Assembly (NCBI RefSeq): GCF_019693215.1 | Contig: NZ_CP081183.1 | Coordinates: 375,226 to 439,225, forward strand | From: Salinarchaeum sp. IM2453 | GTDB taxonomy: Archaea > Halobacteriota > Halobacteria > Halobacteriales > Salinarchaeaceae | Length of the DNA stretch: 64,000 bases | Direction: 5' to 3' | In this document: in pieces, positions 1 to 64,000 of the stretch | Layout of the letters: each line of letters starts with the position of its first letter | Numbering within the stretch: position 1 is the stretch's first letter | The notes under the pieces: generated by a model | What the model was told of the DNA's origin: nothing | What the model saw: the letters and a program-made list of their open reading frames with translations, nothing else | The model's database searches: none | Position numbers and translations under genes: made by a program

Positions 1-756
1 GAACTAAAGCTTACGAACCGAACACCAGAACGAGCAGAAGATCTTGCACGCCATCTTGAGGTCTCTTGTAATATTATCCCACTTTCAGCAATTACATCAC
101 ACCTCCCAGAGACAGATATCGTTATCACAAGTACGGCAAGCAGTGAACCACTGCTAACAGACACAGAATTTGCAGATGCTGGACAAACAATTGTTATTGA
201 TATTGCACAGCCACGGGATGTGAAGCCAAGCGTTGATAAATACGAACACGTGACAGCATACGATCTTGATGCACTTGAGTCGGTTACAGAAGCAACGCAG
301 GAACAACGACAGGCAGCCGCAAATAAAGTCGAAACTATTGTTGATGATGAGCTAGATCAATTGCTTGAGCAGTTCAAACGCAAGCGTGCCGATCAGGTTA
401 TTCAGGCAATGTACGAAGGAGCAGAGGAAATCAAAGAAGAAGAGCTTCAAAACGCAATTCAACAGGCTGAGACAGCAGGCGAATTGACTGATGATCAAAA
501 ACAGGCACTGGAAGCAATGGCAGATGCGCTAATGAATCGACTGCTTGCTGCCCCGACAAAAAGTCTAAGAGACGCTGCCGCAGAAGATGACTGGAATACA
601 ATCCATACTGCAATTGAGCTATTCAATCCAAACTGGGACGGAAACAATCCACCCCAGGGCCACAAGTCAATGTCAAGGGGACATCACTCAGGTACAAACG
701 CATCCTCAGCAGAATTCCCACACGGTCAGTCTCCTCCATCAAAACAAGGAGACTGA
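1..756 (+). CDS. hemA: Glutamyl-tRNA reductase, C-terminal part (5' end outside window)
   Basis: This enzyme reduces glutamyl-tRNA(Glu) to glutamate-1-semialdehyde, the first committed step of C5 tetrapyrrole (haem, sirohaem, cobamide) synthesis. The frame is already open at base 1 and reads through family landmarks: NRTPERAEDLA in the NADPH-binding domain, then DIVITSTASSEP and VIDIAQPRDV. These are followed by the long helical dimerisation domain (about codons 90-210). The start codon lies upstream of the window. After the AIELFNP segment the last 35 or so residues are a Ser/His/Pro-rich tail, longer and less conserved than the catalytic part; haloarchaeal HemA tails vary. An inverted repeat follows the stop, and the next gene is convergent. 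Confidence 0.93.
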   Translation, partial: ELKLTNRTPERAEDLARHLEVSCNIIPLSAITSHLPETDIVITSTASSEPLLTDTEFADAGQTIVIDIAQPRDVKPSVDKYEHVTAYDLDALESVTEATQEQRQAAANKVETIVDDELDQLLEQFKRKRADQVIQAMYEGAEEIKEEELQNAIQQAETAGELTDDQKQALEAMADALMNRLLAAPTKSLRDAAAEDDWNTIHTAIELFNPNWDGNNPPQGHKSMSRGHHSGTNASSAEFPHGQSPPSKQGD

Positions 757-767
757 ATACCTATTTT

Positions 768-820
768 TCTGCAGGCGGAGCAGGCCGAATGCCTCGGGGC
801 CTGATCCCGAGGTACTTCAC
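768..820 (-). repeat. Dispersed palindromic element, copy A
   Basis: The core is a perfect 7 bp hairpin, CCTCGGG at 792-798 and CCCGAGG at 806-812. On the minus strand it reads GTGAAGTACCTCGGG, then the palindrome, GGCATTCGGCC and an end in CTGCAGA. The same order occurs at 5832, 16186, 26920 and 28654. It fills the gap between the convergent hemA and RNase H-like genes. It resembles the right-end palindrome of IS200/IS605-derived elements; it could also act as a bidirectional terminator. Confidence 0.75.
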
Positions 821-840
821 GATAAAGAAGACATTATCGT

Positions 841-1467
841 TCAATCACTTGCAGGTGGTCGTTTGGATCGAGACGGTGGTGGAACTCCTTCTGGAGTGTT
901 CTCGGTCTCAGGGTTAGTGGATCGTTGTGGGAGTTCACGGTTTACATGTCCATATTGGTCGGGACGATTAGCAAGTGGATGCGCAGGATTATGATCACTC
1001 CTAATTCGAGCAGCACGGATATTATCAAATCCAGCGATACGTGCTTGAATGCCTCGCCAGTGGTTTTCGGTTATCTGTGGCACAGTTACGGAATGTGTAA
1101 ACTCATAATCCGGCCGATTAATCGCCAACGTCATCGAGTTAACATTCTCTGCGAGCTGGTCGTGATCAACAAGAATACCAACAGTTGCATCAGCGGATAC
1201 GTGCTCAGCGAGGACGTCTAAGCCGAGATGTAGTGCTCGGTACTCAGCAACGTTATTATCTGGTGGCGAGTCAGGAACGGAAAGACGAGTCACTCGTGAG
1301 CCATCATATGCCTCAATAACAACGCCGAGCCCTCCTCCACGTTCACGGAAGGACCCATCGGTTGCAACATAGTAATCACGATGGTGAGAATGTGGTGGAT
1401 GAGCAATGTGCGGCGTCGGTGACTCATCAAAGAGGTCTCGCAACACCGGCCGACCATGTGTTGCCAT
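841..1467 (-). CDS. RNase H-fold protein (RNase HI-like)
   Basis: The 208 aa protein has an RNase H-like core. ATDGSF contains the first acidic residue (D37), NNVAEYRALHLGL the second (E75), and ILVDHDQLAENVN the third (D101). The place where RNase HI has an NRADxLA-type fourth motif reads HNPAHPLANR, so the usual last Asp seems replaced by His. A 30-residue His-rich lead precedes the fold, and a Pro/Ser/Arg-rich tail of about 30 residues follows. A second, more typical RNase HI is at 22137-22730, so this copy may act on other substrates or bind without cutting. It is a lone gene, convergent with hemA. Confidence 0.75.
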   Translation of the reverse strand: MATHGRPVLRDLFDESPTPHIAHPPHSHHRDYYVATDGSFRERGGGLGVVIEAYDGSRVTRLSVPDSPPDNNVAEYRALHLGLDVLAEHVSADATVGILVDHDQLAENVNSMTLAINRPDYEFTHSVTVPQITENHWRGIQARIAGFDNIRAARIRSDHNPAHPLANRPDQYGHVNRELPQRSTNPETENTPEGVPPPSRSKRPPASD

Positions 1468-1519
1468 ACAGTATCATTGTCCTGCGATGTTATATAAATT
1501 ACGAGGGGAAAGGTCGGAG

Positions 1520-1765
1520 CTACTTAAGTCGCCAGAGGTGGATCATCAAGGCATTCAGCGAGAGTAACAACAGGAAAGCAATAGTCTGTGTCACAGTGTT
1601 CAGACCGGTAAACAGAAGGGGAAGATACAAGAATGGAAGCGAAATCGAAGCCCACGCACTTATTGCACGAAGTTGGTCACCGAATCGATGGACAAACTCG
1701 GAAATATGCAACGACTGCTCAGAACGAGATTGAGAAAACTCCGAGGAATCCGGAACCTGTGACAT
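1520..1765 (-). CDS. Small two-helix membrane protein
   Basis: Unrecognised 81 aa protein. I chose the internal ATG at 1765 (MSQVPDSSEF) because the longer frame adds a Cys/Met-rich lead unlike haloarchaeal protein. A polar N-terminal half (about 35 residues) is followed by two hydrophobic segments, roughly residues 36-57 and 60-77, ending in a short basic HLWRLK. This suggests a small inner-membrane protein with its N-terminus in the cytoplasm. It lies downstream of cdc48 on the same strand, about 100 bases away, without clear coupling. Confidence 0.55.
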   Translation of the reverse strand: MSQVPDSSEFSQSRSEQSLHISEFVHRFGDQLRAISAWASISLPFLYLPLLFTGLNTVTQTIAFLLLLSLNALMIHLWRLK

Positions 1766-1861
1766 CTTGCCACAGTGTATGACACACATGCACATATATT
1801 TTCGGAATGACAATTGTATGACAAATATCAGAAAACAAGAACAAAAGAAGAGAGAAGACAG

Positions 1862-4087
1862 CTACTGGAAGCCAATGCGGCCGCTTTGTCGTCGGTCAGT
1901 AGGCCCGGACGTATGACCTTGGAATTCCTCTTCAATTTGCTCGTAGTAGTCAGTCAGCTCGTCTGTAATTGTTGGACGGACTGAGCCAAGTGCATCCTCA
2001 AAGTGACGCATATTAACGGTTTCAGCATCAGGATCGTCGCGTAATGCCTCAATGGCAGCCTCACGGGCAATTGTCTCCAGATCTGAACCAACGTACCCAT
2101 CAGTATCCTCAGCCAGTTGTCGAAGGCTGACATCAGGAGCGAGTGGAGTGTCTTCAGTGTGAATTTTCAGGATCTGTTCTCGGCCATCAGTATCCGGCTC
2201 TCCAACCATGACGAGCCGATCAAAGCGACCCGATCGGATCAGAGCTGGATCAATCATGTCAGGTCGGTTCGTAGCGCCAACAACCATGACGTTCTCCATT
2301 TCTTCGAGTCCATCTAGCTCAGTCAGCAACTGGTTGACAACTCGCTCTGCAACGTTTGAGTTTGAGTTCTGCGAGCGATTTGGTGCGAGGGAGTCGAGTT
2401 CATCGAAGAAAATCACGGTTGGGGCGACTTGCCGAGCTTTCCGGAACGTTTCTCGAATCGCTTTCTCCGATTCACCAACCCATTTGCTCAGCAGTTGTGG
2501 GCCGCGAACTGAGATAAAGTTAGCATTGGTTTCATTTGCGACGGCTTTGGCCATAAGGGTCTTTCCGGTACCCGGTGGTCCATAAAGTAAGACACCCTTC
2601 GGTGGCTCAATGCCGAGACGTGTAAACCGTTCAGGATTGCGCATTGGCCATTCGATTGATTCTTGAATGTCTCGTTTGGCATCTTGCAATCCACCAACAT
2701 CATCCCACGAGACTTTCGGGAGCTCAACAAGGACTTCTCGCATGGCGGATGGCTCAACCTCACCCAGCGCATTCTTGAAGTCTTCGCGTTTGACAATCAT
2801 GCGGTCGATGAGGCTCGGCGGGATGTCTTCCTCATCAAGATCGATTTCTGGGAGATATCGCCGAAGTGCACGCATTGCTGCTTCTTTTGTAAGTGACTTA
2901 ATGTCAGCACCAACGAATCCATGCGTTTCGGCAGCAAGGTTGTTAATATCGACGTCATCAGATAGAGGCATTCCTCGGGTGTGGATCTGAAGGATTTCAG
3001 AGCGACCGGTTTCATTTGGTACTCCAATCTCAATTTCACGGTCGAATCTGCCAGGTCGACGTAAGGCTGGATCAACCGAGTCAACACGGTTGGTCGCCGC
3101 GATGACAACAACCTGTTCGCGGGTTTCAAGCCCATCCATCATGGTAAGGAGCTGTGCTACAACCCGACGCTCAACTTCACCCGTTACGTCCTCACGCTTA
3201 GGCGCAATCGAGTCCAACTCGTCGATGAAGATGATCGATGGAGATTCTTCGGCTGCATCTTCGAAGATTTCCCGAAGTTGTTGTTCTGATTCACCGTAGT
3301 ACTTTGAAATAATCTCTGGGCCAGCAATCGAGAAGAAACTGGCATTAGTCTCATTTGCGACGGCTTTGGCCATAAGGGTCTTTCCGGTACCTGGTGGACC
3401 GTGTAGTAACACACCTTGTGGCGGTTCAATGCCGAGCTTTTTGAAGATTTGTGGATGCTTCATCGGAAGCTCGACCATTTCTCGAACGCGCTGAATCTCG
3501 TTCTCTAAGCCACCAATGTCTTCATACGTGATTCCACCGCTTGCTTTTTCGTACCCGGTAATAGGTTCTTCGCGAAGTTCTACGTCGGTGTCCTCAGTTA
3601 TCAGGACAACATCATCAGGCTCAGTCTCAACAGCGATGAGCGGGATTGCTTGTCCAGGAGAGCGCATGAACGGGTGATTTGTGCTGCTCATGACTGGGAC
3701 AATGTCATTTGCGACGACAGGTCGTTTCAGAATCTGGCGTTTAACCATGCCAGCAGCGTCAGATCCAAACTGAACACTCGCATCTTCGGGTGGAGCAAGC
3801 GTCAGGGATTCCGCCTTAGTTGCTTCCGCTTTTCGAATTGTCACCCGTTCACCAATACCTACGTCAGCGTTCTGTCGGGTGAACCCGTCAATCCGAACGG
3901 TATCCGTATTCCAGTCTTGGCGATCTGCACGCCAGACCTTTGCTGCTGTCGTTTCCGCACCCTCAATTTCGATGATGTCGCCCGGACTAAGTTTGAGGTG
4001 AAGTAACGTATCCGGGTCTAGTCGAGCGATCCCTCTGCCCGAGTCATTCGGGTAAGCTTTGGCAACTTCCAGTTGGACTTCATTCAT
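1862..4087 (-). CDS. cdc48: CDC48/VAT-type AAA+ ATPase
   Basis: The 741 aa protein has the full CDC48/p97/VAT layout. An N-domain (double-psi barrel plus beta barrel, residues 1-180) comes first. The D1 AAA module has Walker A GPPGTGKT at 230-237 and Walker [10 protein letters not shown] near 285. The D2 module has Walker A at 503-510 and IFFDELDS. Arginine-finger regions RRPGRFDR and IRSGRFDR are present. The family forms hexamers that pull apart folded or tagged proteins, in archaea often feeding the proteasome. The length is normal and nothing looks broken. It is a single gene with about 260 bases upstream before the divergent membrane-protein gene. Confidence 0.96.
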
Positions 4088-4318
4088 GCTGTAAGGTTAT
4101 TTGATATCAGATGTGAACGCCGATATGTCTTTTGTTGGCAATACCTATATCACAATATGTACCAATTGATAGCATTATATAAACAACATAGGCAGCCACC
4201 ACTTTGAGCATACAAAGTGAAATCATGTACAGCGATATGGAATGTTTGACAATACAACGATTATAGCGCAGGGCAAGCCAGAAACACCGGTGCTGTTGTC
4301 CGAATGTCTGACGTACTG

Positions 4319-4326
4319 TTATAAGT
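4319..4326 (+). promoter_or_regulatory. TATA box for the Ser/Thr-rich membrane protein
   Basis: TTATAAGT lies 24-31 bases before the ATG at 4350. This is the haloarchaeal spacing for a leaderless or near-leaderless transcript, and it decides between the 4350 start and the longer frame from 4242. Confidence 0.6.
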
Positions 4327-4349
4327 ATGGACTACAAACTACAGGTAAC

Positions 4350-5822
4350 ATGAATAGCCTTGCGGATACCTATGGTAACGGTTCTATTGGGAGCGACGGG
4401 GGTGGACGGCGACGGCCACTAGCGATTGGGCTGATTGTGGCAGGAGCAATATTGATTCTTGTAGGGGCGATAATGCTGTTTGGATCCGTTGGAAGTGGGG
4501 CAACGCCATATCTCATCGCTGGGGTACTTGGCGGGCTGGCGTTGCCAACTGTCCTCGTCGGAGTTGTAGCAACGCTCCAGACGTCACCGGAGTTACGGGT
4601 GATTGCAGCAATTGGTGGAAGTTTAACTATCCTTGGAGTTACCTTATTTTGGTATGCATATCCCGGACAGTGGGGGACATTTGGAAATAATCCGGCCGGC
4701 TATGCCATCGTCAGCTATCTCCTTGGCATGATACTGATTTGCGGTAGTATACTTGCTGGAGCGATGCTTCGACAAGGAATGAGACAAACTTCCGGATTGG
4801 GAGGGTCAAGTACCACCCACACAGGAAGTACATCCGCCTCCACCAGCCAAAGTTCACAAACATACACAACCGCCAACACGAGTCAAGCACAGCAGTGGGA
4901 TGGAGGAACACAGACTGTTACAACGAGCGATGGTGGTACGGTTGAGCGACGAATCAAAGAAGTAGATACGATCGGGACATCATCATCCAGTAACTCACAG
5001 TCGAGGGCACAATCTCAGAGAGGAAGCATGTCATCATCCCCTGAGGTTGATAAGATAACTACATCAGGACAGTCTCAGAGAGAGACACAGAAAAAACAGC
5101 CAGATGAACCATCTCAACAATCACCACGTCTAGATTCACCAGATCGGTCAACAAGCACAACGGGAAGACAGCAAGTAGACGCGGTTCCTGACTCACGGGA
5201 TCGATGGGTGGAAAAAGGAAAACAAGATACGACCACTTTTGATCAGGGTGCCGGTTCTACGAACACAAATGAGCAGTCAGGTAACACCGGATCAACATTC
5301 GGGTCAACAGCCGAAGTGTTTGGATCATCTCGGCAACAAACGAATACGGATACTGGACCAGCAACAAACAAAAATATAGACGCCTCACAGGTCGGCTCAA
5401 GTAAAGATAGAGCGCGATCAGGGCCAAGCACAGCTAACAGCCGAGAGACATCGGGAGACAGTACCACAACAGAATCTGAGTCCACTGGTGGGATCGATAT
5501 CATTGCTGGTGAGGATCAAACAGAGACCACAGAAAGCACTAGTTCGTCCCAAACAACAGGTGCTGCACCAACACAAACGAACTCCTCGCCTGCACAGTTG
5601 GACACAGAGAACACGTCTACATCACGTTGGTCGCCTGATTCTCCACTTGGGGATCCAATCCCAGAGGATCGGAAGCCTGACTTAGCTGATCGTTACTGTG
5701 GGAACTGTGCATACTTTGGATACGGTGACAGTGGTGTACAGCCACATTGTCAGTATCACAATGAAGACCTCAGTGATATGGAAGCCTGTCATGATTGGCA
5801 ACCAAATAGCAAGAGAAACTAA
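4350..5822 (+). CDS. Four-helix membrane protein with long Ser/Thr-rich tail and C-terminal zinc-finger-like motif
   Basis: 490 aa from the ATG chosen by the TATA box at 4319. After a short polar start there are four hydrophobic helices within about residues 25-150. Next come about 280 residues dominated by Ser, Thr, Gln, Asn and Gly, probably disordered. The last 40 residues hold DRYCGNCAYFGYG and then HCQYH and EACHDW, a Cys/His set that could bind one zinc ion. It looks like a haloarchaeal conserved membrane protein of DUF7139-like type (name from memory). The function is unknown. The order of membrane anchor, flexible tether and small Cys/His head suggests the head reaches a partner away from the membrane. 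Confidence 0.7.
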   Translation: MNSLADTYGNGSIGSDGGGRRRPLAIGLIVAGAILILVGAIMLFGSVGSGATPYLIAGVLGGLALPTVLVGVVATLQTSPELRVIAAIGGSLTILGVTLFWYAYPGQWGTFGNNPAGYAIVSYLLGMILICGSILAGAMLRQGMRQTSGLGGSSTTHTGSTSASTSQSSQTYTTANTSQAQQWDGGTQTVTTSDGGTVERRIKEVDTIGTSSSSNSQSRAQSQRGSMSSSPEVDKITTSGQSQRETQKKQPDEPSQQSPRLDSPDRSTSTTGRQQVDAVPDSRDRWVEKGKQDTTTFDQGAGSTNTNEQSGNTGSTFGSTAEVFGSSRQQTNTDTGPATNKNIDASQVGSSKDRARSGPSTANSRETSGDSTTTESESTGGIDIIAGEDQTETTESTSSSQTTGAAPTQTNSSPAQLDTENTSTSRWSPDSPLGDPIPEDRKPDLADRYCGNCAYFGYGDSGVQPHCQYHNEDLSDMEACHDWQPNSKRN

Positions 5823-5831
5823 TCCCAGTCG

Positions 5832-5887
5832 GTCAACTGCTCCGGGGTCAAGCCCCGAGGCACCCTGCCTATATCTCTGTAGACAGA
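5832..5887 (+). repeat. Dispersed palindromic element, copy B
   Basis: GTCAACTGCTCCGGGG is followed by TCAAG, CCCCGAGG, a GGCACCCTGCC mini-hairpin and CTCTGTAGACAGAG, itself a perfect inverted repeat. It occupies nearly all of the 70-base gap between two convergent genes. It matches copies A, C, D and E in order and spacing. Confidence 0.8.
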
Positions 5888-5892
5888 GCAAT

Positions 5893-6348
5893 TCAGGATT
5901 CTTCTTTAACTTGTTCAAGCGTTGATTTGACTTGATCCCAGTGGCCACCTTTCCAGAAGTACTGTCCACAGGACTGACATTGCCAGATACTTTCTGTATC
6001 TGGCGAAGGAACATAATCTGGAACAGTAGTTGCTGGGGGAACTGACTGAACATCTCCGTTACACTGTCCACAGTATTCTGGTTGATCAGCAAGTATCAAC
6101 GGAACACCAGCACCGTGAAGCTCTGAAAGTTGTTCTGTCGTGTGTTTGCTTGTGAGTAGGATTGAATTGGTGGCACGATCTGCAAGCGCCTGGTTGCGAG
6201 TAATAAGTGTGCGATTCTCAGATTCTGAAAGTTCTAGTAAGGCGTCGTCAGCAGTAATATCTTGATCTAATGCATATACCGTATCATGGCTACACATTCG
6301 TAGGTACGAAGCGAGACTACCACACATCGCATCAAGCAGCAGTCGCAT
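5893..6348 (-). CDS. Mut7-C RNase-domain protein
   Basis: The 151 aa protein begins MRLLLDAMCGSLASYLR, the Mut7-C signature, with an early Asp (D6) and a PIN-like core continuing through ITRNQALADRA. The second half has a zinc ribbon, YCGQCNGD then WQCQSCGQYFWKG. The family is predicted to be an RNase related to the C-terminus of Mut-7; the substrate is unknown. Its start is 2 bases after the polX stop, so polX and this gene are probably co-transcribed with the DUF5788-like gene upstream. Confidence 0.85.
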   Translation of the reverse strand: MRLLLDAMCGSLASYLRMCSHDTVYALDQDITADDALLELSESENRTLITRNQALADRATNSILLTSKHTTEQLSELHGAGVPLILADQPEYCGQCNGDVQSVPPATTVPDYVPSPDTESIWQCQSCGQYFWKGGHWDQVKSTLEQVKEES

Positions 6349-6350
6349 GT

Positions 6351-8054
6351 TTATAATGAGTCAGCGGGCATCGTATTAATAATATCGTCTGCAGTTGCCC
6401 AGCCTCGTCTGGCTGTATGAACTCCAAACCGGAGGTATTCATATTCGGGGATTGAATGACTATCTGTATTAATTGCAATCTGTGCACCGGTATCAATTGC
6501 TTCCTTGATAACCTCACCCCATAGATCCAATCGTGCCGGGTTGCTGTTGACTTCCAGAGCTGTATCCGTGCGGGCAGCTGCCTCACCCAATGCAGTTGCA
6601 TCAAATGAAAGCCCAGAGCGTTGGTTAATCAGTCGGCCACTTGGATGGCCAATAATGTCGACATCCGGGTGTTCCATAGCGGCAATAAGGCGGTCAGTGC
6701 CATCTCCGCCAAGCCCACTGTGTGGGGATGCAACAACGATATCAAGGTCTGCAAGCAGTTCATCACTGGTTGAAAGATCGCCGTCAGCCGTGATATTTGT
6801 TTCAACACCAGTTAAAACATCAATCGGAGCATCTGCATCAACTTCATGAACACGTTCAATCTGGTCTCGAAGTTCTGAGTCAGACAACCCAACGCTACCG
6901 ACAATTCCTGGGCCAGAAGCGTGGTCAGTGATTGCAATGTATTCGTGGCCGTATTCAGCTGCACCTGTAATCATCTCTTCAATTGTCCGCCGACCATCTG
7001 ACCAGTCTGTATGGACGTGTAAGTCACCACGGAGATCAGCATGGATGATAAGATCTGGAAGGTCACCTGCTGCAGCTGCATCAATTTCTCCACGGTCTTC
7101 TCGGAGTTCTGGCGGAATCCATTCCAGCCCAAGAATATCATACATTGATTCTTCTGTTTGTCCAGCAAGCCGCTCACTGTCTGTTCCCTTGTCAGCATCG
7201 AATGCTCCGTATTCATTCAGTGAGATATCCTGGTCCAATGCATAGTTTCGGAGTGTCACATTGTGCTCTTTGCTACCAGTAAAGTACTGAAGTGCACTGC
7301 CGAACTGATCTGCATCGACAATGCGAAGGTCGGTTCGAACACCGCGGTATCGGATACTCGCTTTCTTTGAACCAGACTCAATAACTTGGTTAGCCTGGTC
7401 AACGAACATTTCAACGACATCTTCAGGGGAGTCACTTCCAACAAGGATATCAACATCACCGATTGTCGGGCGCCAGCGGCGAATTGAGCCAGCAACTTCA
7501 CACTCGTCAACAGCATCGTGTGCATCAAAAAGATCAAGCAGTTCATCAGCGATCGGACGGGCATCACCAAGCAGTTCTCGCTCTTGAGCTTCTTTTGCAA
7601 ACTGGATATTTTCAAGGATATTCTGCTCAGTTTTAGCACCAAAGCCAGAAATATCTCGGATGCGGTTTTCCTGTGCAGCCTGCTCGAGATCAGTCAGCGT
7701 GCGGACATCCAGTTCAGTGTAGAGTTTACCGGCAGTTTTTGGGCCAACACCTTCAACGCTGGTCAATGCAGCAATATCAATTGGCATCTCCCCGCGAAGT
7801 GCCTCTAATTCTTCAATTGAATCAGTTTCAACATACTCGTTGATTTTTGTAGCAATCGCCTCACCAACTCGATCGATCTCCTGTAATTGATCGGGAGTCA
7901 GTTCTGCGACTGGTTGTGACTGTTCACGAATATTGTCTGCAGCGCGGCGGTATGCCGTTGGTTTGTACTCGACACCAGTCGCCTCTAAACGATCAGCAAA
8001 TTCTTCCAATAGTGATGCAATCTCGGTATTTGTTGGTGTAGATGTATCACTCAC
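6351..8054 (-). CDS. polX: Family X DNA polymerase with PHP domain
   Basis: The 567 aa protein has helix-hairpin-helix elements near the N-terminus. The nucleotidyltransferase motif GSIRRWRPTIGDVDILV carries the catalytic Asp pair. The C-terminal PHP phosphoesterase domain starts at GDLHVHTDWSDG and runs through AITDHASG and INTDSHSIPEY. This is the bacterial/archaeal PolX layout, linked to base-excision repair with gap filling and 3'-end processing. The 3' end of the upstream gene overlaps its start by 4 bases (ATGA type), implying coupled translation. Confidence 0.95.
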   Translation of the reverse strand: MSDTSTPTNTEIASLLEEFADRLEATGVEYKPTAYRRAADNIREQSQPVAELTPDQLQEIDRVGEAIATKINEYVETDSIEELEALRGEMPIDIAALTSVEGVGPKTAGKLYTELDVRTLTDLEQAAQENRIRDISGFGAKTEQNILENIQFAKEAQERELLGDARPIADELLDLFDAHDAVDECEVAGSIRRWRPTIGDVDILVGSDSPEDVVEMFVDQANQVIESGSKKASIRYRGVRTDLRIVDADQFGSALQYFTGSKEHNVTLRNYALDQDISLNEYGAFDADKGTDSERLAGQTEESMYDILGLEWIPPELREDRGEIDAAAAGDLPDLIIHADLRGDLHVHTDWSDGRRTIEEMITGAAEYGHEYIAITDHASGPGIVGSVGLSDSELRDQIERVHEVDADAPIDVLTGVETNITADGDLSTSDELLADLDIVVASPHSGLGGDGTDRLIAAMEHPDVDIIGHPSGRLINQRSGLSFDATALGEAAARTDTALEVNSNPARLDLWGEVIKEAIDTGAQIAINTDSHSIPEYEYLRFGVHTARRGWATADDIINTMPADSL

Positions 8055-8485
8055 AATTTTTCCCTCCGCTGTGTTGGATCGTTCCCAAGAACTTGTTTGA
8101 GAAACCGAACCCAGCGCTTCTGTGATTCAACCTGATGTTCGGATGCTTCCTGCTCAATCTCCGGTGAAAGCTCATCTAAGGCATTAAGCGCACGATCAAT
8201 GCCGATAATTTCGTCAGCAAGCGTTTCTCCCTGTTTACGAGAGATGGATCCTTCCTGAAGCGTATGAAGACGCATGCGGCGTGCTCGGCGAAGATTACGC
8301 TTTGCCTGTCGAATGCGCTCGCGTTCCGCTTTTGGATATGTCTCACGACGACGGATTTCAAAGACGAAGTCACGTAGTGCCACAGAGCTTTCCTGAATTG
8401 TAATCTCATCAGGGATTGAAGCACCAATTGTTGCCCCTTGTCGCTCAACACGCTCAAGAAGCTGCTTGCGTTCGTACTCTCTCAC
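8051..8485 (-). CDS. Basic/acidic coiled-coil protein upstream of polX (DUF5788-like)
   Basis: 144 aa from a GTG start at 8485 (VREYERKQLLERVERQ). The longer frame adds a hydrophobic lead with unusual composition that is probably not translated. The protein is mostly charged helix: IRRRETYPKAERERIRQAKRNLRRARRMR, then a helical region with LADEIIGIDRALNALDEL. It fits a conserved haloarchaeal family found before polX (DUF5788, from memory). The function is unknown. The conserved coupling to polX suggests a role in repair, which is inference. Confidence 0.72.
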   Translation of the reverse strand: MREYERKQLLERVERQGATIGASIPDEITIQESSVALRDFVFEIRRRETYPKAERERIRQAKRNLRRARRMRLHTLQEGSISRKQGETLADEIIGIDRALNALDELSPEIEQEASEHQVESQKRWVRFLKQVLGNDPTQRREKL

Positions 8486-8731
8486 AGCGATTACTGATAC
8501 GGCTACGTGATTGATCAATGCATCGCCAATGTTGGGACAAGTGCCATGTACAAATAGTTTAACAAAATTGAACACTAGAATGAGGATGAATCGGGCGAGA
8601 AAAAATACAGCGGTGCGGCTGAATAACAAAATCGTATTACCAACAACTGTTAATCACATTGTGAGAGGCAGGAAAAGCAACGATGGGCTAAAGCAATCGC
8701 AAGTTCCTTTGTCTGGGCCTACATAGCACAG

Positions 8732-9622
8732 ATGATGCCGAAATGTGACGTGTGCGGTTACGAGGTAACGCTCCCGCGTGAGTGTTCATATTGTGGCGGC
8801 ACGTATTGTGAAGACCACCGCCTGCCAGAAGCCCACGATTGTCCAGGGCTCGATCAGGCAACTTCACCGCAACGAGGAAGTCCATCTGACGGCGCATGGG
8901 GAAGGCAGCAGCAAACAGGACCGGACTTTGATGGTGCACCATATGGAAGCGATCCAGACGGCAGCGGCATTGCCGGATATTTCAAGAAGAACATGACCTT
9001 CGTGTTCTTGATGGCAATGTGGCTTGTGTTTGGCCTTCAGTTGGTGTTACAGCAATTTGGAGTTAATACGGTACAATATATTGCACTGGACACATTCCAC
9101 GTTGCGTATGTATGGACATGGATTACTGCCATCTTTGCACATGGTGGATTTGCTCACATTGCGATGAACAGTATTGTCCTGTACTTCTTTGGGCCATTAC
9201 TGGAACGGCGAGCTGGAAGCAAATCATTCACACTGCTCTTTATTGGTTCAGGAGTACTCGCTGGGCTCGGACAGATACTGATCAGCTTTATTGAAGGCGC
9301 ACCGACAGCTGTTGTTGGTGCCAGTGGTGCGATACTGGCAGTAATGGGTGCAATGACAGTACTGAATCCAAACCTTCGGGTACTGTTGTTCTTTATTATT
9401 CCGATGCCACTCTGGGTCCTGACAATTGGGTTTGCGATGATTTCGGTGTTCATTATGGTGACAGGCGGAGTCGGATTAGGTGGAATTGCACACGGAGCGC
9501 ACTTGCTTGGATTGCTTGTTGGGCTTGTATATGGCCGCCATCTGAAGAAGAAGGGCGTTTCAGCACCTCAACAGCTTCAGTTTGGCGGCGGCCGCCGTCG
9601 TGGGCCTGGTGGAAGATTCTAA
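8732..9622 (+). CDS. Rhomboid-family intramembrane protease with N-terminal AN1-type zinc finger
   Basis: 296 aa. The first 40 residues hold CDVCGYEVTLPRECSYCGG..CEDHR..HDC, an AN1-like zinc finger. A polar linker and about six membrane helices follow. Catalytic rhomboid features are the Ser in VVGASGAILAVMG and the His in GIAHGAHLLGLLVGL, with an early His in GGFAHIAMNSIVLYFFG. Rhomboids cut transmembrane substrates within the membrane. The AN1 plus rhomboid fusion is known in haloarchaea. Either of the first two Met codons could be the start. Endonuclease V begins 3 bases after the stop. Confidence 0.93.
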   Translation: MMPKCDVCGYEVTLPRECSYCGGTYCEDHRLPEAHDCPGLDQATSPQRGSPSDGAWGRQQQTGPDFDGAPYGSDPDGSGIAGYFKKNMTFVFLMAMWLVFGLQLVLQQFGVNTVQYIALDTFHVAYVWTWITAIFAHGGFAHIAMNSIVLYFFGPLLERRAGSKSFTLLFIGSGVLAGLGQILISFIEGAPTAVVGASGAILAVMGAMTVLNPNLRVLLFFIIPMPLWVLTIGFAMISVFIMVTGGVGLGGIAHGAHLLGLLVGLVYGRHLKKKGVSAPQQLQFGGGRRRGPGGRF

Positions 9623-9625
9623 ATA

Positions 9626-10348
9626 ATGGAAGTAAGACGACCAAAATTTGTTCCTGACTCTGCGTTGTCTCGCAACGAAATGAAAGGACTACAGCGAGAA
9701 ATCGCAGCGACAGCAACGTTTGGTACAGAGGTCAGTAGCTGCAAAACAGTCTGTGGTATTGATCAAGCGTTCTTCGATGAGCAAGCGATAAGTGCTGCAA
9801 TTGCCATGCAAGATGGTGAGATCATTGAACAACAAACAGCGGTTGAGCCGGTAAATATTCCGTATATTCCAGGGCTACTTGCATTTCGCGAAGGGAACCC
9901 AGTTATCAGTGCACTGAAGAAACTTACAATATCCCCAGATTGCCTACTATTTGATGGAAGCGGACGGATTCATTTTCGTGAGGCTGGGTTGGCAACGCAT
10001 ATTGGCGTGATTTTCGACATACCGACGATAGGAGTCACGAAGAATCTGCTCTGTGGAACGCCGAAGCAGTCTGTTGATAATCTTTCCTCTGGCGAAATGG
10101 TCCCAATCGAAGCTGATGGTGATATGTCTGCAGATACAGGGGATATCGTTGGATATGCTGTGCAAACGCGGACGTTTGACTCATCCAGTCGACATATAAA
10201 TCCAGTATATGTGAGTCCGGGCCACAAAACCGGGGCACGACAGGCAGCAACAATTGCACTTGATGCCTGTCGTCAGTATAAACTACCAGAGCCAGTTCGA
10301 CAAGCAGATTCAGCAGTTTCGTCAATCGCCGCAGAGCGACGAGATTGA
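9626..10348 (+). CDS. nfi: Endonuclease V
   Basis: The 240 aa protein matches EndoV. CGIDQAFFDE gives the first metal-binding Asp. PYIPGLLAFREG is the family strand-turn with the conserved Glu. LLFDGSGRIHFREAGLATHIGV is the signature (bacterial form DGxGxxHPRxxGxAxHxGV) carrying the next Asp. The enzyme nicks near deaminated bases such as deoxyinosine, or cuts inosine RNA. The HPR of the signature reads HFR here. It shares an operon with the rhomboid gene, 3 bases apart. Confidence 0.94.
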   Translation: MEVRRPKFVPDSALSRNEMKGLQREIAATATFGTEVSSCKTVCGIDQAFFDEQAISAAIAMQDGEIIEQQTAVEPVNIPYIPGLLAFREGNPVISALKKLTISPDCLLFDGSGRIHFREAGLATHIGVIFDIPTIGVTKNLLCGTPKQSVDNLSSGEMVPIEADGDMSADTGDIVGYAVQTRTFDSSSRHINPVYVSPGHKTGARQAATIALDACRQYKLPEPVRQADSAVSSIAAERRD

Positions 10349-10415
10349 CGTTCTCTCACCCTGATGGGATGGGTTTTCACGTCGCAATTTCTATAATAAT
10401 CGTACTTTTTGAGAC

Positions 10416-11618
10416 CTACTCTTCGTTTACAGTACTTTCAGCGCGTTGCATAATAGATCGCAACGAGAGATTAGTTTCACGGGCAACAGCAAGTGCATCA
10501 TCATATTCGGCACTTACATCATACACCGTGCCTGACTGATCACGAGCGATTTTGACTGTAATATCATAGTCATCGTCGCCAACAGGGAGTGTAACTGTTT
10601 CATATTCCCGGTCAGCAATCCATCGGTGCGTGACACCCGCATCCCGGATTCCAAGCGTTCCTGTTTCGGTCGCTAAGGTTTCCGTGACGGTCGGTACATC
10701 TTCAGGCTTGACAATGACTTTGATTAGGTGGCCCGGTCGAGATTTCTTCATTGTAGTCGGAATTATTGAGACATCTCGAGCACCAGCATCAATGAGAGTC
10801 TCCTGTAGGCTACCCAGAACCTCTGGTGAAACGTCATCAACATTCGTTTCAAGGACACGAATCGTATCTGAGCGAAGCGTTTGATCAGACTGACCAAGCA
10901 GGCCACGGAGAACATTTGGCCGAGGAGACAGATCATGATCACCTGCCCCATATCCAGTTGTACTTACGTCAAGGGCTGGAAGGGTATCTACGCCGTCCGC
11001 ATAATATGCAAGGATTGCGGCACCAGTCGGAGTAAGTAATTCTCTGTCAACAGGACCAGTCGTTATTTCCCAAGTAGCACGTTCTGCAATTTTCGTTACG
11101 GCTGGACCAGGGACTGGATACACACCATGGCTCATCTCAACTTCACCTCCACCGGCCGCAACTGGTGTCGTGAGGACCCGTGTAACATCAAGATCATCGA
11201 GTAGTAGGGCAACACCGACAATGTCAGCAATGGCATCATCAGCACCGACTTCGTGGAAGGCAATGTCATCTAACGTTGTTCCATGGACGGTTGCCTCAGC
11301 CTCACCTAAAATTTGAAATATCTCAATGGCAGCTGATCGAACATCAGCCGGAACGTCCATTTCCTCAACAACATCAATGACCTCCGTATACGTGCGATGA
11401 TGATGGTGATTATGCTCTGCGTGATCACCTGTACTGGTACGAACATCAACGCCTATCGCTTCAATCCCACAGTCGGTGACGGTATGGATATCGTAGGCAA
11501 CATCAAGTTCGTCTTCAACTGCGGTGAGCACATCTCGATCAGCACCAAGGGAAAGTAACGTACCGAGAAGCATATCACCACTTGCGCCAACTCGGCCATC
11601 GAATGCGAGTGTTTGCAT
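10416..11618 (-). CDS. larC: Nickel pincer cofactor synthesis protein LarC
   Basis: 400 aa, started at the ATG at 11618 (MQTLAFDGRVGASGDMLLG), which places the conserved FDxxxGxSGDM motif at the N-terminus as in the family. A His-rich stretch (HNHHHHRTYTEVID) and FHEVGADDAIADIVG follow, both typical of LarC. LarC inserts nickel into the pyridinium-dithiocarboxylate cofactor used by lactate racemase (LarA) and relatives. LarB, LarE and LarA are not in this window. It is a single gene, convergent with endonuclease V. Confidence 0.92.
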   Translation of the reverse strand: MQTLAFDGRVGASGDMLLGTLLSLGADRDVLTAVEDELDVAYDIHTVTDCGIEAIGVDVRTSTGDHAEHNHHHHRTYTEVIDVVEEMDVPADVRSAAIEIFQILGEAEATVHGTTLDDIAFHEVGADDAIADIVGVALLLDDLDVTRVLTTPVAAGGGEVEMSHGVYPVPGPAVTKIAERATWEITTGPVDRELLTPTGAAILAYYADGVDTLPALDVSTTGYGAGDHDLSPRPNVLRGLLGQSDQTLRSDTIRVLETNVDDVSPEVLGSLQETLIDAGARDVSIIPTTMKKSRPGHLIKVIVKPEDVPTVTETLATETGTLGIRDAGVTHRWIADREYETVTLPVGDDDYDITVKIARDQSGTVYDVSAEYDDALAVARETNLSLRSIMQRAESTVNEE

Positions 11619-11754
11619 ACAAAAGCATAGACCGGCAGTAATCAAAATTCCGTCGTCTCTAAGGATCAGCTGGGCTTATTATTGAGAATGCTGCCGCAAA
11701 TACCTCGTGCTTTTTATAGGGCTGGCAATCACACAAAAGGACAGTATCTGAGAT

Positions 11755-12849
11755 ATGCGAGTAGGAATCATTGTCAATCCGATTGCTGGGATGGGTGGAC
11801 GTGTCGGGCTGAAAGGCACAGATGGGAAAGTTGAGGAAGCACGAGAACGCGGAGCCATACCACGGGCACCAGAACGAGCGCGGCGAGCACTCAAGACGCT
11901 ACGTGAGATCATGGCAGATGTAGAGATTGTTGCTCCGCCAGGAGAACTAGGTGCATATCCAGCTACAGACGCTGGGTTCACGCCTACCGTTGTGGGGAAC
12001 ATTGCTCCAGAGGCAACAGAGGATCCAGCCGAGACAACGTCTGAAGACACACGAGCAATGGTCAGAGAACTGGTCAACCATGATGTTGACATAGTGCTGT
12101 TTGTTGGCGGAGATGGAACAGCCATTGATGTTGCTGAAGTTCTTGATGATGCTGGAGTGAAAACACCGATGCTTGGTGTACCGGCAGGAGTAAAAGTATA
12201 TTCGTCAGTGTTTGCTGTCTCACCAGAACAGGCTGGACAAGTGCTCGCAAATTACGACCGCGTTGAAGAGCGAGAAATTAACGATATTGATGAAGATGCG
12301 TACCGCGAAGGAGAGGTACGAGCTGAATTAAAAGCTGTTCGACCTGTTCCGGTCGGTGAAGGTCTACAATCAAGTAAACAAATTGGTGGAGGGACGGTAG
12401 CAGCAATCGCTGATGGGATTGTAGCGGATGTCACACCAGGAACAACGTACGTACTTGGACCGGGGGGGACACTACAAGAGATCAAATCAGCACTCGGCAT
12501 TGAAGGGTCGCCACTTGGTGTAGATGTCTGGAGAGCAGACCAAGGCGGTGGTACACTCCTCGTCAAAGATGGCAGTGAAAAAGAGATTCTTAACGCGCTT
12601 GGAGAGACGAATAAGGTAATCGTTTCACCGATAGGCGGACAGGGATTCGTGTTTGGTCGAGGGAATCACCAGATATCTCCAGCTGTAATTGAAGAATCAG
12701 AGGTTGAGATTGTTGCTTCAAAAGATAAACTGGACGAAATTGACGTACTCCGCGTTGACTTGGATAGCCCAGCAGTTGAAGAGAAAGTGCGAGGGTGGCA
12801 TAAAGTACGGATTGGTCGTGTCGAGCGGCGTATGATGAAGGTTGAGTGA
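11755..12849 (+). CDS. ATP-NAD kinase-like (AcoX/PpnK fold) protein
   Basis: The 364 aa protein opens with GIIVNPIAGMGGRVGLKGTDG, then LFVGGDGTAIDVAEVL, which is the GGDGT phosphate-binding motif of the NAD/diacylglycerol kinase superfamily, and VPAGVKVYSS. The layout matches the archaeal ATP-NAD/AcoX kinase group rather than the shorter canonical NAD kinase. It may phosphorylate NAD or a related substrate; substrate specificity cannot be read from the sequence. The following 180-base gap contains a weak stem (TTAGC/GCTAA near 12897-12917). Confidence 0.85.
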   Translation: MRVGIIVNPIAGMGGRVGLKGTDGKVEEARERGAIPRAPERARRALKTLREIMADVEIVAPPGELGAYPATDAGFTPTVVGNIAPEATEDPAETTSEDTRAMVRELVNHDVDIVLFVGGDGTAIDVAEVLDDAGVKTPMLGVPAGVKVYSSVFAVSPEQAGQVLANYDRVEEREINDIDEDAYREGEVRAELKAVRPVPVGEGLQSSKQIGGGTVAAIADGIVADVTPGTTYVLGPGGTLQEIKSALGIEGSPLGVDVWRADQGGGTLLVKDGSEKEILNALGETNKVIVSPIGGQGFVFGRGNHQISPAVIEESEVEIVASKDKLDEIDVLRVDLDSPAVEEKVRGWHKVRIGRVERRMMKVE

Positions 12850-13000
12850 GCTATCACTGTCTACTCGCCGCCGTTAGCGACTCTTTGGGGAGGAGCCTTA
12901 GCGCCTGCTATTAGCTAAAGCCGAAAACGTTCGCATTGCTGCCGCTGTAAAGAATACGTATACTAGTTCTTACTGGAGAATATAAGGAACATGGGGATAG

Positions 13001-13008
13001 TATTAAGT
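13001..13008 (+). promoter_or_regulatory. TATA box for the AbrB-PhoU regulator
   Basis: TATTAAGT lies 23-30 bases before the ATG at 13031, fitting a short-leader or leaderless haloarchaeal promoter. Confidence 0.5.
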
Positions 13009-13030
13009 CACACCAACGATATCATATTGT

Positions 13031-14062
13031 ATGGAAACGCGAAAGGTCCAGCGACTTGGGCCATCAACACTTGCAATGACACTTCCCGCAGAATGGGTGC
13101 GGTCACATGAGGTTGCAAAAGGGGATGAAGTTTCATTGCGAACGGGGAATTCGGGAACATTAACGGTAATGACTGATTCTGTGAATGAGGAAGATACTGA
13201 AGCAATTGTGCATGCAGAAGGCCTTGATGCAGATGCAACTGAACGGGCTATTGTCGCACAATACGTGCTTGGTCGTCGGGTGATTCGAGTGACAAGTGAT
13301 AATGGGGTACTCGATAGCGACATAATCAACGCAGTATATCGGGCAGAGAACAAGCTCATGGGGCTCGGAGTTATCGAAGAAACACCAGAGAGCATGGCAA
13401 TCCGCTGTTCAGTTGATGCTGAGGACTTTCGATTAGACAATCTGCTTCAGCGGCTGGAATCAACCGGTAACACAATGCGAGGAGAAGCGATCAAAGCGTT
13501 GGCACATGGTAATCCTGACCTTGCCGAACGGGCGCTAAATCGTGAACGACAGGCAAATAAGATCTTTGTGCTGATGCTTCGGTTGATATTCACGGCACAT
13601 CAAAATCCGAACCTTGCACCAGCAATCGGATTAGAGTCTGACTTCCCGCTTATTGGATACCGAGCAATAGCAAAGAATCTGGAGTTAGTTGCGGACAAAG
13701 CTGAGGACATCGCCGAAATTGTACTGGACACGGGGAAAACAGTTCTTGAGATTGACCAACAGACAATTAGACGGATTCGCGACTTTGCTGATGAGGTCGA
13801 TGAACTCTCGTCACTGACAATTGACTCGGTCGTAGAGCGCAATTATGATCTTACCGTTGAATCACGGGACAAGTACTACGCATTGCAAGACCGGGAAATT
13901 GAAATCCTGAAAGATCTCCCCGAGATGAGCAACTATAAATTACTAAAAGCACGGGAAGTACTTGTGAGTCTGCGGCAAACAGCAGAGTACTCAATGCGAA
14001 ACAGTGAGATTGCAGCCAATCTTGCGCTGAATACAGACAGCGAGTATATTACAATCAAGTAG
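13031..14062 (+). CDS. Phosphate-uptake regulator: AbrB-type N-domain plus PhoU domains
   Basis: The 343 aa protein begins METRKVQRLGPSTLAMTLPAEWV, a SpoVT/AbrB swapped-hairpin DNA-binding domain over about 45 residues. A long helical part with two PhoU-like repeats follows, for example LLQRLESTGNTMRGEAIKAL and then IAEIVLDTGKTVLEIDQQ. In haloarchaea such fusions are annotated as phosphate uptake regulators. DNA binding plus a PhoU sensor head implies transcriptional control of phosphate-responsive genes, but no pst genes are in the window. Confidence 0.85.
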   Translation: METRKVQRLGPSTLAMTLPAEWVRSHEVAKGDEVSLRTGNSGTLTVMTDSVNEEDTEAIVHAEGLDADATERAIVAQYVLGRRVIRVTSDNGVLDSDIINAVYRAENKLMGLGVIEETPESMAIRCSVDAEDFRLDNLLQRLESTGNTMRGEAIKALAHGNPDLAERALNRERQANKIFVLMLRLIFTAHQNPNLAPAIGLESDFPLIGYRAIAKNLELVADKAEDIAEIVLDTGKTVLEIDQQTIRRIRDFADEVDELSSLTIDSVVERNYDLTVESRDKYYALQDREIEILKDLPEMSNYKLLKAREVLVSLRQTAEYSMRNSEIAANLALNTDSEYITIK

Positions 14063-14210
14063 TCAAGCTCTATGTCTTGTCTAACTGGTTGTTAGCAGGA
14101 AAGTTGGTGAGCACTGTGATTATGCTTTTATTGCTACTCACCGCGTTACAAATGATTTTATATTCGCACAAACAGCAACCTTTACACGGTTATATACCAG
14201 CGATTCACAT

Positions 14211-15506
14211 ATGACGGAAACAATTCTACTTGTTGGTGGTGGCGGGCGTGAACATGCAATTGCGCAGGCAATTGCCGAAAGCGATCAAGATGTTGATTTA
14301 TACGCCTGTGCTGGGAACCGGAATCCAGGAATTACTGCACTTGCTGACGGATTTGAAACACTCGAGACAACAGATCCACAAGCAGTCTGTGAGTATGCAA
14401 CAGAGATTGATGCAACACTCGCAGTTGTCGGTCCAGAGGCTCCACTTGCAGCAGGGGTAGTTGATGCGCTTGACGAAGCAGGGATCTATGCATTTGGACC
14501 ACAGCAGAACGAAGCTCGGATTGAAACAGACAAAGCATTTCAGCGAGAGTTCATGGCAGAGAATGATATCACAGGCTGTCCAGACTTCGAGGTTTTTACT
14601 GATCTCGACGCTGCCTGTGATTTCATTGATGAATACGATGGCGACCTTGCTGTAAAGCCAAGAGGTCTGACTGGCGGCAAAGGAGTTCGAGTAATCGGAG
14701 ACCAGATTACCGCTGAAGAAGCAAAAGAATACATTCAGGAAAGCAACTACGAAGAATTTGTGCTAGAAGAGCGACTCGTCGGGGAGGAATTTACTGTACA
14801 GGCGATGGTCTCGGACGGGGAGGTTCGCTGTGCACCAGCTGTGCAGGATCACAAGCGCGCATATGAGGGCGACAACGGTCCAAATACCGGTGGAATGGGA
14901 TCATACAGCGACGCAACAACAGCGTTGCCGTTCATGACAGAAGAAGACTATGCGGAAGCTGTAACGATAATTGACGAAGTGATTGATGCATTACCAGAGT
15001 ACAAAGGGATCCTCTACGGCCAGTATATGCTAACAGCCGATGGCGTCAAAGTAGTAGAGTTCAACGCTCGGTTTGGAGATCCAGAAGCAATGAACACACT
15101 TCCTGTTTTGGAGACAGACTTCGTCGATATACTAGTTGCTGCAAGAGATGAAGCTCCGTTACCAGAGCTCTCATTTGCCGACCAAGCTACGGTCTGCAAG
15201 TACGCGGTTCCTGATGGATACCCAATAGATCCATCCGCAGGAGCAAAAGTAACAATCGATGCCGAATCCGCCGGGGATGCAAAGTTCTTCTATGCCAGTG
15301 TCGACGAACGCGACGATGGAATCTATACTACAACATCACGTTCATATGCCGTTGTTGGCGTTGATGATACGATCAGTGAAGCAGAGCAAATTGCTGAGGG
15401 GGCATTGGAGCGTGCTGGAACAGAGGGGCTGCGAGTTCGACATGACATTGGAAAGCCAGAGCTGGTACAATCACGCATTGACCATATGAGCGAAATTCGA
15501 AGATAG
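14211..15506 (+). CDS. purD: Phosphoribosylamine-glycine ligase
   Basis: 431 aa, the usual PurD length. The start ILLVGGGGREHAIAQAI is the family N-terminus. The ATP-grasp core includes AVKPRGLTGGKGVRV and PNTGGMGSYS, then VVEFNARFGDPE with metal-binding residues. The enzyme makes GAR from phosphoribosylamine, glycine and ATP in purine synthesis. It is a single gene with about 150 bases upstream. No defect is seen. Confidence 0.96.
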   Translation: MTETILLVGGGGREHAIAQAIAESDQDVDLYACAGNRNPGITALADGFETLETTDPQAVCEYATEIDATLAVVGPEAPLAAGVVDALDEAGIYAFGPQQNEARIETDKAFQREFMAENDITGCPDFEVFTDLDAACDFIDEYDGDLAVKPRGLTGGKGVRVIGDQITAEEAKEYIQESNYEEFVLEERLVGEEFTVQAMVSDGEVRCAPAVQDHKRAYEGDNGPNTGGMGSYSDATTALPFMTEEDYAEAVTIIDEVIDALPEYKGILYGQYMLTADGVKVVEFNARFGDPEAMNTLPVLETDFVDILVAARDEAPLPELSFADQATVCKYAVPDGYPIDPSAGAKVTIDAESAGDAKFFYASVDERDDGIYTTTSRSYAVVGVDDTISEAEQIAEGALERAGTEGLRVRHDIGKPELVQSRIDHMSEIRR

Positions 15507-15578
15507 TTGGACAATAAAATAGTTAGATGTCAGACAATATACGAAAGGTAATTGATGATATAACCGGTATTAAATAGT

Positions 15579-16133
15579 GTGCCAGACGATGAGGATGTAA
15601 CGTCACGACATGATCGTATAACGCGAACACCGACACCCGGACACCGCAATTCGTTGTTTCACTGGCCAGATGCCAAACACCCGGTACGTGTAGCAATTCA
15701 GTATCTTGTTGTACTGGTATGTCGCATATGCCCGAGCCTCCGGTTGAAGAATTGGCTGTTTAGACGGATTGGCATAACTGTCGGATCTGGGGTCGCGTGG
15801 GGTCTGGAATCAACACCTGATGTCTTTTTCCCGAATTTGATTACTGTCGAAGAAAACACAATCATCGGATACGATGCCACAATCCTCTGTCACGAATTTC
15901 TACAGGACGAATATCGAACGGGGGAGGTACACATCGGGGAACGAGCAATGATCGGAGCCGGCGCGACAATATTACCAGGAGTACACATCGGCAAAGGGGC
16001 ATCAGTTGCAGCCAATTCGCTTGTCACGGAAGATGTGCCGCCAGAGACAACGGTCGCTGGGGTCCCGGCAATGCCAGTAGACGGCATGGTAAATAGCGAG
16101 AAAAGATCATCTGATGGGCCAGAAGAACAATGA
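15579..16133 (+). CDS. Left-handed beta-helix (hexapeptide-repeat) acyltransferase
   Basis: 184 aa from a GTG start. After about 60 residues a basic amphipathic stretch (RLKNWLFRRIGI) leads into hexapeptide repeats: VEENTIIGYDATILCHEF, GERAMIGAGATILPGVHIGKGASVAANSLVTEDVPPETTVAGVPAMPV. This is the coil-and-loop pattern of trimeric acetyl/acyltransferases, with a likely catalytic His in LCHEF or GVHIG. The substrate is unknown; sugar or surface-polymer acetylation is common in this fold. It follows purD by 72 bases on the same strand. Confidence 0.85.
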   Translation: MPDDEDVTSRHDRITRTPTPGHRNSLFHWPDAKHPVRVAIQYLVVLVCRICPSLRLKNWLFRRIGITVGSGVAWGLESTPDVFFPNLITVEENTIIGYDATILCHEFLQDEYRTGEVHIGERAMIGAGATILPGVHIGKGASVAANSLVTEDVPPETTVAGVPAMPVDGMVNSEKRSSDGPEEQ

Positions 16134-16185
16134 GAGAAGATGTCTGATCCAAATCAGAATCAGACGAGAGAACTATGAACCTCTC

Positions 16186-16228
16186 CGGGGTCAAGCCCCG
16201 AGGCAGTCGCCTCGATCGCCTGTACAGA
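16186..16228 (+). repeat. Dispersed palindromic element, copy C
   Basis: TGAACCTCTCCGGGG is followed by TCAAG, CCCCGAGG, a perfect GAGGC/AGTC/GCCTC hairpin and the end CTGTACAGA. It lies in the 155-base gap between the acyltransferase and the DUF1405 gene. It has the same arrangement as copies A, B, D and E. Confidence 0.8.
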
Positions 16229-16288
16229 AAGCCCAGATACCGGGAAAGAACCGATAATGATTTGATGGAATTTAACATGGTATGAAGT

Positions 16289-17011
16289 GTGTCTGACATC
16301 TATCTTAGCTCAAAAAAGATCCCAGATCGGGAGTCACTACCACAGTGGGTTGCTCCAATTCCGGCAATAATTGAACGCTGGGGACTGCGACTAGTCTGGC
16401 CGGTAATTGTTATTAACCTGCTTGGCACGGTATTTGGATTTATTTACTATCTGCCACAGTTTTCAATGACTCCTTCAGTAATGTGGCCGTTTGTACCGGA
16501 TAGCCCACTTGCGACATTGTTTATTGCAGTCACACTACTCCTATGGGTAACTGATAACCACAGCGAGTATCTAGCAATGCTCGCCTTTTTCGGGAACATC
16601 AAGCTCGGACTATGGACACCATGGACACTTGCAGTATTCTCGGATGCCTTCCTTGAGACGACAAGTACCCCGATGTATGTATTTCTCTTTGTCAGTCATC
16701 TTGGGATGGTTGTGCAAGCACTCGTGTTACATCGGATTGCAGAGTTTCGACTTGACGCTATTCTGGTTGCACTTGGCTGGTACACGATCGATCTAACGGT
16801 TGATTATTTCATCCCAATTGTCGGAGAAACACATGAATGGGTGCCGATTCGGCCACACCATACACTGATCCCGGTTGCATACGAAACGCCGATGTTTGGC
16901 GGTGCAAGTGCATTTCAACTTGCTGCATGGGGCGCTGTGATCCTAACATTATTACCACTATTGCTAGCAGCGGCAACACGAATGTATAAGCTTGCTAATA
17001 AAGGGGAATGA
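16289..17011 (+). CDS. DUF1405 multi-pass membrane protein
   Basis: 240 aa from a GTG start, with six or seven hydrophobic helices. Features resembling the DUF1405 (YpjA-like) family are NLLGTVFGFIYYLPQF, LLWVTDNHSEYLAMLAFFGNIKLGLWTPW and YTIDLTVDYF. The function of the family is not established. Polar residues conserved within helices (DNH, GNIKLGLW) suggest more than a structural role. It follows palindromic copy C on the same strand. Confidence 0.8.
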   Translation: MSDIYLSSKKIPDRESLPQWVAPIPAIIERWGLRLVWPVIVINLLGTVFGFIYYLPQFSMTPSVMWPFVPDSPLATLFIAVTLLLWVTDNHSEYLAMLAFFGNIKLGLWTPWTLAVFSDAFLETTSTPMYVFLFVSHLGMVVQALVLHRIAEFRLDAILVALGWYTIDLTVDYFIPIVGETHEWVPIRPHHTLIPVAYETPMFGGASAFQLAAWGAVILTLLPLLLAAATRMYKLANKGE

Positions 17012-17061
17012 TCAGGAGAGTGGGTTAGCAGTAATAAAAATGCAAATATGTCAAACTACAG

Positions 17062-17688
17062 TTATCCAAAATTCTCAATGGAAACATTCTCTGCTGGATA
17101 TCCAGCTTCGTCAAGTGTCTGCTTGGCCAACTCAGTAAATGACGAAAATCCATACACAAATACAGATACACTAGTCTCATGAAGGGAAGCAACTGTTTCA
17201 GTGAACCGCTCATCTGAGTCAGTAAAGTACACAGAACTCCCGTTGGCGGCAAGGTCTGCAAGCCGGGATTCATGCAGGATACCCTCTCCATGACAAACAA
17301 CTGTCGTTGTGCCGCCTTCCGCAAGAGTTCGCTCTGCAACAGCGATCGCTGGGCCGATACCAGGGCCAGATCCAAGAGCTATTGTATGTTCTTCATCGGT
17401 GTAGTATGTAGCTCCGAATGGACCGCTAAACTGTATTGTATCGCCTGAAGACAGCGTTTCAAACCACGGGGAAAGTTCACCGCCCGGGTCGATTGTGACT
17501 GTCATTTCAAACGTTTCGGAAACAAATGGAGATGAGACCGTGTAGTATCTATCAACAGAGCCAGAAGGGCGCTCAACACGGACTCGAACAAATTGTCCTG
17601 GTTGAGCAGTAAAATTGGTTGGGGTGTTAGCAGTAATAGCGAGTGCATCTGGTCCAACATCCTCAATCTGTGTAACGGTTGTAGTCAT
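17062..17688 (-). CDS. Ferredoxin-NADP reductase-like FAD-binding oxidoreductase
   Basis: 208 aa from the ATG at 17688 (MTTTVTQIEDVG); an ATG three codons earlier is possible. RYYTVSSP matches the RxYS/T FAD-binding motif at the end of the barrel domain. GSGPGIGPAIAVAERTL is the start of the NAD(P)-binding lobe. It is short for the family, with no attached ferredoxin or haem domain. It probably passes electrons between NAD(P)H and an unlinked partner; the 2Fe-2S ferredoxin at 59074 is a candidate only by inference. Confidence 0.85.
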   Translation of the reverse strand: MTTTVTQIEDVGPDALAITANTPTNFTAQPGQFVRVRVERPSGSVDRYYTVSSPFVSETFEMTVTIDPGGELSPWFETLSSGDTIQFSGPFGATYYTDEEHTIALGSGPGIGPAIAVAERTLAEGGTTTVVCHGEGILHESRLADLAANGSSVYFTDSDERFTETVASLHETSVSVFVYGFSSFTELAKQTLDEAGYPAENVSIENFG

Positions 17689-17781
17689 CCAATCCATGAA
17701 CTAGAGTACGTGCTGCGCAGTCAAAATCACTCCGCTCAAAACATCAAAATACCAGTTGGCTACTCAGCCGTTGCAGTCAAG

Positions 17782-18150
17782 TTACGCACTATGAGAACCC
17801 AAGGCAGTAACAGTAGCGATCAGTACGCCGAGCACTCCTCCGCTGATGGTTCCAACCTGAACACCAGACATGGTCGTCTCACCTACTCCCCACGCAGCAA
17901 TTGCACCGACAATGGCACCAAGAAGAATACCAATGACCAGACCACTAGCAATGAGAGAGAGTCGTTGCCGATCAGAAGATGCAATCCGTGGAGCAAGTCG
18001 GGCAATGAATGCACCAATGACGATGCCAGTTCCTGCACCAAACCCAGCACCAAGGGCAACACCTTGGCCGGCCAAGGTGCCAGCTGTCCCACCGACACCA
18101 GCACCAAGGGCAATACCACTGCCGACCGCCGTAGTGTCTAATTCGGACAT
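17782..18150 (-). CDS. Glycine-rich small membrane protein
   Basis: 122 aa from the ATG at 18150 (MSELDTTAVGSG). The upstream frame is low-complexity and probably untranslated. It has three or four hydrophobic stretches rich in small residues (GAGVGGTAGTLAGQGVALGAGFGAGTG, LVIGILLGAIVGAIAAWG, GGVLGVLIATVTALG), a glycine-zipper composition. A charged loop, ARLAPRIASSDRQRL, separates two hairpins. Unrecognised; it could be a small membrane-associated oligomer. Confidence 0.65.
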   Translation of the reverse strand: MSELDTTAVGSGIALGAGVGGTAGTLAGQGVALGAGFGAGTGIVIGAFIARLAPRIASSDRQRLSLIASGLVIGILLGAIVGAIAAWGVGETTMSGVQVGTISGGVLGVLIATVTALGSHSA

Positions 18151-18366
18151 TATTCTTAAAAGGTGATATGTATTCTTGTTATTTATATAATATGTAGTTA
18201 TAAGAAGAAAACCCGTATAGAGCATTAGTGGATTTCAGTGGAGGTAGCCGACATATTGCTGCACGAGCTATGCAGTCTCACGTCAAGTGGATATCACTCA
18301 AAGAGGTGTGGATGGTTCCTTGAGCGCCACGGAGAGAGACTCTATAGCAAACAGAAAAAGATTGGA

Positions 18367-18450
18367 TGCACGGGACCGGATTTGAACCGGCGGACCCCTA
18401 CGGGACAGCGTCCTAAGCGCTGCGCCGTTTCCAGGCTTGGCTACCCGCGC
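18367..18450 (-). tRNA. tRNA-Leu (anticodon UAG)
   Basis: 84-base class II tRNA on the minus strand. The acceptor stem GCGCGGG pairs with CCCGTGC, with discriminator A. The anticodon stem CAGCG/CGCTG encloses loop CTTAGGA, giving anticodon UAG. The variable arm is long, and the T arm contains GGTTCAAATCC. CCA is not encoded. There is no intron. Confidence 0.95.
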
Positions 18451-18573
18451 TCACGACCTCAGTCGGTCGCATGCAGATGTATGTACGGAAGCATGATAAA
18501 CGCTAAGATTTAGATCCGACATAACTATTCAAGCGATAACAAACAAAAACAGAGAAATCGGACTATCGAAAAA

Positions 18574-19917
18574 TCACAATAGTGCTGCACCGTCGTATTT
18601 TGAGCGATTATAGTCGATTTCCAGTAGTTTGAGAATCGTCGGTGCAATGTCAAGCAAATCAGTGTCCTTGATCTCAGCCTCTGGATGGTCAATAAACAGC
18701 GAGGCATTATCGAACGTGTGCATGCCATTACGCGGGCCTGTGGAGAAGACGGAGGTATCATCGGTAAATTCAGCTTTCAGATCAAAGCCATTGTTCGGAA
18801 TGATCGTCAAGTCAGGCGCAATAGAAGCATGTTCGCCACGGAACGCATCTTCTTTTTCAACAATGCGCTTACAAACTGGCTGTCCTTCTGGTCCTTCAAG
18901 CGATTGTAGGTCTTCTACCAGCTCATCACGGACCTCATCATAAGCATCGCCTGGCACGGAGCCTCGAGGTTCACGATCGTCGAGATTAAGATAGAGTCGC
19001 CCAGGGATAAGGGAGTAAGCTCGTGTATCAGATGTAATGTCGCTTAGTCCATCTGGATCGTCATCATCAAACGAGAGCCAGCCATTCTGCTGCAGCCAAG
19101 CGTTGATATCAACTTCATATTCAAGCGTAGTGAACCCGTGGTCGCTGGCAACAATAAGTGTCACATCATCCGGCAGCATGTCTCGAATCTGGCCAATATA
19201 GTCATCGAGTGTACGATAGAACTCGATAAATTCATCTGCGTACTTGCCATCGGATTCATAATCGCCAAATAGGAAATGATTCACTCGATCAGGAGTCATA
19301 AACACCCCAAAGAACAGATCCCAGTCATCCGCCCGTAGATATTTTTCGAAGGCTTCCATTCGTTTTTCGAGTGTTGCATACGCATCGTCGATGAAATCAG
19401 ATTTGTCGTCCTGATGGCCAAGTTTTGCATCAACATCGATCCGGTAATCAATGGATTTCAGGAACTTCCTAAGTGAATCAGGATGAGCTGCTTTCTCAAG
19501 TTCAGGAGAAAGGAATCCAGACACCATCCGTTGTAGTTCACGCTGAGGAGGGAACGTGACAGGTACATTCATCACAGTTGCGTCACGGTCTGTCTGCTGA
19601 ACGATATCCCAAACGCGCTCAGCCTGTACATCTTGGCCCATCGGGACATACGTATCATACGATCCAACCTCTCGATCCTGAAAGCCATATACGCCGGTCT
19701 GACCTGGGTTTTTGCCAGTTGTTAAGGCTGGCCAGCATGCACTGGACTCCGGAGGCACAATACTATCGATTGGACCAGCAGTGCCTTCGTCAGCGAGTGC
19801 AGCGAGGTTAGGAAGCTCATCAAAGTGCGAAGAGAGAAAGCTATACGGAACACCATCAATCCCTATGAAGGCAACGCGGGGATTTCCGCCTCCACGAATT
19901 CGGTCAAATAGCCCCAT
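18574..19917 (-). CDS. Alkaline-phosphatase-superfamily phosphodiesterase/nucleotide pyrophosphatase
   Basis: 447 aa from the ATG at 19917. The N-terminus VAFIGIDGVPYSFL gives the metal-binding Asp. PPESSACWPALTTGKNPGQTGVYGF contains the candidate nucleophile region (Ser/Thr). Later TLIVASDHGFTT supplies the DHG metal site, and the C-terminal GMHTFDNASLF adds the remaining His. This is the layout of type I phosphodiesterases and nucleotide pyrophosphatases. No signal peptide is visible, so it is probably cytoplasmic. The substrate cannot be assigned. Confidence 0.88.
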   Translation of the reverse strand: MGLFDRIRGGGNPRVAFIGIDGVPYSFLSSHFDELPNLAALADEGTAGPIDSIVPPESSACWPALTTGKNPGQTGVYGFQDREVGSYDTYVPMGQDVQAERVWDIVQQTDRDATVMNVPVTFPPQRELQRMVSGFLSPELEKAAHPDSLRKFLKSIDYRIDVDAKLGHQDDKSDFIDDAYATLEKRMEAFEKYLRADDWDLFFGVFMTPDRVNHFLFGDYESDGKYADEFIEFYRTLDDYIGQIRDMLPDDVTLIVASDHGFTTLEYEVDINAWLQQNGWLSFDDDDPDGLSDITSDTRAYSLIPGRLYLNLDDREPRGSVPGDAYDEVRDELVEDLQSLEGPEGQPVCKRIVEKEDAFRGEHASIAPDLTIIPNNGFDLKAEFTDDTSVFSTGPRNGMHTFDNASLFIDHPEAEIKDTDLLDIAPTILKLLEIDYNRSKYDGAALL

Positions 19918-20037
19918 GTATATCACGCATTTATAGAAGTAACCACATCAATGTTAGCGTTACAAGCGGGCTGTGTCAGATAACCGAACATCACCATGGT
20001 CACTAAAAAATGCAGAGTAAAGCAGCATATCTGCCGG

Positions 20038-20166
20038 TTATTCCTCATCAAGCGATATTTCCGACTCTTCGTCCATCGACTGAGCCTCTTCGGGAACAAC
20101 GGTCGGATGGTTAATGTGTGGCGGACCAGTCGTGTCTGCATTTGAGTCGGGGCGTTTGGCTGACAT
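20038..20166 (-). CDS. Small acidic protein, 42 aa
   Basis: The frame MSAKRPDSNADT..NHPTVVPEEAQSMDEESEISLDEE ends at TAA (20038-20040). The acidic C-terminus and lack of hydrophobic core suggest a small soluble, perhaps disordered, haloarchaeal protein. A TTTTAAGT box lies 25-32 bases before the ATG, supporting real expression. An opposing-frame ORF over the same region has an un-haloarchaeal composition. The function is unknown. Confidence 0.5.
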   Translation of the reverse strand: MSAKRPDSNADTTGPPHINHPTVVPEEAQSMDEESEISLDEE

Positions 20167-20190
20167 TCTGATTAGTCATTATACATTAAT

Positions 20191-20198
20191 ACTTAAAA
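20191..20198 (-). promoter_or_regulatory. TATA box for the 42-aa acidic protein
   Basis: TTTTAAGT on the minus strand lies 25-32 bases upstream of the ATG at 20166. Confidence 0.45.
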
Positions 20199-20307
20199 GA
20201 TTACTCATAATTATAATACATATCATGCGTAGAGAGATTACTATGGATTATGAGACAGATCAACACACTACAAAAAGAAGGCGATGACACGCCTATACTA
20301 CAGCTCA

Positions 20308-20346
20308 GGTTTGACTTCCTCCCACGGATGAAGCCCGTGAGGTTTT
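20308..20346 (+). repeat. IS200/IS605-type end-like imperfect hairpin
   Basis: GGTTTGACTTCCTCCCACGG is followed by ATGAAG and CCCGTGAGG: imperfect arms around a short loop, preceded by the TTTGACTTCCTCCC block often seen at ends of IS200/IS605-type elements. It sits between ppa and the 42-aa gene. No transposase is nearby, so it is a remnant or a solo end. Confidence 0.5.
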
Positions 20347-20363
20347 GATAAGCTTCTATCAGA

Positions 20364-20909
20364 TCACGCCCGCGGACTATCGAAGTGTTCGTCGTATAGA
20401 TTCATTGCATGTTCGATGGCATCCTTGGCTGCGTCGGCATCTTCCCAGCCGATAACGGTCGTTTCTTTGCCTTCCTCAAGGTTCTTGTAGGTCTCAAAGA
20501 ACTCAGCAATCTCGTCACGCTCCTGCTGAGTGATATCATCGACATCCTGTACCACATCAAATCGTGGGTCTTCAGTTGGGACGGCAATGACCTTATCGTC
20601 CTGCTCACCGTCGTCATCCATTTTCATAAGTGCGACTGGACGCGCCTCAATGACACAGCCCGGGAATGTCTTGTCCTCAACAAGAACTAAGACATCGAAT
20701 GGGTCTTCATCGTCGTAGTATGTGCGAGGAATAAACCCGTAATCGCTCGGATAGTGGACATTCGAGTGAAGGACCCGGTCAAGAACAACACCGGGAATGT
20801 CCTTTTCATATTCATATTTGTTTCGCTCGCCCTTCAAGCACTCAACAATGGCATAAATCGTTTCTGGCGGATTCGGTCCCGTCTCAAGTTCTTCCCACTT
20901 GTTAACCAT
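20364..20909 (-). CDS. ppa: Inorganic pyrophosphatase (family I)
   Basis: 181 aa. Family I landmarks are ECLKGERNKYEYEKD, LDRVLHSNVHYPSDYGFIPRTY and the signature DEDPFDVLVLVE with its metal-binding Asp residues, then KVIAVPTEDPRF. It splits pyrophosphate to phosphate, pulling biosynthetic reactions forward. The sequence is highly acidic, as expected of a cytoplasmic haloarchaeal enzyme. It is a single gene. Confidence 0.96.
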   Translation of the reverse strand: MVNKWEELETGPNPPETIYAIVECLKGERNKYEYEKDIPGVVLDRVLHSNVHYPSDYGFIPRTYYDDEDPFDVLVLVEDKTFPGCVIEARPVALMKMDDDGEQDDKVIAVPTEDPRFDVVQDVDDITQQERDEIAEFFETYKNLEEGKETTVIGWEDADAAKDAIEHAMNLYDEHFDSPRA

Positions 20910-20971
20910 ATGTGTTATTCCGATAGATGCCTAAAAGTGCGTTTCGGCATCGGATGGTGAAGACGCTACCA

Positions 20972-21012
20972 GTCAACTGCCTCGGTGGACACTCCTCGAG
21001 GCACTTGGCCGA
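20972..21012 (+). repeat. Degenerate palindromic element, copy G
   Basis: GTCAACTGCCTCGG matches the entry block of copies A-E. The next part differs: TGCCTCG and CGAGGCA form a perfect 7 bp stem around a 12-base loop, then ACTTGGCC. This is probably an old or variant copy. It lies upstream of ppa. Confidence 0.55.
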
Positions 21013-21194
21013 TATTTTCTGAACCGTTGATGATACGATTGCATTATTCAGTCCGGGACGCGCAGCAGACCTGCTCTGAGTATGATTATGTATCGAATCC
21101 AGAAGAACACGTTTGGAGTTTCAACGGCTGCTAAACGAACTTCGTGACTCGTGTTGTTGTGCAACAAATTTGAACAATTGCAAAATTCAACAAG

Positions 21195-21202
21195 ATATAT
21201 AA
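21195..21202 (+). promoter_or_regulatory. TATA box for the PadR regulator
   Basis: ATATATAA lies 27-34 bases before the ATG at 21229, supporting that start over the upstream in-frame codon. Confidence 0.55.
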
Positions 21203-21228
21203 ATGGGAGAACACTGTATCACATCATC

Positions 21229-21582
21229 ATGTCGCAGGTGTCAACAGAACCTTCGTCTAGCAATCTTGAACTAACCAAGTTCCAGCGAGATATCTTGGCA
21301 GTTCTTGCGCGTGGGCCAAACTATGGCCTCGGGTTAAAACGGGAACTCGAAGACCGGTACGGCGGAGAAGTAAACCATGGGCGGTTGTATCCAAATCTGA
21401 ATGAGCTAGTTGATGCTGGATATATTAAAAAAGGTGAGCGGGACCGACGCACAAACGAGTATCAATTGACAGAGCCTGGCAAAGCGGCGTTACTCGATGA
21501 TCTCGAATGGGTACTCGAAAATCTCGGAGCGACTGACGAACACAAAAAGGCAGTAACAGACGTCGTTAACGAGACACTGTAA
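21229..21582 (+). CDS. PadR-family transcriptional regulator
   Basis: 117 aa from the ATG chosen by the TATA box. The winged helix-turn-helix is clear: LTKFQRDILAVLARGPNYGLGLKREL, then VNHGRLYPNLNELVDAGYIKKG and NEYQLTEPGKAAL. The C-terminal helix is short, so this is a PadR-like subgroup that may dimerise through the remaining helix. Target genes cannot be inferred; it stands alone, convergent with the rnhA pair. Confidence 0.88.
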   Translation: MSQVSTEPSSSNLELTKFQRDILAVLARGPNYGLGLKRELEDRYGGEVNHGRLYPNLNELVDAGYIKKGERDRRTNEYQLTEPGKAALLDDLEWVLENLGATDEHKKAVTDVVNETL

Positions 21583-21613
21583 CCAAACAAAGAAAGGGGA
21601 CAAACGCGGCGAA

Positions 21614-22144
21614 CTACTGGAAGTCAATCAGTGAAATCGACTCATCAATTGCGTCTTGCTGGTTCTGGGATGGCCACGCATTGCGGGGGAAATACTCTTC
21701 TTTGAATTCTGCGAGCTCCTGCTCGGTAAGTGACTCAATTGGTTTGGCATAGTGATTGCTCGCAAACTGAGCAAGAGCCGTGATATTGTCGCCATGAATT
21801 TCACCGTGTTCTTCTCTAATCTCTTCGGCAAGTAATCGATTATGCTCCCAGACAGAATCCCACTCGTCAGGATCACCTGTACCAGAAAGCGGGAGTTCAA
21901 CACCACGGTCGATATCATCGATCCGATCTGGATAGACAGTGCCATCGACAACCCACTCCTCTGGGTAACAGACAAGCGTACGGCCGGAGTCATCCTCTCG
22001 AATACGGGCGGTGTATGAATACTCGGCAAGTAGTTTATCACGACGCTCTTGATAGGCATCCTGCTCGTCAGGGTTGCCAGTGCGCTCGATCAACTTTGTG
22101 AGGCGAAAGGCCTCCTGTTGAACATCGTCTGGTAGCTCAGCCAT
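21614..22144 (-). CDS. Conserved haloarchaeal protein downstream of rnhA (DUF7108-like)
   Basis: 176 aa from the ATG at 22144 (MAELPDDVQQEAFRLTKLIER). Soluble and acidic, mostly helical, with ARIREDDSGRTLVCYPEEWVVDG in the middle and a conserved-looking EFKEEYFPRNAWPS segment near the end. It overlaps the end of rnhA by 8 bases, so the two are translationally coupled. I recognise it only as a haloarchaeal rnhA neighbour (DUF7108, from memory). A role with RNase H is inference. Confidence 0.72.
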   Translation of the reverse strand: MAELPDDVQQEAFRLTKLIERTGNPDEQDAYQERRDKLLAEYSYTARIREDDSGRTLVCYPEEWVVDGTVYPDRIDDIDRGVELPLSGTGDPDEWDSVWEHNRLLAEEIREEHGEIHGDNITALAQFASNHYAKPIESLTEQELAEFKEEYFPRNAWPSQNQQDAIDESISLIDFQ

Positions 22145-22730
22145 GATCCAATGCCTCATTTGCTAGTGAGTCAGCGCGATTATTTACTTCTCGCGGTACG
22201 TGAGTCAGTTCCCAATCGGAGAACTCGCTGAGTAGTTCGTGGGCTGTGACGCGGTGTTCACGCAACGTTGGATCAGAGACTTGGTACTCACCACGGATTT
22301 GTTTAATAATAAGTTCTGAATCACCTCGAATCTGAAGTTCATCAAACCCGTATTCACTTGCAACCTCCAGGCCAGCGATCAATGCTTGATATTCGGCCTG
22401 ATTGTTGGTTGCGGTTCCAATAGTATCACTCCCTTCCGCAACAATACCATCAGATGTGACGATAACCCATCCAACGGCTGCAGGACCTGGATTCCCACGA
22501 CTTGCACCATCAAAATATAGATGAGCACGGCCAGCAGTATCAGAGATCACTGCCTGCAGTCGCTGGGGATTCTGTCCCTGAATAACAACTGAGTCATCAT
22601 ACGCGACAGCAACAGCATCATCAGTTTCTGCGCGCCACTGCTCATGTTCAGTATTACCCTCCGTAACAGCAATATCTGCCTCTTCAAGCCGACGACGGGC
22701 AACCGCTGGATCAACATCAACAACCGGCAT
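22137..22730 (-). CDS. rnhA: Ribonuclease HI
   Basis: 197 aa from the ATG at 22730 (MPVVDVDPAVARRRLEEAD); an earlier in-frame Met at 22763 is possible. About 75 N-terminal residues precede the catalytic domain. It contains YFDGASRGNPGPAAVGW (first Asp), TNNQAEYQALIAGL (Glu), IRGDSELIIKQI (Asp) and the last motif VNNRADSLANEAL (Asp). All four acidic residues are present, unlike the RNase H-fold protein at 841-1467. It degrades RNA in RNA-DNA hybrids. Confidence 0.93.
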   Translation of the reverse strand: MPVVDVDPAVARRRLEEADIAVTEGNTEHEQWRAETDDAVAVAYDDSVVIQGQNPQRLQAVISDTAGRAHLYFDGASRGNPGPAAVGWVIVTSDGIVAEGSDTIGTATNNQAEYQALIAGLEVASEYGFDELQIRGDSELIIKQIRGEYQVSDPTLREHRVTAHELLSEFSDWELTHVPREVNNRADSLANEALDHG

Positions 22731-22837
22731 ATATGGGATATATAAATGAACAGACATAGGCATTCTGATCAGACAATCATAACGCTTTCATACAAATTTT
22801 CACAACGTGAAGGGCTAATACAAAACATCTGGCAAAG

Positions 22838-22845
22838 CTTTAAGT
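22838..22845 (+). promoter_or_regulatory. TATA box for tfb
   Basis: CTTTAAGT lies 29-36 bases before the ATG at 22874. A tiny frame, ATGCGATGA at 22869, overlaps the tfb start. Confidence 0.5.
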
Positions 22846-22873
22846 CCGACAATCTTACTACTATATAAATGCG

Positions 22874-23836
22874 ATGACACGGTCTACGCGTCAGCGGGAG
22901 ACAGAAGAAGTAATCGAGCAAGAAGAAGGGGACGAGGATGTCAGAACCTGCAATGAGTGTGGATCAACAAATCTGGTCAAAAGTTCTGATCGCGGTGAGT
23001 TAATTTGTGAAGACTGCGGGCTTGTAATCGAGGAAGAAAAAATCGATCCAGGTCCTGAATGGCGGGCGTTCAATCATAAAGAACGACAAGAAAAATCCCG
23101 TGTCGGGGCACCCACGACCCAGACAATGCACGACAAGGGGTTGACGACGACGATTGACTGGAAAGATAAAGATGCTTATGGGCGGTCAATTTCTTCAAAA
23201 AAGCGGAGTCAGATGCACCGACTGCGGAAATGGCAGGAGCGAATCCGAACGAAGGATGCAGGCGAGCGGAACCTTCAGTTTGCACTATCGGAGATTGACC
23301 GGATGGCATCAGCACTTGGCGTGCCACGATCTGTACGAGAAGTTGCAAGCGTGATTTATCGGCGTGCACTCAAAGAGGATCTTATTCGTGGGCGATCAAT
23401 TGAGGGTGTTGCAACCTCGGCGCTGTATGCGGCCTGTCGAAAGGAAGGGATCCCCCGTAGCTTAGAGGAAATTTCAGACGTGTCACGTGTTGACCGCAAA
23501 GAGATTGGTCGAACCTATCGCTATATTTCTCAAGAGCTTGGCTTAGAGATGAGACCAGTCGATCCGAAGAAGTATGTCCCCCGATTCTGTTCTGAACTGG
23601 AGCTAAGTGAGGAAGTACAGATTAAGGCAAATGAAATTATCGAGGAAACCGCAGAGGAAGGCCTGTTATCCGGGAAATCACCAACAGGATACGCCGCCGC
23701 CGCGATCTATGCCGCCTCACTGTTATGTAATGAAAAGAAAACCCAGCGCGAAGTTGCTGACGTCGCGCAAGTAACAGAAGTGACGATCCGGAATCGGTAT
23801 CAAGAGCAGATCGAAGCAATGGGCATCCACGGCTAG
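22874..23836 (+). CDS. tfb: Transcription initiation factor IIB (TFB)
   Basis: 320 aa, full TFB layout. The N-terminal zinc ribbon has CNECGSTNL and [10 protein letters not shown]. The B-reader/linker region follows ([19 protein letters not shown]). Two cyclin repeats come next, about 125-210 and 220-300, with the second-repeat helix-turn-helix [19 protein letters not shown] for BRE recognition. TFB recruits RNA polymerase to TBP-bound promoters. Haloarchaea have several TFBs; which paralogue this is cannot be told here. Confidence 0.96.
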
Positions 23837-23916
23837 CTATCAGTAGGGCTCAAATAGTCGCACTGCGCATTATTCTCCCGCAAGTAACTTGCACAATCAG
23901 TGATTACTACCAATAG

Positions 23917-25176
23917 ATGCGACTGGGGGAATTTATTGAAGATTTTCAAGAAGACGAGTCGGCCAAGAAGCGTCGACTCGCAAAAGAGAAATCATATCAG
24001 ATTACAGAATACCTCGAAGACGTTGAAACCCGGGTCACGGAGCACCTACAGGGTGATACACTGGTCGGATCCACTGCGCCTGAGATATTCGTTGGTCGAT
24101 CAGGATACCCATCGGTATCAACAGGTGTTCTCTCCCCAGTTGGTGATGAAACAAATGCTGCAGAGTATGCAACGTCTGGCAAATGGTACAATAAGGAACT
24201 TGGGGTATCCGAAGTCCTCCAGCGACGAACCGGGCTTGTAAATTCACGACGGGAAGCATCAGTTGATGTAAACGATGTCTGGGACGGATTTGTCGGGGCT
24301 CAACGAGAGGTTGCAATTGCAGATCGTCCAGTCGATATTGAGATTGGGCTTGAGAACCGACCAAAAATTGATTTTTCGATGGATGAGGTGACAACCCCAA
24401 CAGGGCCGGATGCAACGGCACAGTCAGTGAATTTAACCGAAAATCCACGTGTTCCACGTCCAGTACAGAAGACATTGGAAGATGACGACTGGCGAGCAGG
24501 GGGCGCAATGCGGTATCTGTACCGAAGAGGATTTGACGTCTATGAAATCAATAATATCCTCTCAGCCGGCGCACTTGGCCGTGGAGACCAGCGGCGACTC
24601 GTGCCAACTCGATGGTCGATCACAGCTGTCGACGATCAAATTGGAGAGTTTCTACGAGGACAGATTTACAATACAACAGCAATCGATCAGGTTGAGGTCT
24701 GGTATAATGAGTATATGGGCAACCGATTTTGGATCATTCTCGGCCCGGGACAGTGGGAATTTGAGTTAGTTGAGCTGAAGGCGCCAAACTCAGTGTGGAA
24801 TCCAGAGGGATCGCAGCATCTGCTGATGGCTGACAGCGAAGGATATGAAGGCCGTCAGTCATACGTTGATGAAACCTCTGGAGCATACTACGCCGCCCGA
24901 CTGGGTGTTCTTGAGCATCTCACGGATCGAGACCGACAGGCAACATGTCTCGTGCTGCGTGAAGTAACAGACGAATACTGGGCACCAGTTGGTGTCTGGC
25001 CGATACGGGAAGCTGTCAGAAATGCATTTGCAGAAAACCAGCCTGCAATCGCTGAGAGTTTCCAGTCAGCTGTTTCTACTGTTCTTGACCAATTGCCAGT
25101 TTCAAACCAGCGACTCTACCGAAAATCAACACTTGCTTCCGGACAACAAGCACAGCTGTCGGCATTTGATTCTTGA
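23917..25176 (+). CDS. nreA: Nre-type DNA repair protein with C-terminal PCNA-binding motif
   Basis: 419 aa. EIFVGRSGYPSVSTGVLSP matches the N-terminal Nre block. The acidic middle and helical part RRGFDVYEINNILSAGALGRGDQRRLVPTRWSITAVDD match the rest of the Nre family (DUF650/DUF651). The C-terminus QAQLSAFDS is a PIP-box-like sequence (QxxLxxF), as described for archaeal NreA, which binds PCNA and takes part in DNA damage repair. The usual second aromatic residue of the box is Asp here. It follows tfb by 80 bases. Confidence 0.88.
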   Translation: MRLGEFIEDFQEDESAKKRRLAKEKSYQITEYLEDVETRVTEHLQGDTLVGSTAPEIFVGRSGYPSVSTGVLSPVGDETNAAEYATSGKWYNKELGVSEVLQRRTGLVNSRREASVDVNDVWDGFVGAQREVAIADRPVDIEIGLENRPKIDFSMDEVTTPTGPDATAQSVNLTENPRVPRPVQKTLEDDDWRAGGAMRYLYRRGFDVYEINNILSAGALGRGDQRRLVPTRWSITAVDDQIGEFLRGQIYNTTAIDQVEVWYNEYMGNRFWIILGPGQWEFELVELKAPNSVWNPEGSQHLLMADSEGYEGRQSYVDETSGAYYAARLGVLEHLTDRDRQATCLVLREVTDEYWAPVGVWPIREAVRNAFAENQPAIAESFQSAVSTVLDQLPVSNQRLYRKSTLASGQQAQLSAFDS

Positions 25177-25216
25177 GAGGATCAATAGTAACGTGCAGAA
25201 ATTAATCAGCAAAGAT

Positions 25217-25372
25217 TCACTTCCTGAGCAGTGATTCGGGGACCAGCGCTGGACGAATCGTAACATCAATGCCGACTAGCCGGAGAGCAAGTAGAAAGAG
25301 TACATATAGTACCTCGGTCAGAACAATGGCAACAAGAATTGCTCCACCAATAAGCGCCGCTGTCGACAACAT
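25217..25372 (-). CDS. Small one-helix membrane protein, 51 aa
   Basis: The frame starts MLSTAALIGGAILVAIVL and ends LVPESLLRK. The first 35 residues are almost entirely hydrophobic, broken by one Glu, then a short polar tail. It is consistent with one long or two short membrane helices. It is convergent with nreA and read divergently from the FAD oxidoreductase gene. Unrecognised. Confidence 0.5.
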   Translation of the reverse strand: MLSTAALIGGAILVAIVLTEVLYVLFLLALRLVGIDVTIRPALVPESLLRK

Positions 25373-25507
25373 ATTCTACCAGAACATCACAGTCGAGCCT
25401 ATCTAAGAGTTTGCAATCGGGAAGATGTGGGACAGGCAGGACAGAAAAATAGTCCGGGCAATCGGAAGATAATGGTCTTTATTGTTTGGCATCACCCCAT
25501 ATAATAC

Positions 25508-26869
25508 ATGGACCGGTATGATGTGGCAATCGTCGGTGGCGGACCAGCCGGAGCCTGTGCTGCTCGGGTTGCCGCACAGCAAGGTGCACGAACAATATTG
25601 TTTGAATCTGGAGTCCCTCGCGAAGATCGAGATAGTCCCGGCCCAGACTCAACGGATGCTGCAGCACTGTTAGATTACTGGGTTGACATCGCCGATCTGG
25701 ACTATGATAGCGTGCCAGACGACGTTATTCTGCGAGAACTTGAGCAAGCGGCTTTCGTTAGTCCGCAGCAAGAACTGGTGATTGACCGTACAGGAATCGA
25801 TAGTACACATCCGTCGTTTGGATTTACGTTTAATCGAGTGAAAATGGACGACTGGCTCCATGAACAGGCCAAAGAAACTGGTGCAGAGCTTGAAGTGGGA
25901 ACCAGCGTTCGGAGTGTTAATCCTGATCAGGGAGCGATTCCGGAACATCGGCTACAACTCTCAACTGGCGAGGAAGTGATCGCCAAATCACTGATCCTTG
26001 CAGATGGCCCACAGCGTCGGATTACAAATGGGACGCTTGATGATCTGCTTCCAGTAGATGAGACAAGTACAGACTATCTTGGAACACAAGATGCAAATCA
26101 TATTGCATATCAGGAACACCGACGAGTTCCTGAAGAACTCTTTGAAGATGATACACTGCGGTTTTGGTGGGGTGCAATACCGGGTGAAACCGCGTACCCA
26201 TGGGTATTCCCAAATGATGAAAACATTGCACGAATTGGACTAACAATGCCAATTGGATTGGGAATCGACGACGTGGAAGAGCCAAGTTCCTACACGCTCG
26301 TTGACTACGACGATGACGAACTCCCGTCACCACAAACGTACATTGAACGATTACTTGAGCGGGAGTATCCAGAGTACGACATCTCTGATTTCCCACGCGT
26401 TGAGTCACGCGGGAAACGAAAGGGTACCGAGACATACTCAATCTCGTCAACAAAACCGATTGATTCGCCAGTTGGCGCAAACATCGCCGTAGCCGGTGGG
26501 GCAATGGGCTCAACCTCCGCATTCCATGAGGGCGGATACCATACTGCGATGCGAACAGGAAAAATTGCTGGCTATCTGGCGGCAAACGATAGCTTAGAAC
26601 AGTACAATGATGCATGGAAAGCAGCTATCGGCACCGAAGTGATCCGAAACATCATCTTTGCTGAGTTTGTCCGGGATTACAAGCCAGCAGATTGGGATAA
26701 GGCATTTAGTATTGCCAAGGAGCTCCAGTCTGATAGCGGAAATGCCGTGAAACCATCGTTATCCGCTGGGCTAACAGGATTGTCACTATTTGGAAAATAT
26801 AAGCTCCAAAAGTTATGGTATAGGTACACGGACTTCGTCCAGATTAAAGAATCAGACTATATCGTGTGA
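25508..26869 (+). CDS. Geranylgeranyl-reductase-like FAD-dependent oxidoreductase
   Basis: 453 aa. The Rossmann start YDVAIVGGGPAGACAARVAAQ binds the FAD ADP moiety. VKMDDWLHEQAKETGAELEVG and SLILADGPQRR are further FAD-fold blocks. IAVAGGAMGSTSAFHEGGYHTAMRTG is the C-terminal FAD site seen in the geranylgeranyl reductase family. It is more divergent than the two paralogues at 55559 and 62328, and the substrate is open: isoprenoid lipid, menaquinone or other. It is a lone gene followed by a mobile-element remnant. Confidence 0.8.
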   Translation: MDRYDVAIVGGGPAGACAARVAAQQGARTILFESGVPREDRDSPGPDSTDAAALLDYWVDIADLDYDSVPDDVILRELEQAAFVSPQQELVIDRTGIDSTHPSFGFTFNRVKMDDWLHEQAKETGAELEVGTSVRSVNPDQGAIPEHRLQLSTGEEVIAKSLILADGPQRRITNGTLDDLLPVDETSTDYLGTQDANHIAYQEHRRVPEELFEDDTLRFWWGAIPGETAYPWVFPNDENIARIGLTMPIGLGIDDVEEPSSYTLVDYDDDELPSPQTYIERLLEREYPEYDISDFPRVESRGKRKGTETYSISSTKPIDSPVGANIAVAGGAMGSTSAFHEGGYHTAMRTGKIAGYLAANDSLEQYNDAWKAAIGTEVIRNIIFAEFVRDYKPADWDKAFSIAKELQSDSGNAVKPSLSAGLTGLSLFGKYKLQKLWYRYTDFVQIKESDYIV

Positions 26870-26913
26870 TCAGAAAGATCTGATGGACACCTGCGTTGTT
26901 TGTGTTTTACCCG

Positions 26914-27360
26914 TTGACTGTACAGGCAGTCAAAGCGACTGCCCCGGGGCTTGATCCCGGAATGAGTTCACAGCGAAGGTTGTGATCTGATCGAAGGATC
27001 AAAAACACATGGCCGATCAACGACAAGGATTAGATGATAGAGACTGTAATAGAAAGTGAACCCGGGAAATATTCCACGGGTTCAGATCACTGCGTGTTTC
27101 AATCCCTGTCCGAGCTGCTATAAGGCAACGATGAATGGCAGAGAACCCAAACACGCAACACCTGATTGAGTTCAGAGTTGGTTACTTCGACCCGCCCGGC
27201 ACGAGGGTTAGCCGGCTGACTTGGTGTGCCGCCACAGGATGATGCCGGTCGTTAGTGTTCCGGGCGTATATTTTAAGCGTTCTATGAAAATTATTTATGA
27301 ATAATCTCCGTAACTTACAGCGGTAGCAAGGCGAAAGCCCATCGGCTTTAGCCCTGTCTT
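26914..27360 (-). mobile_element. PATE/IS200-IS605-derived non-coding element (limits uncertain)
   Basis: On the minus strand a hairpin AAAGCC/GGCTTT (27334-27349) marks one side. A palindromic end like copies A-E (copy D) closes the other at 26920-26971. The interior is G+C-richer than its surroundings and holds only short frames with no known domain. The size (about 450 bases) and one-sided palindrome resemble the palindrome-associated transposable elements reported from Haloquadratum, as I remember them. Exact ends are not defined because I cannot see an empty site. Confidence 0.5.
26920..26971 (-). repeat. Dispersed palindromic element, copy D
   Basis: On the minus strand: GTGAACTCATTCCGGGATC, AAGCCCCGG, then a perfect GGCAGTC/GCTTT/GACTGCC hairpin, ending CTGTAC. 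It has the same order of blocks as copies A, B, C and E. It forms one end of the larger element 26914-27360. Confidence 0.78.
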
Positions 27361-27631
27361 TTACCCATAAGTTCGCGAGACTCAAACGGACGTTTCAGAC
27401 GCTGTCGACCCTGATTTGTACTCGAGAGATTGAGATGAGCAGCGATTTGGGCAGTGATATCGGCGGTAGGGAGTGACTAAATGCGGATAAACAAGATCGG
27501 CAAAATCGTTCTATGAGGGAGTCACATCCGTAGAGATCGGTATTTTCAGCCGAGTTCATCGATCCCGACAGCGACGTGATTTGTGGGTAAGAGACAGGGA
27601 TTCAGCCGTGTGGAGGAGGTCAAGATAGTAT

Positions 27632-28501
27632 CTAGTCGTCGGAGAACTGGGTAATCCGGGGAACATCACGTTCAACGTCTTTCTGAAGCTTGCCAATCCG
27701 GTCCAATAGCCACATCCAGAGGACAAGACCTTGGACAAGGAAGACATTTGTTACGAGGAAGAATGTTGCTTCTTCAATTGGTAGACCAAGTGGGTCAATA
27801 CCAGTCAGATAAGTATAATCGAAGAACCAGATGCCCCAGCGATTGATCGCAAGCCAGTCAGCAACCCAGAGGTATGTGGTCGGAATACCAATGCCAAGGA
27901 TCACCATCTTTCGAGCCTTGACCAGATACGGCCAGCCAAATGCCCACTGGATAGCAAAGACCGGTCCAGCCCATGCCAGTATCATTCCCATGTAAAATGT
28001 TGAATCCTGCCAGAAAAGCAGGACGATCCCGACGGCAGAGACAAAAAACCCAGCAAGTGCTCCGCCAATTCGCTGTCGACGAGGGATATTCAACGACATC
28101 GATTTAACGTCAATAAACTGGTATAGTATGAGACTAGTGAGTATCGACTGGAGAATAAAGAACAGATACTCTCCCGGAGGGATATACCAGAACCGGCCTT
28201 GAATTGCGTTCGCTGGATAATCCCAGACCCCAACCTGAATAAGATAGCTATCCCATGGGGTCGTATATACAACCGCCATGATGACCATGATTCCAATGCC
28301 AATGAGTGCTTCACGATCCCACCACGCATCATCACGACGACGGGCTAGATAAGCAAACAAAACAAGCGGCGGTATGATCAGTAGAGCGTGAAACTCCATA
28401 TACGTAAGATCCGCGACTCGCTCGTTTGTTTCAGATGCTACGCTGCTAAGGAACGGCAACGAAGACTGTCCCATGGGTAGTGAGGTGAGTGCTGTGTTCA
28501 T
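27632..28501 (-). CDS. crtY: Lycopene beta-cyclase (CrtYc/CrtYd type, fused)
   Basis: 289 aa with about seven hydrophobic helices in two related halves. The first half has VVYTTPWDSYLIQVGVWDYP followed by GEYLFFILQSILTSLIL. The second has NRWGIWFFDYTYLTGIDPLGLPIEEATFFLVTN. The PWD..W..Y and E(Y/E)..FF pattern is that of archaeal/fungal-type lycopene cyclases. The enzyme turns lycopene into beta-carotene, which is cleaved to retinal. Retinal is the chromophore of the halorhodopsin encoded just upstream in the same locus. An ACTAGTTGG motif lies 43-51 bases before the ATG. Met10 or Met35 are alternative starts, but the promoter geometry favours the first. Confidence 0.9.
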   Translation of the reverse strand: MNTALTSLPMGQSSLPFLSSVASETNERVADLTYMEFHALLIIPPLVLFAYLARRRDDAWWDREALIGIGIMVIMAVVYTTPWDSYLIQVGVWDYPANAIQGRFWYIPPGEYLFFILQSILTSLILYQFIDVKSMSLNIPRRQRIGGALAGFFVSAVGIVLLFWQDSTFYMGMILAWAGPVFAIQWAFGWPYLVKARKMVILGIGIPTTYLWVADWLAINRWGIWFFDYTYLTGIDPLGLPIEEATFFLVTNVFLVQGLVLWMWLLDRIGKLQKDVERDVPRITQFSDD

Positions 28502-28543
28502 ATGGTGAGGTTACAAGATTCTACAGTTACTGTCACGTCGATA

Positions 28544-28552
28544 CCAACTAGT
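28544..28552 (-). promoter_or_regulatory. Candidate Bat-type upstream activator site before crtY
   Basis: ACTAGTTGG on the minus strand lies 43-51 bases before the crtY ATG. It resembles the core of the bop-promoter activating sequence (ACTAGTT-GG) known from Halobacterium, and the distance is close to that of bop. The link to the adjacent bat gene is inference. Confidence 0.45.
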
Positions 28553-28653
28553 CAAAAGTAGCCAGAGCCGTCACATATATGTACGGATTTCTTGTCGCGA
28601 AGCGCCTGCAGAGGCCACGCACCGAAGCGCGAGGAAAATACCATGAGTTAAGC

Positions 28654-28707
28654 GTCAACGGCTTCGGGGTTAAGCCCCGTGGCATCCGCCTCGATTATTC
28701 TGTGAAA
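28654..28707 (+). repeat. Dispersed palindromic element, copy E
   Basis: GTCAACGGCTTCGGGGTTAAG, CCCCGTGG, CATCCGCCTCGATTA, ending CTGTGAAA. It matches the block order of copies A-D with a weaker second stem. It lies between the bat stop and the crtY start. Confidence 0.75.
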
Positions 28708-28796
28708 TCCAAGGTTGAACTGTGGCGTATGGCGAGAAAGACGCAGTGCTGATAGAACACAATAGTGAAATGTCAACTAAAAACTAAGACAGAGAT

Positions 28797-30827
28797 TCAC
28801 GACTCAGATGTTTGCTCAGGGAAGAATGCAGAAATAAGCTTTCGCTGTGCCGTCCGAAGATGCTGATGGAACGTCTGTCGTGTAATTCCCATTGAATCGG
28901 CTAGATCCTCTCCCTCAACAGGACGTGGCCACTCGAAGTAACCGGCCTGATAAGCAGTTTCTAATGCCGCATATTGTCGATCAGTCAAGTCGTCGCGAAC
29001 TGTCGAGATAAACTCACCAGGCGTGCGGGTACTACCACTTCGTTTACGCTGTGAGATCAGCGAAACATCGGCAAAGCGATCATCAAGAATATTAACGACA
29101 CGGCGAATCTCTGTTTCAGGTAGTGCTGTGAGTTCAACATGCACCTCACCAGCTGTCGCTTCTAAGTCTGTAATCTCTAGCCCATGGTCAGATACAACCT
29201 CGATAATCGGGCATCGTGTAACATCAACTGAGACAATCGCCTGATCACCATGGTCAATAACAGATGCAATAGTATCGATCGCATTGATTTCGGTCAGCAA
29301 TGACTTGACATCTTCAGGAGGGTCACGGACAGTAAGATGCAAACGAGGGATATCTCCTACGTGGGCATCAAGCCGTTTGTACTGAATACTGGTATCGAGA
29401 GCAGCTGCAATGTTAGGTAACAACAGTGATGAGTCACATATCCGGAATTCAAGTTCAATTCGCATGTCGCTGTGTAGAGCTCGGCGAGTCTGAACAGCAT
29501 TATACGAGCCGCCAACAAGAGTTCCGAGTGATTTCATGACCGAGATCTCTCGTTCATCGCCGACAAGTGCACGATCTATGTAAACGCCAAGAATGCCATA
29601 TACAGTGTTCCGATACAACAACGGAACAGAAACAAGCGTTGTGGCATCGAATGAAACGGGATCAATTGAATCAGAGGTGATCTCTGGGGCTGTTGAGGTG
29701 ATTACATCTTGTGAGTGGTATGCTTCGGCGATTGGACCACCAGTATCCAGTCGGATACGTGTCGAACGAGACATTGGATGGTTTCCATCGGTAACAACGG
29801 CAACAGGGTCACCACGTTGATGATTTACCGTTGAAATCCAGCCGCCACGGTATCCGTCAACCGCATCAATTGCCCCGAGTACATCAGAGAGTAGTGATTC
29901 AACATTGCTGGCGTTCATTGCAGCTGTTGTTACGTTCTCGAAGACAGTTTGGACACGACTAAGAGCGTCATCTAGAGTCCGTTTTTCATCATGAAGCGCG
30001 CTTGCCCGTCGCTGTGCACGTTGTTCAGCCTCACGACGAGTACTGACATCTTCTTGGAAATAAGCCCAGTATTTAACCGCAGATTCATCCGTATTGTATA
30101 GTGGCGTAACAGTAACACGGTTCCAGAAGGCACTTCCATCGGCCTGATAGTTCAGCATTTCAACGCTTGTCGATTCATGATTCTCGATTGCTTGCTCAAG
30201 CGTCGCAATATCACTTGGATCGGTCTCAGGCCCTTGTAGAAGAGTATGATCGCGGCCGAGGACCTCTGCCCTATCGTAACCCGTTAGGTCCTCATATGCG
30301 TCGTTTACGTACACTATTGGGTTGCCTGACAGTGTCGGATCAGTAATCGTGACACCGATCGGTGCATCCTCAAGCGTAGCTGCAAGCTCCTCTGCAGTCG
30401 GAGCGTGTTCTTTGGGATCCTCAATCAACCGTTCTGAAGAGGTGGTATCCACATGCTCGGGGGCATCACCATTGAGAATGTTATTGACTATACGTCGCAG
30501 TTGTGTTATCGAGGTTGGACCGTCACGCTTGATTGCTCGAAGAAAATCATCCGTTACAGGGTCAACCTCATCAATGGTGGGTTCATCGGTGTAGAAGACA
30601 TACGGTGGTGTCCGTGGTTGGTTTCTAATATATTCAAGTAGGTCATCAGCACCTGCCTCTGGATCAAGCCCCGCACTGACAATGCAATCAAACTCAGTTT
30701 GATTCATCCACTCCAGCGCAGAGTCAACATGCTCAACGGTCACAACAGAACCATCAACATCCAAGAGTGCCTCGACAGCGTCGTCAACTCCCTCATCGTG
30801 AACAAGAAGAACCCGGGGCTTGGCCAT
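28797..30827 (-). CDS. bat: Bacterio-opsin activator-type regulator (receiver-PAS-GAF-BAT-HTH)
   Basis: 676 aa from the ATG at 30827 (MAKPRVLLVHDEG); an upstream GTG is possible. A degenerate receiver-like domain (1-115) comes first. A PAS domain with FxxxTGYDRAEVLGRDHTLLQGPETDP follows (about 150-270; this is the LOV-like region as in Bat, but it lacks the NCRFL Cys motif). Next are a short coiled coil, a GAF domain (about 290-440), the bacterioopsin-activator domain, and a C-terminal HTH_10 helix-turn-helix (DLADSMGITRQTFHQHLRTAQRKL). Halobacterium Bat activates bop, crtB1 and brp under low oxygen and light. Here it lies between hop and crtY, so those are the likely targets. Confidence 0.88.
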   Translation of the reverse strand: MAKPRVLLVHDEGVDDAVEALLDVDGSVVTVEHVDSALEWMNQTEFDCIVSAGLDPEAGADDLLEYIRNQPRTPPYVFYTDEPTIDEVDPVTDDFLRAIKRDGPTSITQLRRIVNNILNGDAPEHVDTTSSERLIEDPKEHAPTAEELAATLEDAPIGVTITDPTLSGNPIVYVNDAYEDLTGYDRAEVLGRDHTLLQGPETDPSDIATLEQAIENHESTSVEMLNYQADGSAFWNRVTVTPLYNTDESAVKYWAYFQEDVSTRREAEQRAQRRASALHDEKRTLDDALSRVQTVFENVTTAAMNASNVESLLSDVLGAIDAVDGYRGGWISTVNHQRGDPVAVVTDGNHPMSRSTRIRLDTGGPIAEAYHSQDVITSTAPEITSDSIDPVSFDATTLVSVPLLYRNTVYGILGVYIDRALVGDEREISVMKSLGTLVGGSYNAVQTRRALHSDMRIELEFRICDSSLLLPNIAAALDTSIQYKRLDAHVGDIPRLHLTVRDPPEDVKSLLTEINAIDTIASVIDHGDQAIVSVDVTRCPIIEVVSDHGLEITDLEATAGEVHVELTALPETEIRRVVNILDDRFADVSLISQRKRSGSTRTPGEFISTVRDDLTDRQYAALETAYQAGYFEWPRPVEGEDLADSMGITRQTFHQHLRTAQRKLISAFFPEQTSES

Positions 30828-31143
30828 ATTACGGTATTTAGACACTCAACCAATGAATATTGCGAAACCAGAGATTACGCGAGAGACAGTATATCACAAT
30901 CGCTCATCTGTAGAAGCGAATACCCGGCGAATTCAACCGCGGATCTATGAGCGAGAGGTTCTCATCATTCCAAACAGAACCGGTTATTGACGCAAGTACC
31001 CGGGTCTACAGATGAGCGTATCACAATAATATATCAAAAAAGTGCAGCGCGAGTGCTGCAGCTATGAGGTGGTAATTCACGAAGAAAGGAAATCAGTTAG
31101 AAAGCTATGCGAAGAGGTAACGATCTAACGACCGGTGGGGTCG
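30828..31143. other. Intergenic region between hop and bat
   Basis: 316 bases. It contains the miniature inverted-repeat element and its 9 bp duplications (30892-31027). The bat promoter must lie in or beside it; only about 65 bases separate the element from the bat ATG, and no strong TATA box is seen there. Confidence 0.6.
30892..31027. mobile_element. Miniature inverted-repeat element (118 bp) with 9 bp target duplication
   Basis: The 14 bp perfect terminal inverted repeats are CGCTCATCTGTAGA (30901-30914) and TCTACAGATGAGCG (31005-31018). They are flanked by identical direct repeats TATCACAAT at 30892-30900 and 31019-31027. The inside holds no gene. This is the textbook footprint of a non-autonomous DNA transposon. 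The parent transposase is not in the window. Confidence 0.85.
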
Positions 31144-32181
31144 TTAGTCGTCGTCACCTGGGGAGACGCCTGGGAGTGAGGCGCCGTAGTCACCACCAGC
31201 AGTGACGGTCTCTGGCTCATCAACAACGTAGTTGATGAGGATCAGAGCCAGTGCGTACTTGGTGATGATGTCAAGACCACTGTAGAGCCAGCTGGTCTGA
31301 CCGACGTTGAGGAAGGCAACACCTTCGGAACCAAGTGCCCAGACGACTGGGTAACCAAGCCATCCGACGACGGTCAGGAGCTGAAGCGTACGGAAGATGT
31401 CGAGGGTACCGGCTGCTTCTGCGTCCCGTGGCCACTCAACGAGGAGGATGTACAGGACGACAATGAAGAATGCGCAGCTCAGTAGGTACCACCACCAGCG
31501 CATCCAGTGTGCGCTGACGGTAAGTGCTGCGGCAAGACCGGTAACACACATTGCGATGTCGAAGACAATCGCAGTGAAGATCTTCGTGATGTTGGAACCA
31601 GCGATGAGACCGATTGCGAGAAGGATGAATGGCGTGGAGAGTGCCCACGTCAGGTAGCGGCCCCACATGGTAACAACACCGGTTGCGTCAATGTACTGGT
31701 TGGAACCAGCAACGTTCTCTACAACATTTTCATCAGCAAGATGTCCTTCCGGCATCTCAAGTACGCTCATTGTAAGACCGGAAGCAAGTCCAGTGTAGCT
31801 GGAGATCGAGACGACGGAGACCATCATAATGGAGACGGTGATGATCTTCGTTCGTGGGTCAGAAAGGTTACGTGCCCAGAACGCAATTGCGAGGATCGTG
31901 AATCCTGCGAGAACAATGTTCGCGTAGAGCGATGTCCCGAGGACTGCGTTCTCTCGCAGTGCGTAGTTGTACATTTCGTGTTGCGTTACTGCTTCGCCCT
32001 TGATGACGCCCTGGTCTGCTGCGGAGTCATTAACGACAGAGTAGTCAGCAAACCGACGGCTGAAGTAGTCATCGAGGTCAGCTGGCATACCCCAAGCGTG
32101 GTCTGCCAAGTCGTTAACGTAGGCCTCGAAGCCTTCACCGCGGACGCCTTCGTTCTCAATTGTGTAAGTTAGTTCTGGCAT
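31144..32181 (-). CDS. hop: Halorhodopsin (light-driven chloride pump) with long N-terminus
   Basis: 345 aa; typical halorhodopsins are about 275-290. Seven helices begin near residue 83. Helix C reads WGRYLTWALSTPFILLAIG: Arg175, Thr178 at the bacteriorhodopsin Asp85 position, Ser182, and Ala189 at the Asp96 position. This is the chloride-pump (TSA) pattern, not a proton pump. Helix G has GLDIITKY, with Asp304 as counter-ion and Lys308 as the retinal Schiff-base lysine. The B-C segment GLASGLTMSVLEMPEGH is characteristic of HR. About 50 extra residues (1-65, acidic and polar) precede the usual start region RENAVLGTSLY. A palindrome and possible Bat sites lie upstream. Confidence 0.95.
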   Translation of the reverse strand: MPELTYTIENEGVRGEGFEAYVNDLADHAWGMPADLDDYFSRRFADYSVVNDSAADQGVIKGEAVTQHEMYNYALRENAVLGTSLYANIVLAGFTILAIAFWARNLSDPRTKIITVSIMMVSVVSISSYTGLASGLTMSVLEMPEGHLADENVVENVAGSNQYIDATGVVTMWGRYLTWALSTPFILLAIGLIAGSNITKIFTAIVFDIAMCVTGLAAALTVSAHWMRWWWYLLSCAFFIVVLYILLVEWPRDAEAAGTLDIFRTLQLLTVVGWLGYPVVWALGSEGVAFLNVGQTSWLYSGLDIITKYALALILINYVVDEPETVTAGGDYGASLPGVSPGDDD

Positions 32182-32190
32182 ACTGCATTA

Positions 32191-32208
32191 GAATCTATTT
32201 GTAGATTC
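32191..32208 (-). promoter_or_regulatory. Perfect palindrome just upstream of hop
   Basis: GAATCTATTTGTAGATTC has two 7 bp arms around a 4-base centre and lies 10-27 bases before the hop ATG. If transcription starts near the ATG this covers the TATA region and could be an operator. If the leader is longer it would form an RNA hairpin next to the start codon. Confidence 0.5.
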
Positions 32209-32305
32209 CATTGTGAATGAACATCCTAACTGGTTAATGTTGATAACGGTATTCGTACACAAGCAAATGCAGAACACACATAGGAAGTTGATCGTCTAAA
32301 ACCAT

Positions 32306-32329
32306 ACTAGTTAGCAATTAATTACTAGT
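32306..32329 (-). promoter_or_regulatory. Two ACTAGT motifs upstream of hop, candidate Bat sites
   Basis: On the minus strand ACCACTAGT (32324-32332) and AACTAGTATGG (32302-32312) lie 18 bases apart and resemble halves of the bop activator consensus. They are 125-150 bases before the hop ATG, so they imply a longer leader or a distal site. This is suggestive only. Confidence 0.35.
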
Positions 32330-32580
32330 GGTAAAATAGCTCTTTAAGTTAATCCGTTATTTTAGAGAATACATGATTATAACATAGATCTAGATTAACA
32401 ACAATGAAGGATTATAGGTCTACTGTGCGCTACATAGAGCGCTTGCTGACCAAGAAAAAGCTAAAACTCGAAAATGAAATTGAGTCAATCAGAAGATACT
32501 GTCACGTTAGGTATGCTGTAAAACCGCTGCAGGTCTTCGGGTAATCACACACAACAACTGAGGTAAAACAAAACGAGAGA

Positions 32581-33342
32581 TTATCCGATATACCGAAGGT
32601 CGTCTTCGGTGGGCGCAGGCGCGGACTGCTGAGACTCCATTTCTTGGATGCGACTAACGACTTCTTCCATCTTTTCTGCACGATCTTCAAGCTCACTGTA
32701 ATCAACATCGAAGGAAAGCGCGTCTTGGAGAATCTCAAGGACAGCGCGGGCACTTTTTGGATCGACCATGTATCCACTCGTTTCACCCATAAGACAGGCT
32801 GCATTAATTGATCGGTTCTCACCCAAGCCGAGTAGTAAGCCGCTAACGCCAACAATACCGCCGGTTGGTTCATTATCCCGGAACTCAACCCCATATTCAG
32901 AAAGCTCCTCAACCATCGTGTCGACAGTTGCTGCACCTAACACATCGTACTCTTCGATCAGTTCGCCAGTTGGCACACCGCCAAGGGCATAGATTGTTGA
33001 GACATCGTAATCATCTGCAATGTCAAGGATAGCATTTGTAATCCGATAGTGACCGTGATTACTCTGAGCTTGATGGTCACCCGTAAGAAGTAGAACATCC
33101 TGATCATCGAGCGTCGTTGCATAGAATTCCATCGCAGTCAATGACGCAATCCCATCATCGTCAACAGACACCTGTGGTGGAAAATGTTCCGAGTAAACAC
33201 GACAGACAAGTTCAGCGTCAGTTTCATCGAGGAGATGATTGACGGCAAGCTTTCCAACGTTCCCAACACCAGGTAAGCCCTCAATCAGTACTGTATCAGT
33301 GAGATCCACATCTGTGACTGTTTCAACTGTAATTTCGTCCAT
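32581..33342 (-). CDS. PAC2-family proteasome assembly chaperone homologue
   Basis: 253 aa. IEGLPGVGNVGKLAVNHLLDE is the PAC2 N-terminal signature. VLLLTGDHQAQSNHGHYRI, IYALGGVPTG and SGLLLGLGENRSINAACLMGET follow the family order. The C-terminus is a coiled coil (LEDRAEKMEEVVSRIQEMES) and a tail LRYIG resembling a proteasome-binding HbYX-like end; the exact motif is not matched. Archaeal PAC2-family proteins help assemble the 20S proteasome. It ends the ribosomal/initiation-factor operon, about 100 bases after nop10. Confidence 0.85.
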   Translation of the reverse strand: MDEITVETVTDVDLTDTVLIEGLPGVGNVGKLAVNHLLDETDAELVCRVYSEHFPPQVSVDDDGIASLTAMEFYATTLDDQDVLLLTGDHQAQSNHGHYRITNAILDIADDYDVSTIYALGGVPTGELIEEYDVLGAATVDTMVEELSEYGVEFRDNEPTGGIVGVSGLLLGLGENRSINAACLMGETSGYMVDPKSARAVLEILQDALSFDVDYSELEDRAEKMEEVVSRIQEMESQQSAPAPTEDDLRYIG

Positions 33343-33442
33343 ATGACAATATGGGCGTTCCCAATCCTAAAGAACGCGTCGGTCTCAATGCTATGGGACA
33401 TATCAGAACAAGATGAGGGTAGGCTGTGGGCAGGGAAATCAG

Positions 33443-33613
33443 TCACTCACGAGTACGGCGACGGTATTCTGCGTGTGGATCTGTTGGTGAGTACGGTGCT
33501 GGAGCGCTGTTGATCGCATCAGCACCACAGTCAGGACAGGTGTTAGAAAGTGTATAGACAGGGCGGTCATGGACTGCTTTCCATGCAGAACAGACCTTGA
33601 TGTCCGATTTCAT
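33443..33613 (-). CDS. nop10: rRNA pseudouridylation/box H/ACA RNP protein Nop10
   Basis: 56 aa, MKSDIKVCSAWKAVHD..YTLSNTCPDCG..NSAPAPYSPTDPHAEYRRRTRE. The zinc-ribbon Cys pattern (C8, C26, C29) and the proline-rich APAPYSPxDP motif identify Nop10, the Cbf5 partner in H/ACA RNPs. It starts 6 bases after the aIF2-alpha stop, in the classic archaeal order. Confidence 0.94.
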   Translation of the reverse strand: MKSDIKVCSAWKAVHDRPVYTLSNTCPDCGADAINSAPAPYSPTDPHAEYRRRTRE

Positions 33614-33619
33614 ACGCGG

Positions 33620-34420
33620 TTATTCTTCGTCGGTGTGTCGGTCCCGGTGGAAGTTTCCGGACCCACCACAGGACTTAATTGCTGAAACGGCTCGGTCAGC
33701 ACTAGCTTCGAGCTGTTGTTCAGCGGTTTTATAATTCGGTGCTTTCACTCGAATTCGGTATTCAGGCGCACCAACATAGGTAACATCAAGTTCAACATCT
33801 TCAGGGATGTCACCGTTGCCTTCTGCAGCCTGTAGGGCTTCTTTAACATCGTCGACACCATTACCACCAGGACATTCAAGATCAACGTATCCAGTGACAG
33901 TAACGTATGGAACAGAGACGTTTTTGCGGGCAGTTTCAACGATAGCGTCGATGTCATCTTCTGAAAGACCGAGTTTGTCGAGTGCTTCATCACCGTGGAT
34001 TGCCGCCTGTTCGAATCCTTTGTACAAAGATCCGTGTTCGGCAATCAATTCATTTGCAATCTCTGCGTATCGATCCGGGCCAATATCTTCACCGAAGGCG
34101 ATCTCCATCCAGTTGTCGGCCTTTTGTTCGCTTTTCCATTCCTGGATTTTATCGGATCGCTGGTGATCATTGACATCCTTGAGCGAGAGATCAATCTGCT
34201 GTGATTCTGGATCGACATCAAGGACTTTTGCAACGACGGTCTGGCCGGCATTGACGTGATCTCGAACGTTTTTGATCCACCCAGAGGCGACTTCGCTTAC
34301 GTGTACAAGGCCCTGTTTGTCTTGGTATTCTTTGAGATCAACGAAGACACCGAAGTCTTCAATCTCATCAACCTCTCCAACAACGAGATCACCGGGTTCA
34401 GGCCAGCCGCTGTATTTCAT
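33620..34420 (-). CDS. eif2a: Translation initiation factor aIF2 alpha
   Basis: 266 aa. The N-terminal S1 domain is [36 protein letters not shown] and [22 protein letters not shown] helical middle and an alpha-beta C-domain follow ([27 protein letters not shown]). It binds aIF2-gamma in the Met-tRNAi carrier complex. Its start overlaps the S27e stop by 4 bases. It belongs to the operon L44e, S27e, aIF2-alpha, nop10, PAC2. Confidence 0.96.
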
Positions 34421-34614
34421 TGGTTAATTGCCCCAGCTTCCGGACGATCCTCGACAATCTCGACGATTTCGCCTTCAATGTCGGCAGTACCGCCGGTCGG
34501 GGTAGCAAGGGTATGGCCACAGACCGCACATGAGACGGTGGATGCGGCTTTCCCGAATACAACTTGTTCACTTTCACAATCCGGACATGCAACGCGGTAG
34601 AAGCTTCCTGGCAT
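34417..34614 (-). CDS. rps27e: 30S ribosomal protein S27e
   Basis: 65 aa with the zinc ribbon [33 protein letters not shown], the S27e pattern. The length is normal. It overlaps aIF2-alpha by 4 bases and follows L44e by 6 bases. Confidence 0.96.
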
Positions 34615-34620
34615 AGTTTG

Positions 34621-34899
34621 TTAATCTTGGAATGTTAGTCGACCAGCTCGCCATCCCTCGCGGAGATGAGCTGTACCACAATCACTGCATCGGTACTTTA
34701 GGTCCGTCTTCTTCGTCGGCTTGTCACCACCAGGAACCTTCGAGAACTTTCCGTCGTTCCCGATACCGCTGTTGCGTTTTTCCTGTCGGTCAATCCATTT
34801 CATACCGGTTGAACGCCCGGTACGTACCTTTTCGATCTCGTGCTCATTGTGCGAGTCACAATGAGGACAATACGTGTTGAAACGGCGTGGCATCTCCAT
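34621..34899 (-). CDS. rpl44e: 50S ribosomal protein L44e
   Basis: 92 aa from the ATG at 34899 ([14 protein letters not shown]), giving the length known from Haloarcula L44e; the longer frame adds only two residues. Two CxxC pairs (CPHC, CSDC) bind zinc. The [29 protein letters not shown] block is highly conserved. An AGGTGATT ribosome site precedes the start. It is the first gene of the operon. Confidence 0.96.
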
Positions 34900-34932
34900 G
34901 TACAATCACCTGATATCGGATAGGAAAGCAGC

Positions 34933-34940
34933 ATTTATAA
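34933..34940 (-). promoter_or_regulatory. TATA box for the L44e operon
   Basis: TTATAAAT on the minus strand lies 34-41 bases before the L44e ATG, leaving a short leader that holds a GGTGATT ribosome site. Confidence 0.6.
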
Positions 34941-35113
34941 TCCGTTTGGTTCAGTGACGAGATTTTACATCAGGTGTATAATGGGATATCAGATAATACA
35001 TTGATGCGTGCACGCGCGAGACAGAAAGAGTCCGCGGAAAAGGAAACAAAAAGTGAATATGAGTGAGATCCACAATGAGACGTTTTATTAAAGAGTAGTC
35101 ATATCCCAACGGT

Positions 35114-35362
35114 ATGAAACGACTGATTATCTTGGGCGATCCCGGCGTTCGGAAAGATGATATCATCGAGTACGATGGGGAAGAACTCATTTGCTTCCAG
35201 ATCAATCGAAACGGAGAGTGGCATGGACCTGATCGTGTCCAACTCTGGTGTATCGTTGGGACCGAAGACGAACGAGAAGCATTTGACACTCGGGATTTCA
35301 TTCCACATTTCCTTGATACAGAGCGTGCAGATGCTGAAGAAATCGGTGTTGTCGCGTCATAA
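35114..35362 (+). CDS. Small conserved haloarchaeal protein (HAH_0734-like)
   Basis: The 82 aa protein MKRLIILGDPGVRKDDIIEYDGEEL...RVQLWCIVGTEDEREAFDTRDFIPHFLDTE is compact, acidic and without membrane segments. I recognise it as a short, well-conserved haloarchaeal family (HAH_0734 type, from memory) of unknown function. It is divergent from the L44e operon and just before initiator tRNA, so it may have a translation-related role; that is only neighbourhood inference. Confidence 0.75.
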   Translation: MKRLIILGDPGVRKDDIIEYDGEELICFQINRNGEWHGPDRVQLWCIVGTEDEREAFDTRDFIPHFLDTERADAEEIGVVAS

Positions 35363-35480
35363 TCAAGGCAACAAACTGCAGTGACAATCAGTTTATATGC
35401 AAAATCTTGTGAATAAATCGCATGCAGGCTAGCGATTCTGGATCACAATCCTTAACTACTGCACACGGTTACATTATAGT

Positions 35481-35555
<75 letters not shown>

Positions 35556-35570
35556 TTCTCTATTTTTCTA
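35556..35570 (+). terminator. T-rich terminator after initiator tRNA
   Basis: TTCTCTATTTTTCTA directly follows the tRNA 3' end; archaeal RNA polymerase terminates at such oligo-T tracts. Confidence 0.5.
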
Positions 35571-35808
35571 CGTCAATTACTGCTCTTCTAAGGAATTCTT
35601 CAATTTCGGGACAGAAATATCATGGACCAGACAGATATATTTAATTAATACTTCTACTATCTGAAATTAAGTATTATTTCTCGGTACGTCGCATTGATAC
35701 ACTACATACGTATTCTGATAAGAGCAGACATTTGAAGGCACACGTGCATTTCTTCTCGTAAAATTAAATGCAAGAAACTTATTTACTGGTATATCTTACA
35801 GAAAGTGT

Positions 35809-37665
35809 ATGGCAGACAGTGACGATTCTTCTTTACAGCGACGATCATTCTTGGCAATTGCTGGTGGAACATCGGCAGCAGCACTCGCTGGATGTACTGA
35901 CCTATTTGACGATGATGAAGAACCAGAAGGGTGGGAGACATGGGACCACCCAGACAATGTACAGAAAGCTCAGGACGCTTGGGAAACAATCGAACAGAAC
36001 ACTGGCCCGACTGAGGAAGAACAAGACGCACGTGCTGAAGCTCACGTAGAGATAGAGGAAGCACGGCGGGATGACATGATCATTCTGCCGTTCTACCACG
36101 GGCTGGAAGAACGGTTTATTCTTCCTGAAGTCGACATTGAACCATTCGGAAGTCTGGGAGAACATCGACAGCGGTTCGATGAGGTTGAAATCGAAGACTC
36201 TGACAGGACAGATAGCGACACACTTGAGCTAATTAATTCAGGGATGAGCACGTTGGATCCGATCGAGTCAACGGACACAGCATCCGGTATTGTCATTAAT
36301 CAGGTCTACGAGAACTTAACTCAATACGAAAACGGAGAAATTGAAGGACTGCAGGGACAACTAGCAGAAGACTGGGATATTAGTGACGACGGGGAGACTT
36401 ATACGTTCCACCTGAAGGAGGATGTTGAGTTCCACAATGGAGAAGAATTGACTGCTGATGACTTTGTGTATTCATTCCGACGGCTCGCTGAGTCTGACAA
36501 CAGTCAGCGAGCGAGCTTCATGTTAAACTCTGAGAATCTTGCTATTGAGTATGACGAAGATGAAGATGGCGGGGTAGTTCCAGACAGTATTGGTGTAGAA
36601 GCTGAAGATGACCATACACTTGTGGTTGAACTTCGTGAGGCAACGCCAGCGGCACTTGACATTCTCGCATATGATGCATTTGCTGCCATCCCAGAGGGCT
36701 ATGTGGGCGACATTGAGGGGTATGACGGTGAGATGGATCAGGAGGACTTCTCTACAGAAGAGATGATTGGAACCGGTCCGTTCGAGTTTGTTGAGTGGAC
36801 ATCTGGAGAGGATGTTGAAGTCGAGCGGTTTGATGATTACTACGAAGGGGCTGCGAGTATTGAAACTGTACACTGGGAAATTGTTGAATCAGATTCTACT
36901 GTAAATACAAGAATTGAGGAAGGGAATGTCGATGTATTTACAATCCCAATTCCATTCTATGAGCCAGATAAAGTAGAAGTAGATGACACAGATGATCTTG
37001 GCAGGGAACTTGGCACATATGATCACGACAATCTAGGAGAGATTGATTATGTCAGTGTTGGAACGCTCAGCACATATTATATCGGATTCAATGCACGGCA
37101 TGTGCCACTTCCAGTTCGGGAGGCTGTTGCACATGTGACAGACCACGAAAGTTTCATTGAAGACATATTCAAAGGACGTGGAGTACCAGCATTTAGCTTT
37201 ACACCACCATCAATGTGGGAGGAAGAGTTTGGAGATGTAACATCATACGATGATTTTGCGGAGAACTTCCCATACAGCAAAAATGACAACGACAGAGACG
37301 CTGCAGAAGAAGTCCTTGAGGAAGCTGGGTATACCGACGACGATCCATTTGAGGTCACGATGACAACGTACGATGACGAAGCATTCCAAGAGTTCGGTCG
37401 ATCAGTTCGTGACCGGCTTGAGGGCATTGGTGTTGATATGGATCTGCGTGAAACGGAATTCAATATTCTGATTGGCGACGGCGAAGATGGAGACTTAGAG
37501 ATATTTACGCTTGGATGGATCTGGAGCTGGAATGACCCTATCTACGGTCATTTCGGATTTGAGCCTGAGAACACAGATACGTCACTGATACCAACTGAAG
37601 CAGATGGATACTATCTAGATTGGCAGAAGGCAGCGGAAGGAGTCGTCGAGGACGAAAACGAATAA
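35809..37665 (+). CDS. dppA: Dipeptide/oligopeptide ABC transporter substrate-binding lipoprotein, apparently circularly permuted
   Basis: 618 aa. It has a Tat signal (RRSFLAIAGG) and lipobox LAGC with Cys29, so it is exported folded and lipid-anchored. Residues about 42-122 (QKAQDAWETIEQNTGPTEE, EAHVEIEEARRDDMIILPFYHGLEERF, VDIEPFGSLGEHRQ) look like the C-terminal block of haloarchaeal family members, placed here at the front. The usual N-terminal part (LINSGMSTLDPIESTDTASG) follows at 140. The protein then runs through EDVEFHNGEELTADDFVYSF and ends at YYLDWQKAAEGVV, just where that C-terminal block would normally begin. It is the first gene of the operon with the two permeases and two ATPases. 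Confidence 0.88.
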   Translation: MADSDDSSLQRRSFLAIAGGTSAAALAGCTDLFDDDEEPEGWETWDHPDNVQKAQDAWETIEQNTGPTEEEQDARAEAHVEIEEARRDDMIILPFYHGLEERFILPEVDIEPFGSLGEHRQRFDEVEIEDSDRTDSDTLELINSGMSTLDPIESTDTASGIVINQVYENLTQYENGEIEGLQGQLAEDWDISDDGETYTFHLKEDVEFHNGEELTADDFVYSFRRLAESDNSQRASFMLNSENLAIEYDEDEDGGVVPDSIGVEAEDDHTLVVELREATPAALDILAYDAFAAIPEGYVGDIEGYDGEMDQEDFSTEEMIGTGPFEFVEWTSGEDVEVERFDDYYEGAASIETVHWEIVESDSTVNTRIEEGNVDVFTIPIPFYEPDKVEVDDTDDLGRELGTYDHDNLGEIDYVSVGTLSTYYIGFNARHVPLPVREAVAHVTDHESFIEDIFKGRGVPAFSFTPPSMWEEEFGDVTSYDDFAENFPYSKNDNDRDAAEEVLEEAGYTDDDPFEVTMTTYDDEAFQEFGRSVRDRLEGIGVDMDLRETEFNILIGDGEDGDLEIFTLGWIWSWNDPIYGHFGFEPENTDTSLIPTEADGYYLDWQKAAEGVVEDENE

Positions 37666-37777
37666 AAGTGAATTAGTACCGCTACTTCCGGAAGAGAAGA
37701 AATCCTAGTATCTAAATACCCTTCAGCGACAACGAGATAACAGCCTTATTCATGAGAATTAACGGGAGTGAGCTGTC

Positions 37778-38836
37778 ATGAGCCGATGGCGATATTTTCT
37801 TAAGCGCTTGTTGCTATCAATCCCAATTCTGTTTCTTGTCGCCACCATTCTGTTTGTCATTCTCCGGCTAGGACCACTTGACCCGGTTGCTGCTATTCTT
37901 GGTCCTGATGCCGGAGGTGGCGATGCAGCAGAAATACGTGAATCACTTGGACTGAATGAGCCGCTGTGGACCCAGTATTACGAGTTTATGGTAAACCTCG
38001 TAACCTTTGAAGGCCAGTCGTGGGTGATCCAGCCAGGTACGTCCGTACAAGCAATGATTGCGGACTTCGCACCACGGACAATTTGGCTTGGATTCTGGGC
38101 AATTCTCTTGCCATTATTTATTGGAATTCCCCTCGGGTTCTACGCTGGACTTCGTCCAAATAGCTTTGGAGATTACGTTGCGTCCTTTGGTGGAATTGTG
38201 TGGCTTGCAATGCCAAACTTTTGGCTGGCAATTATAATTATCGGACTTCTTGTGTCAACCCAAAACGGTGCTGGACCGCTTGGATTTGATTGGTATACGT
38301 TTGGACCGGAGATTGACTCAGTTGTTACAGCACCGCCATTGAACTTTGTCGATGAGTGGGTCTCACTCTGGTTTATTTCAATACCAATAGCATTTAATTT
38401 TGGCACGATTGCAGAAGCGATTAAGATCATATTACCACCAGCATTGGTACTGGGATCGGCTTCAATGGCAACAGAGTTACGTATTGGACGAACCGCAATT
38501 CTTGAAACAATCAACTCGAATTACGTCGAAACTGCGAAGGCAAAAGGACTGTCTGATCGAGTTATTGTCTGGAAGCATGTATTTCGAAATGCACTGATTC
38601 CATTGATTCCAGTGATCTCTAATGAAGCATTCCTGCTGCTTGGAGGATCTGTAATTGTTGAAGTAGTCTTCGGTATCAATGGAATTGGTTGGTTGTTCTT
38701 CGAATCAGCAGTCGATGGAGACCTTCCACTTGCAGGGTCACTATTATTCCTGTTTGCAATAATTATTGTGCTTGTTAATATTCTCCAAGATCTTCTCTAT
38801 ACAATTCTTGATCCACGAGTAGGGTTGAACCAATGA
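37778..38836 (+). CDS. dppB: Peptide ABC transporter permease (DppB type)
   Basis: 352 aa. The N-terminal helix and PLDPVAAILGPDAGG..AAEIRESLGLNEPLWTQYYEFM are typical of DppB/OppB. The coupling loop reads ATELRIGRTAILETINSNYVETAKAKGLSDRVIVWKHVFRNALIPLIPV, the EAA motif that contacts the ATPase. There are six or so helices. It overlaps the next permease by 4 bases. Confidence 0.93.
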   Translation: MSRWRYFLKRLLLSIPILFLVATILFVILRLGPLDPVAAILGPDAGGGDAAEIRESLGLNEPLWTQYYEFMVNLVTFEGQSWVIQPGTSVQAMIADFAPRTIWLGFWAILLPLFIGIPLGFYAGLRPNSFGDYVASFGGIVWLAMPNFWLAIIIIGLLVSTQNGAGPLGFDWYTFGPEIDSVVTAPPLNFVDEWVSLWFISIPIAFNFGTIAEAIKIILPPALVLGSASMATELRIGRTAILETINSNYVETAKAKGLSDRVIVWKHVFRNALIPLIPVISNEAFLLLGGSVIVEVVFGINGIGWLFFESAVDGDLPLAGSLLFLFAIIIVLVNILQDLLYTILDPRVGLNQ

Positions 38837-40632
38837 CGATGGAAACAGCTGACACCAAGACATTTCGCGAACGTATCGCTGAGAACCCTCGGCCAGCAGT
38901 AATATGGGGAAGTGTGCTCGGGGTTTTGGTTCTCCTTGAGTTGGGCCATTACGCTGCTGGTGCTCTCTGGTTTGGGGGAGCGATTGGGACTGCTCTCTCC
39001 GGGATAGCGAGCATCCCATGGTTTGTGGGAGGAAATATTAATAGTGTAGTCATTGACTCGTTTGAATCAATTGGAGTCGATGCTGAAATTGCGGCTATAC
39101 TTGGGGTGACTGCCGGCATCATAGCCATCGGAATAACGGCCGTAATATTATTGTATATCGCTGCAGCAATCATACATCAGATTACGGACTATTCGCTCGT
39201 GGGTCAGTTTGGTGTCGAAAAAGGTAGTCAAATCTCAATACTCGGACGAGAAATAGTGATAACAGAACCAGTCAAAAAGCGATTAGAGCGAATTGTCGGA
39301 GCAGGAATACTAGCTGTTGTGACAGGCTTGCTGTTAGTACCACCAGTCGCAGCAGTTGTAGACATTATTTTGGGCACAATGCGCAATGCCATCAGCTGGG
39401 TAGCATCACTCCCCCATCTAACGGATCCAAGTCTTATTTCCAATGATGGATATCACGGACCCAACGGTTGGGAAAATACGTTCCTTGGACTCAGTGCAGC
39501 ACTTGCATGGTTTATTCGTGTAGTCGTTGTATATGCATACGCGCTATTCTTACTGTACTGGCTCTGGCGAGGATACAAGATATTCAAGAATAACTATCGA
39601 GTCGCTGACTGGACACCGACTGATGACTGGATACGTCGGTTTAGCACCCACTCATGGGGAATATTTGGGTTCGTGACGATATTTATCTTCGTCATAATGG
39701 CAGGTTGGGCACCATCTCTTGCGACATATCCAATCAGTCATAATATCTATTCGCCTTTCGATTACCATATTCAGTACTGGGATGGACAAGGCGTTGAAAC
39801 AATCAGTCACGGGGAAGCAAACGATAATACCCGTTCCGATGGAGGGGAGTCGACAGTTGGACCGTTGAGCTACGATCAATATGACCGATGGGCTCCAATG
39901 GGCACAGCAAGCGGTGGACAGGACCTGTGGACATTCGTTGTCTACGGTGCCCGAACGTCGCTGATCATTGGTCTAACAGCCATCATCCTCGGTGGGTTGA
40001 TTGCGCTTACGCTCTCGATGATTACAGCATATTACAAAGGGATCGTTGATACGCTAACAGTTGTTGCGACTGATACGATCATCTCAATTCCGGCGTTCCT
40101 GTTTGCATTGCTCCTACTGGTGGTATTCGGAGATGCAAACCACCCAATCGCCGAACCGCTTGATGGTGGAATACTACTTGCATTAGCATTTGCATTTGTT
40201 TACTGGCCAGGGATGTGGCGAGCAATTCGTGGGCCATCCTTGCAAGTTGCCGAGCAAGAATGGGTCGACGCAGCGAAGAGTTACGGTCAGAACCCATTTG
40301 TGATAATGCGAAAGCACATGGTCCCCTACATTGCCGGGTATTTGATGATCTATGCATCGTTGCTCCTTGGGAGCATTATCATTGCAACAGCGGCACTTTC
40401 ATATCTTGGAATCGGAGTTAGTCACCCAACTGCAGAGTGGGGACGACTTATCAGTGAAGGAGAAGTCTACATTAACACGAATTCATGGCATGTCGCCACG
40501 CTACCTGGAATTATGATTGTGCTCATCGTGACTGGATTCAACGCCCTCGGTGATGGAATTCGAGACGCGATCGATCCAGAAAGCAACATTGAGTCAGGTG
40601 AGGGTGGTGCCGTTGGAGGAGGTGGTGCATAA
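38833..40632 (+). CDS. dppC: Peptide ABC transporter permease (DppC type) with long N-terminal extension
   Basis: 599 aa; DppC proteins are usually about 300-350. The permease core is in the last 260 residues, with DLWTFVVYGARTSLIIGLTAIIL and the EAA loop EQEWVDAAKSYGQNPFVIMRKHMVPYIAGYLMIY. The first 330 or so residues add about six extra hydrophobic helices, including LVLLELGHYAAGALWFGGAIG and LAAALAWFIRVVVVYAYALFLLYWLWRG. A soluble loop facing the binding protein follows (YDQYDRWAPMGTASGG). Extended DppC proteins occur in haloarchaea; the role of the extension is unknown. Confidence 0.9.
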   Translation: MTMETADTKTFRERIAENPRPAVIWGSVLGVLVLLELGHYAAGALWFGGAIGTALSGIASIPWFVGGNINSVVIDSFESIGVDAEIAAILGVTAGIIAIGITAVILLYIAAAIIHQITDYSLVGQFGVEKGSQISILGREIVITEPVKKRLERIVGAGILAVVTGLLLVPPVAAVVDIILGTMRNAISWVASLPHLTDPSLISNDGYHGPNGWENTFLGLSAALAWFIRVVVVYAYALFLLYWLWRGYKIFKNNYRVADWTPTDDWIRRFSTHSWGIFGFVTIFIFVIMAGWAPSLATYPISHNIYSPFDYHIQYWDGQGVETISHGEANDNTRSDGGESTVGPLSYDQYDRWAPMGTASGGQDLWTFVVYGARTSLIIGLTAIILGGLIALTLSMITAYYKGIVDTLTVVATDTIISIPAFLFALLLLVVFGDANHPIAEPLDGGILLALAFAFVYWPGMWRAIRGPSLQVAEQEWVDAAKSYGQNPFVIMRKHMVPYIAGYLMIYASLLLGSIIIATAALSYLGIGVSHPTAEWGRLISEGEVYINTNSWHVATLPGIMIVLIVTGFNALGDGIRDAIDPESNIESGEGGAVGGGGA

Positions 40633-41972
40633 TGGCAACAACACAAGCAACTGATGATATGATGACGGCCGAAAAAGATATTGTACAGGTTAGAAACCTC
40701 CAGACAGCATTTTTCACGGATAAAGAGACAATCCGAGCGGTCGACGGAATTTCATTTGATCTCACTTCTGGAAAGACCATAGGAATTGTTGGAGAAAGTG
40801 GGTCAGGAAAAAGTGTCACCGCTCGTTCCCTGATGGGGTTAGTTGATGCTCCTGGGCGGGTACTCCAAGGAAGTAGTATTCAATTCCACAAGTTGGAGAC
40901 GGTCCAAGCATTCGCAGACTCATTTTCACGACGGGCCGTCGATATAACGGAGCTTGAAGCTGAGTATGACGCAGAGACGATATTCGAAGAAGAAGTCAAT
41001 GCAACACCAGAAAGCCTTGGATACGAATCTATCGAGGAAATTGGACTTGCAGAGCTAGCTGCCCATGACTATCTTGATGATTTAGGAATCGTAGATTCCA
41101 GTGATTGTATATTCATTACAGAAGGGTCAAAGGAGCGTCCAGAAGCAGGATTTATCGAACTTAGCCGGATCAGTGGGAAAGCACAGCGAAAAATGCGAGG
41201 AAAGCAGATTGCAATGGTGTTCCAAGATCCATTGACAAGTCTGAACCCCGTCTATACAGTCGGTAACCAGATTAAAGAGGCACTCCGCTTGCATCAGGGA
41301 CTAACAGGGAGTGCAGCAGATGAAAAGGCAATCGATCTACTGGACTCCGTTGGAATTCCTGATGCACGGCGGCGGCTGACAGAATATCCACACCAATTCT
41401 CCGGTGGCATGCGACAACGAGCAGTTATTGCGATGGCACTTGCTTGTGATCCGGAGGTTTTGATCGCTGATGAGCCAACAACAGCACTTGATGTTACAAT
41501 TCAGGCGCAGATTCTAAACCTACTAGAAGAACTGCAAGAGTCAAGAGACCTAGCAGTAATGTTCATCACCCACGATATGGGCGTGATTGCTGAAATCTCT
41601 GACCGCGTTAATGTCATGTACGCCGGAGAAGTTGTAGAATCGGCAAACGTTGAGACACTGTTTGAAAATCCAAAGCACCCGTACACGAGAGGATTGCTCA
41701 ATTCAATCCCAGCACGGCAAACCGGTGATCGTCTAAGCACAATCGAAGGGAGCGTGCCAACACCGAACGAGCCAGCGCAATATTGTCGGTTTGCTCCACG
41801 GTGTCCAAAAGCATTCGATGAATGTGAAAAAGTCGCTCCAGTTCCAGTAGATGTCAACGAAGAAAGTACAGACCATAGCGCAGCATGCCTCTTGTATCCA
41901 GAGCAGCTATCGAAAGGTGCAGCTGTAGAACACCATCAGAGTCGGCAGAAAAAACAAGGTGATAACCAATGA
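40632..41972 (+). CDS. dppD: Peptide ABC transporter ATPase (DppD type) with internal insertion
   Basis: 446 aa. Walker A is GESGSGKSVTARSLMGL, near residue 55. The Q-loop MVFQDPLTSLNPVYTVG comes only near residue 195. About 80-90 extra residues (acidic, ITELEAEYDAETIFEEE... to IFITEGSKERPEAG) lie between. The signature FSGGMRQRAVIAMALACDPEVLIADEPTTALD follows, then the C-terminal oligopeptide domain with its Cys set (YCRFAPRCPKAFDECEKV, AAC). It overlaps its neighbours by 1-4 bases. Confidence 0.92.
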   Translation: MATTQATDDMMTAEKDIVQVRNLQTAFFTDKETIRAVDGISFDLTSGKTIGIVGESGSGKSVTARSLMGLVDAPGRVLQGSSIQFHKLETVQAFADSFSRRAVDITELEAEYDAETIFEEEVNATPESLGYESIEEIGLAELAAHDYLDDLGIVDSSDCIFITEGSKERPEAGFIELSRISGKAQRKMRGKQIAMVFQDPLTSLNPVYTVGNQIKEALRLHQGLTGSAADEKAIDLLDSVGIPDARRRLTEYPHQFSGGMRQRAVIAMALACDPEVLIADEPTTALDVTIQAQILNLLEELQESRDLAVMFITHDMGVIAEISDRVNVMYAGEVVESANVETLFENPKHPYTRGLLNSIPARQTGDRLSTIEGSVPTPNEPAQYCRFAPRCPKAFDECEKVAPVPVDVNEESTDHSAACLLYPEQLSKGAAVEHHQSRQKKQGDNQ

Positions 41973-43546
41973 GCCGAGAAGTAACTAAGCCCAGAGATGA
42001 AAAAAGAGAGGACGAAGATGTGCTTGTACAGGTTCGCAATCTAAAAACATACTACGACGACAGTGGTCTCCTTGATGGAACTCCGCCGGTGAAGGCAGTT
42101 GACGGTGTTTCATTTGACATCAAAAAAGGAGAAACACTTGGGCTTGTCGGAGAGTCAGGCTGTGGAAAAACAACGTTAGGCCGCACACTACTGCAGTTAG
42201 AGGATGCAACTGCAGGTGAAATAAAGTTTGACGGAACCGATATAACGACGCTGAGAGGTGACGAAATCAAGCAATGGCGACGCAACGCACAGATGGTCTT
42301 CCAAGACCCAGATTCAAGTCTCAATGATCGAATGACTGTTGGTGAGATCATTAGAGAGCCGCTTGATGTGTATGACTGGAAAAGCAAGAAAGAACGTCGT
42401 GAGCGTGTAAAGGAGCTACTTGACACCGTTGGGTTAAAACAGGAACACTACTTCCGATATCCACACCAATTTTCTGGGGGTCAAAGACAGCGAATTGGGA
42501 TCGCACGGACCTTGACGCTGGAGCCAGACTTCATTGTGCTTGATGAGCCGGTTTCTGCCCTTGATGTATCGGTGCAGGCCGAGATTCTAAATCTTCTCAA
42601 AGATCTACAGGACGAGTTTGATCTGACATATCTCTTTATCGCACACGATCTTTCAGTTGTAAAGCACATCTCTGATCGAGTTGCAGTAATGTATCTCGGA
42701 AACGTGATGGAAATCGGTCCAGTTGATGAAATCTTCGAGGATCCAGCACATCCCTATACACACTCATTGCTGTCAGCAATTCCACGTCCTGACCCAACGG
42801 CTGAAAGCAACCGGATTACACTCCGAGGGACACCCCCAAGCCCACGATATCCGCCAAATGGATGTCCATTCAGCGACCGATGCCCAGCCCGAATTAGACC
42901 AAAGGAGTACAAAGATGTTGATGAGGACCTATGGAATAAAATCAGCATTCTTTGGACAGTAATCAAAGAGCGGAACCGCGCTGATCGGACAGTTACAGAG
43001 CGGATTAAAGAGTTACTTGGTGGAAAGACCCGGTTTGGGTCAATTGATGAGATTTATGAAGAGGTGTTTGACGGACGAGACATGCCTGAGAAGGTTGCTA
43101 CAGTGCTTGATGAAGTTGCAGAGTACGTTCGAGATCACGAAGAACAGAAAGCACTTGATCTACTGAACCAAGAGTTTGGTAGTATCTGTGATCGTTTTAA
43201 AGACTCTTGGACTCGAAACGTTGTCTCTGAGATTGAAACACAGGATAGCATCCAGAAGTCGATCGCGGTTTTGCTAGAAGAAACGGATGGGATTTATGAT
43301 GATCTTGAAGAGCAGGAGGCGAAGTCGATTGTTGAAGATGTACAACGACACCTAGAAAATGAACAAAGGGAACAAGCAGTCAAAACGGTGGCTGAAGCCG
43401 TTGGTGGAGCATACGATCCGATGACAGAAGAGGAGATCAACACACCTCGCCTGCATAATATCGGAGACAAAGGTCGAAAGAGTATGTGTCATCGCCATCT
43501 CTCCCGATATCGGGATCCAGATGAAGTACTGGAAGAACGTTACTAA
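41969..43546 (+). CDS. dppF: Peptide ABC transporter ATPase (DppF type) with long C-terminal insertion
   Basis: 525 aa versus the usual 320-350. Walker A GESGCGKTTLGRTLL, Q-loop MVFQDPDSSLNDRMTVG, signature FSGGQRQRIGIARTLTLEPDFIVLDEPVSALD and His-switch IAHDLSVV are all intact. The C-terminal oligopeptide domain starts (GCPFSDRCPARI) and is then interrupted by about 190 helical, acidic residues. The final conserved SMCHRHLSRY comes only at the end, so the Cys cluster is split by the insert. Confidence 0.9.
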   Translation: MSREVTKPRDEKREDEDVLVQVRNLKTYYDDSGLLDGTPPVKAVDGVSFDIKKGETLGLVGESGCGKTTLGRTLLQLEDATAGEIKFDGTDITTLRGDEIKQWRRNAQMVFQDPDSSLNDRMTVGEIIREPLDVYDWKSKKERRERVKELLDTVGLKQEHYFRYPHQFSGGQRQRIGIARTLTLEPDFIVLDEPVSALDVSVQAEILNLLKDLQDEFDLTYLFIAHDLSVVKHISDRVAVMYLGNVMEIGPVDEIFEDPAHPYTHSLLSAIPRPDPTAESNRITLRGTPPSPRYPPNGCPFSDRCPARIRPKEYKDVDEDLWNKISILWTVIKERNRADRTVTERIKELLGGKTRFGSIDEIYEEVFDGRDMPEKVATVLDEVAEYVRDHEEQKALDLLNQEFGSICDRFKDSWTRNVVSEIETQDSIQKSIAVLLEETDGIYDDLEEQEAKSIVEDVQRHLENEQREQAVKTVAEAVGGAYDPMTEEEINTPRLHNIGDKGRKSMCHRHLSRYRDPDEVLEERY

Positions 43547-43980
43547 TGGCTATTAAAGGAACGACAAGGTCAGATCAAATTAAACGACTGCTGTTGCGGT
43601 GGACAGACGCATTAGGCTATGCGCTCTGGTTTGCAGTTGGATCAATTATTGGAACGATAGTTCTTAGTGCGGCTGCTGGCTTAGGATTGGCTGGATCAAA
43701 ATACCTCTTGTTTGTCTGGGGATTTTTACTTATGGCATATGCGACAATAGCATTGTGGCCAACCTCTCCGGAAGATGTCGGCCGGGACCCCAAGACAACC
43801 TCAATTCCAAAGAACCCAGACACAACCCGGTTTCAGCGTCTTGTTCGGTTACTACCGCCTCTTAGATGGCTTCCAGTACTGAGTGCACGTGAGCAATACA
43901 GTAACGGCGCAAAGCTATTTTTAAGCAGCATACTCGTTCTGTTGAGTTCAATCATAATGGAGATTGGGTTGGGAATTTAG
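43546..43980 (+). CDS. Small membrane protein at the end of the peptide transporter operon (DUF7555-like)
   Basis: 144 aa. Its ATG shares a base with the dppF stop, so it is translated with the transporter. It has three or four hydrophobic helices: ALGYALWFAVGSIIGTIVLSAAAGLGLAG, YLLFVWGFLLMAYATIALWP and LFLSSILVLLSSIIMEIGLGI. A polar, proline-rich loop (PTSPEDVGRDPKTTSIPKN) separates the two halves. The name DUF7555 is from memory. It could be an accessory subunit of the transporter; the coupling is the only evidence. Confidence 0.7.
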   Translation: MAIKGTTRSDQIKRLLLRWTDALGYALWFAVGSIIGTIVLSAAAGLGLAGSKYLLFVWGFLLMAYATIALWPTSPEDVGRDPKTTSIPKNPDTTRFQRLVRLLPPLRWLPVLSAREQYSNGAKLFLSSILVLLSSIIMEIGLGI

Positions 43981-44075
43981 CTAATTCGCGGGCTCTCCTA
44001 GCTGGGTAAAGCTTCTTCATTCTGCACATGAATCCATCGAAAGGCGTAACGGGGGCAGAATCGTAATATCTACCA

Positions 44076-44585
44076 ATGAATCCTGATGATAATGCACCCC
44101 CATCAGTAGGAAAGGGCTCCCAAACACGGAAGAAAGCATGGCAGCGAACCATAGCAGAACAACAGGAACTGATAAACTCACGTGAAGAGGATGGATGGAC
44201 GGTCGTCAAGGTCCGTTCCGGAAACACATCCCCACTCGTTGAAGATGAAAAGGCCGGTATTGAGTTTATTGTTCCAAAGAGCGATGCAAATGAAGTATCA
44301 TCTGTTATTGAGGATAACGAATTTGACGACTACGTAATGTACCGGAACAAGGTTGGAGGATCGATAATGCTGGTTCTTGAGCTACTTGATCTAGACACGG
44401 AAACTGCAATTTCAGTCGCGGGAGACTTTCGAGGTGCAAAAACAAGTCAAATGATTGATCAAATCATTGATCTTGATGAAGTTACATTTCGGCTTTCAAA
44501 ACTGGACAAGACCGTTGTAGCAGAATTCACGTATGGGCATTACAAGCCATTGATGCCCGTTGACTCTGACAAAGACGGTCCCTAA
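44076..44585 (+). CDS. Conserved haloarchaeal protein, DUF7529-like
   Basis: 169 aa, soluble and acidic. [31 protein letters not shown] leads a compact alpha-beta fold with [41 protein letters not shown] and [16 protein letters not shown] do not recognise a function (DUF7529 from memory). It is convergent with hpt, overlapping its 3' end by 4 bases. Confidence 0.65.
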
Positions 44586-45136
44586 TCGACGATCTTCACT
44601 TCTCCGTCTTCGACAATGACATTGACAAGTGATTGAACATCATAATCGATCTCAAAGTCATCAACACCGTCTGCCTTGCGGATTGCAACGATTGTATCGA
44701 CAATTTCTGCGCCAATTTCATCCTCTAATGCCTGTGTAATAGCCGTCAATGTGCCACCAGTTGAAAGAACATCATCGATGACAAGGACTCGATCACCTTC
44801 GTCAACATCGTTAATATACATCTGACTTTCGTCATAGCCTGTCTCTTGGAATAGTTCTACCTCACCTTCGAGGCCGTATTTCTTTTTTCGAATGACGACC
44901 ATCGGGATGTCGGTCATCATGGATACAGCTGAGGAGATGTGTATTCCCATCGCAGCGGGCGTAACGATCTTATCGATTTGTTCAACATCGGTGCGCTGAA
45001 TAATACTGACAGCAATTTCTCTGAGCAATTCTGGGCGAACCATTGGAACCCCGTCACTGACTGGATGTACGAAGTACTGGTAACCGTCTTTTTCAACGAT
45101 CGGGGCATCCTCAAGTGATTCCTCAAGTAAGCGCAT
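44582..45136 (-). CDS. hpt: Purine phosphoribosyltransferase (archaeal hypoxanthine/guanine type)
   Basis: 184 aa. The PRPP-binding motif is [18 protein letters not shown]. The start [29 protein letters not shown] and [34 protein letters not shown] match the archaeal hypoxanthine/guanine PRTase group (APRT-like fold). It salvages purine bases. A 13 bp palindrome directly abuts the start codon (45137-45149), with A+T-rich promoter sequence behind it. Confidence 0.9.
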
Positions 45137-45149
45137 GTCTACAGTAGAC
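45137..45149 (-). promoter_or_regulatory. Palindrome abutting the hpt start codon
   Basis: GTCTAC-A-GTAGAC is a perfect 13 bp inverted repeat ending at the base before the ATG. TTATAAAT and AATAAATG boxes lie just upstream. It is a candidate operator or leader hairpin. Confidence 0.45.
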
Positions 45150-45175
45150 GATTTATAAGTAATAAATGACCGGTC

Positions 45176-47023
45176 TCAGAACAGCAATCCATCTCCTGGG
45201 CCAAACAGTACCAGCACCATGATGAGAGTGACAATCAAAACGACAATGGCAATGCTTGTTCCAATCCCCGCACGAAGCTGATGATTCTGCTCTTCGACAG
45301 GCTTGAGCATCCGTTCACCAATCTGAGTTTGCCGAAGTACCGTTTCAGGGTGGGTTCCAGCGTACATTGCCGCATTAGCACTGCGAACAGCGATCCGATC
45401 AACAGCAGCGTATAGTTCGGTGACGCCAACAACCAGACCTCGAGTGCTATAGAAGCTGACCCGGTTGAGAATCCAATCAATATCCGGTACGTGTCCAAGA
45501 TGATGTAGAGGACTTTTCAGGATAACAAATCCAATCAGACCAGCAGCAGCCAGTGCAAGGCCTTCTAAAACGTGCCCAACAGTGTAGGCTTCGTAATCGA
45601 CACCAGTTATTGACTCCTCAAGGAGAGGCACGGTGGCGATTGTTTCTGCGCCAGCAACAGGGAGAATTGTGTAGAGTGTATCTGGCCACAGGCCGTAGAT
45701 AACACAGAGTGCAGCAACACTAACCATTGCAACTGACTGGCCAATGTTTGCATCCTTGACTGTTCCAGCGTACTCGCCTTCGATGAATGCGAAGTAGCCG
45801 AGTTTGATAAAGGAAAGGAAGGTACCTACACCTCCAATCATCAGCATCCACCAGAGGGCAGGTTCCCCAAGAACGACATGATAATCAAAGTGGTAGCTAG
45901 CCCCATCGAGCACCATTCCTTTTGAGACAAACCCGTTGAATCCGGGGAAACCAGCAATAGATAGCGCTGCAATGGCAAAAGCAATCGCAGTAATTGGCAT
46001 TGCACGGGCCAGACCGCCGATCTCATCCAGCATCTCTTCGCCAGTTCGATAGATAACAACACCAACAGTCATGAACAGCAACGCCTTGTACAGGATGTGA
46101 TTGTAGATGTGGGCAAAGGATCCAGCCGTTGCAAGTCCTGCAGTGATACCCACACCAGCGACCATGTATCCAACCTGTGATTGAATGTGATACGAGAGTA
46201 GTCGTCGCATGTCGTCCTGTAATAGGGCAGTATATGCGCCGAATATGGCCATTGCACCACCCATGTATGCGATTGCGATGTGACCTTCAGGGAACGCACG
46301 GTAAAGCGCATAGACGCCGGTCTTGGTCGTATATACGCACAGGAAGACACTTGCTGCGATATGTGGTCGCGGATAGGTATCAGGAAGCCATGTATGCAGG
46401 CCAACGAATGCAACGTTGACACCAATTCCAATGGCAGCAAACAATGCTGGAAGGCCATCTGCAATGCCACCATCTGGGTCAAAGATCAACTGACCAGTAG
46501 CAACGAAATGCCAGACGACGGCAGCTAGCAGTAGGCTGCCACCGATGCCGTGTAAAATTGCATATCGATAAGCTGCTCGGATGGCGTCAGCCGTTCCAAA
46601 GTGCCAAACGATCAGCGTGCTTGTGACAGCCATTAATTCCCAGAAAATCACAAGTGTAAGCCAGTCACCGCCGAAGACAGCGCCTAGACTTGAGGCAACA
46701 TAGAACAGCGCAAAGGAAGTCTGCACCCGGGGAGCTTCACTGTACCATGAATAAAGCACGGCAGCAGCTCCAATGATCCCAAAGACGAGACCCATAATTC
46801 GGGTAAATTCATCAACAGTGTACAGTTCAGCCTCGAAAACAGCGAATAGCTCAACACTTGCATGTACGCCATCAGGTACTTGCCACGAAACAAGCGTGAC
46901 GAGTAACATTGCAACGACTCCGAGCGCGTGACCAATCGATCGTGGTAGTCGCCACATCAGAATAGCCGCAATGAGGATGATCAGTGCTGGATGAGCAACC
47001 GTCAGTAGACTTTCAGATATCAT
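45176..47023 (-). CDS. mrpD3: Mrp-type antiporter, ND5/MrpD-like subunit (third copy)
   Basis: 615 aa with about 16 hydrophobic helices. FWELMAVTSTLIVWHF contains the helix Glu, and the later helices carry buried Lys/His (SYHIQSQVGYMVAGVG, HIYNHILYKALLFMTVGVVIYRTG) of the proton-conducting antiporter family (NuoL/M/N, MrpA/D). It has an extra C-terminal region (YSTRGLVVGVTELYAAVDRIAVRSA) resembling the end of ND5-like subunits. It is the last gene of the operon; a GGAGGTG ribosome site precedes its ATG, which overlaps the previous stop by 4 bases. Confidence 0.88.
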   Translation of the reverse strand: MISESLLTVAHPALIILIAAILMWRLPRSIGHALGVVAMLLVTLVSWQVPDGVHASVELFAVFEAELYTVDEFTRIMGLVFGIIGAAAVLYSWYSEAPRVQTSFALFYVASSLGAVFGGDWLTLVIFWELMAVTSTLIVWHFGTADAIRAAYRYAILHGIGGSLLLAAVVWHFVATGQLIFDPDGGIADGLPALFAAIGIGVNVAFVGLHTWLPDTYPRPHIAASVFLCVYTTKTGVYALYRAFPEGHIAIAYMGGAMAIFGAYTALLQDDMRRLLSYHIQSQVGYMVAGVGITAGLATAGSFAHIYNHILYKALLFMTVGVVIYRTGEEMLDEIGGLARAMPITAIAFAIAALSIAGFPGFNGFVSKGMVLDGASYHFDYHVVLGEPALWWMLMIGGVGTFLSFIKLGYFAFIEGEYAGTVKDANIGQSVAMVSVAALCVIYGLWPDTLYTILPVAGAETIATVPLLEESITGVDYEAYTVGHVLEGLALAAAGLIGFVILKSPLHHLGHVPDIDWILNRVSFYSTRGLVVGVTELYAAVDRIAVRSANAAMYAGTHPETVLRQTQIGERMLKPVEEQNHQLRAGIGTSIAIVVLIVTLIMVLVLFGPGDGLLF

Positions 47024-48906
47024 GATGAAAACACCTCCATAAGATCTTGGCCAGTACGATCTTCGGCTACTTCGATGGCAAGCTCAAGGAAACCAACAGA
47101 GCCTGGGATAACACCGAGGATGACGGCCCCGATCGCAATTGCAGTGATTGGCATAAGCATCAGCCATGTCGTTTCGTTCCATGGCTGACGGCGTTCCCAG
47201 CCACCTGGCGGTGGACCGCCATGATGGGCATGTCCATCATCCGCATGTGTATCGCCAGCACCAGCGAGTGGGTCCTCTTCGACATGTTTCACCTCAGCGT
47301 CGCTTGGATGATGGTCAACCGCATATCCATGATCCTCAGAGTCCCACTCATCATCGTCCGGTTTGGGCGTTTGTTTGCCACCATCAGTATGAGCCTCCTG
47401 CTCATTGGTATGGTATGATTTGTAGAGTCCGCCGAGTTTGTTCTCAATAAGCGGCTTTGCCTCGTGATTGTCTTCTGATTCGAAGAAGGCTGTGTAGATA
47501 ATTGGCCAGAAGTACGCGATGTTCAGGACACCAGATACGATCAATGCCATGGCAAAGATGATACCAGCAAAGTGCGCCTCAACAGTCGTTGCCTGGAACA
47601 GCGTCGTCTGTCCTTCCATGCCGACAGCTCCAATAACCATGTAGAACTTGCTGACAAATCCAGCAATTAGCGGTATGCCAGCCATTCCAGCGGCAGCAAC
47701 ACCGAATGCTGAGAGGGTTAACGGCATTCGTTTTCCGATGCCGGCCATATTCGAAATATAGTCAGTATGCGTTGCAACATGGATTGCACCTGCACAGAAG
47801 AACAGTGTGAGTTTCATGAATGCGTGTGCTGGGATGTGTAATAATCCACCGACAATACCGTATGGTGTCAGGAGTGCAATACCCATGATAATATATGAGA
47901 GCTGGCTTGCAGTCGAATAAGCGAGACGACGTTTGAGGTGATCTTTTCGAAGTGCAATAAGTGATGCTGCAAGGAAGCTGAATGCTGCCAGTGCGGCCAA
48001 TGGGATATGCATTCCAAGTTCCATTGCAAGGTCCGGCTCAAATACATCAAGAACTGTGCGGGAAACACCAAATGCACCAGTTTTCACGACCGCGACCGCG
48101 TGAAGGAGACCAGAGACTGGCGTTGGTGCGACCATTGCGTCCGGAAGCCATGAGTGCAATGGCATGATAGCTGCCTTGGCTCCAAAACCAAGCGCAAGGA
48201 AGGCAAATGCCACCTGTGCATACAGGGGCTCAGCCTCAGCCAGATGCTGTGCAGTCTCACCGAAGGTGACTGTTGCCTCACTGCCGTATGCATTTGTCAG
48301 CCAGAAGACAATGGCTGTACCACCTAGGACAAGGAATCCACCACCAAGGAACGTGTACAGAAGGTATTTACGACCAGCATCCCGGGCTTCCTTGGTCTCA
48401 TCGTGTGCAACAAGCGGATAGGTTACAACAGAGAGCAACTCATAGAAGATGAATATCACAAGTAGGTTTTCAGCAAATGCGACGCCGATTGCAGTCGACA
48501 ATGAAGCTGCGAACGCAGCGAAGAACCGAGTTTGTCCGTGTTCATTCAGTCCTCGCATGTAGCCGGCTGTATAGAAGGCCGTAAAGATCCACAGGAAGCT
48601 TGAAAGCAAGGCAAATACCATTCCGAGAGTATCAACCCGGAGTGCAAATTCAATTCCAAAGACAAACTCACCGAGTGTCCAGCGGTATGTTTCACCACCA
48701 AGTACCCCGGGAAGCATGCTAAGAATCAGTCCAAACTTGGTCAACGCAGCCAAGACAGACCATGTTTCACGAACATTCGGATATCGATACGAGGCGACAA
48801 TGAGTGCAACAGCAATCGCCGAAACAAGAACAGCAGCGATTGGTCGCGGATCGCCTTCACCAATCAGTGTCCATGCAGATAAATCCAAGAATACTGGTTC
48901 AATCAT
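47020..48906 (-). CDS. mrpD2: Mrp-type antiporter, MrpD/MrpA-like subunit with His/Asp-rich loop (second copy)
   Basis: 628 aa. Antiporter landmarks are FYELLSVVTYPLVAHDETKEA, LHSWLPDAMVAPTPVSGLLHAVAVVKTGAFG and RRLAYSTASQLSYIIMG. Near residue 500 a roughly 85-residue hydrophilic loop interrupts the last helices: it is rich in His, Asp and Glu (DHGYAVDHHPSDAEVKHVEE, DTHADDGHAHHGG). One membrane segment follows. The loop is not part of the core family. A strong GGAGGTGATC ribosome site precedes the start; it overlaps the previous gene by 8 bases. Confidence 0.88.
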   Translation of the reverse strand: MIEPVFLDLSAWTLIGEGDPRPIAAVLVSAIAVALIVASYRYPNVRETWSVLAALTKFGLILSMLPGVLGGETYRWTLGEFVFGIEFALRVDTLGMVFALLSSFLWIFTAFYTAGYMRGLNEHGQTRFFAAFAASLSTAIGVAFAENLLVIFIFYELLSVVTYPLVAHDETKEARDAGRKYLLYTFLGGGFLVLGGTAIVFWLTNAYGSEATVTFGETAQHLAEAEPLYAQVAFAFLALGFGAKAAIMPLHSWLPDAMVAPTPVSGLLHAVAVVKTGAFGVSRTVLDVFEPDLAMELGMHIPLAALAAFSFLAASLIALRKDHLKRRLAYSTASQLSYIIMGIALLTPYGIVGGLLHIPAHAFMKLTLFFCAGAIHVATHTDYISNMAGIGKRMPLTLSAFGVAAAGMAGIPLIAGFVSKFYMVIGAVGMEGQTTLFQATTVEAHFAGIIFAMALIVSGVLNIAYFWPIIYTAFFESEDNHEAKPLIENKLGGLYKSYHTNEQEAHTDGGKQTPKPDDDEWDSEDHGYAVDHHPSDAEVKHVEEDPLAGAGDTHADDGHAHHGGPPPGGWERRQPWNETTWLMLMPITAIAIGAVILGVIPGSVGFLELAIEVAEDRTGQDLMEVFSS

Positions 48907-50554
48907 CGTTGATCACCTCCGAAAGATCGGCACCAATGACGGGGTCAGATTGCTCTGCTGCGGTAACAACTGGATCAAGCAGCTCAGCAAAAGTTGCACC
49001 GTAAAACCCGAGGATGAGGGTAAGGACGGCAGTGCCAACGGCCAGTAAATACATACCAGCTGAAGCACCACTGCCGTCAGTTCTTGGGCCACCATCGGTC
49101 ACCGCGTGAGCGACAGAGCTTGGCTCAGCATACGATGGAGCATCGTGTGGCAAGTAATCGAAGTATAGCTTCTCAAGCAGACGTGCGATGTAGAGCAGCG
49201 ACAGCAGTGTACTTGCGAAGACAACAAAGACAATGGTCCACAGCTGTGTTTCAGCAGCGCCAATGGCGATATACCACTTCCCAACGAAGCCAAGCGTTGG
49301 TGGAACTCCGACGATACCAAAGCCGAGAATAGCAATGCTCCCGGCGAGGAACGGCCGTCGTTTGGCCAAACCAGCATATTCACCGATTTTGCGGGCACCT
49401 TCTCCAGCAGCAAGAGCACCAGCGGTGGCAAAGAGTCCGCCCTTAATGACCGCGTGTGCAGCAAGATGGATGATTGCGCCATAGATTGCATACCGCGCTG
49501 CAGCCTGACTTGCATCGGGATGAACGGCAAGTCCAAAGGCGATGATAATCAGCCCAAACTGGGCGACTGAAGAGTAAGCGAGCAGGCGCTTAACCTTGCT
49601 CTGTGCGGCTGCCAGCGCACTCCCAACGATAACGCTAACACCAGCAACAAGAAGGACCGCTTCAATTGCCAGTGGTGTTTCCGCGAAGAACTCAGGGGTA
49701 AACACATTCAGAGAGATGCGTCCAAAGGCGTATGCGGCAGATGTCGAGACTAGTGCTGAAACATAGATTGTCACCGCATCAGGAGCACGGTCGTAAGCAT
49801 CAGGCTGCCACGTGTGCAGTGGGAATATGGCCGCCTTCACAAGCAGTCCAGCCGCGATAAAGGCAAACCCAGCAAGGACAAGGGGATCAGTATACAGAGC
49901 ACTGTCAATCCATTCTGGTTCGCCAGCCAGAGACCGGGAAACATCGACCATGTTGAGTGTCCCTGTTCGGACATAGATGTAGCCAACACCCACGAGATAC
50001 AGGGACGCACCGATTGTTCCAATAATCAGGTATTTTAGCGAAGCGACAGCGGATCCAGCTGACCTGTTACTGGCAATGAGAGCGTATGTAGCTAGTCCGG
50101 TAATCTCAAGGAAAACAAAGAGGTTGAATAGGTCACCAGTAAGAACGACACCCATCAGGCCACCGGTTAACAGCAAGTATCCAGCATAGAACACATCACT
50201 TCGGGGGCCACCCTTACGAGAGAATGCAAGAACAGCTAACGCAACAAGGGCAACAAGGAAGACGACAACAGCCGACAATTGATCGGCAATAAGCTCAATA
50301 CCGACAATGAAGCCCTCTTCAGAGACACGACCAAACGATTCCCCACCGAGGACGTGTGCAATGCGTTCTTCTTGGATATAGACGGTGTAAGCAAGCGCGA
50401 CGGCAACGATTGCTTCAACCACCAGAACGATTGCTGCTAGTGGCCAGCCGATCCGCTGTTTAAACAGTGTTGCTGCAAATGGAAGTGTCGCACCGATAAT
50501 TGGGATGATGACCAGTAGTGCGGGCAATAAGTTCCCCGGGATCAGCTCATTCAT
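48899..50554 (-). CDS. mrpD: Mrp-type antiporter subunit D (first copy)
   Basis: 551 aa. LFVFLEITGLATYALIASNRS, FPLHTWQPDAYDRAPDAVTIYVSALVSTSAAYAFG and KRLLAYSSVAQFGLIIIAFGLAVHPDASQAAARYAIYGAIIHLAAHAVIKGGLFATAGAL are the antiporter-core helices with the Glu and Lys residues used for ion coupling. It matches MrpD best of the three copies in length and gene position (next to mrpC). GGAGGTG precedes the ATG; it overlaps mrpC by 8 bases. Confidence 0.92.
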   Translation of the reverse strand: MNELIPGNLLPALLVIIPIIGATLPFAATLFKQRIGWPLAAIVLVVEAIVAVALAYTVYIQEERIAHVLGGESFGRVSEEGFIVGIELIADQLSAVVVFLVALVALAVLAFSRKGGPRSDVFYAGYLLLTGGLMGVVLTGDLFNLFVFLEITGLATYALIASNRSAGSAVASLKYLIIGTIGASLYLVGVGYIYVRTGTLNMVDVSRSLAGEPEWIDSALYTDPLVLAGFAFIAAGLLVKAAIFPLHTWQPDAYDRAPDAVTIYVSALVSTSAAYAFGRISLNVFTPEFFAETPLAIEAVLLVAGVSVIVGSALAAAQSKVKRLLAYSSVAQFGLIIIAFGLAVHPDASQAAARYAIYGAIIHLAAHAVIKGGLFATAGALAAGEGARKIGEYAGLAKRRPFLAGSIAILGFGIVGVPPTLGFVGKWYIAIGAAETQLWTIVFVVFASTLLSLLYIARLLEKLYFDYLPHDAPSYAEPSSVAHAVTDGGPRTDGSGASAGMYLLAVGTAVLTLILGFYGATFAELLDPVVTAAEQSDPVIGADLSEVINDD

Positions 50555-50927
50555 CAGAATACACCTCCATCAAGACGTCTTCTCGAAGCGTTCCGTAATC
50601 CGAGTAAATCCGGACGACGAGTGCGAGTCCAACTGCGGTAAGGGCAACACCAACAACAATTGCAGTCAGGACAATCACGTGCGGAAGCGGACTGGCGAAT
50701 GGATCGTACGCCTGTGCAGATTCTGGAATGACTGGCACAGATCCATCAGCAACGTACGCTGTGGTAACAAAGAAAAGAAACACACCGGTCTGGAAGATGT
50801 TCAGGCCGATAATCTTTTTTACCAGATTTTCACTGGCAATTGCCATGTACAATCCAAGCGTTAGGATAATTGCAAAGAGTAAATACGTGTATTGGCTTGT
50901 AATAAGTGTTTCAACAGTTTCAATCAT
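50547..50927 (-). CDS. mrpC: Mrp antiporter subunit C (NuoK-like)
   Basis: 126 aa, three helices: YTYLLFAIILTLGLYMAIASENLVKKIIGLNIFQTGVFLFFVTTAYV, then DPFASPLPHVIVLTAIVVGVALTAVGLALVVRIY. The glutamate in the first helix pair and the PLPHVIVLTAIVVG motif are typical of MrpC/NuoK. It has an 8-base overlap with mrpB and a GGAGGTG ribosome site. Confidence 0.95.
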   Translation of the reverse strand: MIETVETLITSQYTYLLFAIILTLGLYMAIASENLVKKIIGLNIFQTGVFLFFVTTAYVADGSVPVIPESAQAYDPFASPLPHVIVLTAIVVGVALTAVGLALVVRIYSDYGTLREDVLMEVYSDE

Positions 50928-51459
50928 CGTCGTTCACCTCCTCTTCTGGGGATTCAAATGCGACCCATGAGTCGTCATGGGACCATCGATCCTCGCTTGC
51001 ACGCGATCCAGCGGCGATAGCGAAGAATAAGCCGATAACAACACCAGCAACAATTGGGGCAACCCCGCCGATTTCAATCGCTTCAAGACCCCATTTTGTG
51101 TTGATGCCGAATTCAGCCTCGAAGAACGGATGCTCAAGGAAGCTTCCGCCATACAGCATCGGGATGAGTCCGATAAGTGCAAAGACTGCCGTTCCACCGC
51201 CAGCGAGAACAACAATCGTACGGTTGTGCAGCCAGTCACGAGTGGGTTCAATCCCGAATGCAAATGCAATCATTAGGATTGAAGCACCGATAATGGCACC
51301 ACCTTGGAAGCTACCCCCTGGCGTATCAGCTCCATGGAACATGAGGAACAATCCATAGGTTAGCGAGAATACAGCGATGATCCGAACAGTCGACATAATG
51401 ACGGGACTCTCAACATAGGCGTGTTCCTCACGGATTGGATCACGGTCGTCGCTACTCAC
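50920..51459 (-). CDS. mrpB: Mrp antiporter subunit B
   Basis: 179 aa from a GTG start at 51459, chosen because GGAGGTG lies 7 bases upstream and this gives the 8-base overlap used throughout the operon; the longer frame would overlap by 35. VRIIAVFSLTYGLFLMFHGADTPGGSFQGGAIIGASILMIAFAFG is the MrpB signature (GADTPGGGFQGG). There are about four helices and an acidic cytoplasmic tail. Confidence 0.93.
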   Translation of the reverse strand: MSSDDRDPIREEHAYVESPVIMSTVRIIAVFSLTYGLFLMFHGADTPGGSFQGGAIIGASILMIAFAFGIEPTRDWLHNRTIVVLAGGGTAVFALIGLIPMLYGGSFLEHPFFEAEFGINTKWGLEAIEIGGVAPIVAGVVIGLFFAIAAGSRASEDRWSHDDSWVAFESPEEEVNDDD

Positions 51460-52030
51460 GGGTAAACACCTCCGAGCGGAGGACAATAAGTGCGGCTACA
51501 CCAGCGGCAAAGACAACGACGGCTTCACCAAACGTATCGAATCCTCGATACCCAGCTAAAACGGCAGTTACTGCATTTTCAACGCCAGTATCACTGTATG
51601 CGTTCTCAATGTAGTACTGAGTCACTGCCGGATTACCCCAAGCAGATTGTACTTGGTCAGTACCAACAGACGGGAACTCGACGATTGTAACGAGCATCAC
51701 AATCAAGAATGCGCCCATTACAATCGCTGCCGGGATGTTCACCGACTCAAACAGAGACTTGGATACCGGCCGCGATGTCTTAGCAATGGTCAACAAGAGA
51801 AGAATCGATGTCACTCCAGCGCCAATTGCTGCTTCTGTCATCGCAACATCCGGAGCAAGTAACAGTGCATAGAACACTGCCATGCCGAGGCTATACGCCG
51901 CAAAGACGATGATGACAGATAGGACATCGCGCAGAAAAACAGTCACAACTGCGGTGATTAGGACAAACAAGGCAAGTGTAATCTCGATGGCGGGAGCTGA
52001 CTGTAATGCATCCATGAGTGCATCAATCAT
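51452..52030 (-). CDS. MrpA C-terminal/MbhD-like subunit (DUF4040)
   Basis: 192 aa, about five helices. LRDVLSVIIVFAAYSLGMAVFYALLLAPDVAMTEAAIGAGVTSILLLLTIAKTSR is the DUF4040 pattern, the part of MrpA split off in archaea (MbhD). The C-terminal GYRGFDTFGEAVVVFAAGVAALIVLR resembles the adjoining MbhE-type helices. GGAGGTGATC precedes the ATG. Having this as a separate gene means the ND5-like part of MrpA must come from one of the three D-like genes. Confidence 0.9.
   Translation of the reverse strand: MIDALMDALQSAPAIEITLALFVLITAVVTVFLRDVLSVIIVFAAYSLGMAVFYALLLAPDVAMTEAAIGAGVTSILLLLTIAKTSRPVSKSLFESVNIPAAIVMGAFLIVMLVTIVEFPSVGTDQVQSAWGNPAVTQYYIENAYSDTGVENAVTAVLAGYRGFDTFGEAVVVFAAGVAALIVLRSEVFTRE
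51466..51472 (-). promoter_or_regulatory. Ribosome-binding site that sets the mrpB start
   Basis: GGAGGTG on the minus strand lies 7 bases before the GTG at 51459, inside the end of the preceding gene. Confidence 0.7.
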
Positions 52031-52437
52031 TTGTGATCACCTCCAGCGTTAGACTGGGACGATTCGACGTACCCGCCATCAGGCTCGACTGCTTGGACCA
52101 GCTCAGTGTCGTCCTTCGTATCGTCCTCTCGCCATGGGACGATCCCTTTTTCATTTGCGGCACGAGCAATGGCATGCGCTGCCGTTGGATTGGTAATGAA
52201 AATGAAGAACAACAGCAGAACGGTTTTTACAGTAGGAGACCCCCAGCCTAATTCAATCGCTGCGAGCGTAACTCCGGCAAGTGCAAATCCCGCACCGAGT
52301 GTATCAGCCTGTGAAGCAGTGTGAGCACGAGAATATATATCTGGAAGACGTATTACACCAGTCGCTGAAACCAGTGTGAACAGAACACCAAGGATAACAC
52401 AGGCGATAATCAGCGTAAGATATGCCAGATCGATCAT
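52027..52437 (-). CDS. mrpG: Mrp antiporter subunit G
   Basis: 136 aa, three helices. GVLFTLVSATGVIRLPDIYSRAHTASQADTLGAG is the MrpG signature (RxPDxYxRxHAxxxxxTLG). NPTAAHAIARAA matches the end of the family, and a hydrophilic 40-residue tail follows. It overlaps mrpF by 4 bases. Confidence 0.95.
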   Translation of the reverse strand: MIDLAYLTLIIACVILGVLFTLVSATGVIRLPDIYSRAHTASQADTLGAGFALAGVTLAAIELGWGSPTVKTVLLLFFIFITNPTAAHAIARAANEKGIVPWREDDTKDDTELVQAVEPDGGYVESSQSNAGGDHK

Positions 52438-52724
52438 AGCACACCACCTCGCTCGACGGAGAACTTCGAGAAGGCAATGGCCATCAGGAAATTAAGGAGT
52501 GCGTAGATCAGCGCGATATCAAGTAGTGATGGCTCGCCAAGACCAACAGACAACAGAGCAAGCACAACGACAGTGTTCGTGCCGAGGACATTAACCGCAA
52601 GTACACGATCAGGCACTGTCGGACCCTTGATTGCTCGATAGAACATTGCAATGGCAAGAATAATAAAAATCGCTGCTGCTGCAAGGAACAGCGTTTGGAT
52701 GATTTCATTACTTACATCAATCAT
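52434..52724 (-). CDS. mrpF: Mrp antiporter subunit F
   Basis: 96 aa, three helices with the MrpF pattern YRAIKGPTVPDRVLAVNVLGTN and IALIYALLNFLMAIAFSKF. It is 4 bases into the end of mrpE, with an AAGGTGATC ribosome site. Confidence 0.95.
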   Translation of the reverse strand: MIDVSNEIIQTLFLAAAAIFIILAIAMFYRAIKGPTVPDRVLAVNVLGTNTVVVLALLSVGLGEPSLLDIALIYALLNFLMAIAFSKFSVERGGVL

Positions 52725-53782
52725 GACTGATCACCTTCTGACTTCGATTCTGATCCATCGCGTTCAACCATGGAAACATCATTACGCTCTTCTGGTGTCC
52801 CAATATCCGCCGATTTGCGTCCATAAAACACAAAACGGACAGCACGCTCAAGGCCTCCATCACGGATGCCGTCGCGGGCCCACGGAACGAGGGTATGAAT
52901 TACCAGTTTACGACCGGTAACTCGCACAGTCAAAGTTCCGGGGGTAAGGGTGATACTATTTGCAAGCGTTGTCGTTGGCAGTGCTCCACGAACGGCTGGA
53001 CGGTATTCGAGCACTCTGGGTTCAATTGGGAGTCGTGGATCCAAGATAACCGCAGCAACGCGGATATTTGATTTGAAGATTTCCCAGAGAAGATAGATTC
53101 CGTATGGGATCGCACGGAGAAGTCGGATTGGGCTCTGCAACGATGGATCTCGGCCAAGAGACACACGAGAGAGTCCAACTGCGACAATAATCCCACTAAT
53201 GGCACCGGTAACGATATCAAACCAGTAGAACGACCCGCCAAGAACCTGATAAAAGACGAATGACACAGCAAACAGCACGCCGATACGTGCTGGTGTCGTG
53301 CCACCGACGAATGGAACTCGCCGCGTTTCCTTCGGCGATGGCGCTTCTCGGACAGTTACGCCTTTGGCTTGTAGCTCCTCCTTAAGCGGACGCAACATTG
53401 GAACGCCAATTGCCGGATCGTATTCTGGATCGAGAACAACACGATCAATATTATTATCACGCGTTGTCCGACGGATTGCTTCCGCGACATCGGCCGGATC
53501 AAAGAGATATTCTTCAGTCCCGATATGAGCCGTTTCAATTGTGACGCGATCACGAATGTCTTCAGTGTCTTCGCGAGCCCACGCCTTGGCTTTCGACAAC
53601 ACTTCATCTGCATATTCAAACCGTTCAGATCGCATCTCCTCAACGCTATCAGTCGGCGGATGAACAAACACAAACTGAATGTAGCCGGAATCAGCATCCG
53701 CGACTGTTGCTGCGACATGCTGTACTGTATCACGCAGCGTGGATGACTCGGATACCGGGACGAGCAGTCGTTCTTGAACCAT
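52721..53782 (-). CDS. mrpE: Mrp antiporter subunit E fused to a universal-stress-like domain
   Basis: 353 aa from the ATG at 53782; a TTG two codons earlier is unlikely. MrpE is normally about 160 aa. Residues 1-150 (LLVPVSESSTLRDTVQHVAATVADADSGYIQFVFVHPP, then IDRVVLDPEYDPAI) resemble a universal-stress-protein alpha/beta domain. The MrpE part follows: two helices, then LRAIPYGIYLLWEIFKSNIRVAAVILDPRLPIEP and LANSITLTPGTLTVRVTGRKLVIHTL. It is the first gene of the operon, with a GAAGGTGATT ribosome site. Confidence 0.92.
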   Translation of the reverse strand: MVQERLLVPVSESSTLRDTVQHVAATVADADSGYIQFVFVHPPTDSVEEMRSERFEYADEVLSKAKAWAREDTEDIRDRVTIETAHIGTEEYLFDPADVAEAIRRTTRDNNIDRVVLDPEYDPAIGVPMLRPLKEELQAKGVTVREAPSPKETRRVPFVGGTTPARIGVLFAVSFVFYQVLGGSFYWFDIVTGAISGIIVAVGLSRVSLGRDPSLQSPIRLLRAIPYGIYLLWEIFKSNIRVAAVILDPRLPIEPRVLEYRPAVRGALPTTTLANSITLTPGTLTVRVTGRKLVIHTLVPWARDGIRDGGLERAVRFVFYGRKSADIGTPEERNDVSMVERDGSESKSEGDQS

Positions 53783-53927
53783 CGTCAATCACCTTCGATC
53801 ATAACGTGCAAACCAAACATCGGGATAAATAACCCCTGTTGGAAGAACCATGGTGGACACTTGCGAAAACTATTTCGTTCTAACATCGAGACTCTTCCGG
53901 TTCAACAATTATAATACATCAATTTAA

Positions 53928-55130
53928 CTATACGATAGCAGAAATTTCCGCCGCTATACCGTCACCAACGGTTGATTTATCGCCGCTATATTCAGTGGTG
54001 ATTGAATCAGTCACGACATGTACATGTGCAGACTGGGCACCCATGACGCTTGCATCGTTTGCAATAACACAGTCAAGTTCTGCCCGTTCCATTGTCTCTT
54101 TGGCAGCTTCAATCAGGGCCGTACTGTCGGTTGTTGTTTCAGTCTTAAAGCCGACAATCGGGAGGTCAGGATATTCGTCTCGGACTTGATCGACGAGTTT
54201 GGGGGTAGGGTGCAGCTGTAACGTGCGTTCGGGGCCTGACTTGAGTTTTTCATCCCGAGTGTCGATAGTGTAATCACTAATCGCAGCCGCGGAAATGAAA
54301 CAATCAGCAGTGTCAATATGATCAAAAACAGCATTTCGCATCTCAACAGCAGTCTCAACCTCGATAACAGACGCATATGGGAGGTCCGGATCAGCGTAAC
54401 GCTCATCGAGTCCACTTGTCGATGGGTGGCGCATGCTAATTGACCCATGTACAACCGTCAGATCAGCACCTCGAATATAGCAGGATCGGGCAATTGCACG
54501 ACCCATCTGTCCAGAAGACCGGTTTGTGAGCACACGAATTGGATCGATACGTTCGGCAGTTCCCCCTGTTGTCAGAAGAATCTCCGTGTCAGCGAGAGAG
54601 TCTGGAGTGGCTGCACAGGCAGTTTCCAGTGCTATCGTATCGACGGTTGCCATTTTAGCTTTATTTTCCTCAACGCGAGGAGCAACGAATGGGATGTCCC
54701 ACGATTCAAGCGTATCAATCGCATCAAGGACGCCTGGATGGTCGTACATTGGTTCATGCATGGCCGGCGCGATAACAACAGGGACATCTGCGCCGATTGC
54801 TGTGGTTGCTGCTGTAGTGACAGGAGTATCATCAATACCAGCGGCGATTTTGCCAATAGTATTTGCGGTTGCCGGGGCAATCAAGAGTACATCAGCCCAT
54901 CCGTCGCGACCGCATAGCTCGACATGTTCAACTGCCCCTGTGATTTCAGTAATTGGAGTATGTTCAGTACCGAACTCAGCAGCCCATGGATGGATAATAT
55001 TTGTTGCTGCTGAAGTCATGATCGGGCGAACGGTGGCACCGCGACGACGGAGCTCATGTGCAAGTTCGACGACGCGAACAGCCGCCACACTGCCGGTGAC
55101 ACCCAAGGCAACGTTAACGTCAGAGAGCAT
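53928..55130 (-). CDS. coaBC: Phosphopantothenoylcysteine decarboxylase/phosphopantothenate-cysteine ligase (CoaBC)
   Basis: 400 aa. The N-terminal flavoprotein domain has ALGVTGSVAAVRVVELA, APATANTIGKIAAGI and the motif PAMHEPMY, which has His where the bacterial PxMNxxMW has Asn; this is common in archaeal CoaBC as far as I recall. The C-terminal ligase has LLTTGGTAERIDPIRVLTNRSSGQMG and CFISAAAISDY. It makes 4'-phosphopantetheine for CoA. It is upstream of the mrp operon on the same strand, with about 145 bases between. Confidence 0.93.
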   Translation of the reverse strand: MLSDVNVALGVTGSVAAVRVVELAHELRRRGATVRPIMTSAATNIIHPWAAEFGTEHTPITEITGAVEHVELCGRDGWADVLLIAPATANTIGKIAAGIDDTPVTTAATTAIGADVPVVIAPAMHEPMYDHPGVLDAIDTLESWDIPFVAPRVEENKAKMATVDTIALETACAATPDSLADTEILLTTGGTAERIDPIRVLTNRSSGQMGRAIARSCYIRGADLTVVHGSISMRHPSTSGLDERYADPDLPYASVIEVETAVEMRNAVFDHIDTADCFISAAAISDYTIDTRDEKLKSGPERTLQLHPTPKLVDQVRDEYPDLPIVGFKTETTTDSTALIEAAKETMERAELDCVIANDASVMGAQSAHVHVVTDSITTEYSGDKSTVGDGIAAEISAIV

Positions 55131-55240
55131 GCTCCGAAGATTATAGAGGAACTGGAATAAATCACTGGTATTTGGTCGTCACTCACAGACAAAAAGAGAG
55201 ATGGATGAACATTTGAGGATGAACAGTTGAATGTCTGGTA

Positions 55241-55549
55241 ATGAGCTTCGTAACGACGCTGAAACTAGAGAGTGGAGACCGGGCGGTGCTTGACCGGATT
55301 GTTGAAGAGATCCAGACGACAGCAAAGCAAAAAGGGGCTGAGCTCAACGGACCACATACATTCTCTCCAGAAGAATACTCGGTACCACAGTACGGCGACT
55401 ACAACAGCAACGGTCGGTTCGGCACGTGGGAATATACGGTGTATCGGCGAGAGCTTAGTTTAGTCGGCCACCAACAGTTAGCAAGCAAAATTCTTTCGTG
55501 GGATTTCCCCGATGCAATCCGTGTCGAAGCAGAAGTCGAGCAGATATAA
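55241..55549 (+). CDS. uS10/mL48-like ribosomal protein paralogue
   Basis: The 102 aa protein MSFVTTLKLESGDRAVLDRIVEEIQTTAKQKGAELNGPHTFSPEEYSVPQY has the beta-alpha order and KGAELNGPHTF block of ribosomal protein S10. It lacks the exact classic loop. Haloarchaea carry this as a second S10-fold gene (uS10/mL48 family). Its binding site is not known; it could be a ribosome-associated or NusE-like protein. It is convergent with the geranylgeranyl reductase gene. Confidence 0.8.
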   Translation: MSFVTTLKLESGDRAVLDRIVEEIQTTAKQKGAELNGPHTFSPEEYSVPQYGDYNSNGRFGTWEYTVYRRELSLVGHQQLASKILSWDFPDAIRVEAEVEQI

Positions 55550-55558
55550 ATCAGTCAA

Positions 55559-56923
55559 TCAGTATTTTGGATCTGCGCCGGTCGTCTCGTAGACAGCATC
55601 CATGATGGTATCACGGCGTTCTTGCCAGAACGGAAGTAAATTCGGGGACTCTGGATAATCTTCGTAATGTTCGAGTATCTGGTCTGCTCGCTGTTTGGTT
55701 TTGAACAACTTGTAGATTTTCCCCCAGTGGCCAAATGTCTTGACAGCAGCCTCAGCTACAAGGCGTGGCGATAGATCAGCAGACCCGGAATAAAGCGATT
55801 CAGCAATCTTCTCGCCAGGCATCACTGCAAGCAATTTCATCATTTCATCAGTGTCAACAGCCGTTGAGAGAATATTGTAGACATCCAGCGCAGCATATCG
55901 AGCACCGAAATGCTCCATGACACGCTCGTTGTACTCCCATAGCGCTTCTTCTGTTGGGGCGCCATTTTCTAGCGCATCAATAACTGCCTCACCAGCGTAG
56001 ACGCCTGCATATGCTGCACCAGCGATACCACCACCGGTCGTTGGATTGACGTGACCAGCAGCGTCACCGGCTGCGATAAATCCGGGAGCAACAGCCGAAT
56101 CATATGGACGTCGCGTTGGCATTGAAGCACCAAGTTTGCTTGTTACTGTACCCCCCTGTAATTCAGGGCGTTTCTGAATATTCTCCCGAAGATCTTCAAC
56201 AAGTTTCATCGGCTCCTCGGTCATTTGGAAGCCAAGCCCAGCATTGATCTTTGTTTCGGAACGGGGGAAATACCAGACGTATCCAGCAGATCGTTTGGCT
56301 GGCCTGAACACTAAGGCATCGCTGTAGTCAACTGGTTCATCAACTTCGATAACCTCACGATAACCAGAGCAAAATTGCTTGGATTGAACGTTTGTATCGA
56401 ATGTAGTATCAGTGAGATCAGCTTTATCCTGAAGGATAGATAGAGATCCACCAGCATCGATAACAACATCAGCTTCATAGGTTGTTGAGTTGTTATCCTG
56501 AACAGCATGGACGCCGGTCACCGTGCCGTCATCGTCCTGAACAACATCATTGACAACAGTATTATATTCAATTGTTGCGCCAGCGTTCGTTGCACCCTCG
56601 ATGAGGCGGCGGCCGTATTCTGGTCTATCGATAACCGCAAGATCGCCAGGGATTGGAATCTCTAAGACAGTATCTTCCTGTGGGATTTCAAATCGGCCAT
56701 GGTCAACATCAGTATTTGTGAAGGCTGGCTCAATCTGTTCGAAGGGGATCGATTCAGGAAATTCTGATGCACCCTTGAGTGCGTCGCCACATGCGATAAC
56801 GCCAGCATTTTCTTCGGATTTCCGTTCAAGGATAACTGTTTCGAGCCCGGCACGCGCGGTTGTAGCAGCAGCATAGCAGCCAGCGGTGCCTGCTCCAACA
56901 ACAACGACATCGTACTCTGGCAT
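55559..56923 (-). CDS. Geranylgeranyl reductase family protein (digeranylgeranylglycerophospholipid reductase-like), paralogue 1
   Basis: 454 aa. FAD motifs are VVVVGAGTAGCYAAATTARAG, CGDALKG, and AVAPGFIAAGDAAGHVNPTTGGGIAGAAYAG. The pattern FPRSETKINAGLGFQMTEEP is characteristic of the archaeal enzymes that saturate geranylgeranyl chains of membrane lipids. It ends TTGADPKY, the same C-terminus as the paralogue at 62328 (TGADPKY). The two are clearly homologous along their length. Which one makes lipids and which acts on other isoprenoids, such as menaquinone, is open. Confidence 0.88.
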   Translation of the reverse strand: MPEYDVVVVGAGTAGCYAAATTARAGLETVILERKSEENAGVIACGDALKGASEFPESIPFEQIEPAFTNTDVDHGRFEIPQEDTVLEIPIPGDLAVIDRPEYGRRLIEGATNAGATIEYNTVVNDVVQDDDGTVTGVHAVQDNNSTTYEADVVIDAGGSLSILQDKADLTDTTFDTNVQSKQFCSGYREVIEVDEPVDYSDALVFRPAKRSAGYVWYFPRSETKINAGLGFQMTEEPMKLVEDLRENIQKRPELQGGTVTSKLGASMPTRRPYDSAVAPGFIAAGDAAGHVNPTTGGGIAGAAYAGVYAGEAVIDALENGAPTEEALWEYNERVMEHFGARYAALDVYNILSTAVDTDEMMKLLAVMPGEKIAESLYSGSADLSPRLVAEAAVKTFGHWGKIYKLFKTKQRADQILEHYEDYPESPNLLPFWQERRDTIMDAVYETTGADPKY

Positions 56924-57149
56924 AGTTGTACATCAAGGAAAGAATCCAGATAACGCTTTCCAAGTTTATTTGACAAACACAAAGACGCGGCCGGCTGTTG
57001 ACAGATCCCAGTTACTACGTCTGGAAGTTGTGCCAAATAGAAACGTCGTTGGGGTAATGTTGCCAATGAACTTATGTTATTCATCTTATTATTTTGTGTT
57101 ATGCTACTCATAAGTACATCAGTGAGTGCTGGAATGTGGGGGGAGGAAC

Positions 57150-58067
57150 ATGGCAGCAATTGAGATTACCAACCTTTCAAAGCACTTCGGCGATGTCGTT
57201 GCCGTAGACGAACTAGATTTAACCGTAGAGGAAGGTGAGATATTCGGCTTTCTTGGGCCCAACGGAGCGGGAAAATCAACGACAATAGACATCATTCTGG
57301 ATTTTGTTCGACCCACTTCCGGGCAAGTAACGGTACTAGGTCACGACGCGCAGAAAGAGGGGCTTCAAATCAGACAACAAACAGGAGTCCTTCCAGACGC
57401 ATACCATGTTTACAATCGACTGACTGGCCGACAGCATCTTGAGTTTGCTATTGAACTCAAAGGGACTGACGATGACCCAATGGAACTACTCGAGCGTGTT
57501 GGGATCGCTGAAGCTGCCGACCGGAAAGCTGGCGGCTACTCAAAAGGGATGAAACAGCGACTTATGTTAGCCATCGCACTATTGGGAAAACCTGATTTGC
57601 TGATTTTGGACGAACCGTCGACTGGACTTGATCCCAACGGGGCAAAAGAAATCCGCGATATCATCCGACAGGAAAAAGCCCGCGGTGCAACGGTCTTTTT
57701 TTCTAGCCACGTGATGGAACAGGTCGAAGCCGTCTGCGATCGTGTAGGGATCATTAACCGGGGACAGTTGGTGGCTCTGGATAATGTTGAAGGATTGCGG
57801 GCCGCCAAAGGGGCCGGCGAGACGCTATACTTACAAGTCAAGACTCTCTCAGAGGCCGTTCTCAGGAAGATTACTGATGTTGATGGTGTCGAGTTGGCCA
57901 CCATCGACGATAGACGAGTACGCGTAATGGTTGGGGACCGATCAAAGTTTGAAGTGTTAGACGACATCGACGAAATCACCACAGTTGAGGACTTTTCCGT
58001 GGTGACATCGTCGCTTGGTGATCTTTTTATCCAGTACACTAACGAGACACAGGAGGTGCAAAGATGA
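57150..58067 (+). CDS. ABC-2 type exporter ATPase
   Basis: 305 aa from the ATG at 57150, set by GGGAGGA just upstream. Walker A is GFLGPNGAGKSTTIDIILDFVRP, the signature YSKGMKQRLMLAIALLGKPDLLILDEPSTGLDPNGAKE, and the His-switch FFSSHVMEQVE. The C-terminal about 90 residues resemble the regulatory tail of CcmA/NatA-type exporters. It pairs with the permease gene overlapping its end by 4 bases. The substrate is unknown. Confidence 0.93.
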   Translation: MAAIEITNLSKHFGDVVAVDELDLTVEEGEIFGFLGPNGAGKSTTIDIILDFVRPTSGQVTVLGHDAQKEGLQIRQQTGVLPDAYHVYNRLTGRQHLEFAIELKGTDDDPMELLERVGIAEAADRKAGGYSKGMKQRLMLAIALLGKPDLLILDEPSTGLDPNGAKEIRDIIRQEKARGATVFFSSHVMEQVEAVCDRVGIINRGQLVALDNVEGLRAAKGAGETLYLQVKTLSEAVLRKITDVDGVELATIDDRRVRVMVGDRSKFEVLDDIDEITTVEDFSVVTSSLGDLFIQYTNETQEVQR

Positions 58068-58930
58068 AAGCCCTAACAGTCGCAAAGAAAGACTTTAGGG
58101 ATGCATCTCAGTCACGAGCACTGTGGGCACTGGTTGGTATATTTGTTGTCCTTATGCTAATCCTCGCATATGCTGTTGTCGAAGCACCAGAGGTAATTGG
58201 CATCTCTGATGAGGTAGGGTTTGACGACCTGTTATTTATGACATCAGCGTTTGTTGCGCTGTTTGTACCGCTGGCCGCCATTATTGTCTGTTATAAGTCT
58301 ATAGCCGGCGAGCGGGAACTTGGGAGTATCAAGATAATAATGTCCTTACCAACGACCCGTCAGGACGTGTTCTTCGGGAAAGTGCTTGGTCGGGGTGCTG
58401 TTATCACCACAGCACTCGCGGTAGCAGTACTTATTGGATTAGGATTTGGATCGGTGCTGCTTGGCACGGTCGATATCGTCGCAGTGCTTGTATTTCTACT
58501 GCTCACGATATTTTTCGCAATTGTCTATGCGAGTATAATGGTTAGTCTCTCAGCGAGTACTGGATCAACAGTCCGGGCAACAACCTATACGCTCGGATTT
58601 TTTGCTGTGTTTGAGTTGCTTTGGGATGCGATTCCACTAGCAATTGTATATGTCGTTGAAGGGTTTCAGATGCCGACAGCATTACCTGACTGGTTTACCA
58701 CAGTTCTCATGGTTTCTCCATCAACAGGATACTTTTCAGCGGTCAATGCATTTGTTCCGGGAATCGACTCTGAAACCACTGGTGGCGGAGGTGAAGCTGG
58801 AGTTGAAGTCGATACAGCATACGGCGACGCAATATACGCTCAGCCTGAGGTTGGACTGCTCTTTCTGGTAGTTTGGATGGCTATTTCACTGGCTGTAGGG
58901 TATTCTCGATTCACGCGAGCGGATCTGTGA
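58064..58930 (+). CDS. ABC-2 type exporter permease
   Basis: 288 aa, six hydrophobic helices: ALWALVGIFVVLMLILAYAVV, LLFMTSAFVALFVPLAAIIVCYKSIAGERELGSIKIIMSLPTTR (the GERExGSIKxLLSxPxxR motif of NosY/ABC-2 permeases), IDTVLVFLLLTIFFAIVYASIMVSLSA-like helices, and a last one, VGLLFLVVWMAISLAVGYSRF. It has one large external loop with a Gly/Glu-rich stretch. It is the second gene of the exporter pair. Confidence 0.9.
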   Translation: MKALTVAKKDFRDASQSRALWALVGIFVVLMLILAYAVVEAPEVIGISDEVGFDDLLFMTSAFVALFVPLAAIIVCYKSIAGERELGSIKIIMSLPTTRQDVFFGKVLGRGAVITTALAVAVLIGLGFGSVLLGTVDIVAVLVFLLLTIFFAIVYASIMVSLSASTGSTVRATTYTLGFFAVFELLWDAIPLAIVYVVEGFQMPTALPDWFTTVLMVSPSTGYFSAVNAFVPGIDSETTGGGGEAGVEVDTAYGDAIYAQPEVGLLFLVVWMAISLAVGYSRFTRADL

Positions 58931-59073
58931 GCGGTGTCATTCCAGATCAAACGTTATGATAGTCACCTTGAGGCGGCTGTGCAACGCTAACTACAAGCTG
59001 GGGAGAGCGATTGTTGAGAGCTGAAACATCGGAAACCTAAAGCCATATGTTGGAGGTAATTATAACTACGTAT

Positions 59074-59394
59074 ATGACTGAGTACACGGTAGAATTCGTT
59101 GGTGCCAACGAGACGATTACCGTCTCAGATAAGGAGACAATTTTGAGTCGCTGTATTGAAGAAGGAATTAACCAAGAGTACTCCTGCCGAGTTGGTACCT
59201 GTCTGGCCTGTTCTGCTGAGATTATCGAAGGGCAAGTAGCTCAGCCAGCTGCTCGGGGATTCACAGATAAAGAGAAAGAAAACTATGCATTAACCTGTAT
59301 GGCACGGCCACAATCTGATTTGAAACTTGAAATGGGTGTGTATCCACCAAGCATTGAGGACGACGTCGAAACAGGCGCGGTTGCTGATGACTGA
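59074..59394 (+). CDS. 2Fe-2S ferredoxin (plant type)
   Basis: 106 aa from the ATG at 59074. The cluster-binding order is EYSCRVGTCLACSAEIIEG (three Cys) and YALTCMARP (fourth Cys), with the beta-grasp start YTVEFVGANETITVS. The acidic tail suits a haloarchaeal protein. It carries electrons between reductases and enzymes. Its direct partner is not adjacent. Confidence 0.94.
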   Translation: MTEYTVEFVGANETITVSDKETILSRCIEEGINQEYSCRVGTCLACSAEIIEGQVAQPAARGFTDKEKENYALTCMARPQSDLKLEMGVYPPSIEDDVETGAVADD

Positions 59395-59495
59395 GTCCCA
59401 CTATTGGGGAAAATAAACCAATTGCGAGTGGAGTCGGCTATTCTGCGATAGACTAAGCGTTAAATATTAGCCGTCGGGTTACAAAACTTCAGGAT

Positions 59496-59636
59496 ATGAG
59501 TAGCAACAACGAGCGAGAGCGAGAAAGTTCAGTTGACATCATGTTTCGATTTGGCATGCTGTTCGCTGTAATCATTGGACTTGCGGCGCTTGGATTTGGA
59601 GTCTACCATCTCATGGTAATTGCTGGATGGATCTGA
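59496..59636 (+). CDS. Small one-helix membrane protein, 46 aa
   Basis: MSSNNEREREESSVDIMFR-like polar N-terminus (MSSNNERERESS), then FGMLFAVIIGLAALGFGVYHLMVIAGWI, a single strongly hydrophobic helix. A TTAAATAT box lies about 30 bases before the ATG. This has the look of a conserved haloarchaeal single-pass small protein of unknown function. Confidence 0.6.
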   Translation: MSSNNERERESSVDIMFRFGMLFAVIIGLAALGFGVYHLMVIAGWI

Positions 59637-59682
59637 GGCTAGGCAAGTCTCCATATCAACCGCGGTTATAGGTACAGCGACA

Positions 59683-59847
59683 TCAGGATGGATGTTGATG
59701 ACTGATTTTTTCAGCAATGATGGATGGTGTTGGCGTCCTACAGTCCCGGCATTTCCATACAGGGCGTCCTGCGCCTCGTTCTTGGATTAGATCGTGATTG
59801 TACCTGAGTGTTCGGCCACAGACACACTGATATTCGGTTTTGGACAT
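59683..59847 (-). CDS. Small zinc-ribbon protein, 54 aa
   Basis: MSKTEYQCVCGRTLRYNHD, then WKCRDCRTPTPSII. Two CxC/CxxC pairs fit a one-zinc ribbon, and the basic residues could bind nucleic acid. A CTTATAGT box lies 26-33 bases upstream. The function is unknown. Confidence 0.6.
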   Translation of the reverse strand: MSKTEYQCVCGRTLRYNHDLIQERGAGRPVWKCRDCRTPTPSIIAEKISHQHPS

Positions 59848-59872
59848 ATACGTAGAATACTATCGGCTACAG

Positions 59873-59880
59873 ACTATAAG
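59873..59880 (-). promoter_or_regulatory. TATA box for the zinc-ribbon gene
   Basis: CTTATAGT on the minus strand, 26-33 bases before the ATG at 59847. Confidence 0.45.
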
Positions 59881-59916
59881 CACAGCGGCGTGTAGAAAGG
59901 TTGTAACACTAAATCG

Positions 59917-60495
59917 TCAGTCAGAGATAAACTTGTTGTCGCGCCAGTTAACACCGTTTTGTGAGTCAGAATCTTCGCCAGGGCCTTCAGCAACTTCAAC
60001 AGTTGATGCACGCTCTTCGCCATCAACAATGCGCCACGATTCAAGTTCGCCGTTTTGTGCCGTGATCGCTGTTAGCGTGCCTTTCTCTGCTTTTCGAGCA
60101 ACCTGACAGAGTACTTCAAACATTTCATACTGAAGTTCTGTGTTCTGAAGAACCGTCTCACGATCGCCTTTGAATCCAGCAAACTCAACCAACTCAGATT
60201 CAGGTTCTTCCTCCTCTTCTCCGCCCCACTGTGGACCCCGATTCTTTGGGTCGTCCTCCTCGTTTTCGTAGACACGTGTTTCTGTAATACTGGCTTTAAG
60301 CTGCGCAGTCGGGGTGTATTTGCTAATTGATTCGTCTTCGGCAACTGCCCGAAGAATAAGTGTGTTATTCCGGCGATTAATCTCGACGTCCGCAACACCG
60401 TCGGGATAATCAATTTCGTCGATTAAGTCGTGGACATCTTCCAAGGGCAATTCAAGCGTCGAATGGAGTCGATAGACAGTAGCTTCCGATGACAT
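59917..60495 (-). CDS. Conserved haloarchaeal protein, DUF7110-like
   Basis: 192 aa from the ATG at 60495 (MSSEATVYRLHSTLELPLEDVHDLID). The first 85 residues form a compact alpha-beta domain (VADVEINRRNNTLILRAVAEDESISKY). A Glu-rich linker (EEEEEPESE) comes next, followed by a helical part with QNTELQYEMFEVLCQVARKAEKGTLTAITAQNGELESWRIV. No catalytic motif is seen. The name DUF7110 is from memory. It stands alone downstream of gfcR on the same strand. Confidence 0.7.
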   Translation of the reverse strand: MSSEATVYRLHSTLELPLEDVHDLIDEIDYPDGVADVEINRRNNTLILRAVAEDESISKYTPTAQLKASITETRVYENEEDDPKNRGPQWGGEEEEEPESELVEFAGFKGDRETVLQNTELQYEMFEVLCQVARKAEKGTLTAITAQNGELESWRIVDGEERASTVEVAEGPGEDSDSQNGVNWRDNKFISD

Positions 60496-60599
60496 GGTGA
60501 GCCCCACTGGGTAAACAGTCATGCTATATTATGAACGCCGCATATAAATGGGTAGTCATTTTCCTCAGTAATATTACGATAAGAGGCTAACAAAATAAA

Positions 60600-61232
60600 T
60601 TACGACTGACCGCCAACTGAGATAATCTGCAACATTGAATGGACCGGAACATCCTCGACAGATCCAAGTCCGCGCTTGTCAGCCAAGACAGCACAGGCAA
60701 CAGGATTACCACCATGCTCACGAACCGACTGCACAGCTTCGGTGATCGTGGTGCCTGATGTGATAGCGTCATCGACAATAACACAGCGCTCACCCTCAAT
60801 AGTAGCAAAGTTTCTGGAAAATGTCCCACGAACATTTTCGGTAGCGCTTCCTGTATCGGATTCGAGTCGGTGCTTTCTGGGAGCATACGCAGCAAGATCG
60901 TGATCACACTCCTGTGCAACCACGGTCGCCAAAGGAACACCCGCCTTCTCAATACCAACGACGGTTGTTGCATCGTAATCAGCAAGCAGATCGGCCATCG
61001 CAGCACCAATATAGTTCATCCGCGTGCTACTCTTTCCGATTGTGCTCCAGTCGATGTGGATGTCATCCGATCGGGTCGTATCGATGGATTCTGACTCCTG
61101 ATTAGCTGCCCGATCAACAAGCCAGCTTGCGGTCTCTCTTGATACATTAAGCTCATCAGCAATTTCACCCGTTGAACGACCCTGATCCGCAAGTGTCGTC
61201 GCATTATCGATCAAATCGTCTACGTTTTTCAT
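60600..61232 (-). CDS. gfcR: GfcR-type transcriptional regulator (HTH plus phosphoribosyltransferase fold)
   Basis: 210 aa from the ATG at 61232. The N-terminus MKNVDDLIDNATTLADQGRSTGEIADELNVSRETASWLVDRA is a helix-turn-helix. The rest is an orotate-PRTase-like fold with RCVIVDDAITSGTTITEAVQSV, which keeps the PRPP loop. GfcR of Haloferax activates glycolytic genes and is thought to sense a sugar-phosphate-type ligand through this fold. TATA-like CGTATATG lies upstream. Confidence 0.9.
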   Translation of the reverse strand: MKNVDDLIDNATTLADQGRSTGEIADELNVSRETASWLVDRAANQESESIDTTRSDDIHIDWSTIGKSSTRMNYIGAAMADLLADYDATTVVGIEKAGVPLATVVAQECDHDLAAYAPRKHRLESDTGSATENVRGTFSRNFATIEGERCVIVDDAITSGTTITEAVQSVREHGGNPVACAVLADKRGLGSVEDVPVHSMLQIISVGGQS

Positions 61233-61416
61233 ATATCCGATTATGTAGACAAGGATCATATACGTTCGCACAATTCAGTCCATCCCAAACGCAGGGCACA
61301 AATTCGTCACACTGGATCTCTGTCCGGAGGAGAGACCAGCGGAGAAAAAGATCAAAGACTACCAGAAGTGACAAAGTCATCGCAGGCGAGAGTCGACGTT
61401 CAGAGACGGTAATCCA

Positions 61417-62241
61417 CTACCACGGTGCAAAATCAGGATCGACTTTCCGTTCTCGTTCAGAGATGTTGTTGATACGTTCAATTTCCTCGTTGGATAGCTC
61501 AAGCGTCAATGCTTCGTAATTATCTTCGATGTGATCTTTACTGGTCGCTTTGGGGATCGGAACAGTTCCCTGTTCCAAGAGCCAAGCAATGCTGACTTGA
61601 GCGGCACTAACACCATGGGACTCAGCGATTGACACAATTGTATCATTCTCAAACACACCACCACGAGCAAGCGGAGAATAAGCGACAAGTGCATGTCCAT
61701 GCTGGTCTGCGTATTCGCGGAGCTCAGGCTGTTGAAGCATTGGATGGCATTCAACCTGATTAGCCATAATCGGAGTATCAAGGATGTCACGGGCTTGATC
61801 TAAGTGGCGAGGTTCAAAGTTGCTAACACCGATACCATTGATGTAGCCATCTGAATAGAGTTCATCAAACGCTGGAAGGGTTTCTTCTGGATCATACGCA
61901 CCAGCTGGCCAGTGGACATATAGCAGATCGACGGTATCCAATTGTAACCGAGAAAGGCTCTCTTTTGTTGACTCGATCACGTCGTCGTGCGCAAGGTTGT
62001 CAATCCAAACCTTTGTCGCAATAAACAGCTCGTCACGGGAAACTGACGCTTGTGCAATGCCCTTTCCAACTGCCTGTTCGTTTTCGTATACCTGTGCAGT
62101 GTCGATGTGCCGATATCCCATCTCAATTGCTCTTTTGACACTGTTCGTACACGCTTCAGGATCTGTATTCTGCCATGTTCCAAGGCCAAATGCTGGAATG
62201 CCATTAACTGCTGGAACACGATCCGTAGCAGGAATAGTCAT
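61417..62241 (-). CDS. Aldo/keto reductase
   Basis: 274 aa. The family motifs are GTWQNTD, YRHIDTAQVYENEQAVG (catalytic Asp and Tyr), IATKVW (Lys) and DLLYVHWPAG (His), then GIGVSNFEPRHLDQA and PIPKATSKDHIEDN for NADPH binding. It reduces carbonyl substrates such as sugar aldehydes or 2,5-diketogluconate-type ketones; the exact one is not readable. It is a single gene. Confidence 0.92.
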   Translation of the reverse strand: MTIPATDRVPAVNGIPAFGLGTWQNTDPEACTNSVKRAIEMGYRHIDTAQVYENEQAVGKGIAQASVSRDELFIATKVWIDNLAHDDVIESTKESLSRLQLDTVDLLYVHWPAGAYDPEETLPAFDELYSDGYINGIGVSNFEPRHLDQARDILDTPIMANQVECHPMLQQPELREYADQHGHALVAYSPLARGGVFENDTIVSIAESHGVSAAQVSIAWLLEQGTVPIPKATSKDHIEDNYEALTLELSNEEIERINNISERERKVDPDFAPW

Positions 62242-62327
62242 GTAACAATATTCAGTGATTGGAAGTCAAAGTTATTGCGGAGAAGTCAAATAATCCAAGA
62301 TCAAAAGAAACAGGGCTAAACGAATGG

Positions 62328-63704
62328 TTAGTATTTCGGATCTGCACCCGTTAGGTCGTATACTTTGTCATAGACAGCATCACGACGATCTTGCCAGTAG
62401 TGAAGATCATCTGGTCGTGATGGGTACTCGTTGTAGACTTGTTTGATGTTATTAGCTTGTTCATGGACATGGTACAGCTCATACAGAAGTTTCCAGTGTC
62501 CGAACGTTTCTAGCAGAATCCGGGCCATAAGTGGAACATCGAACGACGAAGTACCCTTCTTTCCGAGCGCATCGATGAGTTGCTGACCCGGCATCGCGGT
62601 GACAATATCCACTAGCTCGTCGATCTCGTGGGCTGTGCCCCAGATGTTGTACAAGTCCATCGCAGCAAACCGTTTGCCGAAAGAGCGCATAACCTTAGCA
62701 TTGTAATCCCACAGTGCTGGTTCAGAAACATCACCGTTTGAGATAGCCTCGACAGCCTGTTGAGCTGCCCACGTACCTGCTTTAGCAGCTCCCGGAATGC
62801 CACCACCGGTCGTTGGGTTGACATGGCCAGCAGCGTCTCCAGCAGCAATAAATCCCGGAGCAACTGCAGAGTCAAACGGTCGACGCGTCGGAACCGCTGC
62901 ACCAAGTTTGTTCTTTACGGTGGCATTCCTGAATTCCGGTCGACGTTTAATATCACGGCGGAGTTCCTCGGCCAGTTTCACTGGTTCTTCGGTCATCTGG
63001 TAGCCGAGACCGACGTTAATCTCGGTAGGGGTGCGAGGGAAATACCACAAGTAACCAAGTTCAGCAGTGGGTTTAAACACAATCGCATCATGATAATCAA
63101 CCGGTTCATCAAGTTGCAAGACTTCTCTGTAAGCAGCACAGAACTGTTTGGCTTGGACATCTGTATCAAAGTGTGTTCCAGAGAAGTCGGCTTTTTCTTG
63201 GAGAATTGAAAGTGCCCCAGTCCCGTCAATCACAACATCGGAGCGATACTCTCTGTGATCACCTGCGTGAACGCCTTTAACGCCAACAACCGTTCCATCG
63301 TCATCCTGAATGACATCATTGACGACCGTTTCGTACTGGATATCTGCACCGAGTCGCTCTGCCTCTTCAATCAGGACTTCTCCGTACCGCTTACGGTCAA
63401 CAACGGCACCAGTTGTTTCATGAAATGTGATGTCAACAGCATCGGGAGAACCAGGATCACCAAAGATTCCGCGCCGAATATTCTGGTTGGTGAATGATTC
63501 GTCTTTGAGATATTCACGGTCTATGACATCGGGAAACGTACTTGTCCCTTTGATTGCATCAGCACAGGGGATATAACCGGCGTTCTCCTGCGTTTTTCGT
63601 TCAAGAACCAGCACATCCATTCCTTCTTGAGCGGCCGTTGCTGCGGCAAAGCATCCGGCCGTTCCCGCACCAACGACGATAATATCACGGGACTCGGTTG
63701 TCAT
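62328..63704 (-). CDS. Geranylgeranyl reductase family protein, paralogue 2
   Basis: 458 aa. DIIVVGAGTAGCFAAATAAQEG, CADAIKG and AVAPGFIAAGDAAGHVNPTTGGGIPGAAKAG form the FAD site. LGYLWYFPRTPTEINVGLGYQMTEEP and the ending LTGADPKY match paralogue 1 closely. The first CGD of paralogue 1 reads CAD here. The two genes are in the same orientation about 5.4 kb apart, consistent with an old duplication. Either could be the membrane-lipid reductase. Confidence 0.87.
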   Translation of the reverse strand: MTTESRDIIVVGAGTAGCFAAATAAQEGMDVLVLERKTQENAGYIPCADAIKGTSTFPDVIDREYLKDESFTNQNIRRGIFGDPGSPDAVDITFHETTGAVVDRKRYGEVLIEEAERLGADIQYETVVNDVIQDDDGTVVGVKGVHAGDHREYRSDVVIDGTGALSILQEKADFSGTHFDTDVQAKQFCAAYREVLQLDEPVDYHDAIVFKPTAELGYLWYFPRTPTEINVGLGYQMTEEPVKLAEELRRDIKRRPEFRNATVKNKLGAAVPTRRPFDSAVAPGFIAAGDAAGHVNPTTGGGIPGAAKAGTWAAQQAVEAISNGDVSEPALWDYNAKVMRSFGKRFAAMDLYNIWGTAHEIDELVDIVTAMPGQQLIDALGKKGTSSFDVPLMARILLETFGHWKLLYELYHVHEQANNIKQVYNEYPSRPDDLHYWQDRRDAVYDKVYDLTGADPKY

Positions 63705-64000
63705 TACTCATAGCTACTCAGTGCGGCAGTAAAAAACAGCGGGAAATCGATGCGCCAGCCGGAACAATAAGTATTCTTAGTATTTTGGAACAGGCAACCG
63801 GTGCTGGTTTTTACAAGCGTCTGCTCAGGATGAGATCAACAGACAGCAAACCGAAATTAGTTAGAAACAATTTATCGGGGGTGATGAGATCATCAGGGAC
63901 AGTTGGTGAGATATGGCGGTTATCTGAGCCAATTCTGTGCTGCCAACAACTGTTATGATGATCCGGCGTGTAGCTATCTATATTAGCAGTAATGACCGCA
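63705..64000. other. Right edge, no gene supported
   Basis: 296 bases upstream of paralogue 2. It should hold that gene's promoter. Plus-strand frames here have no recognisable domain. The next gene lies beyond the window. Confidence 0.55.

What the first reader, a model, noticed from the sequence alone, without database searches (positions are those of the whole stretch)
26914..27360. Non-coding PATE-like element with a palindrome at one end
Seen: a minus-strand element of about 450 bases with a stem AAAGCC/GGCTTT on one side and a copy of the dispersed palindrome on the other. It is G+C-richer than its neighbours and has no gene. Known: Haloquadratum carries palindrome-associated elements of similar size, and IS200/IS605 elements use end hairpins. 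Inference: mobilised by a TnpA encoded elsewhere, or a guide-RNA-like relic of a TnpB locus.
Basis: partly seen in the sequence, partly recalled or inferred. Interest (0 to 1): 0.55.

Follow-up and report, generated by a model that had tools for sequence, protein, structure and literature searches.

The report
H/ACA guide RNA between transposon scars
The supposed mobile element is really the haloarchaeal guide-RNA gene that directs pseudouridine formation in ribosomal RNA, sitting between the remains of two unrelated transposable elements, so it is mostly ordinary.

Summary
The letters are there, but the reading is mostly wrong. Between two convergent genes (stops at 26869 and 27632) lies a composite, not one element. 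The core (27091-27270, plus strand) is the two-hairpin box H/ACA guide RNA of haloarchaea. Covariance models built without the window find both hairpins here (E 7.5e-13 and 3.2e-21). A relative's copy matches 373 of 392 genomes of the order. Hairpin 2 pairs best with U1950 (helix 69) among 521 uridines of the genome's own 23S rRNA. The four partner proteins are encoded in the genome. The left palindrome (26919-26971) is a 53-bp end-to-end scar of a TnpB element whose 1.5-kb copies with open TnpB genes are also in this genome. The right stem (AAAGCC/GGCTTT) belongs to a second, unrelated scar (27315-27352 plus 27607-27623), split by a 246-bp MITE. No second copy of the core was found in the genome, G+C is not raised over the whole span, and the two scars are of different families. 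So it is neither a TnpA-mobilised unit nor a TnpB guide-RNA relic. Loose ends: one guide base of hairpin 1 differs from 45 of 46 relative loci, and the promoter-like box of relatives is not at its usual place.

The parts
26919..26971 (+). Relic A: 53-bp terminal-only (left end fused to right end) scar of a TnpB/IS1341-type element
   Evidence: the window copy, nine other fused copies and one partial copy (L098) among the fetched loci, with differing flanks; at L087-L090 the left-end and right-end parts lie about 1.45-1.55 kb apart around an open 412-419-aa TnpB frame.
26972..27090 (+). Leader upstream of the guide RNA; AT-rich boxes at 27067-27073 and 27047-27051; imperfect 28-bp palindrome 27057-27084
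   Evidence: Sequence; only weak matches elsewhere in the genome; promoter position compared with 41 distinct rows from relatives.
27091..27160 (+). H/ACA hairpin 1 (HP1): lower stem 27091-27099/27149-27157, guide arms 27100-27104 and 27144-27148, K-turn motif GAG 27112-27114/GATGA 27130-27134, ACA box 27158-27160
   Evidence: cmsearch with a model built without the window, 60.4 bits, E 7.5e-13; only match at E <= 1 in the genome, 150 of 487 first-look candidates scored; covariation.
27161..27192 (+). Spacer between the two hairpins
   Evidence: Spacers vary among relatives; a long spacer between the two hairpins is described for halobacteria in PMC2584109 (passage).
27193..27270 (+). H/ACA hairpin 2 (HP2): lower stem 27193-27199/27260-27266, guide arms 27203-27210 and 27250-27257, K-turn motif CTGA 27216-27219/GATGA 27238-27242, ATA box 27268-27270
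   Evidence: cmsearch with a model built without the window, 92.4 bits, E 3.2e-21; best target U1950 of own 23S rRNA.
27315..27352 (+). Relic B, first part (holds the AAAGCC/GGCTTT stem): terminal-only scar of a ~500-bp PATE-like element
   Evidence: (copies): of 26 places with this start among the fetched loci, 3 have the end motif at 480-481 bp, 5 at 35 bp, the window at 289, one at 651 (the end of its neighbour copy), and 16 none by that pattern.
27353..27598 (.). 246-bp MITE with inverted ends CCTGTCTTTTACCCATAA/TTGTGGGTAAGAGACAGG, inserted into the palindrome of relic B; flanking 8-mers 27345-27352 and 27599-27606 (6 of 8 alike)
   Evidence: 9 copies aligned, window included, those matching over at least 150 bp; inverted repeat I1.
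27607..27623 (+). Relic B, second part (terminal sequence CGTGTGGAGGAGGTCAA)
   Evidence: In the window the end motif lies at offset 289 instead of 35, i.e. 254 bp more = 246-bp MITE + 8 bp.

Best explanation
The core is the haloarchaeal two-hairpin box H/ACA small RNA. Transcribed from the plus strand, each hairpin would bind L7Ae at its K-turn and Cbf5-Nop10-Gar1 at its stem and ANA box. The internal loop pairs with both sides of a uridine of 23S rRNA, which Cbf5 turns into pseudouridine. HP2 (guides GAGGGUUA and GUUA) targets U1950 in helix 69 (E. coli 1915, H. marismortui 1956; possibly also the 1917/1958 equivalent by an alternative fold, as proposed for Haloferax). HP1 (guides CAAUC and AACCC) corresponds to the hairpin that targets U2615 (E. 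coli 2586, H. marismortui 2621). The palindromes on either side are unrelated mobile-element scars in the same convergent intergenic gap: a 53-bp terminal-only TnpB-element relic on the left, and on the right a terminal-only PATE relic split by a 246-bp MITE. Shown here: homology, structure, guide complementarity of HP2, presence of the protein genes, anatomy of the repeats. Inferred: transcription, RNP assembly and modification.
For: Models from 27 HP1 and 31 HP2 sequences of relatives (of 34 and 40 distinct ones extracted), window excluded, each hit the window once, end to end: 60.4 bits, E 7.5e-13, and 92.4 bits, E 3.2e-21. A relative's two-hairpin region matches 373 of 392 genomes of the order, 340 of 345 among those at least 90% complete. 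HP1 was found in all 46 relative loci that I had chosen for this RNA, 27 of which built the model. In 45 distinct HP1 rows 97.6% of cells pair, 10 of 24 pairs show changes on both sides (shuffle mean 4.6) and sliding the partners drops pairing to 29-44%. HP2 guides rank U1950 first among 521 uridines of the genome's own 23S rRNA (8+4 bp). Cbf5, L7Ae, Nop10 and Gar1 are each present above curated cut-offs. PMC2584109 (passages) and PMC4652768 (section 14) describe the same two hairpins and targets in Haloferax; the latter names Haloquadratum among carriers. Relic anatomy.
Against: HP1 has the lowest model score of the 47 sources searched (60.4 bits; next 68.1). A guide base that is G in 45 of 46 relative loci is A here. 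With the window's own arms, in two definitions, my scan did not recover U2615; with the relative's arms it came third of 9 candidates, behind U1946 and U2858. HP2 with its left arm two bases shorter ranked U1178 first (score 19.0), and U1952 (the 1917 equivalent) was not among the eight listed. The promoter-like box at -39 to -35 in relatives is not at that place here. 19 of 392 genomes gave no match. Rfam has no matching family at gathering score. The minus strand folds as well as the plus strand. No expression data were available.
Confidence: 0.94

Rival explanations
1. A single non-coding PATE of about 450 bp (26914-27360) that moves by a TnpA acting in trans.
For: Both ends carry palindromes of IS605/TnpB or PATE type with many copies, and PATEs of Haloquadratum have near-terminal palindromes and are too short for a transposase gene (PMC3119063, passages).
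Against: Left and right palindromes are end-to-end scars of two different families; the middle has no second copy found in the genome and is a gene shared across the order.
Confidence: 0.02
2. A guide-RNA (omega-RNA) relic of a TnpB locus.
For: The left scar keeps 31 bp of the right end of a TnpB element, next to where an omega-RNA would end (recalled); open TnpB genes of this family are in the genome.
Against: Only the end bases of the TnpB element remain; the structured middle matches H/ACA models and nothing else in the genome, the full TnpB copies included.
Confidence: 0.01
3. An H/ACA RNA gene in decline: HP2 still works but HP1 no longer guides the pseudouridine near the peptidyl-transferase centre, and the original promoter has been replaced.
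For: Guide G changed to A (45 of 46 relative loci have G); lowest HP1 score of 47 sources; relatives' promoter-like box not at its place.
Against: HP1 keeps its stems through compensatory changes (row 1), its 3' guide, K-turn motif and ACA box, which points to continued selection; one other relative locus also has A.
Confidence: 0.15

Closest known systems
Haloferax volcanii two-hairpin H/ACA sRNA (HP1/HP2; Hvo1, Hvo2), PMC2584109 and PMC4652768
   Same: Two K-turn hairpins with ANA boxes, same order, spacer between them, HP2 guide complementary to helix 69 of 23S rRNA.
   Different: HP2 box is ATA rather than ACA (ATA also seen for example in L048, L053, L056); one HP1 guide base altered; promoter-like box not conserved in place; the gene lies between mobile-element scars. 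I could not compare with the H. volcanii letters directly (supplements not open to me).
Terminal-only 52-bp version of ISHwa23 and core-deleted PATEs of Haloquadratum walsbyi (PMC3119063)
   Same: Relics A and B: short copies in which left and right ends are fused while full-length relatives persist elsewhere in the genome.
   Different: Not compared by sequence with the Haloquadratum elements; whether these scars arose by deletion in place or by transposition of the short form cannot be told from one genome.
Haloquadratum MITEs and A-type small mobile repeats that insert into PATEs (PMC3119063)
   Same: The 246-bp repeat has inverted ends and sits in a near-terminal palindrome.
   Different: Longer than the ~110-bp A-type repeats, and several copies are flanked by 8-bp repeats, whereas A-type repeats are said not to cause target duplications.

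Membership tests
[quoted passage not shown]
   Models R1 and R2, built without the window, align end to end; covariation supports the HP1 structure; in HP2 6 of 18 pairs show a change on both sides in at least one sequence.
Archaeal box H/ACA sRNA | K-turn or K-loop in the upper stem | tested here: met
   GAG/GATGA in HP1 and CTGA/GATGA in HP2, in columns conserved among relatives. Judged by motif only.
Archaeal box H/ACA sRNA | ANA box just 3' of the lower stem | tested here: met
   ACA at 27158-27160 in HP1 and ATA at 27268-27270 in HP2.
Archaeal box H/ACA sRNA | Internal loop complementary to both sides of a target uridine (HP2) | tested here: met
   U1950 first of 521 uridines of own 23S rRNA, 8+4 bp, with arms chosen by hand.
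Archaeal box H/ACA sRNA | The same for HP1 at U2615 | tested here: inconclusive
   A relative's guides give 3+5 bp at U2615, third of 9 candidates; the window's arms fail the 3-bp minimum on one side.
Archaeal box H/ACA sRNA | Cbf5, Nop10, Gar1 and L7Ae in the same genome | tested here: met
   all above curated cut-offs.
Archaeal box H/ACA sRNA | Expressed RNA that directs pseudouridylation | not testable with these tools
PATE (26914-27360 as one element) | Near-terminal palindromes of one element at both ends | tested here: not met
   Left and right belong to different families, each with both of its own ends.
PATE (26914-27360 as one element) | Further copies of the element | tested here: not met
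   No second copy of the middle found in the own genome.
Terminal-only PATE / IS605-type relic (26919-26971) | Left and right ends of a full-length element fused at a shared repeat | tested here: met
   with full copies in L087-L090 (TnpB identity tested for L087 and L090).
Terminal-only PATE relic (27315-27352 + 27607-27623) | Left and right ends of a longer element fused | tested here: met
   Full copies with end motif at 480-481 (3 places) and short copies at 35 (5 places) of 26 places; window at 289 because of the MITE.
TnpB omega-RNA | RNA from the 3' part and right end of a tnpB gene | tested here: not met
   No tnpB frame beside the core; only 31 bp of right end remain, in relic A.

The most novel reading that the evidence does not exclude
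In this lineage the H/ACA gene has been rebuilt among mobile-element debris: its promoter is replaced and the HP1 guide is losing its grip, so that the organism may no longer make the pseudouridine at 23S U2615 (E. coli 2586) near the peptidyl-transferase centre, while keeping the helix-69 modification.
Probability: 0.15. Interest if true: 0.4.

Novelty: new member of a known kind. Interest (0 to 1): 0.17.

Why it matters
It turns an apparent orphan mobile element into a conserved rRNA-modification guide gene. Rfam 15 reported nothing above gathering score for the region, so a pipeline that relies on it would miss the gene. The collected sequences give covariance models that should find both hairpins in new haloarchaeal genomes. 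The altered HP1 guide makes a small, testable prediction about one pseudouridine.

Tried and rejected
Rfam scan of the region: one hit up to E 5, taken as chance (BSnc120, 16.7 bits against a cut-off of 114), and only a tRNA in the window at gathering score. Single 450-bp element: rejected by the repeat anatomy. Folding of 26905-27300: both strands fold better than shuffles, so folding alone does not tell the strand. The 9-bp inverted repeat 26982-26990/27082-27090 and the palindrome 27057-27084 were considered as ends of a further insert upstream of HP1; only weak matches elsewhere, and one 9-bp inverted repeat in a stretch this long is about what chance gives (my estimate), so left unexplained. 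Shared neighbours: the left-hand gene has 60-61% identical relatives in both other family genomes, but no match to the lycopene-cyclase-like protein was found in the stretches held around them, so no empty site could be read. Target scans for HP1 with the window's own arms, and for HP2 with a shortened arm, led nowhere. Literature search for 'sR-h45', a name recalled by me, found no paper; PMC3138572 (Blaby 2011) is not held. Two searches on IS1341 transcripts and on haloarchaeal guide RNAs with IS605 were seen as listings only and not used.

Full report
What was claimed and what is there. The finding describes a minus-strand, gene-free, G+C-rich element of about 450 bp with a palindrome at each side. 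The two palindromes are real. The stretch is the gap between two convergent genes, an FAD-dependent gene resembling geranylgeranyl reductases (below the curated cut-offs of those families) that ends at 26869, and a lycopene-cyclase-domain gene on the minus strand that ends at 27632. G+C of 26914-27360 is 49.4% against 48.5% for the window; 38% of equally long stretches of the window reach it. Only 27091-27270 is raised (55.6%; 3.2% of 180-bp stretches reach it).

The core is an H/ACA guide RNA. The stretch 26972-27310 has no second match in its genome at E <= 0.001, but its part 27191-27281 matches both other genomes held for its family at 87% and 82% identity. There it lies in other gene surroundings: neither neighbour gene of the window is found in those stretches. 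With one relative's region as query, 373 of 392 genomes of the order match at E <= 0.001, and 340 of 345 of those at least 90% complete; 19 of 392 do not. From 46 relative loci (30 best hits, 16 from a pattern scan of named genomes) I extracted 34 distinct HP1 and 40 distinct HP2 sequences. I aligned 27 and 31 of them, leaving out near-duplicates and the window, and built two covariance models. Each has exactly one hit at E <= 1 in the 64-kb window: HP1 at 27090-27164 (+), 60.4 bits, E 7.5e-13, and HP2 at 27194-27272 (+), 92.4 bits, E 3.2e-21. HP1 has one hit at E <= 1 in the whole genome, 150 of 487 first-look candidates having been scored. HP1 was found in 46 of 46 relative loci, 27 of which had built the model, and the window scored lowest of the 47 sources. 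On the 45 distinct HP1 rows, 97.6% of cells form standard pairs, 10 of 24 pairs have changes on both sides against a shuffle mean of 4.6, and sliding by 1-3 columns drops pairing to 29-44%. That alignment was fitted to the model, so it leans towards the structure. Simple folding does not tell the strand: both strands beat their shuffles.

How it most likely works. Each hairpin has the parts of an archaeal H/ACA unit: lower stem, internal loop, upper stem with a K-turn motif (GAG/GATGA; CTGA/GATGA) and an ANA box (ACA; ATA). I scanned the genome's own 23S rRNA with hand-chosen guide arms. HP2 puts U1950 first of 521 uridines (8+4 bp, score 27.5; next 23.5 at U2228). U1950 lies in UAACUAUGAC, helix 69, where Haloarcula has pseudouridines 1956 and 1958 (passage). 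With the left arm two bases shorter the best site was U1178 (19.0), and U1952, the 1958 equivalent, was not among the eight listed. HP1 with a relative's arms gives U2615 with 3+5 bp, third of 9 candidates behind U1946 and U2858. With the window's arms, in two definitions, U2615 is not among the three candidates left, because the base that is G in 45 of 46 relative loci is A here. The rRNA letters around U2615 are the expected ones, so this is not a matched change. Cbf5, L7Ae, Nop10 and Gar1 genes are all present above their cut-offs; Nop10 lies in the window itself at 33446-33613.

Match with the literature. PMC2584109 (passages) predicts two H/ACA hairpins in Haloferax volcanii, HP1 for position 2621 and HP2 for 1956 and 1958, conserved in halobacteria and separated by a long spacer. 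PMC4652768 (passages and section 14) reclassifies them as Hvo1 and Hvo2 and names Haloquadratum walsbyi among carriers. PMC6138745 (passages) says that cbf5 is dispensable in H. volcanii, citing earlier work. So the core is a new member of a described family.

The left palindrome. One search aligns 26919-26971 with other places among the fetched loci: nine further fused copies, one partial copy (L098) and five places (L087-L090, L119) where the left-end part opens a longer copy. By eye the flanks of the fused copies differ directly outside the 53 bp. At L087-L090 the right-end part lies about 1.45-1.55 kb downstream and an open 412-419-aa frame lies between. Two of these four proteins were tested with Pfam (both OrfB_IS605 and the Cas12f1-like TNB domain) and one with NCBIfam (guided_TnpB, 258.9 bits). 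The window copy is the two ends fused at CCCCGGGG, the kind of 52-bp terminal-only remnant described for ISHwa23 in Haloquadratum (PMC3119063, passages).

The right stem. It starts a second family (TTACAGCGG...GGAGGAGGTCAA). Among 26 such starts in the fetched loci, 3 have the end motif 480-481 bp on, 5 have it 35 bp on, one 651 bp on (the end of its neighbour copy), 16 show none by my pattern, and the window has it 289 bp on. The extra 254 bp is a 246-bp MITE (27353-27598) plus 8 bp. Nine MITE copies, window included, were aligned, those matching over at least 150 bp. Reading that alignment by eye, five have exact 8-bp repeats at the insertion (L013, L014, L015, L018, L118); the window and L020 have 6 of 8, L117 5 of 8 and L016 4 of 8. 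At least five (window, L013, L014, L018, L117) sit in palindromes of this second family.

Why it is not one mobile unit. The two scars belong to different families, each carrying both of its own ends; no other place found in the genome joins them to the middle; and the middle is a conserved gene. The scars most likely landed in a tolerated gap around it (inference).

What is unsettled. In relatives a promoter-like GAAAG..GTTAAAC box precedes HP1 at a nearly fixed distance (41 distinct rows; of 46 loci 43 gave a row, 3 did not by the strict pattern, and 2 rows were duplicates). In the window that position reads CGGGA, with AT-rich boxes about 5 bp downstream and 16 bp upstream of it. Transcription is therefore inferred, not shown. 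It shares a family with G001, whose HP1 and HP2 letters are the same as those of Salinarchaeum laminariae R26 (L072), so it is probably an unnamed relative of Salinarchaeum (inference).

Noticed in passing
window 33446-33613 (-): The gene for Nop10, a protein partner of H/ACA RNAs, lies about 6 kb from the guide RNA gene; Cbf5 lies about 34 kb away on the other side, outside the window. No link was tested.
   Followed up: partly
window 28797-30845 (-): A Bat-type regulator (PAS, GAF, BAT, HTH_10) whose PAS domain resembles blue-light LOV domains (YtvA family, 126.7 bits, below its cut-off of 250) sits next to the lycopene-cyclase-domain gene.
   Followed up: no
window 27353-27598 and eight own-genome copies (L013-L016, L018, L020, L117, L118): A 246-bp MITE, at least five of whose nine copies sit in palindromes of a PATE-like family, five with exact 8-bp flanking repeats; its transposase was not looked for.
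   Followed up: partly
window 5835-5862, 16178-16205, 28657-28684: Three copies of a CCGGGGTCAAGCCCCG-like palindrome that resembles part of relic A.
   Followed up: no
window 27057-27084 and 26982-26990/27082-27090: An imperfect 28-bp palindrome (12 of 14 pairs) and a 9-bp inverted repeat just upstream of HP1, where relatives have their promoter-like box; unexplained.
   Followed up: partly
L087-L090 (own genome): Four copies of one TnpB element with open 412-419-aa frames coexist with ten fused terminal-only scars of the same family, window included.
   Followed up: partly

Follow-up and report, generated by a model that had tools for sequence, protein, structure and literature searches.

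The closest described relatives of the protein analysed here are the substrate-binding proteins of cluster C, or family 5 (OppA, DppA, AppA; PF00496), whose canonical chains end in a block that we call block or module A. Natural circular permutations are usually taken to be ancient, to have happened once and to separate distantly related proteins. In the cluster C protein AliD, lobe 2 spans residues 297-582, and lobe 1 is made of residues 29-296 plus the 35 residues that end the chain (583-617), which places both termini in lobe 1 (PMC11192437). A natural circularly permuted substrate-binding lipoprotein is known from Treponema pallidum (Tp0684, MglB-2), for which a crystal structure and glucose binding have been shown and whose authors proposed a 'cluster Bc' and suggested a tie to membrane anchoring (PMC4990184). 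MglB-2 is a sugar-binding protein of cluster B; its permuted segment is C-terminal, poorly conserved and possibly derived from another gene, and the permutation adds a fourth hinge crossing (PMC4990184). A first-pass annotation of the DNA described here had stated that no permuted DppA/OppA was known. In the openly accessible literature we likewise found no report of a permuted cluster C protein (OppA/DppA) and nothing relevant on permuted dipeptide-binding proteins or on permutation in haloarchaea; within that coverage the statement holds for cluster C, with MglB-2 as a known permuted binding protein in cluster B.

The window, by which we mean the whole 64,000-nucleotide stretch of DNA that was analysed, encodes a putative binding protein with the following parts:

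35809-37665, + strand: ORF of a 618 aa lipoprotein, a single open frame
35809-35895, + strand: signal peptide containing an RR motif and a lipobox whose last residue is Cys29 (read from the sequence; a weak Pfam TAT_signal match lies below the cut-off)
35896-35955, + strand: acidic linker from the lipobox Cys to module A, residues 30-49 (low confidence in AlphaFold2)
35956-36198, + strand: module A, residues 50-130, N-terminal here but closing the canonical relatives (module HMM, 110 bits)
36199-36216, + strand: fused A/B junction, old C-terminus (A) onto old N-terminus (B), with few residues between the modules in A-B-C rows
36217-37266, + strand: module B, residues 137-486, the ordinary N-terminal part of a family-5 binding protein (module HMM, 484 bits)
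37267-37641, + strand: module C, residues 487-611, the new C-terminal region, containing YYLDWQ (module HMM, 158 bits; junction comparison)

The protein is a family-5 (Opp/Dpp, cluster C) substrate-binding lipoprotein and a permuted homologue with the chain order A-B-C. Its lipobox reads LAGC29 and its RR motif is Tat-like; the RR and the lipobox GC are invariant in 40 A-B-C relatives. PF00496 matches residues 181-579 only (E=6.5e-74; 249.7 bits against a cut-off of 32.4). Because the cut-offs of the NCBIfam equivalogs are not reached (121 of 947 bits for NF011684, 90 of 1005 bits for NF043070), we withhold the name OppA or DppA, and a canonical relative likewise falls far below the OppA and DppA equivalog cut-offs. 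With other cluster C members the protein shares homology over modules B and C and the setting of a lipoprotein in an OppBCDF operon, but its chain opens with the block found at the end of canonical members, and its termini and lipid anchor have moved. Both by sequence and by fold, its matches belong to cluster C, which places it outside cluster Bc. The window genome is one contig of 2.66 Mb and contains one paralogue of the protein, distant at 30% identity; a block search found no second copy of block A in it.

The first-pass annotation had proposed a circular permutation in which the usual C-terminal block occupies residues 42-122 and the ordinary N-terminal region follows from residue 140. 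All motifs quoted for residues 42-122 are present and the front position of the block is borne out, with limits refined to 50-130 by the module HMMs; an ordinary N-terminal region does follow, starting at 137. As also claimed, the chain ends just past the module that normally precedes block A. Modules A, B and C were defined on the canonical haloarchaeal protein L016 (G051), which has the same modules and operon as the window protein but the order B-C-A and ordinary topology, and HMMs were built iteratively and run over all fetched genes. Order labels are taken from these HMMs; labels based on BLAST only had miscalled a few canonical genes as A-B-C.

In searches of 59 genomes with the whole protein, many relatives gave two HSPs in swapped order, and matches to ordinary family members were split and swapped rather than collinear over the whole protein. 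In L016, for example, subject positions 245-723 align with query positions 130-608, followed by 706-805 with 30-130. Over the B-C stretch L016 and similar relatives are 53-55% identical to the window protein, and A-B-C relatives in many other genomes are collinear with it over their full length. Searched by itself, block A hits canonical relatives at their C-terminal end, with identities reaching 56% (best E=7e-26, in G051). This result, together with the swapped two-HSP matches of the whole protein, excludes chance resemblance of the block, and the homology to the canonical C-terminus rules out an unrelated N-terminal domain. The module HMMs recovered 54 rows in the order B-C-A, 40 in A-B-C and 13 in C-A-B, a few rows being one gene fetched twice. 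All three cyclic orders are therefore present among the fetched genes and no non-cyclic order was found; in 16 distant relatives only modules B and C were recognised.

AlphaFold2 was run on 40 A-B-C proteins and on L016. The window model (pLDDT 85.0, pTM 0.81) is comparable to that of L016 (pLDDT 86.6, pTM 0.82), with values of 83-95 in the module A blocks and below 50 across residues 1-47. The module A elements H50-63, H69-89 and E92-104 have the same lengths as H540-553, H558-578 and E581-593 of L016, and 510 of 548 positions (93.1%) have the same predicted secondary structure when the chains are compared in rotated register, against 30-39% when they are compared collinearly. Foldseek places both models onto OppA/DppA structures, the best matches of the window model being OppA entries (E about 1e-29). 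Among the best 50 alignments, those of the window model span approximately 450-535 columns and those of the canonical model approximately 560-600, a difference that would follow if block A of the permuted model is out of reach for an aligner that works sequentially; TM-scores also depend on open versus closed states. A profile built from canonical proteins aligns collinearly to the solved structure 6npo across profile positions 26-587. Module A alone, being too short, gave no significant match to solved structures (best relevant E=1.1, to the C-terminus of 2wok). The predictions support retention of the two-lobed family-5 fold, and secondary structure and model confidence suggest that module A would dock in the usual C-terminal position. 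Module order, module-by-module homology, the rotated secondary structure and the absence of non-cyclic orders together support the reading of the window gene as a natural circular permutation.

The cut points can be read from the junctions. After the acidic linker, A-B-C chains begin at a helix such as NVQKAQDAW, and they end soon after YYLDWQ, the point in module C at which the canonical chain continues into A; canonical genes are uninterrupted there, e.g. YYLDWHEADSDAAQQAQDAW. C-A-B chains have a linker, then module C from YPYG, and end a few residues past PGGxxxY. The A-to-B linker is only a few residues long in both permuted orders. By analogy with the domain limits of AliD, both cuts probably lie in lobe 2. 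The former C-terminal block would then comprise a pair of lobe-2 helices, the strand that returns through the hinge and the final piece of lobe 1. It now stands behind the lipobox, fused through a short stretch of residues to the former N-terminus, and the new chain end would lie in a lobe-2 loop. Since both cuts would lie in lobe 2, two changes are predicted: the lipid anchor would shift from lobe 1 to lobe 2, and lobe 1 would become contiguous and lobe 2 split. The two hinge crossings would be kept and the moved segment is clearly homologous, in contrast to MglB-2.

The binding-protein gene is followed by genes of an Opp/Dpp-type ABC importer:

37778-38836, + strand: OppB-type permease (PF00528, E=9.5e-31)
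38833-40632, + strand: OppC-type permease of 599 aa with a long N-terminal extension (PF00528, E=2.8e-23 at residues 392-582; PF12911 at 261-304)
40632-41972, + strand: OppD-type ATPase (PF00005 and PF08352)
41969-43546, + strand: OppF-type ATPase (PF00005 and PF08352)

Of the 20 neighbourhoods read, 18 held an operon of the type SBP-OppB-OppC-OppD-OppF, and such operons occur with all three module orders; the other two, both canonical (G359, G018), showed no such transporter genes within the fetched stretch. The simplest reading is that the permuted proteins work with an ordinary transporter. The window protein is predicted to fold into the same two-lobed Venus flytrap, to bind a ligand that would be peptide-like judging by operon type alone, and to hand that ligand over to the ordinary OppBCDF transporter whose genes are adjacent. 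A tRNA-Met gene (35480-35556) lies directly upstream of the operon, with no sharp change in GC content across it. The OppC-type permease carries approximately 260 extra residues ahead of its OppC_N domain, and its length varies from 486 to 599 aa among the operons without correlation to binding-protein order. In the OppF-type ATPase, the oligo_HPY region is followed by a long charged stretch (approximately residues 320-480).

The window genome is not alone in having this arrangement. Across 392 sampled genomes of the taxonomic order, match spans indicate A-B-C in approximately 41 genomes and C-A-B in approximately 28, each in several families, and block A is C-terminal in most relatives. The C-A-B rows of the module HMMs are L138, L139-L142, L146, L150, L153, L157, L159, L160, L162 and L163. 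Phylum-wide samples searched at a strict threshold gave strong matches solely from the same taxonomic order, and a contig scan for relatives returned bacterial ones alone, matched in modules B and C.

In a tree of 107 rotated SBP cores, the C-A-B proteins form one clade (support 99), and 39 A-B-C rows fall into one clade of 43 rows (support 98) together with four canonical rows. The remaining A-B-C gene, L115 (G306:C1:2401000-2404500), is nested among distant canonical genes and is cut in the same loop. It is an independent second A-B-C origin; a single A-B-C clade including L115 is rejected (p=7.7e-47). The pattern is repeated by a tree of OppB+OppC+OppD+OppF from 19 operons, in which C-A-B again forms one clade, G306 groups with the canonical G023 (support 93), G296 stands beside G064 and G367 (support 99) and G051 lies within the A-B-C group. 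Parsimony on the SBP tree requires six changes of order. Module order has thus switched repeatedly in both trees, with C-A-B gained once and A-B-C at least twice. Within this family, proteins that are still recognisable as homologous and that share one type of operon exist in three rotations, with repeated switches between them. This amounts to a natural experiment, which may tell whether the order of folding, the position of the anchor and the continuity of a lobe make a difference to a Venus-flytrap protein and to its transporter.

Two of the canonical genes nested in the main A-B-C clade, L016 (G051) and L096 (G296), could be reversions, i.e. the clade would have gained A-B-C once and rotated back twice. 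One gain and two reversions are the fewest changes for this clade, the transporter genes show the same nesting, and an AU test rejects a clade of the 39 A-B-C rows free of canonical rows, albeit at a moderate p=0.0153. However, the C-to-A junctions of L016 and L096 (YYLDWQAADSENVQKAQ and YYLDWQEEDSEEMQKAA) match canonical genes outside the clade in length and in the DS(E/D) motif, which suits a canonical order retained amid several parallel A-B-C gains. Parsimony favours reversion and the junction motif favours retention, and we consider reversion a serious possibility that falls somewhat short of even chances. Slightly more doubtful still is the broader proposal that chain order is a reversible trait here, rotated forward more than once at the same lobe-2 loop and also rotated back, with the operon intact each time.

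Regarding the origin of the permuted order, the gene could have received its N-terminal block from a different gene and lost its own C-terminal block, as considered for Treponema MglB-2. The oldest event could have been of this kind if donor and recipient were close paralogues. In each permuted gene tested, however, module A has its nearest relatives in the region of the tree that holds those of B and C, or next to it: the modules of L115 are all nearest to canonical genes of the outer clade, those of L096 are all nearest to L143, and no unrelated lineage appears. Because the relatives of module A track those of B and C, rotation of the protein's own block is favoured and capture of a foreign one is improbable. 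Such a rotation plausibly arose by duplication followed by trimming, as the first-pass annotation had suggested, and the route would be an in-frame duplication and subsequent loss of the redundant ends. None of the fetched genes carries block A twice, as an intermediate would, and the flanks up- and downstream of the window gene yielded no remnant of the block, the sole good match being the gene's own coding DGYYLDWQ end.

It is very unlikely that the permuted genes are decaying or non-functional relics: their frames and operons are intact and the lipobox is conserved, and in eight close permuted pairs Ka is well below Ks in module A, as it is in B and C. Purifying selection thus acts on module A of close permuted relatives just as on their modules B and C. 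There is scarcely any probability that the order is an assembly or annotation artefact, such as a mis-join near 36200 that put a foreign or downstream fragment ahead of an ordinary gene, since approximately 40 other genomes from several families share the order, many at 50-60% identity, and errors made independently could not all have hit the same cut point. In addition, the window genome is one contig, the gene is one open frame and close relatives show purifying selection on module A. We are highly confident that the window gene encodes a working, naturally permuted cluster C lipoprotein of an Opp/Dpp-type ABC importer, for which we infer binding, transport and the actual fold.

Relatives matched in two pieces also occur in plasmid records of Halorussus and others. 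These are annotated merely as 'ABC transporter substrate-binding protein', a plain label that conceals chain topology.
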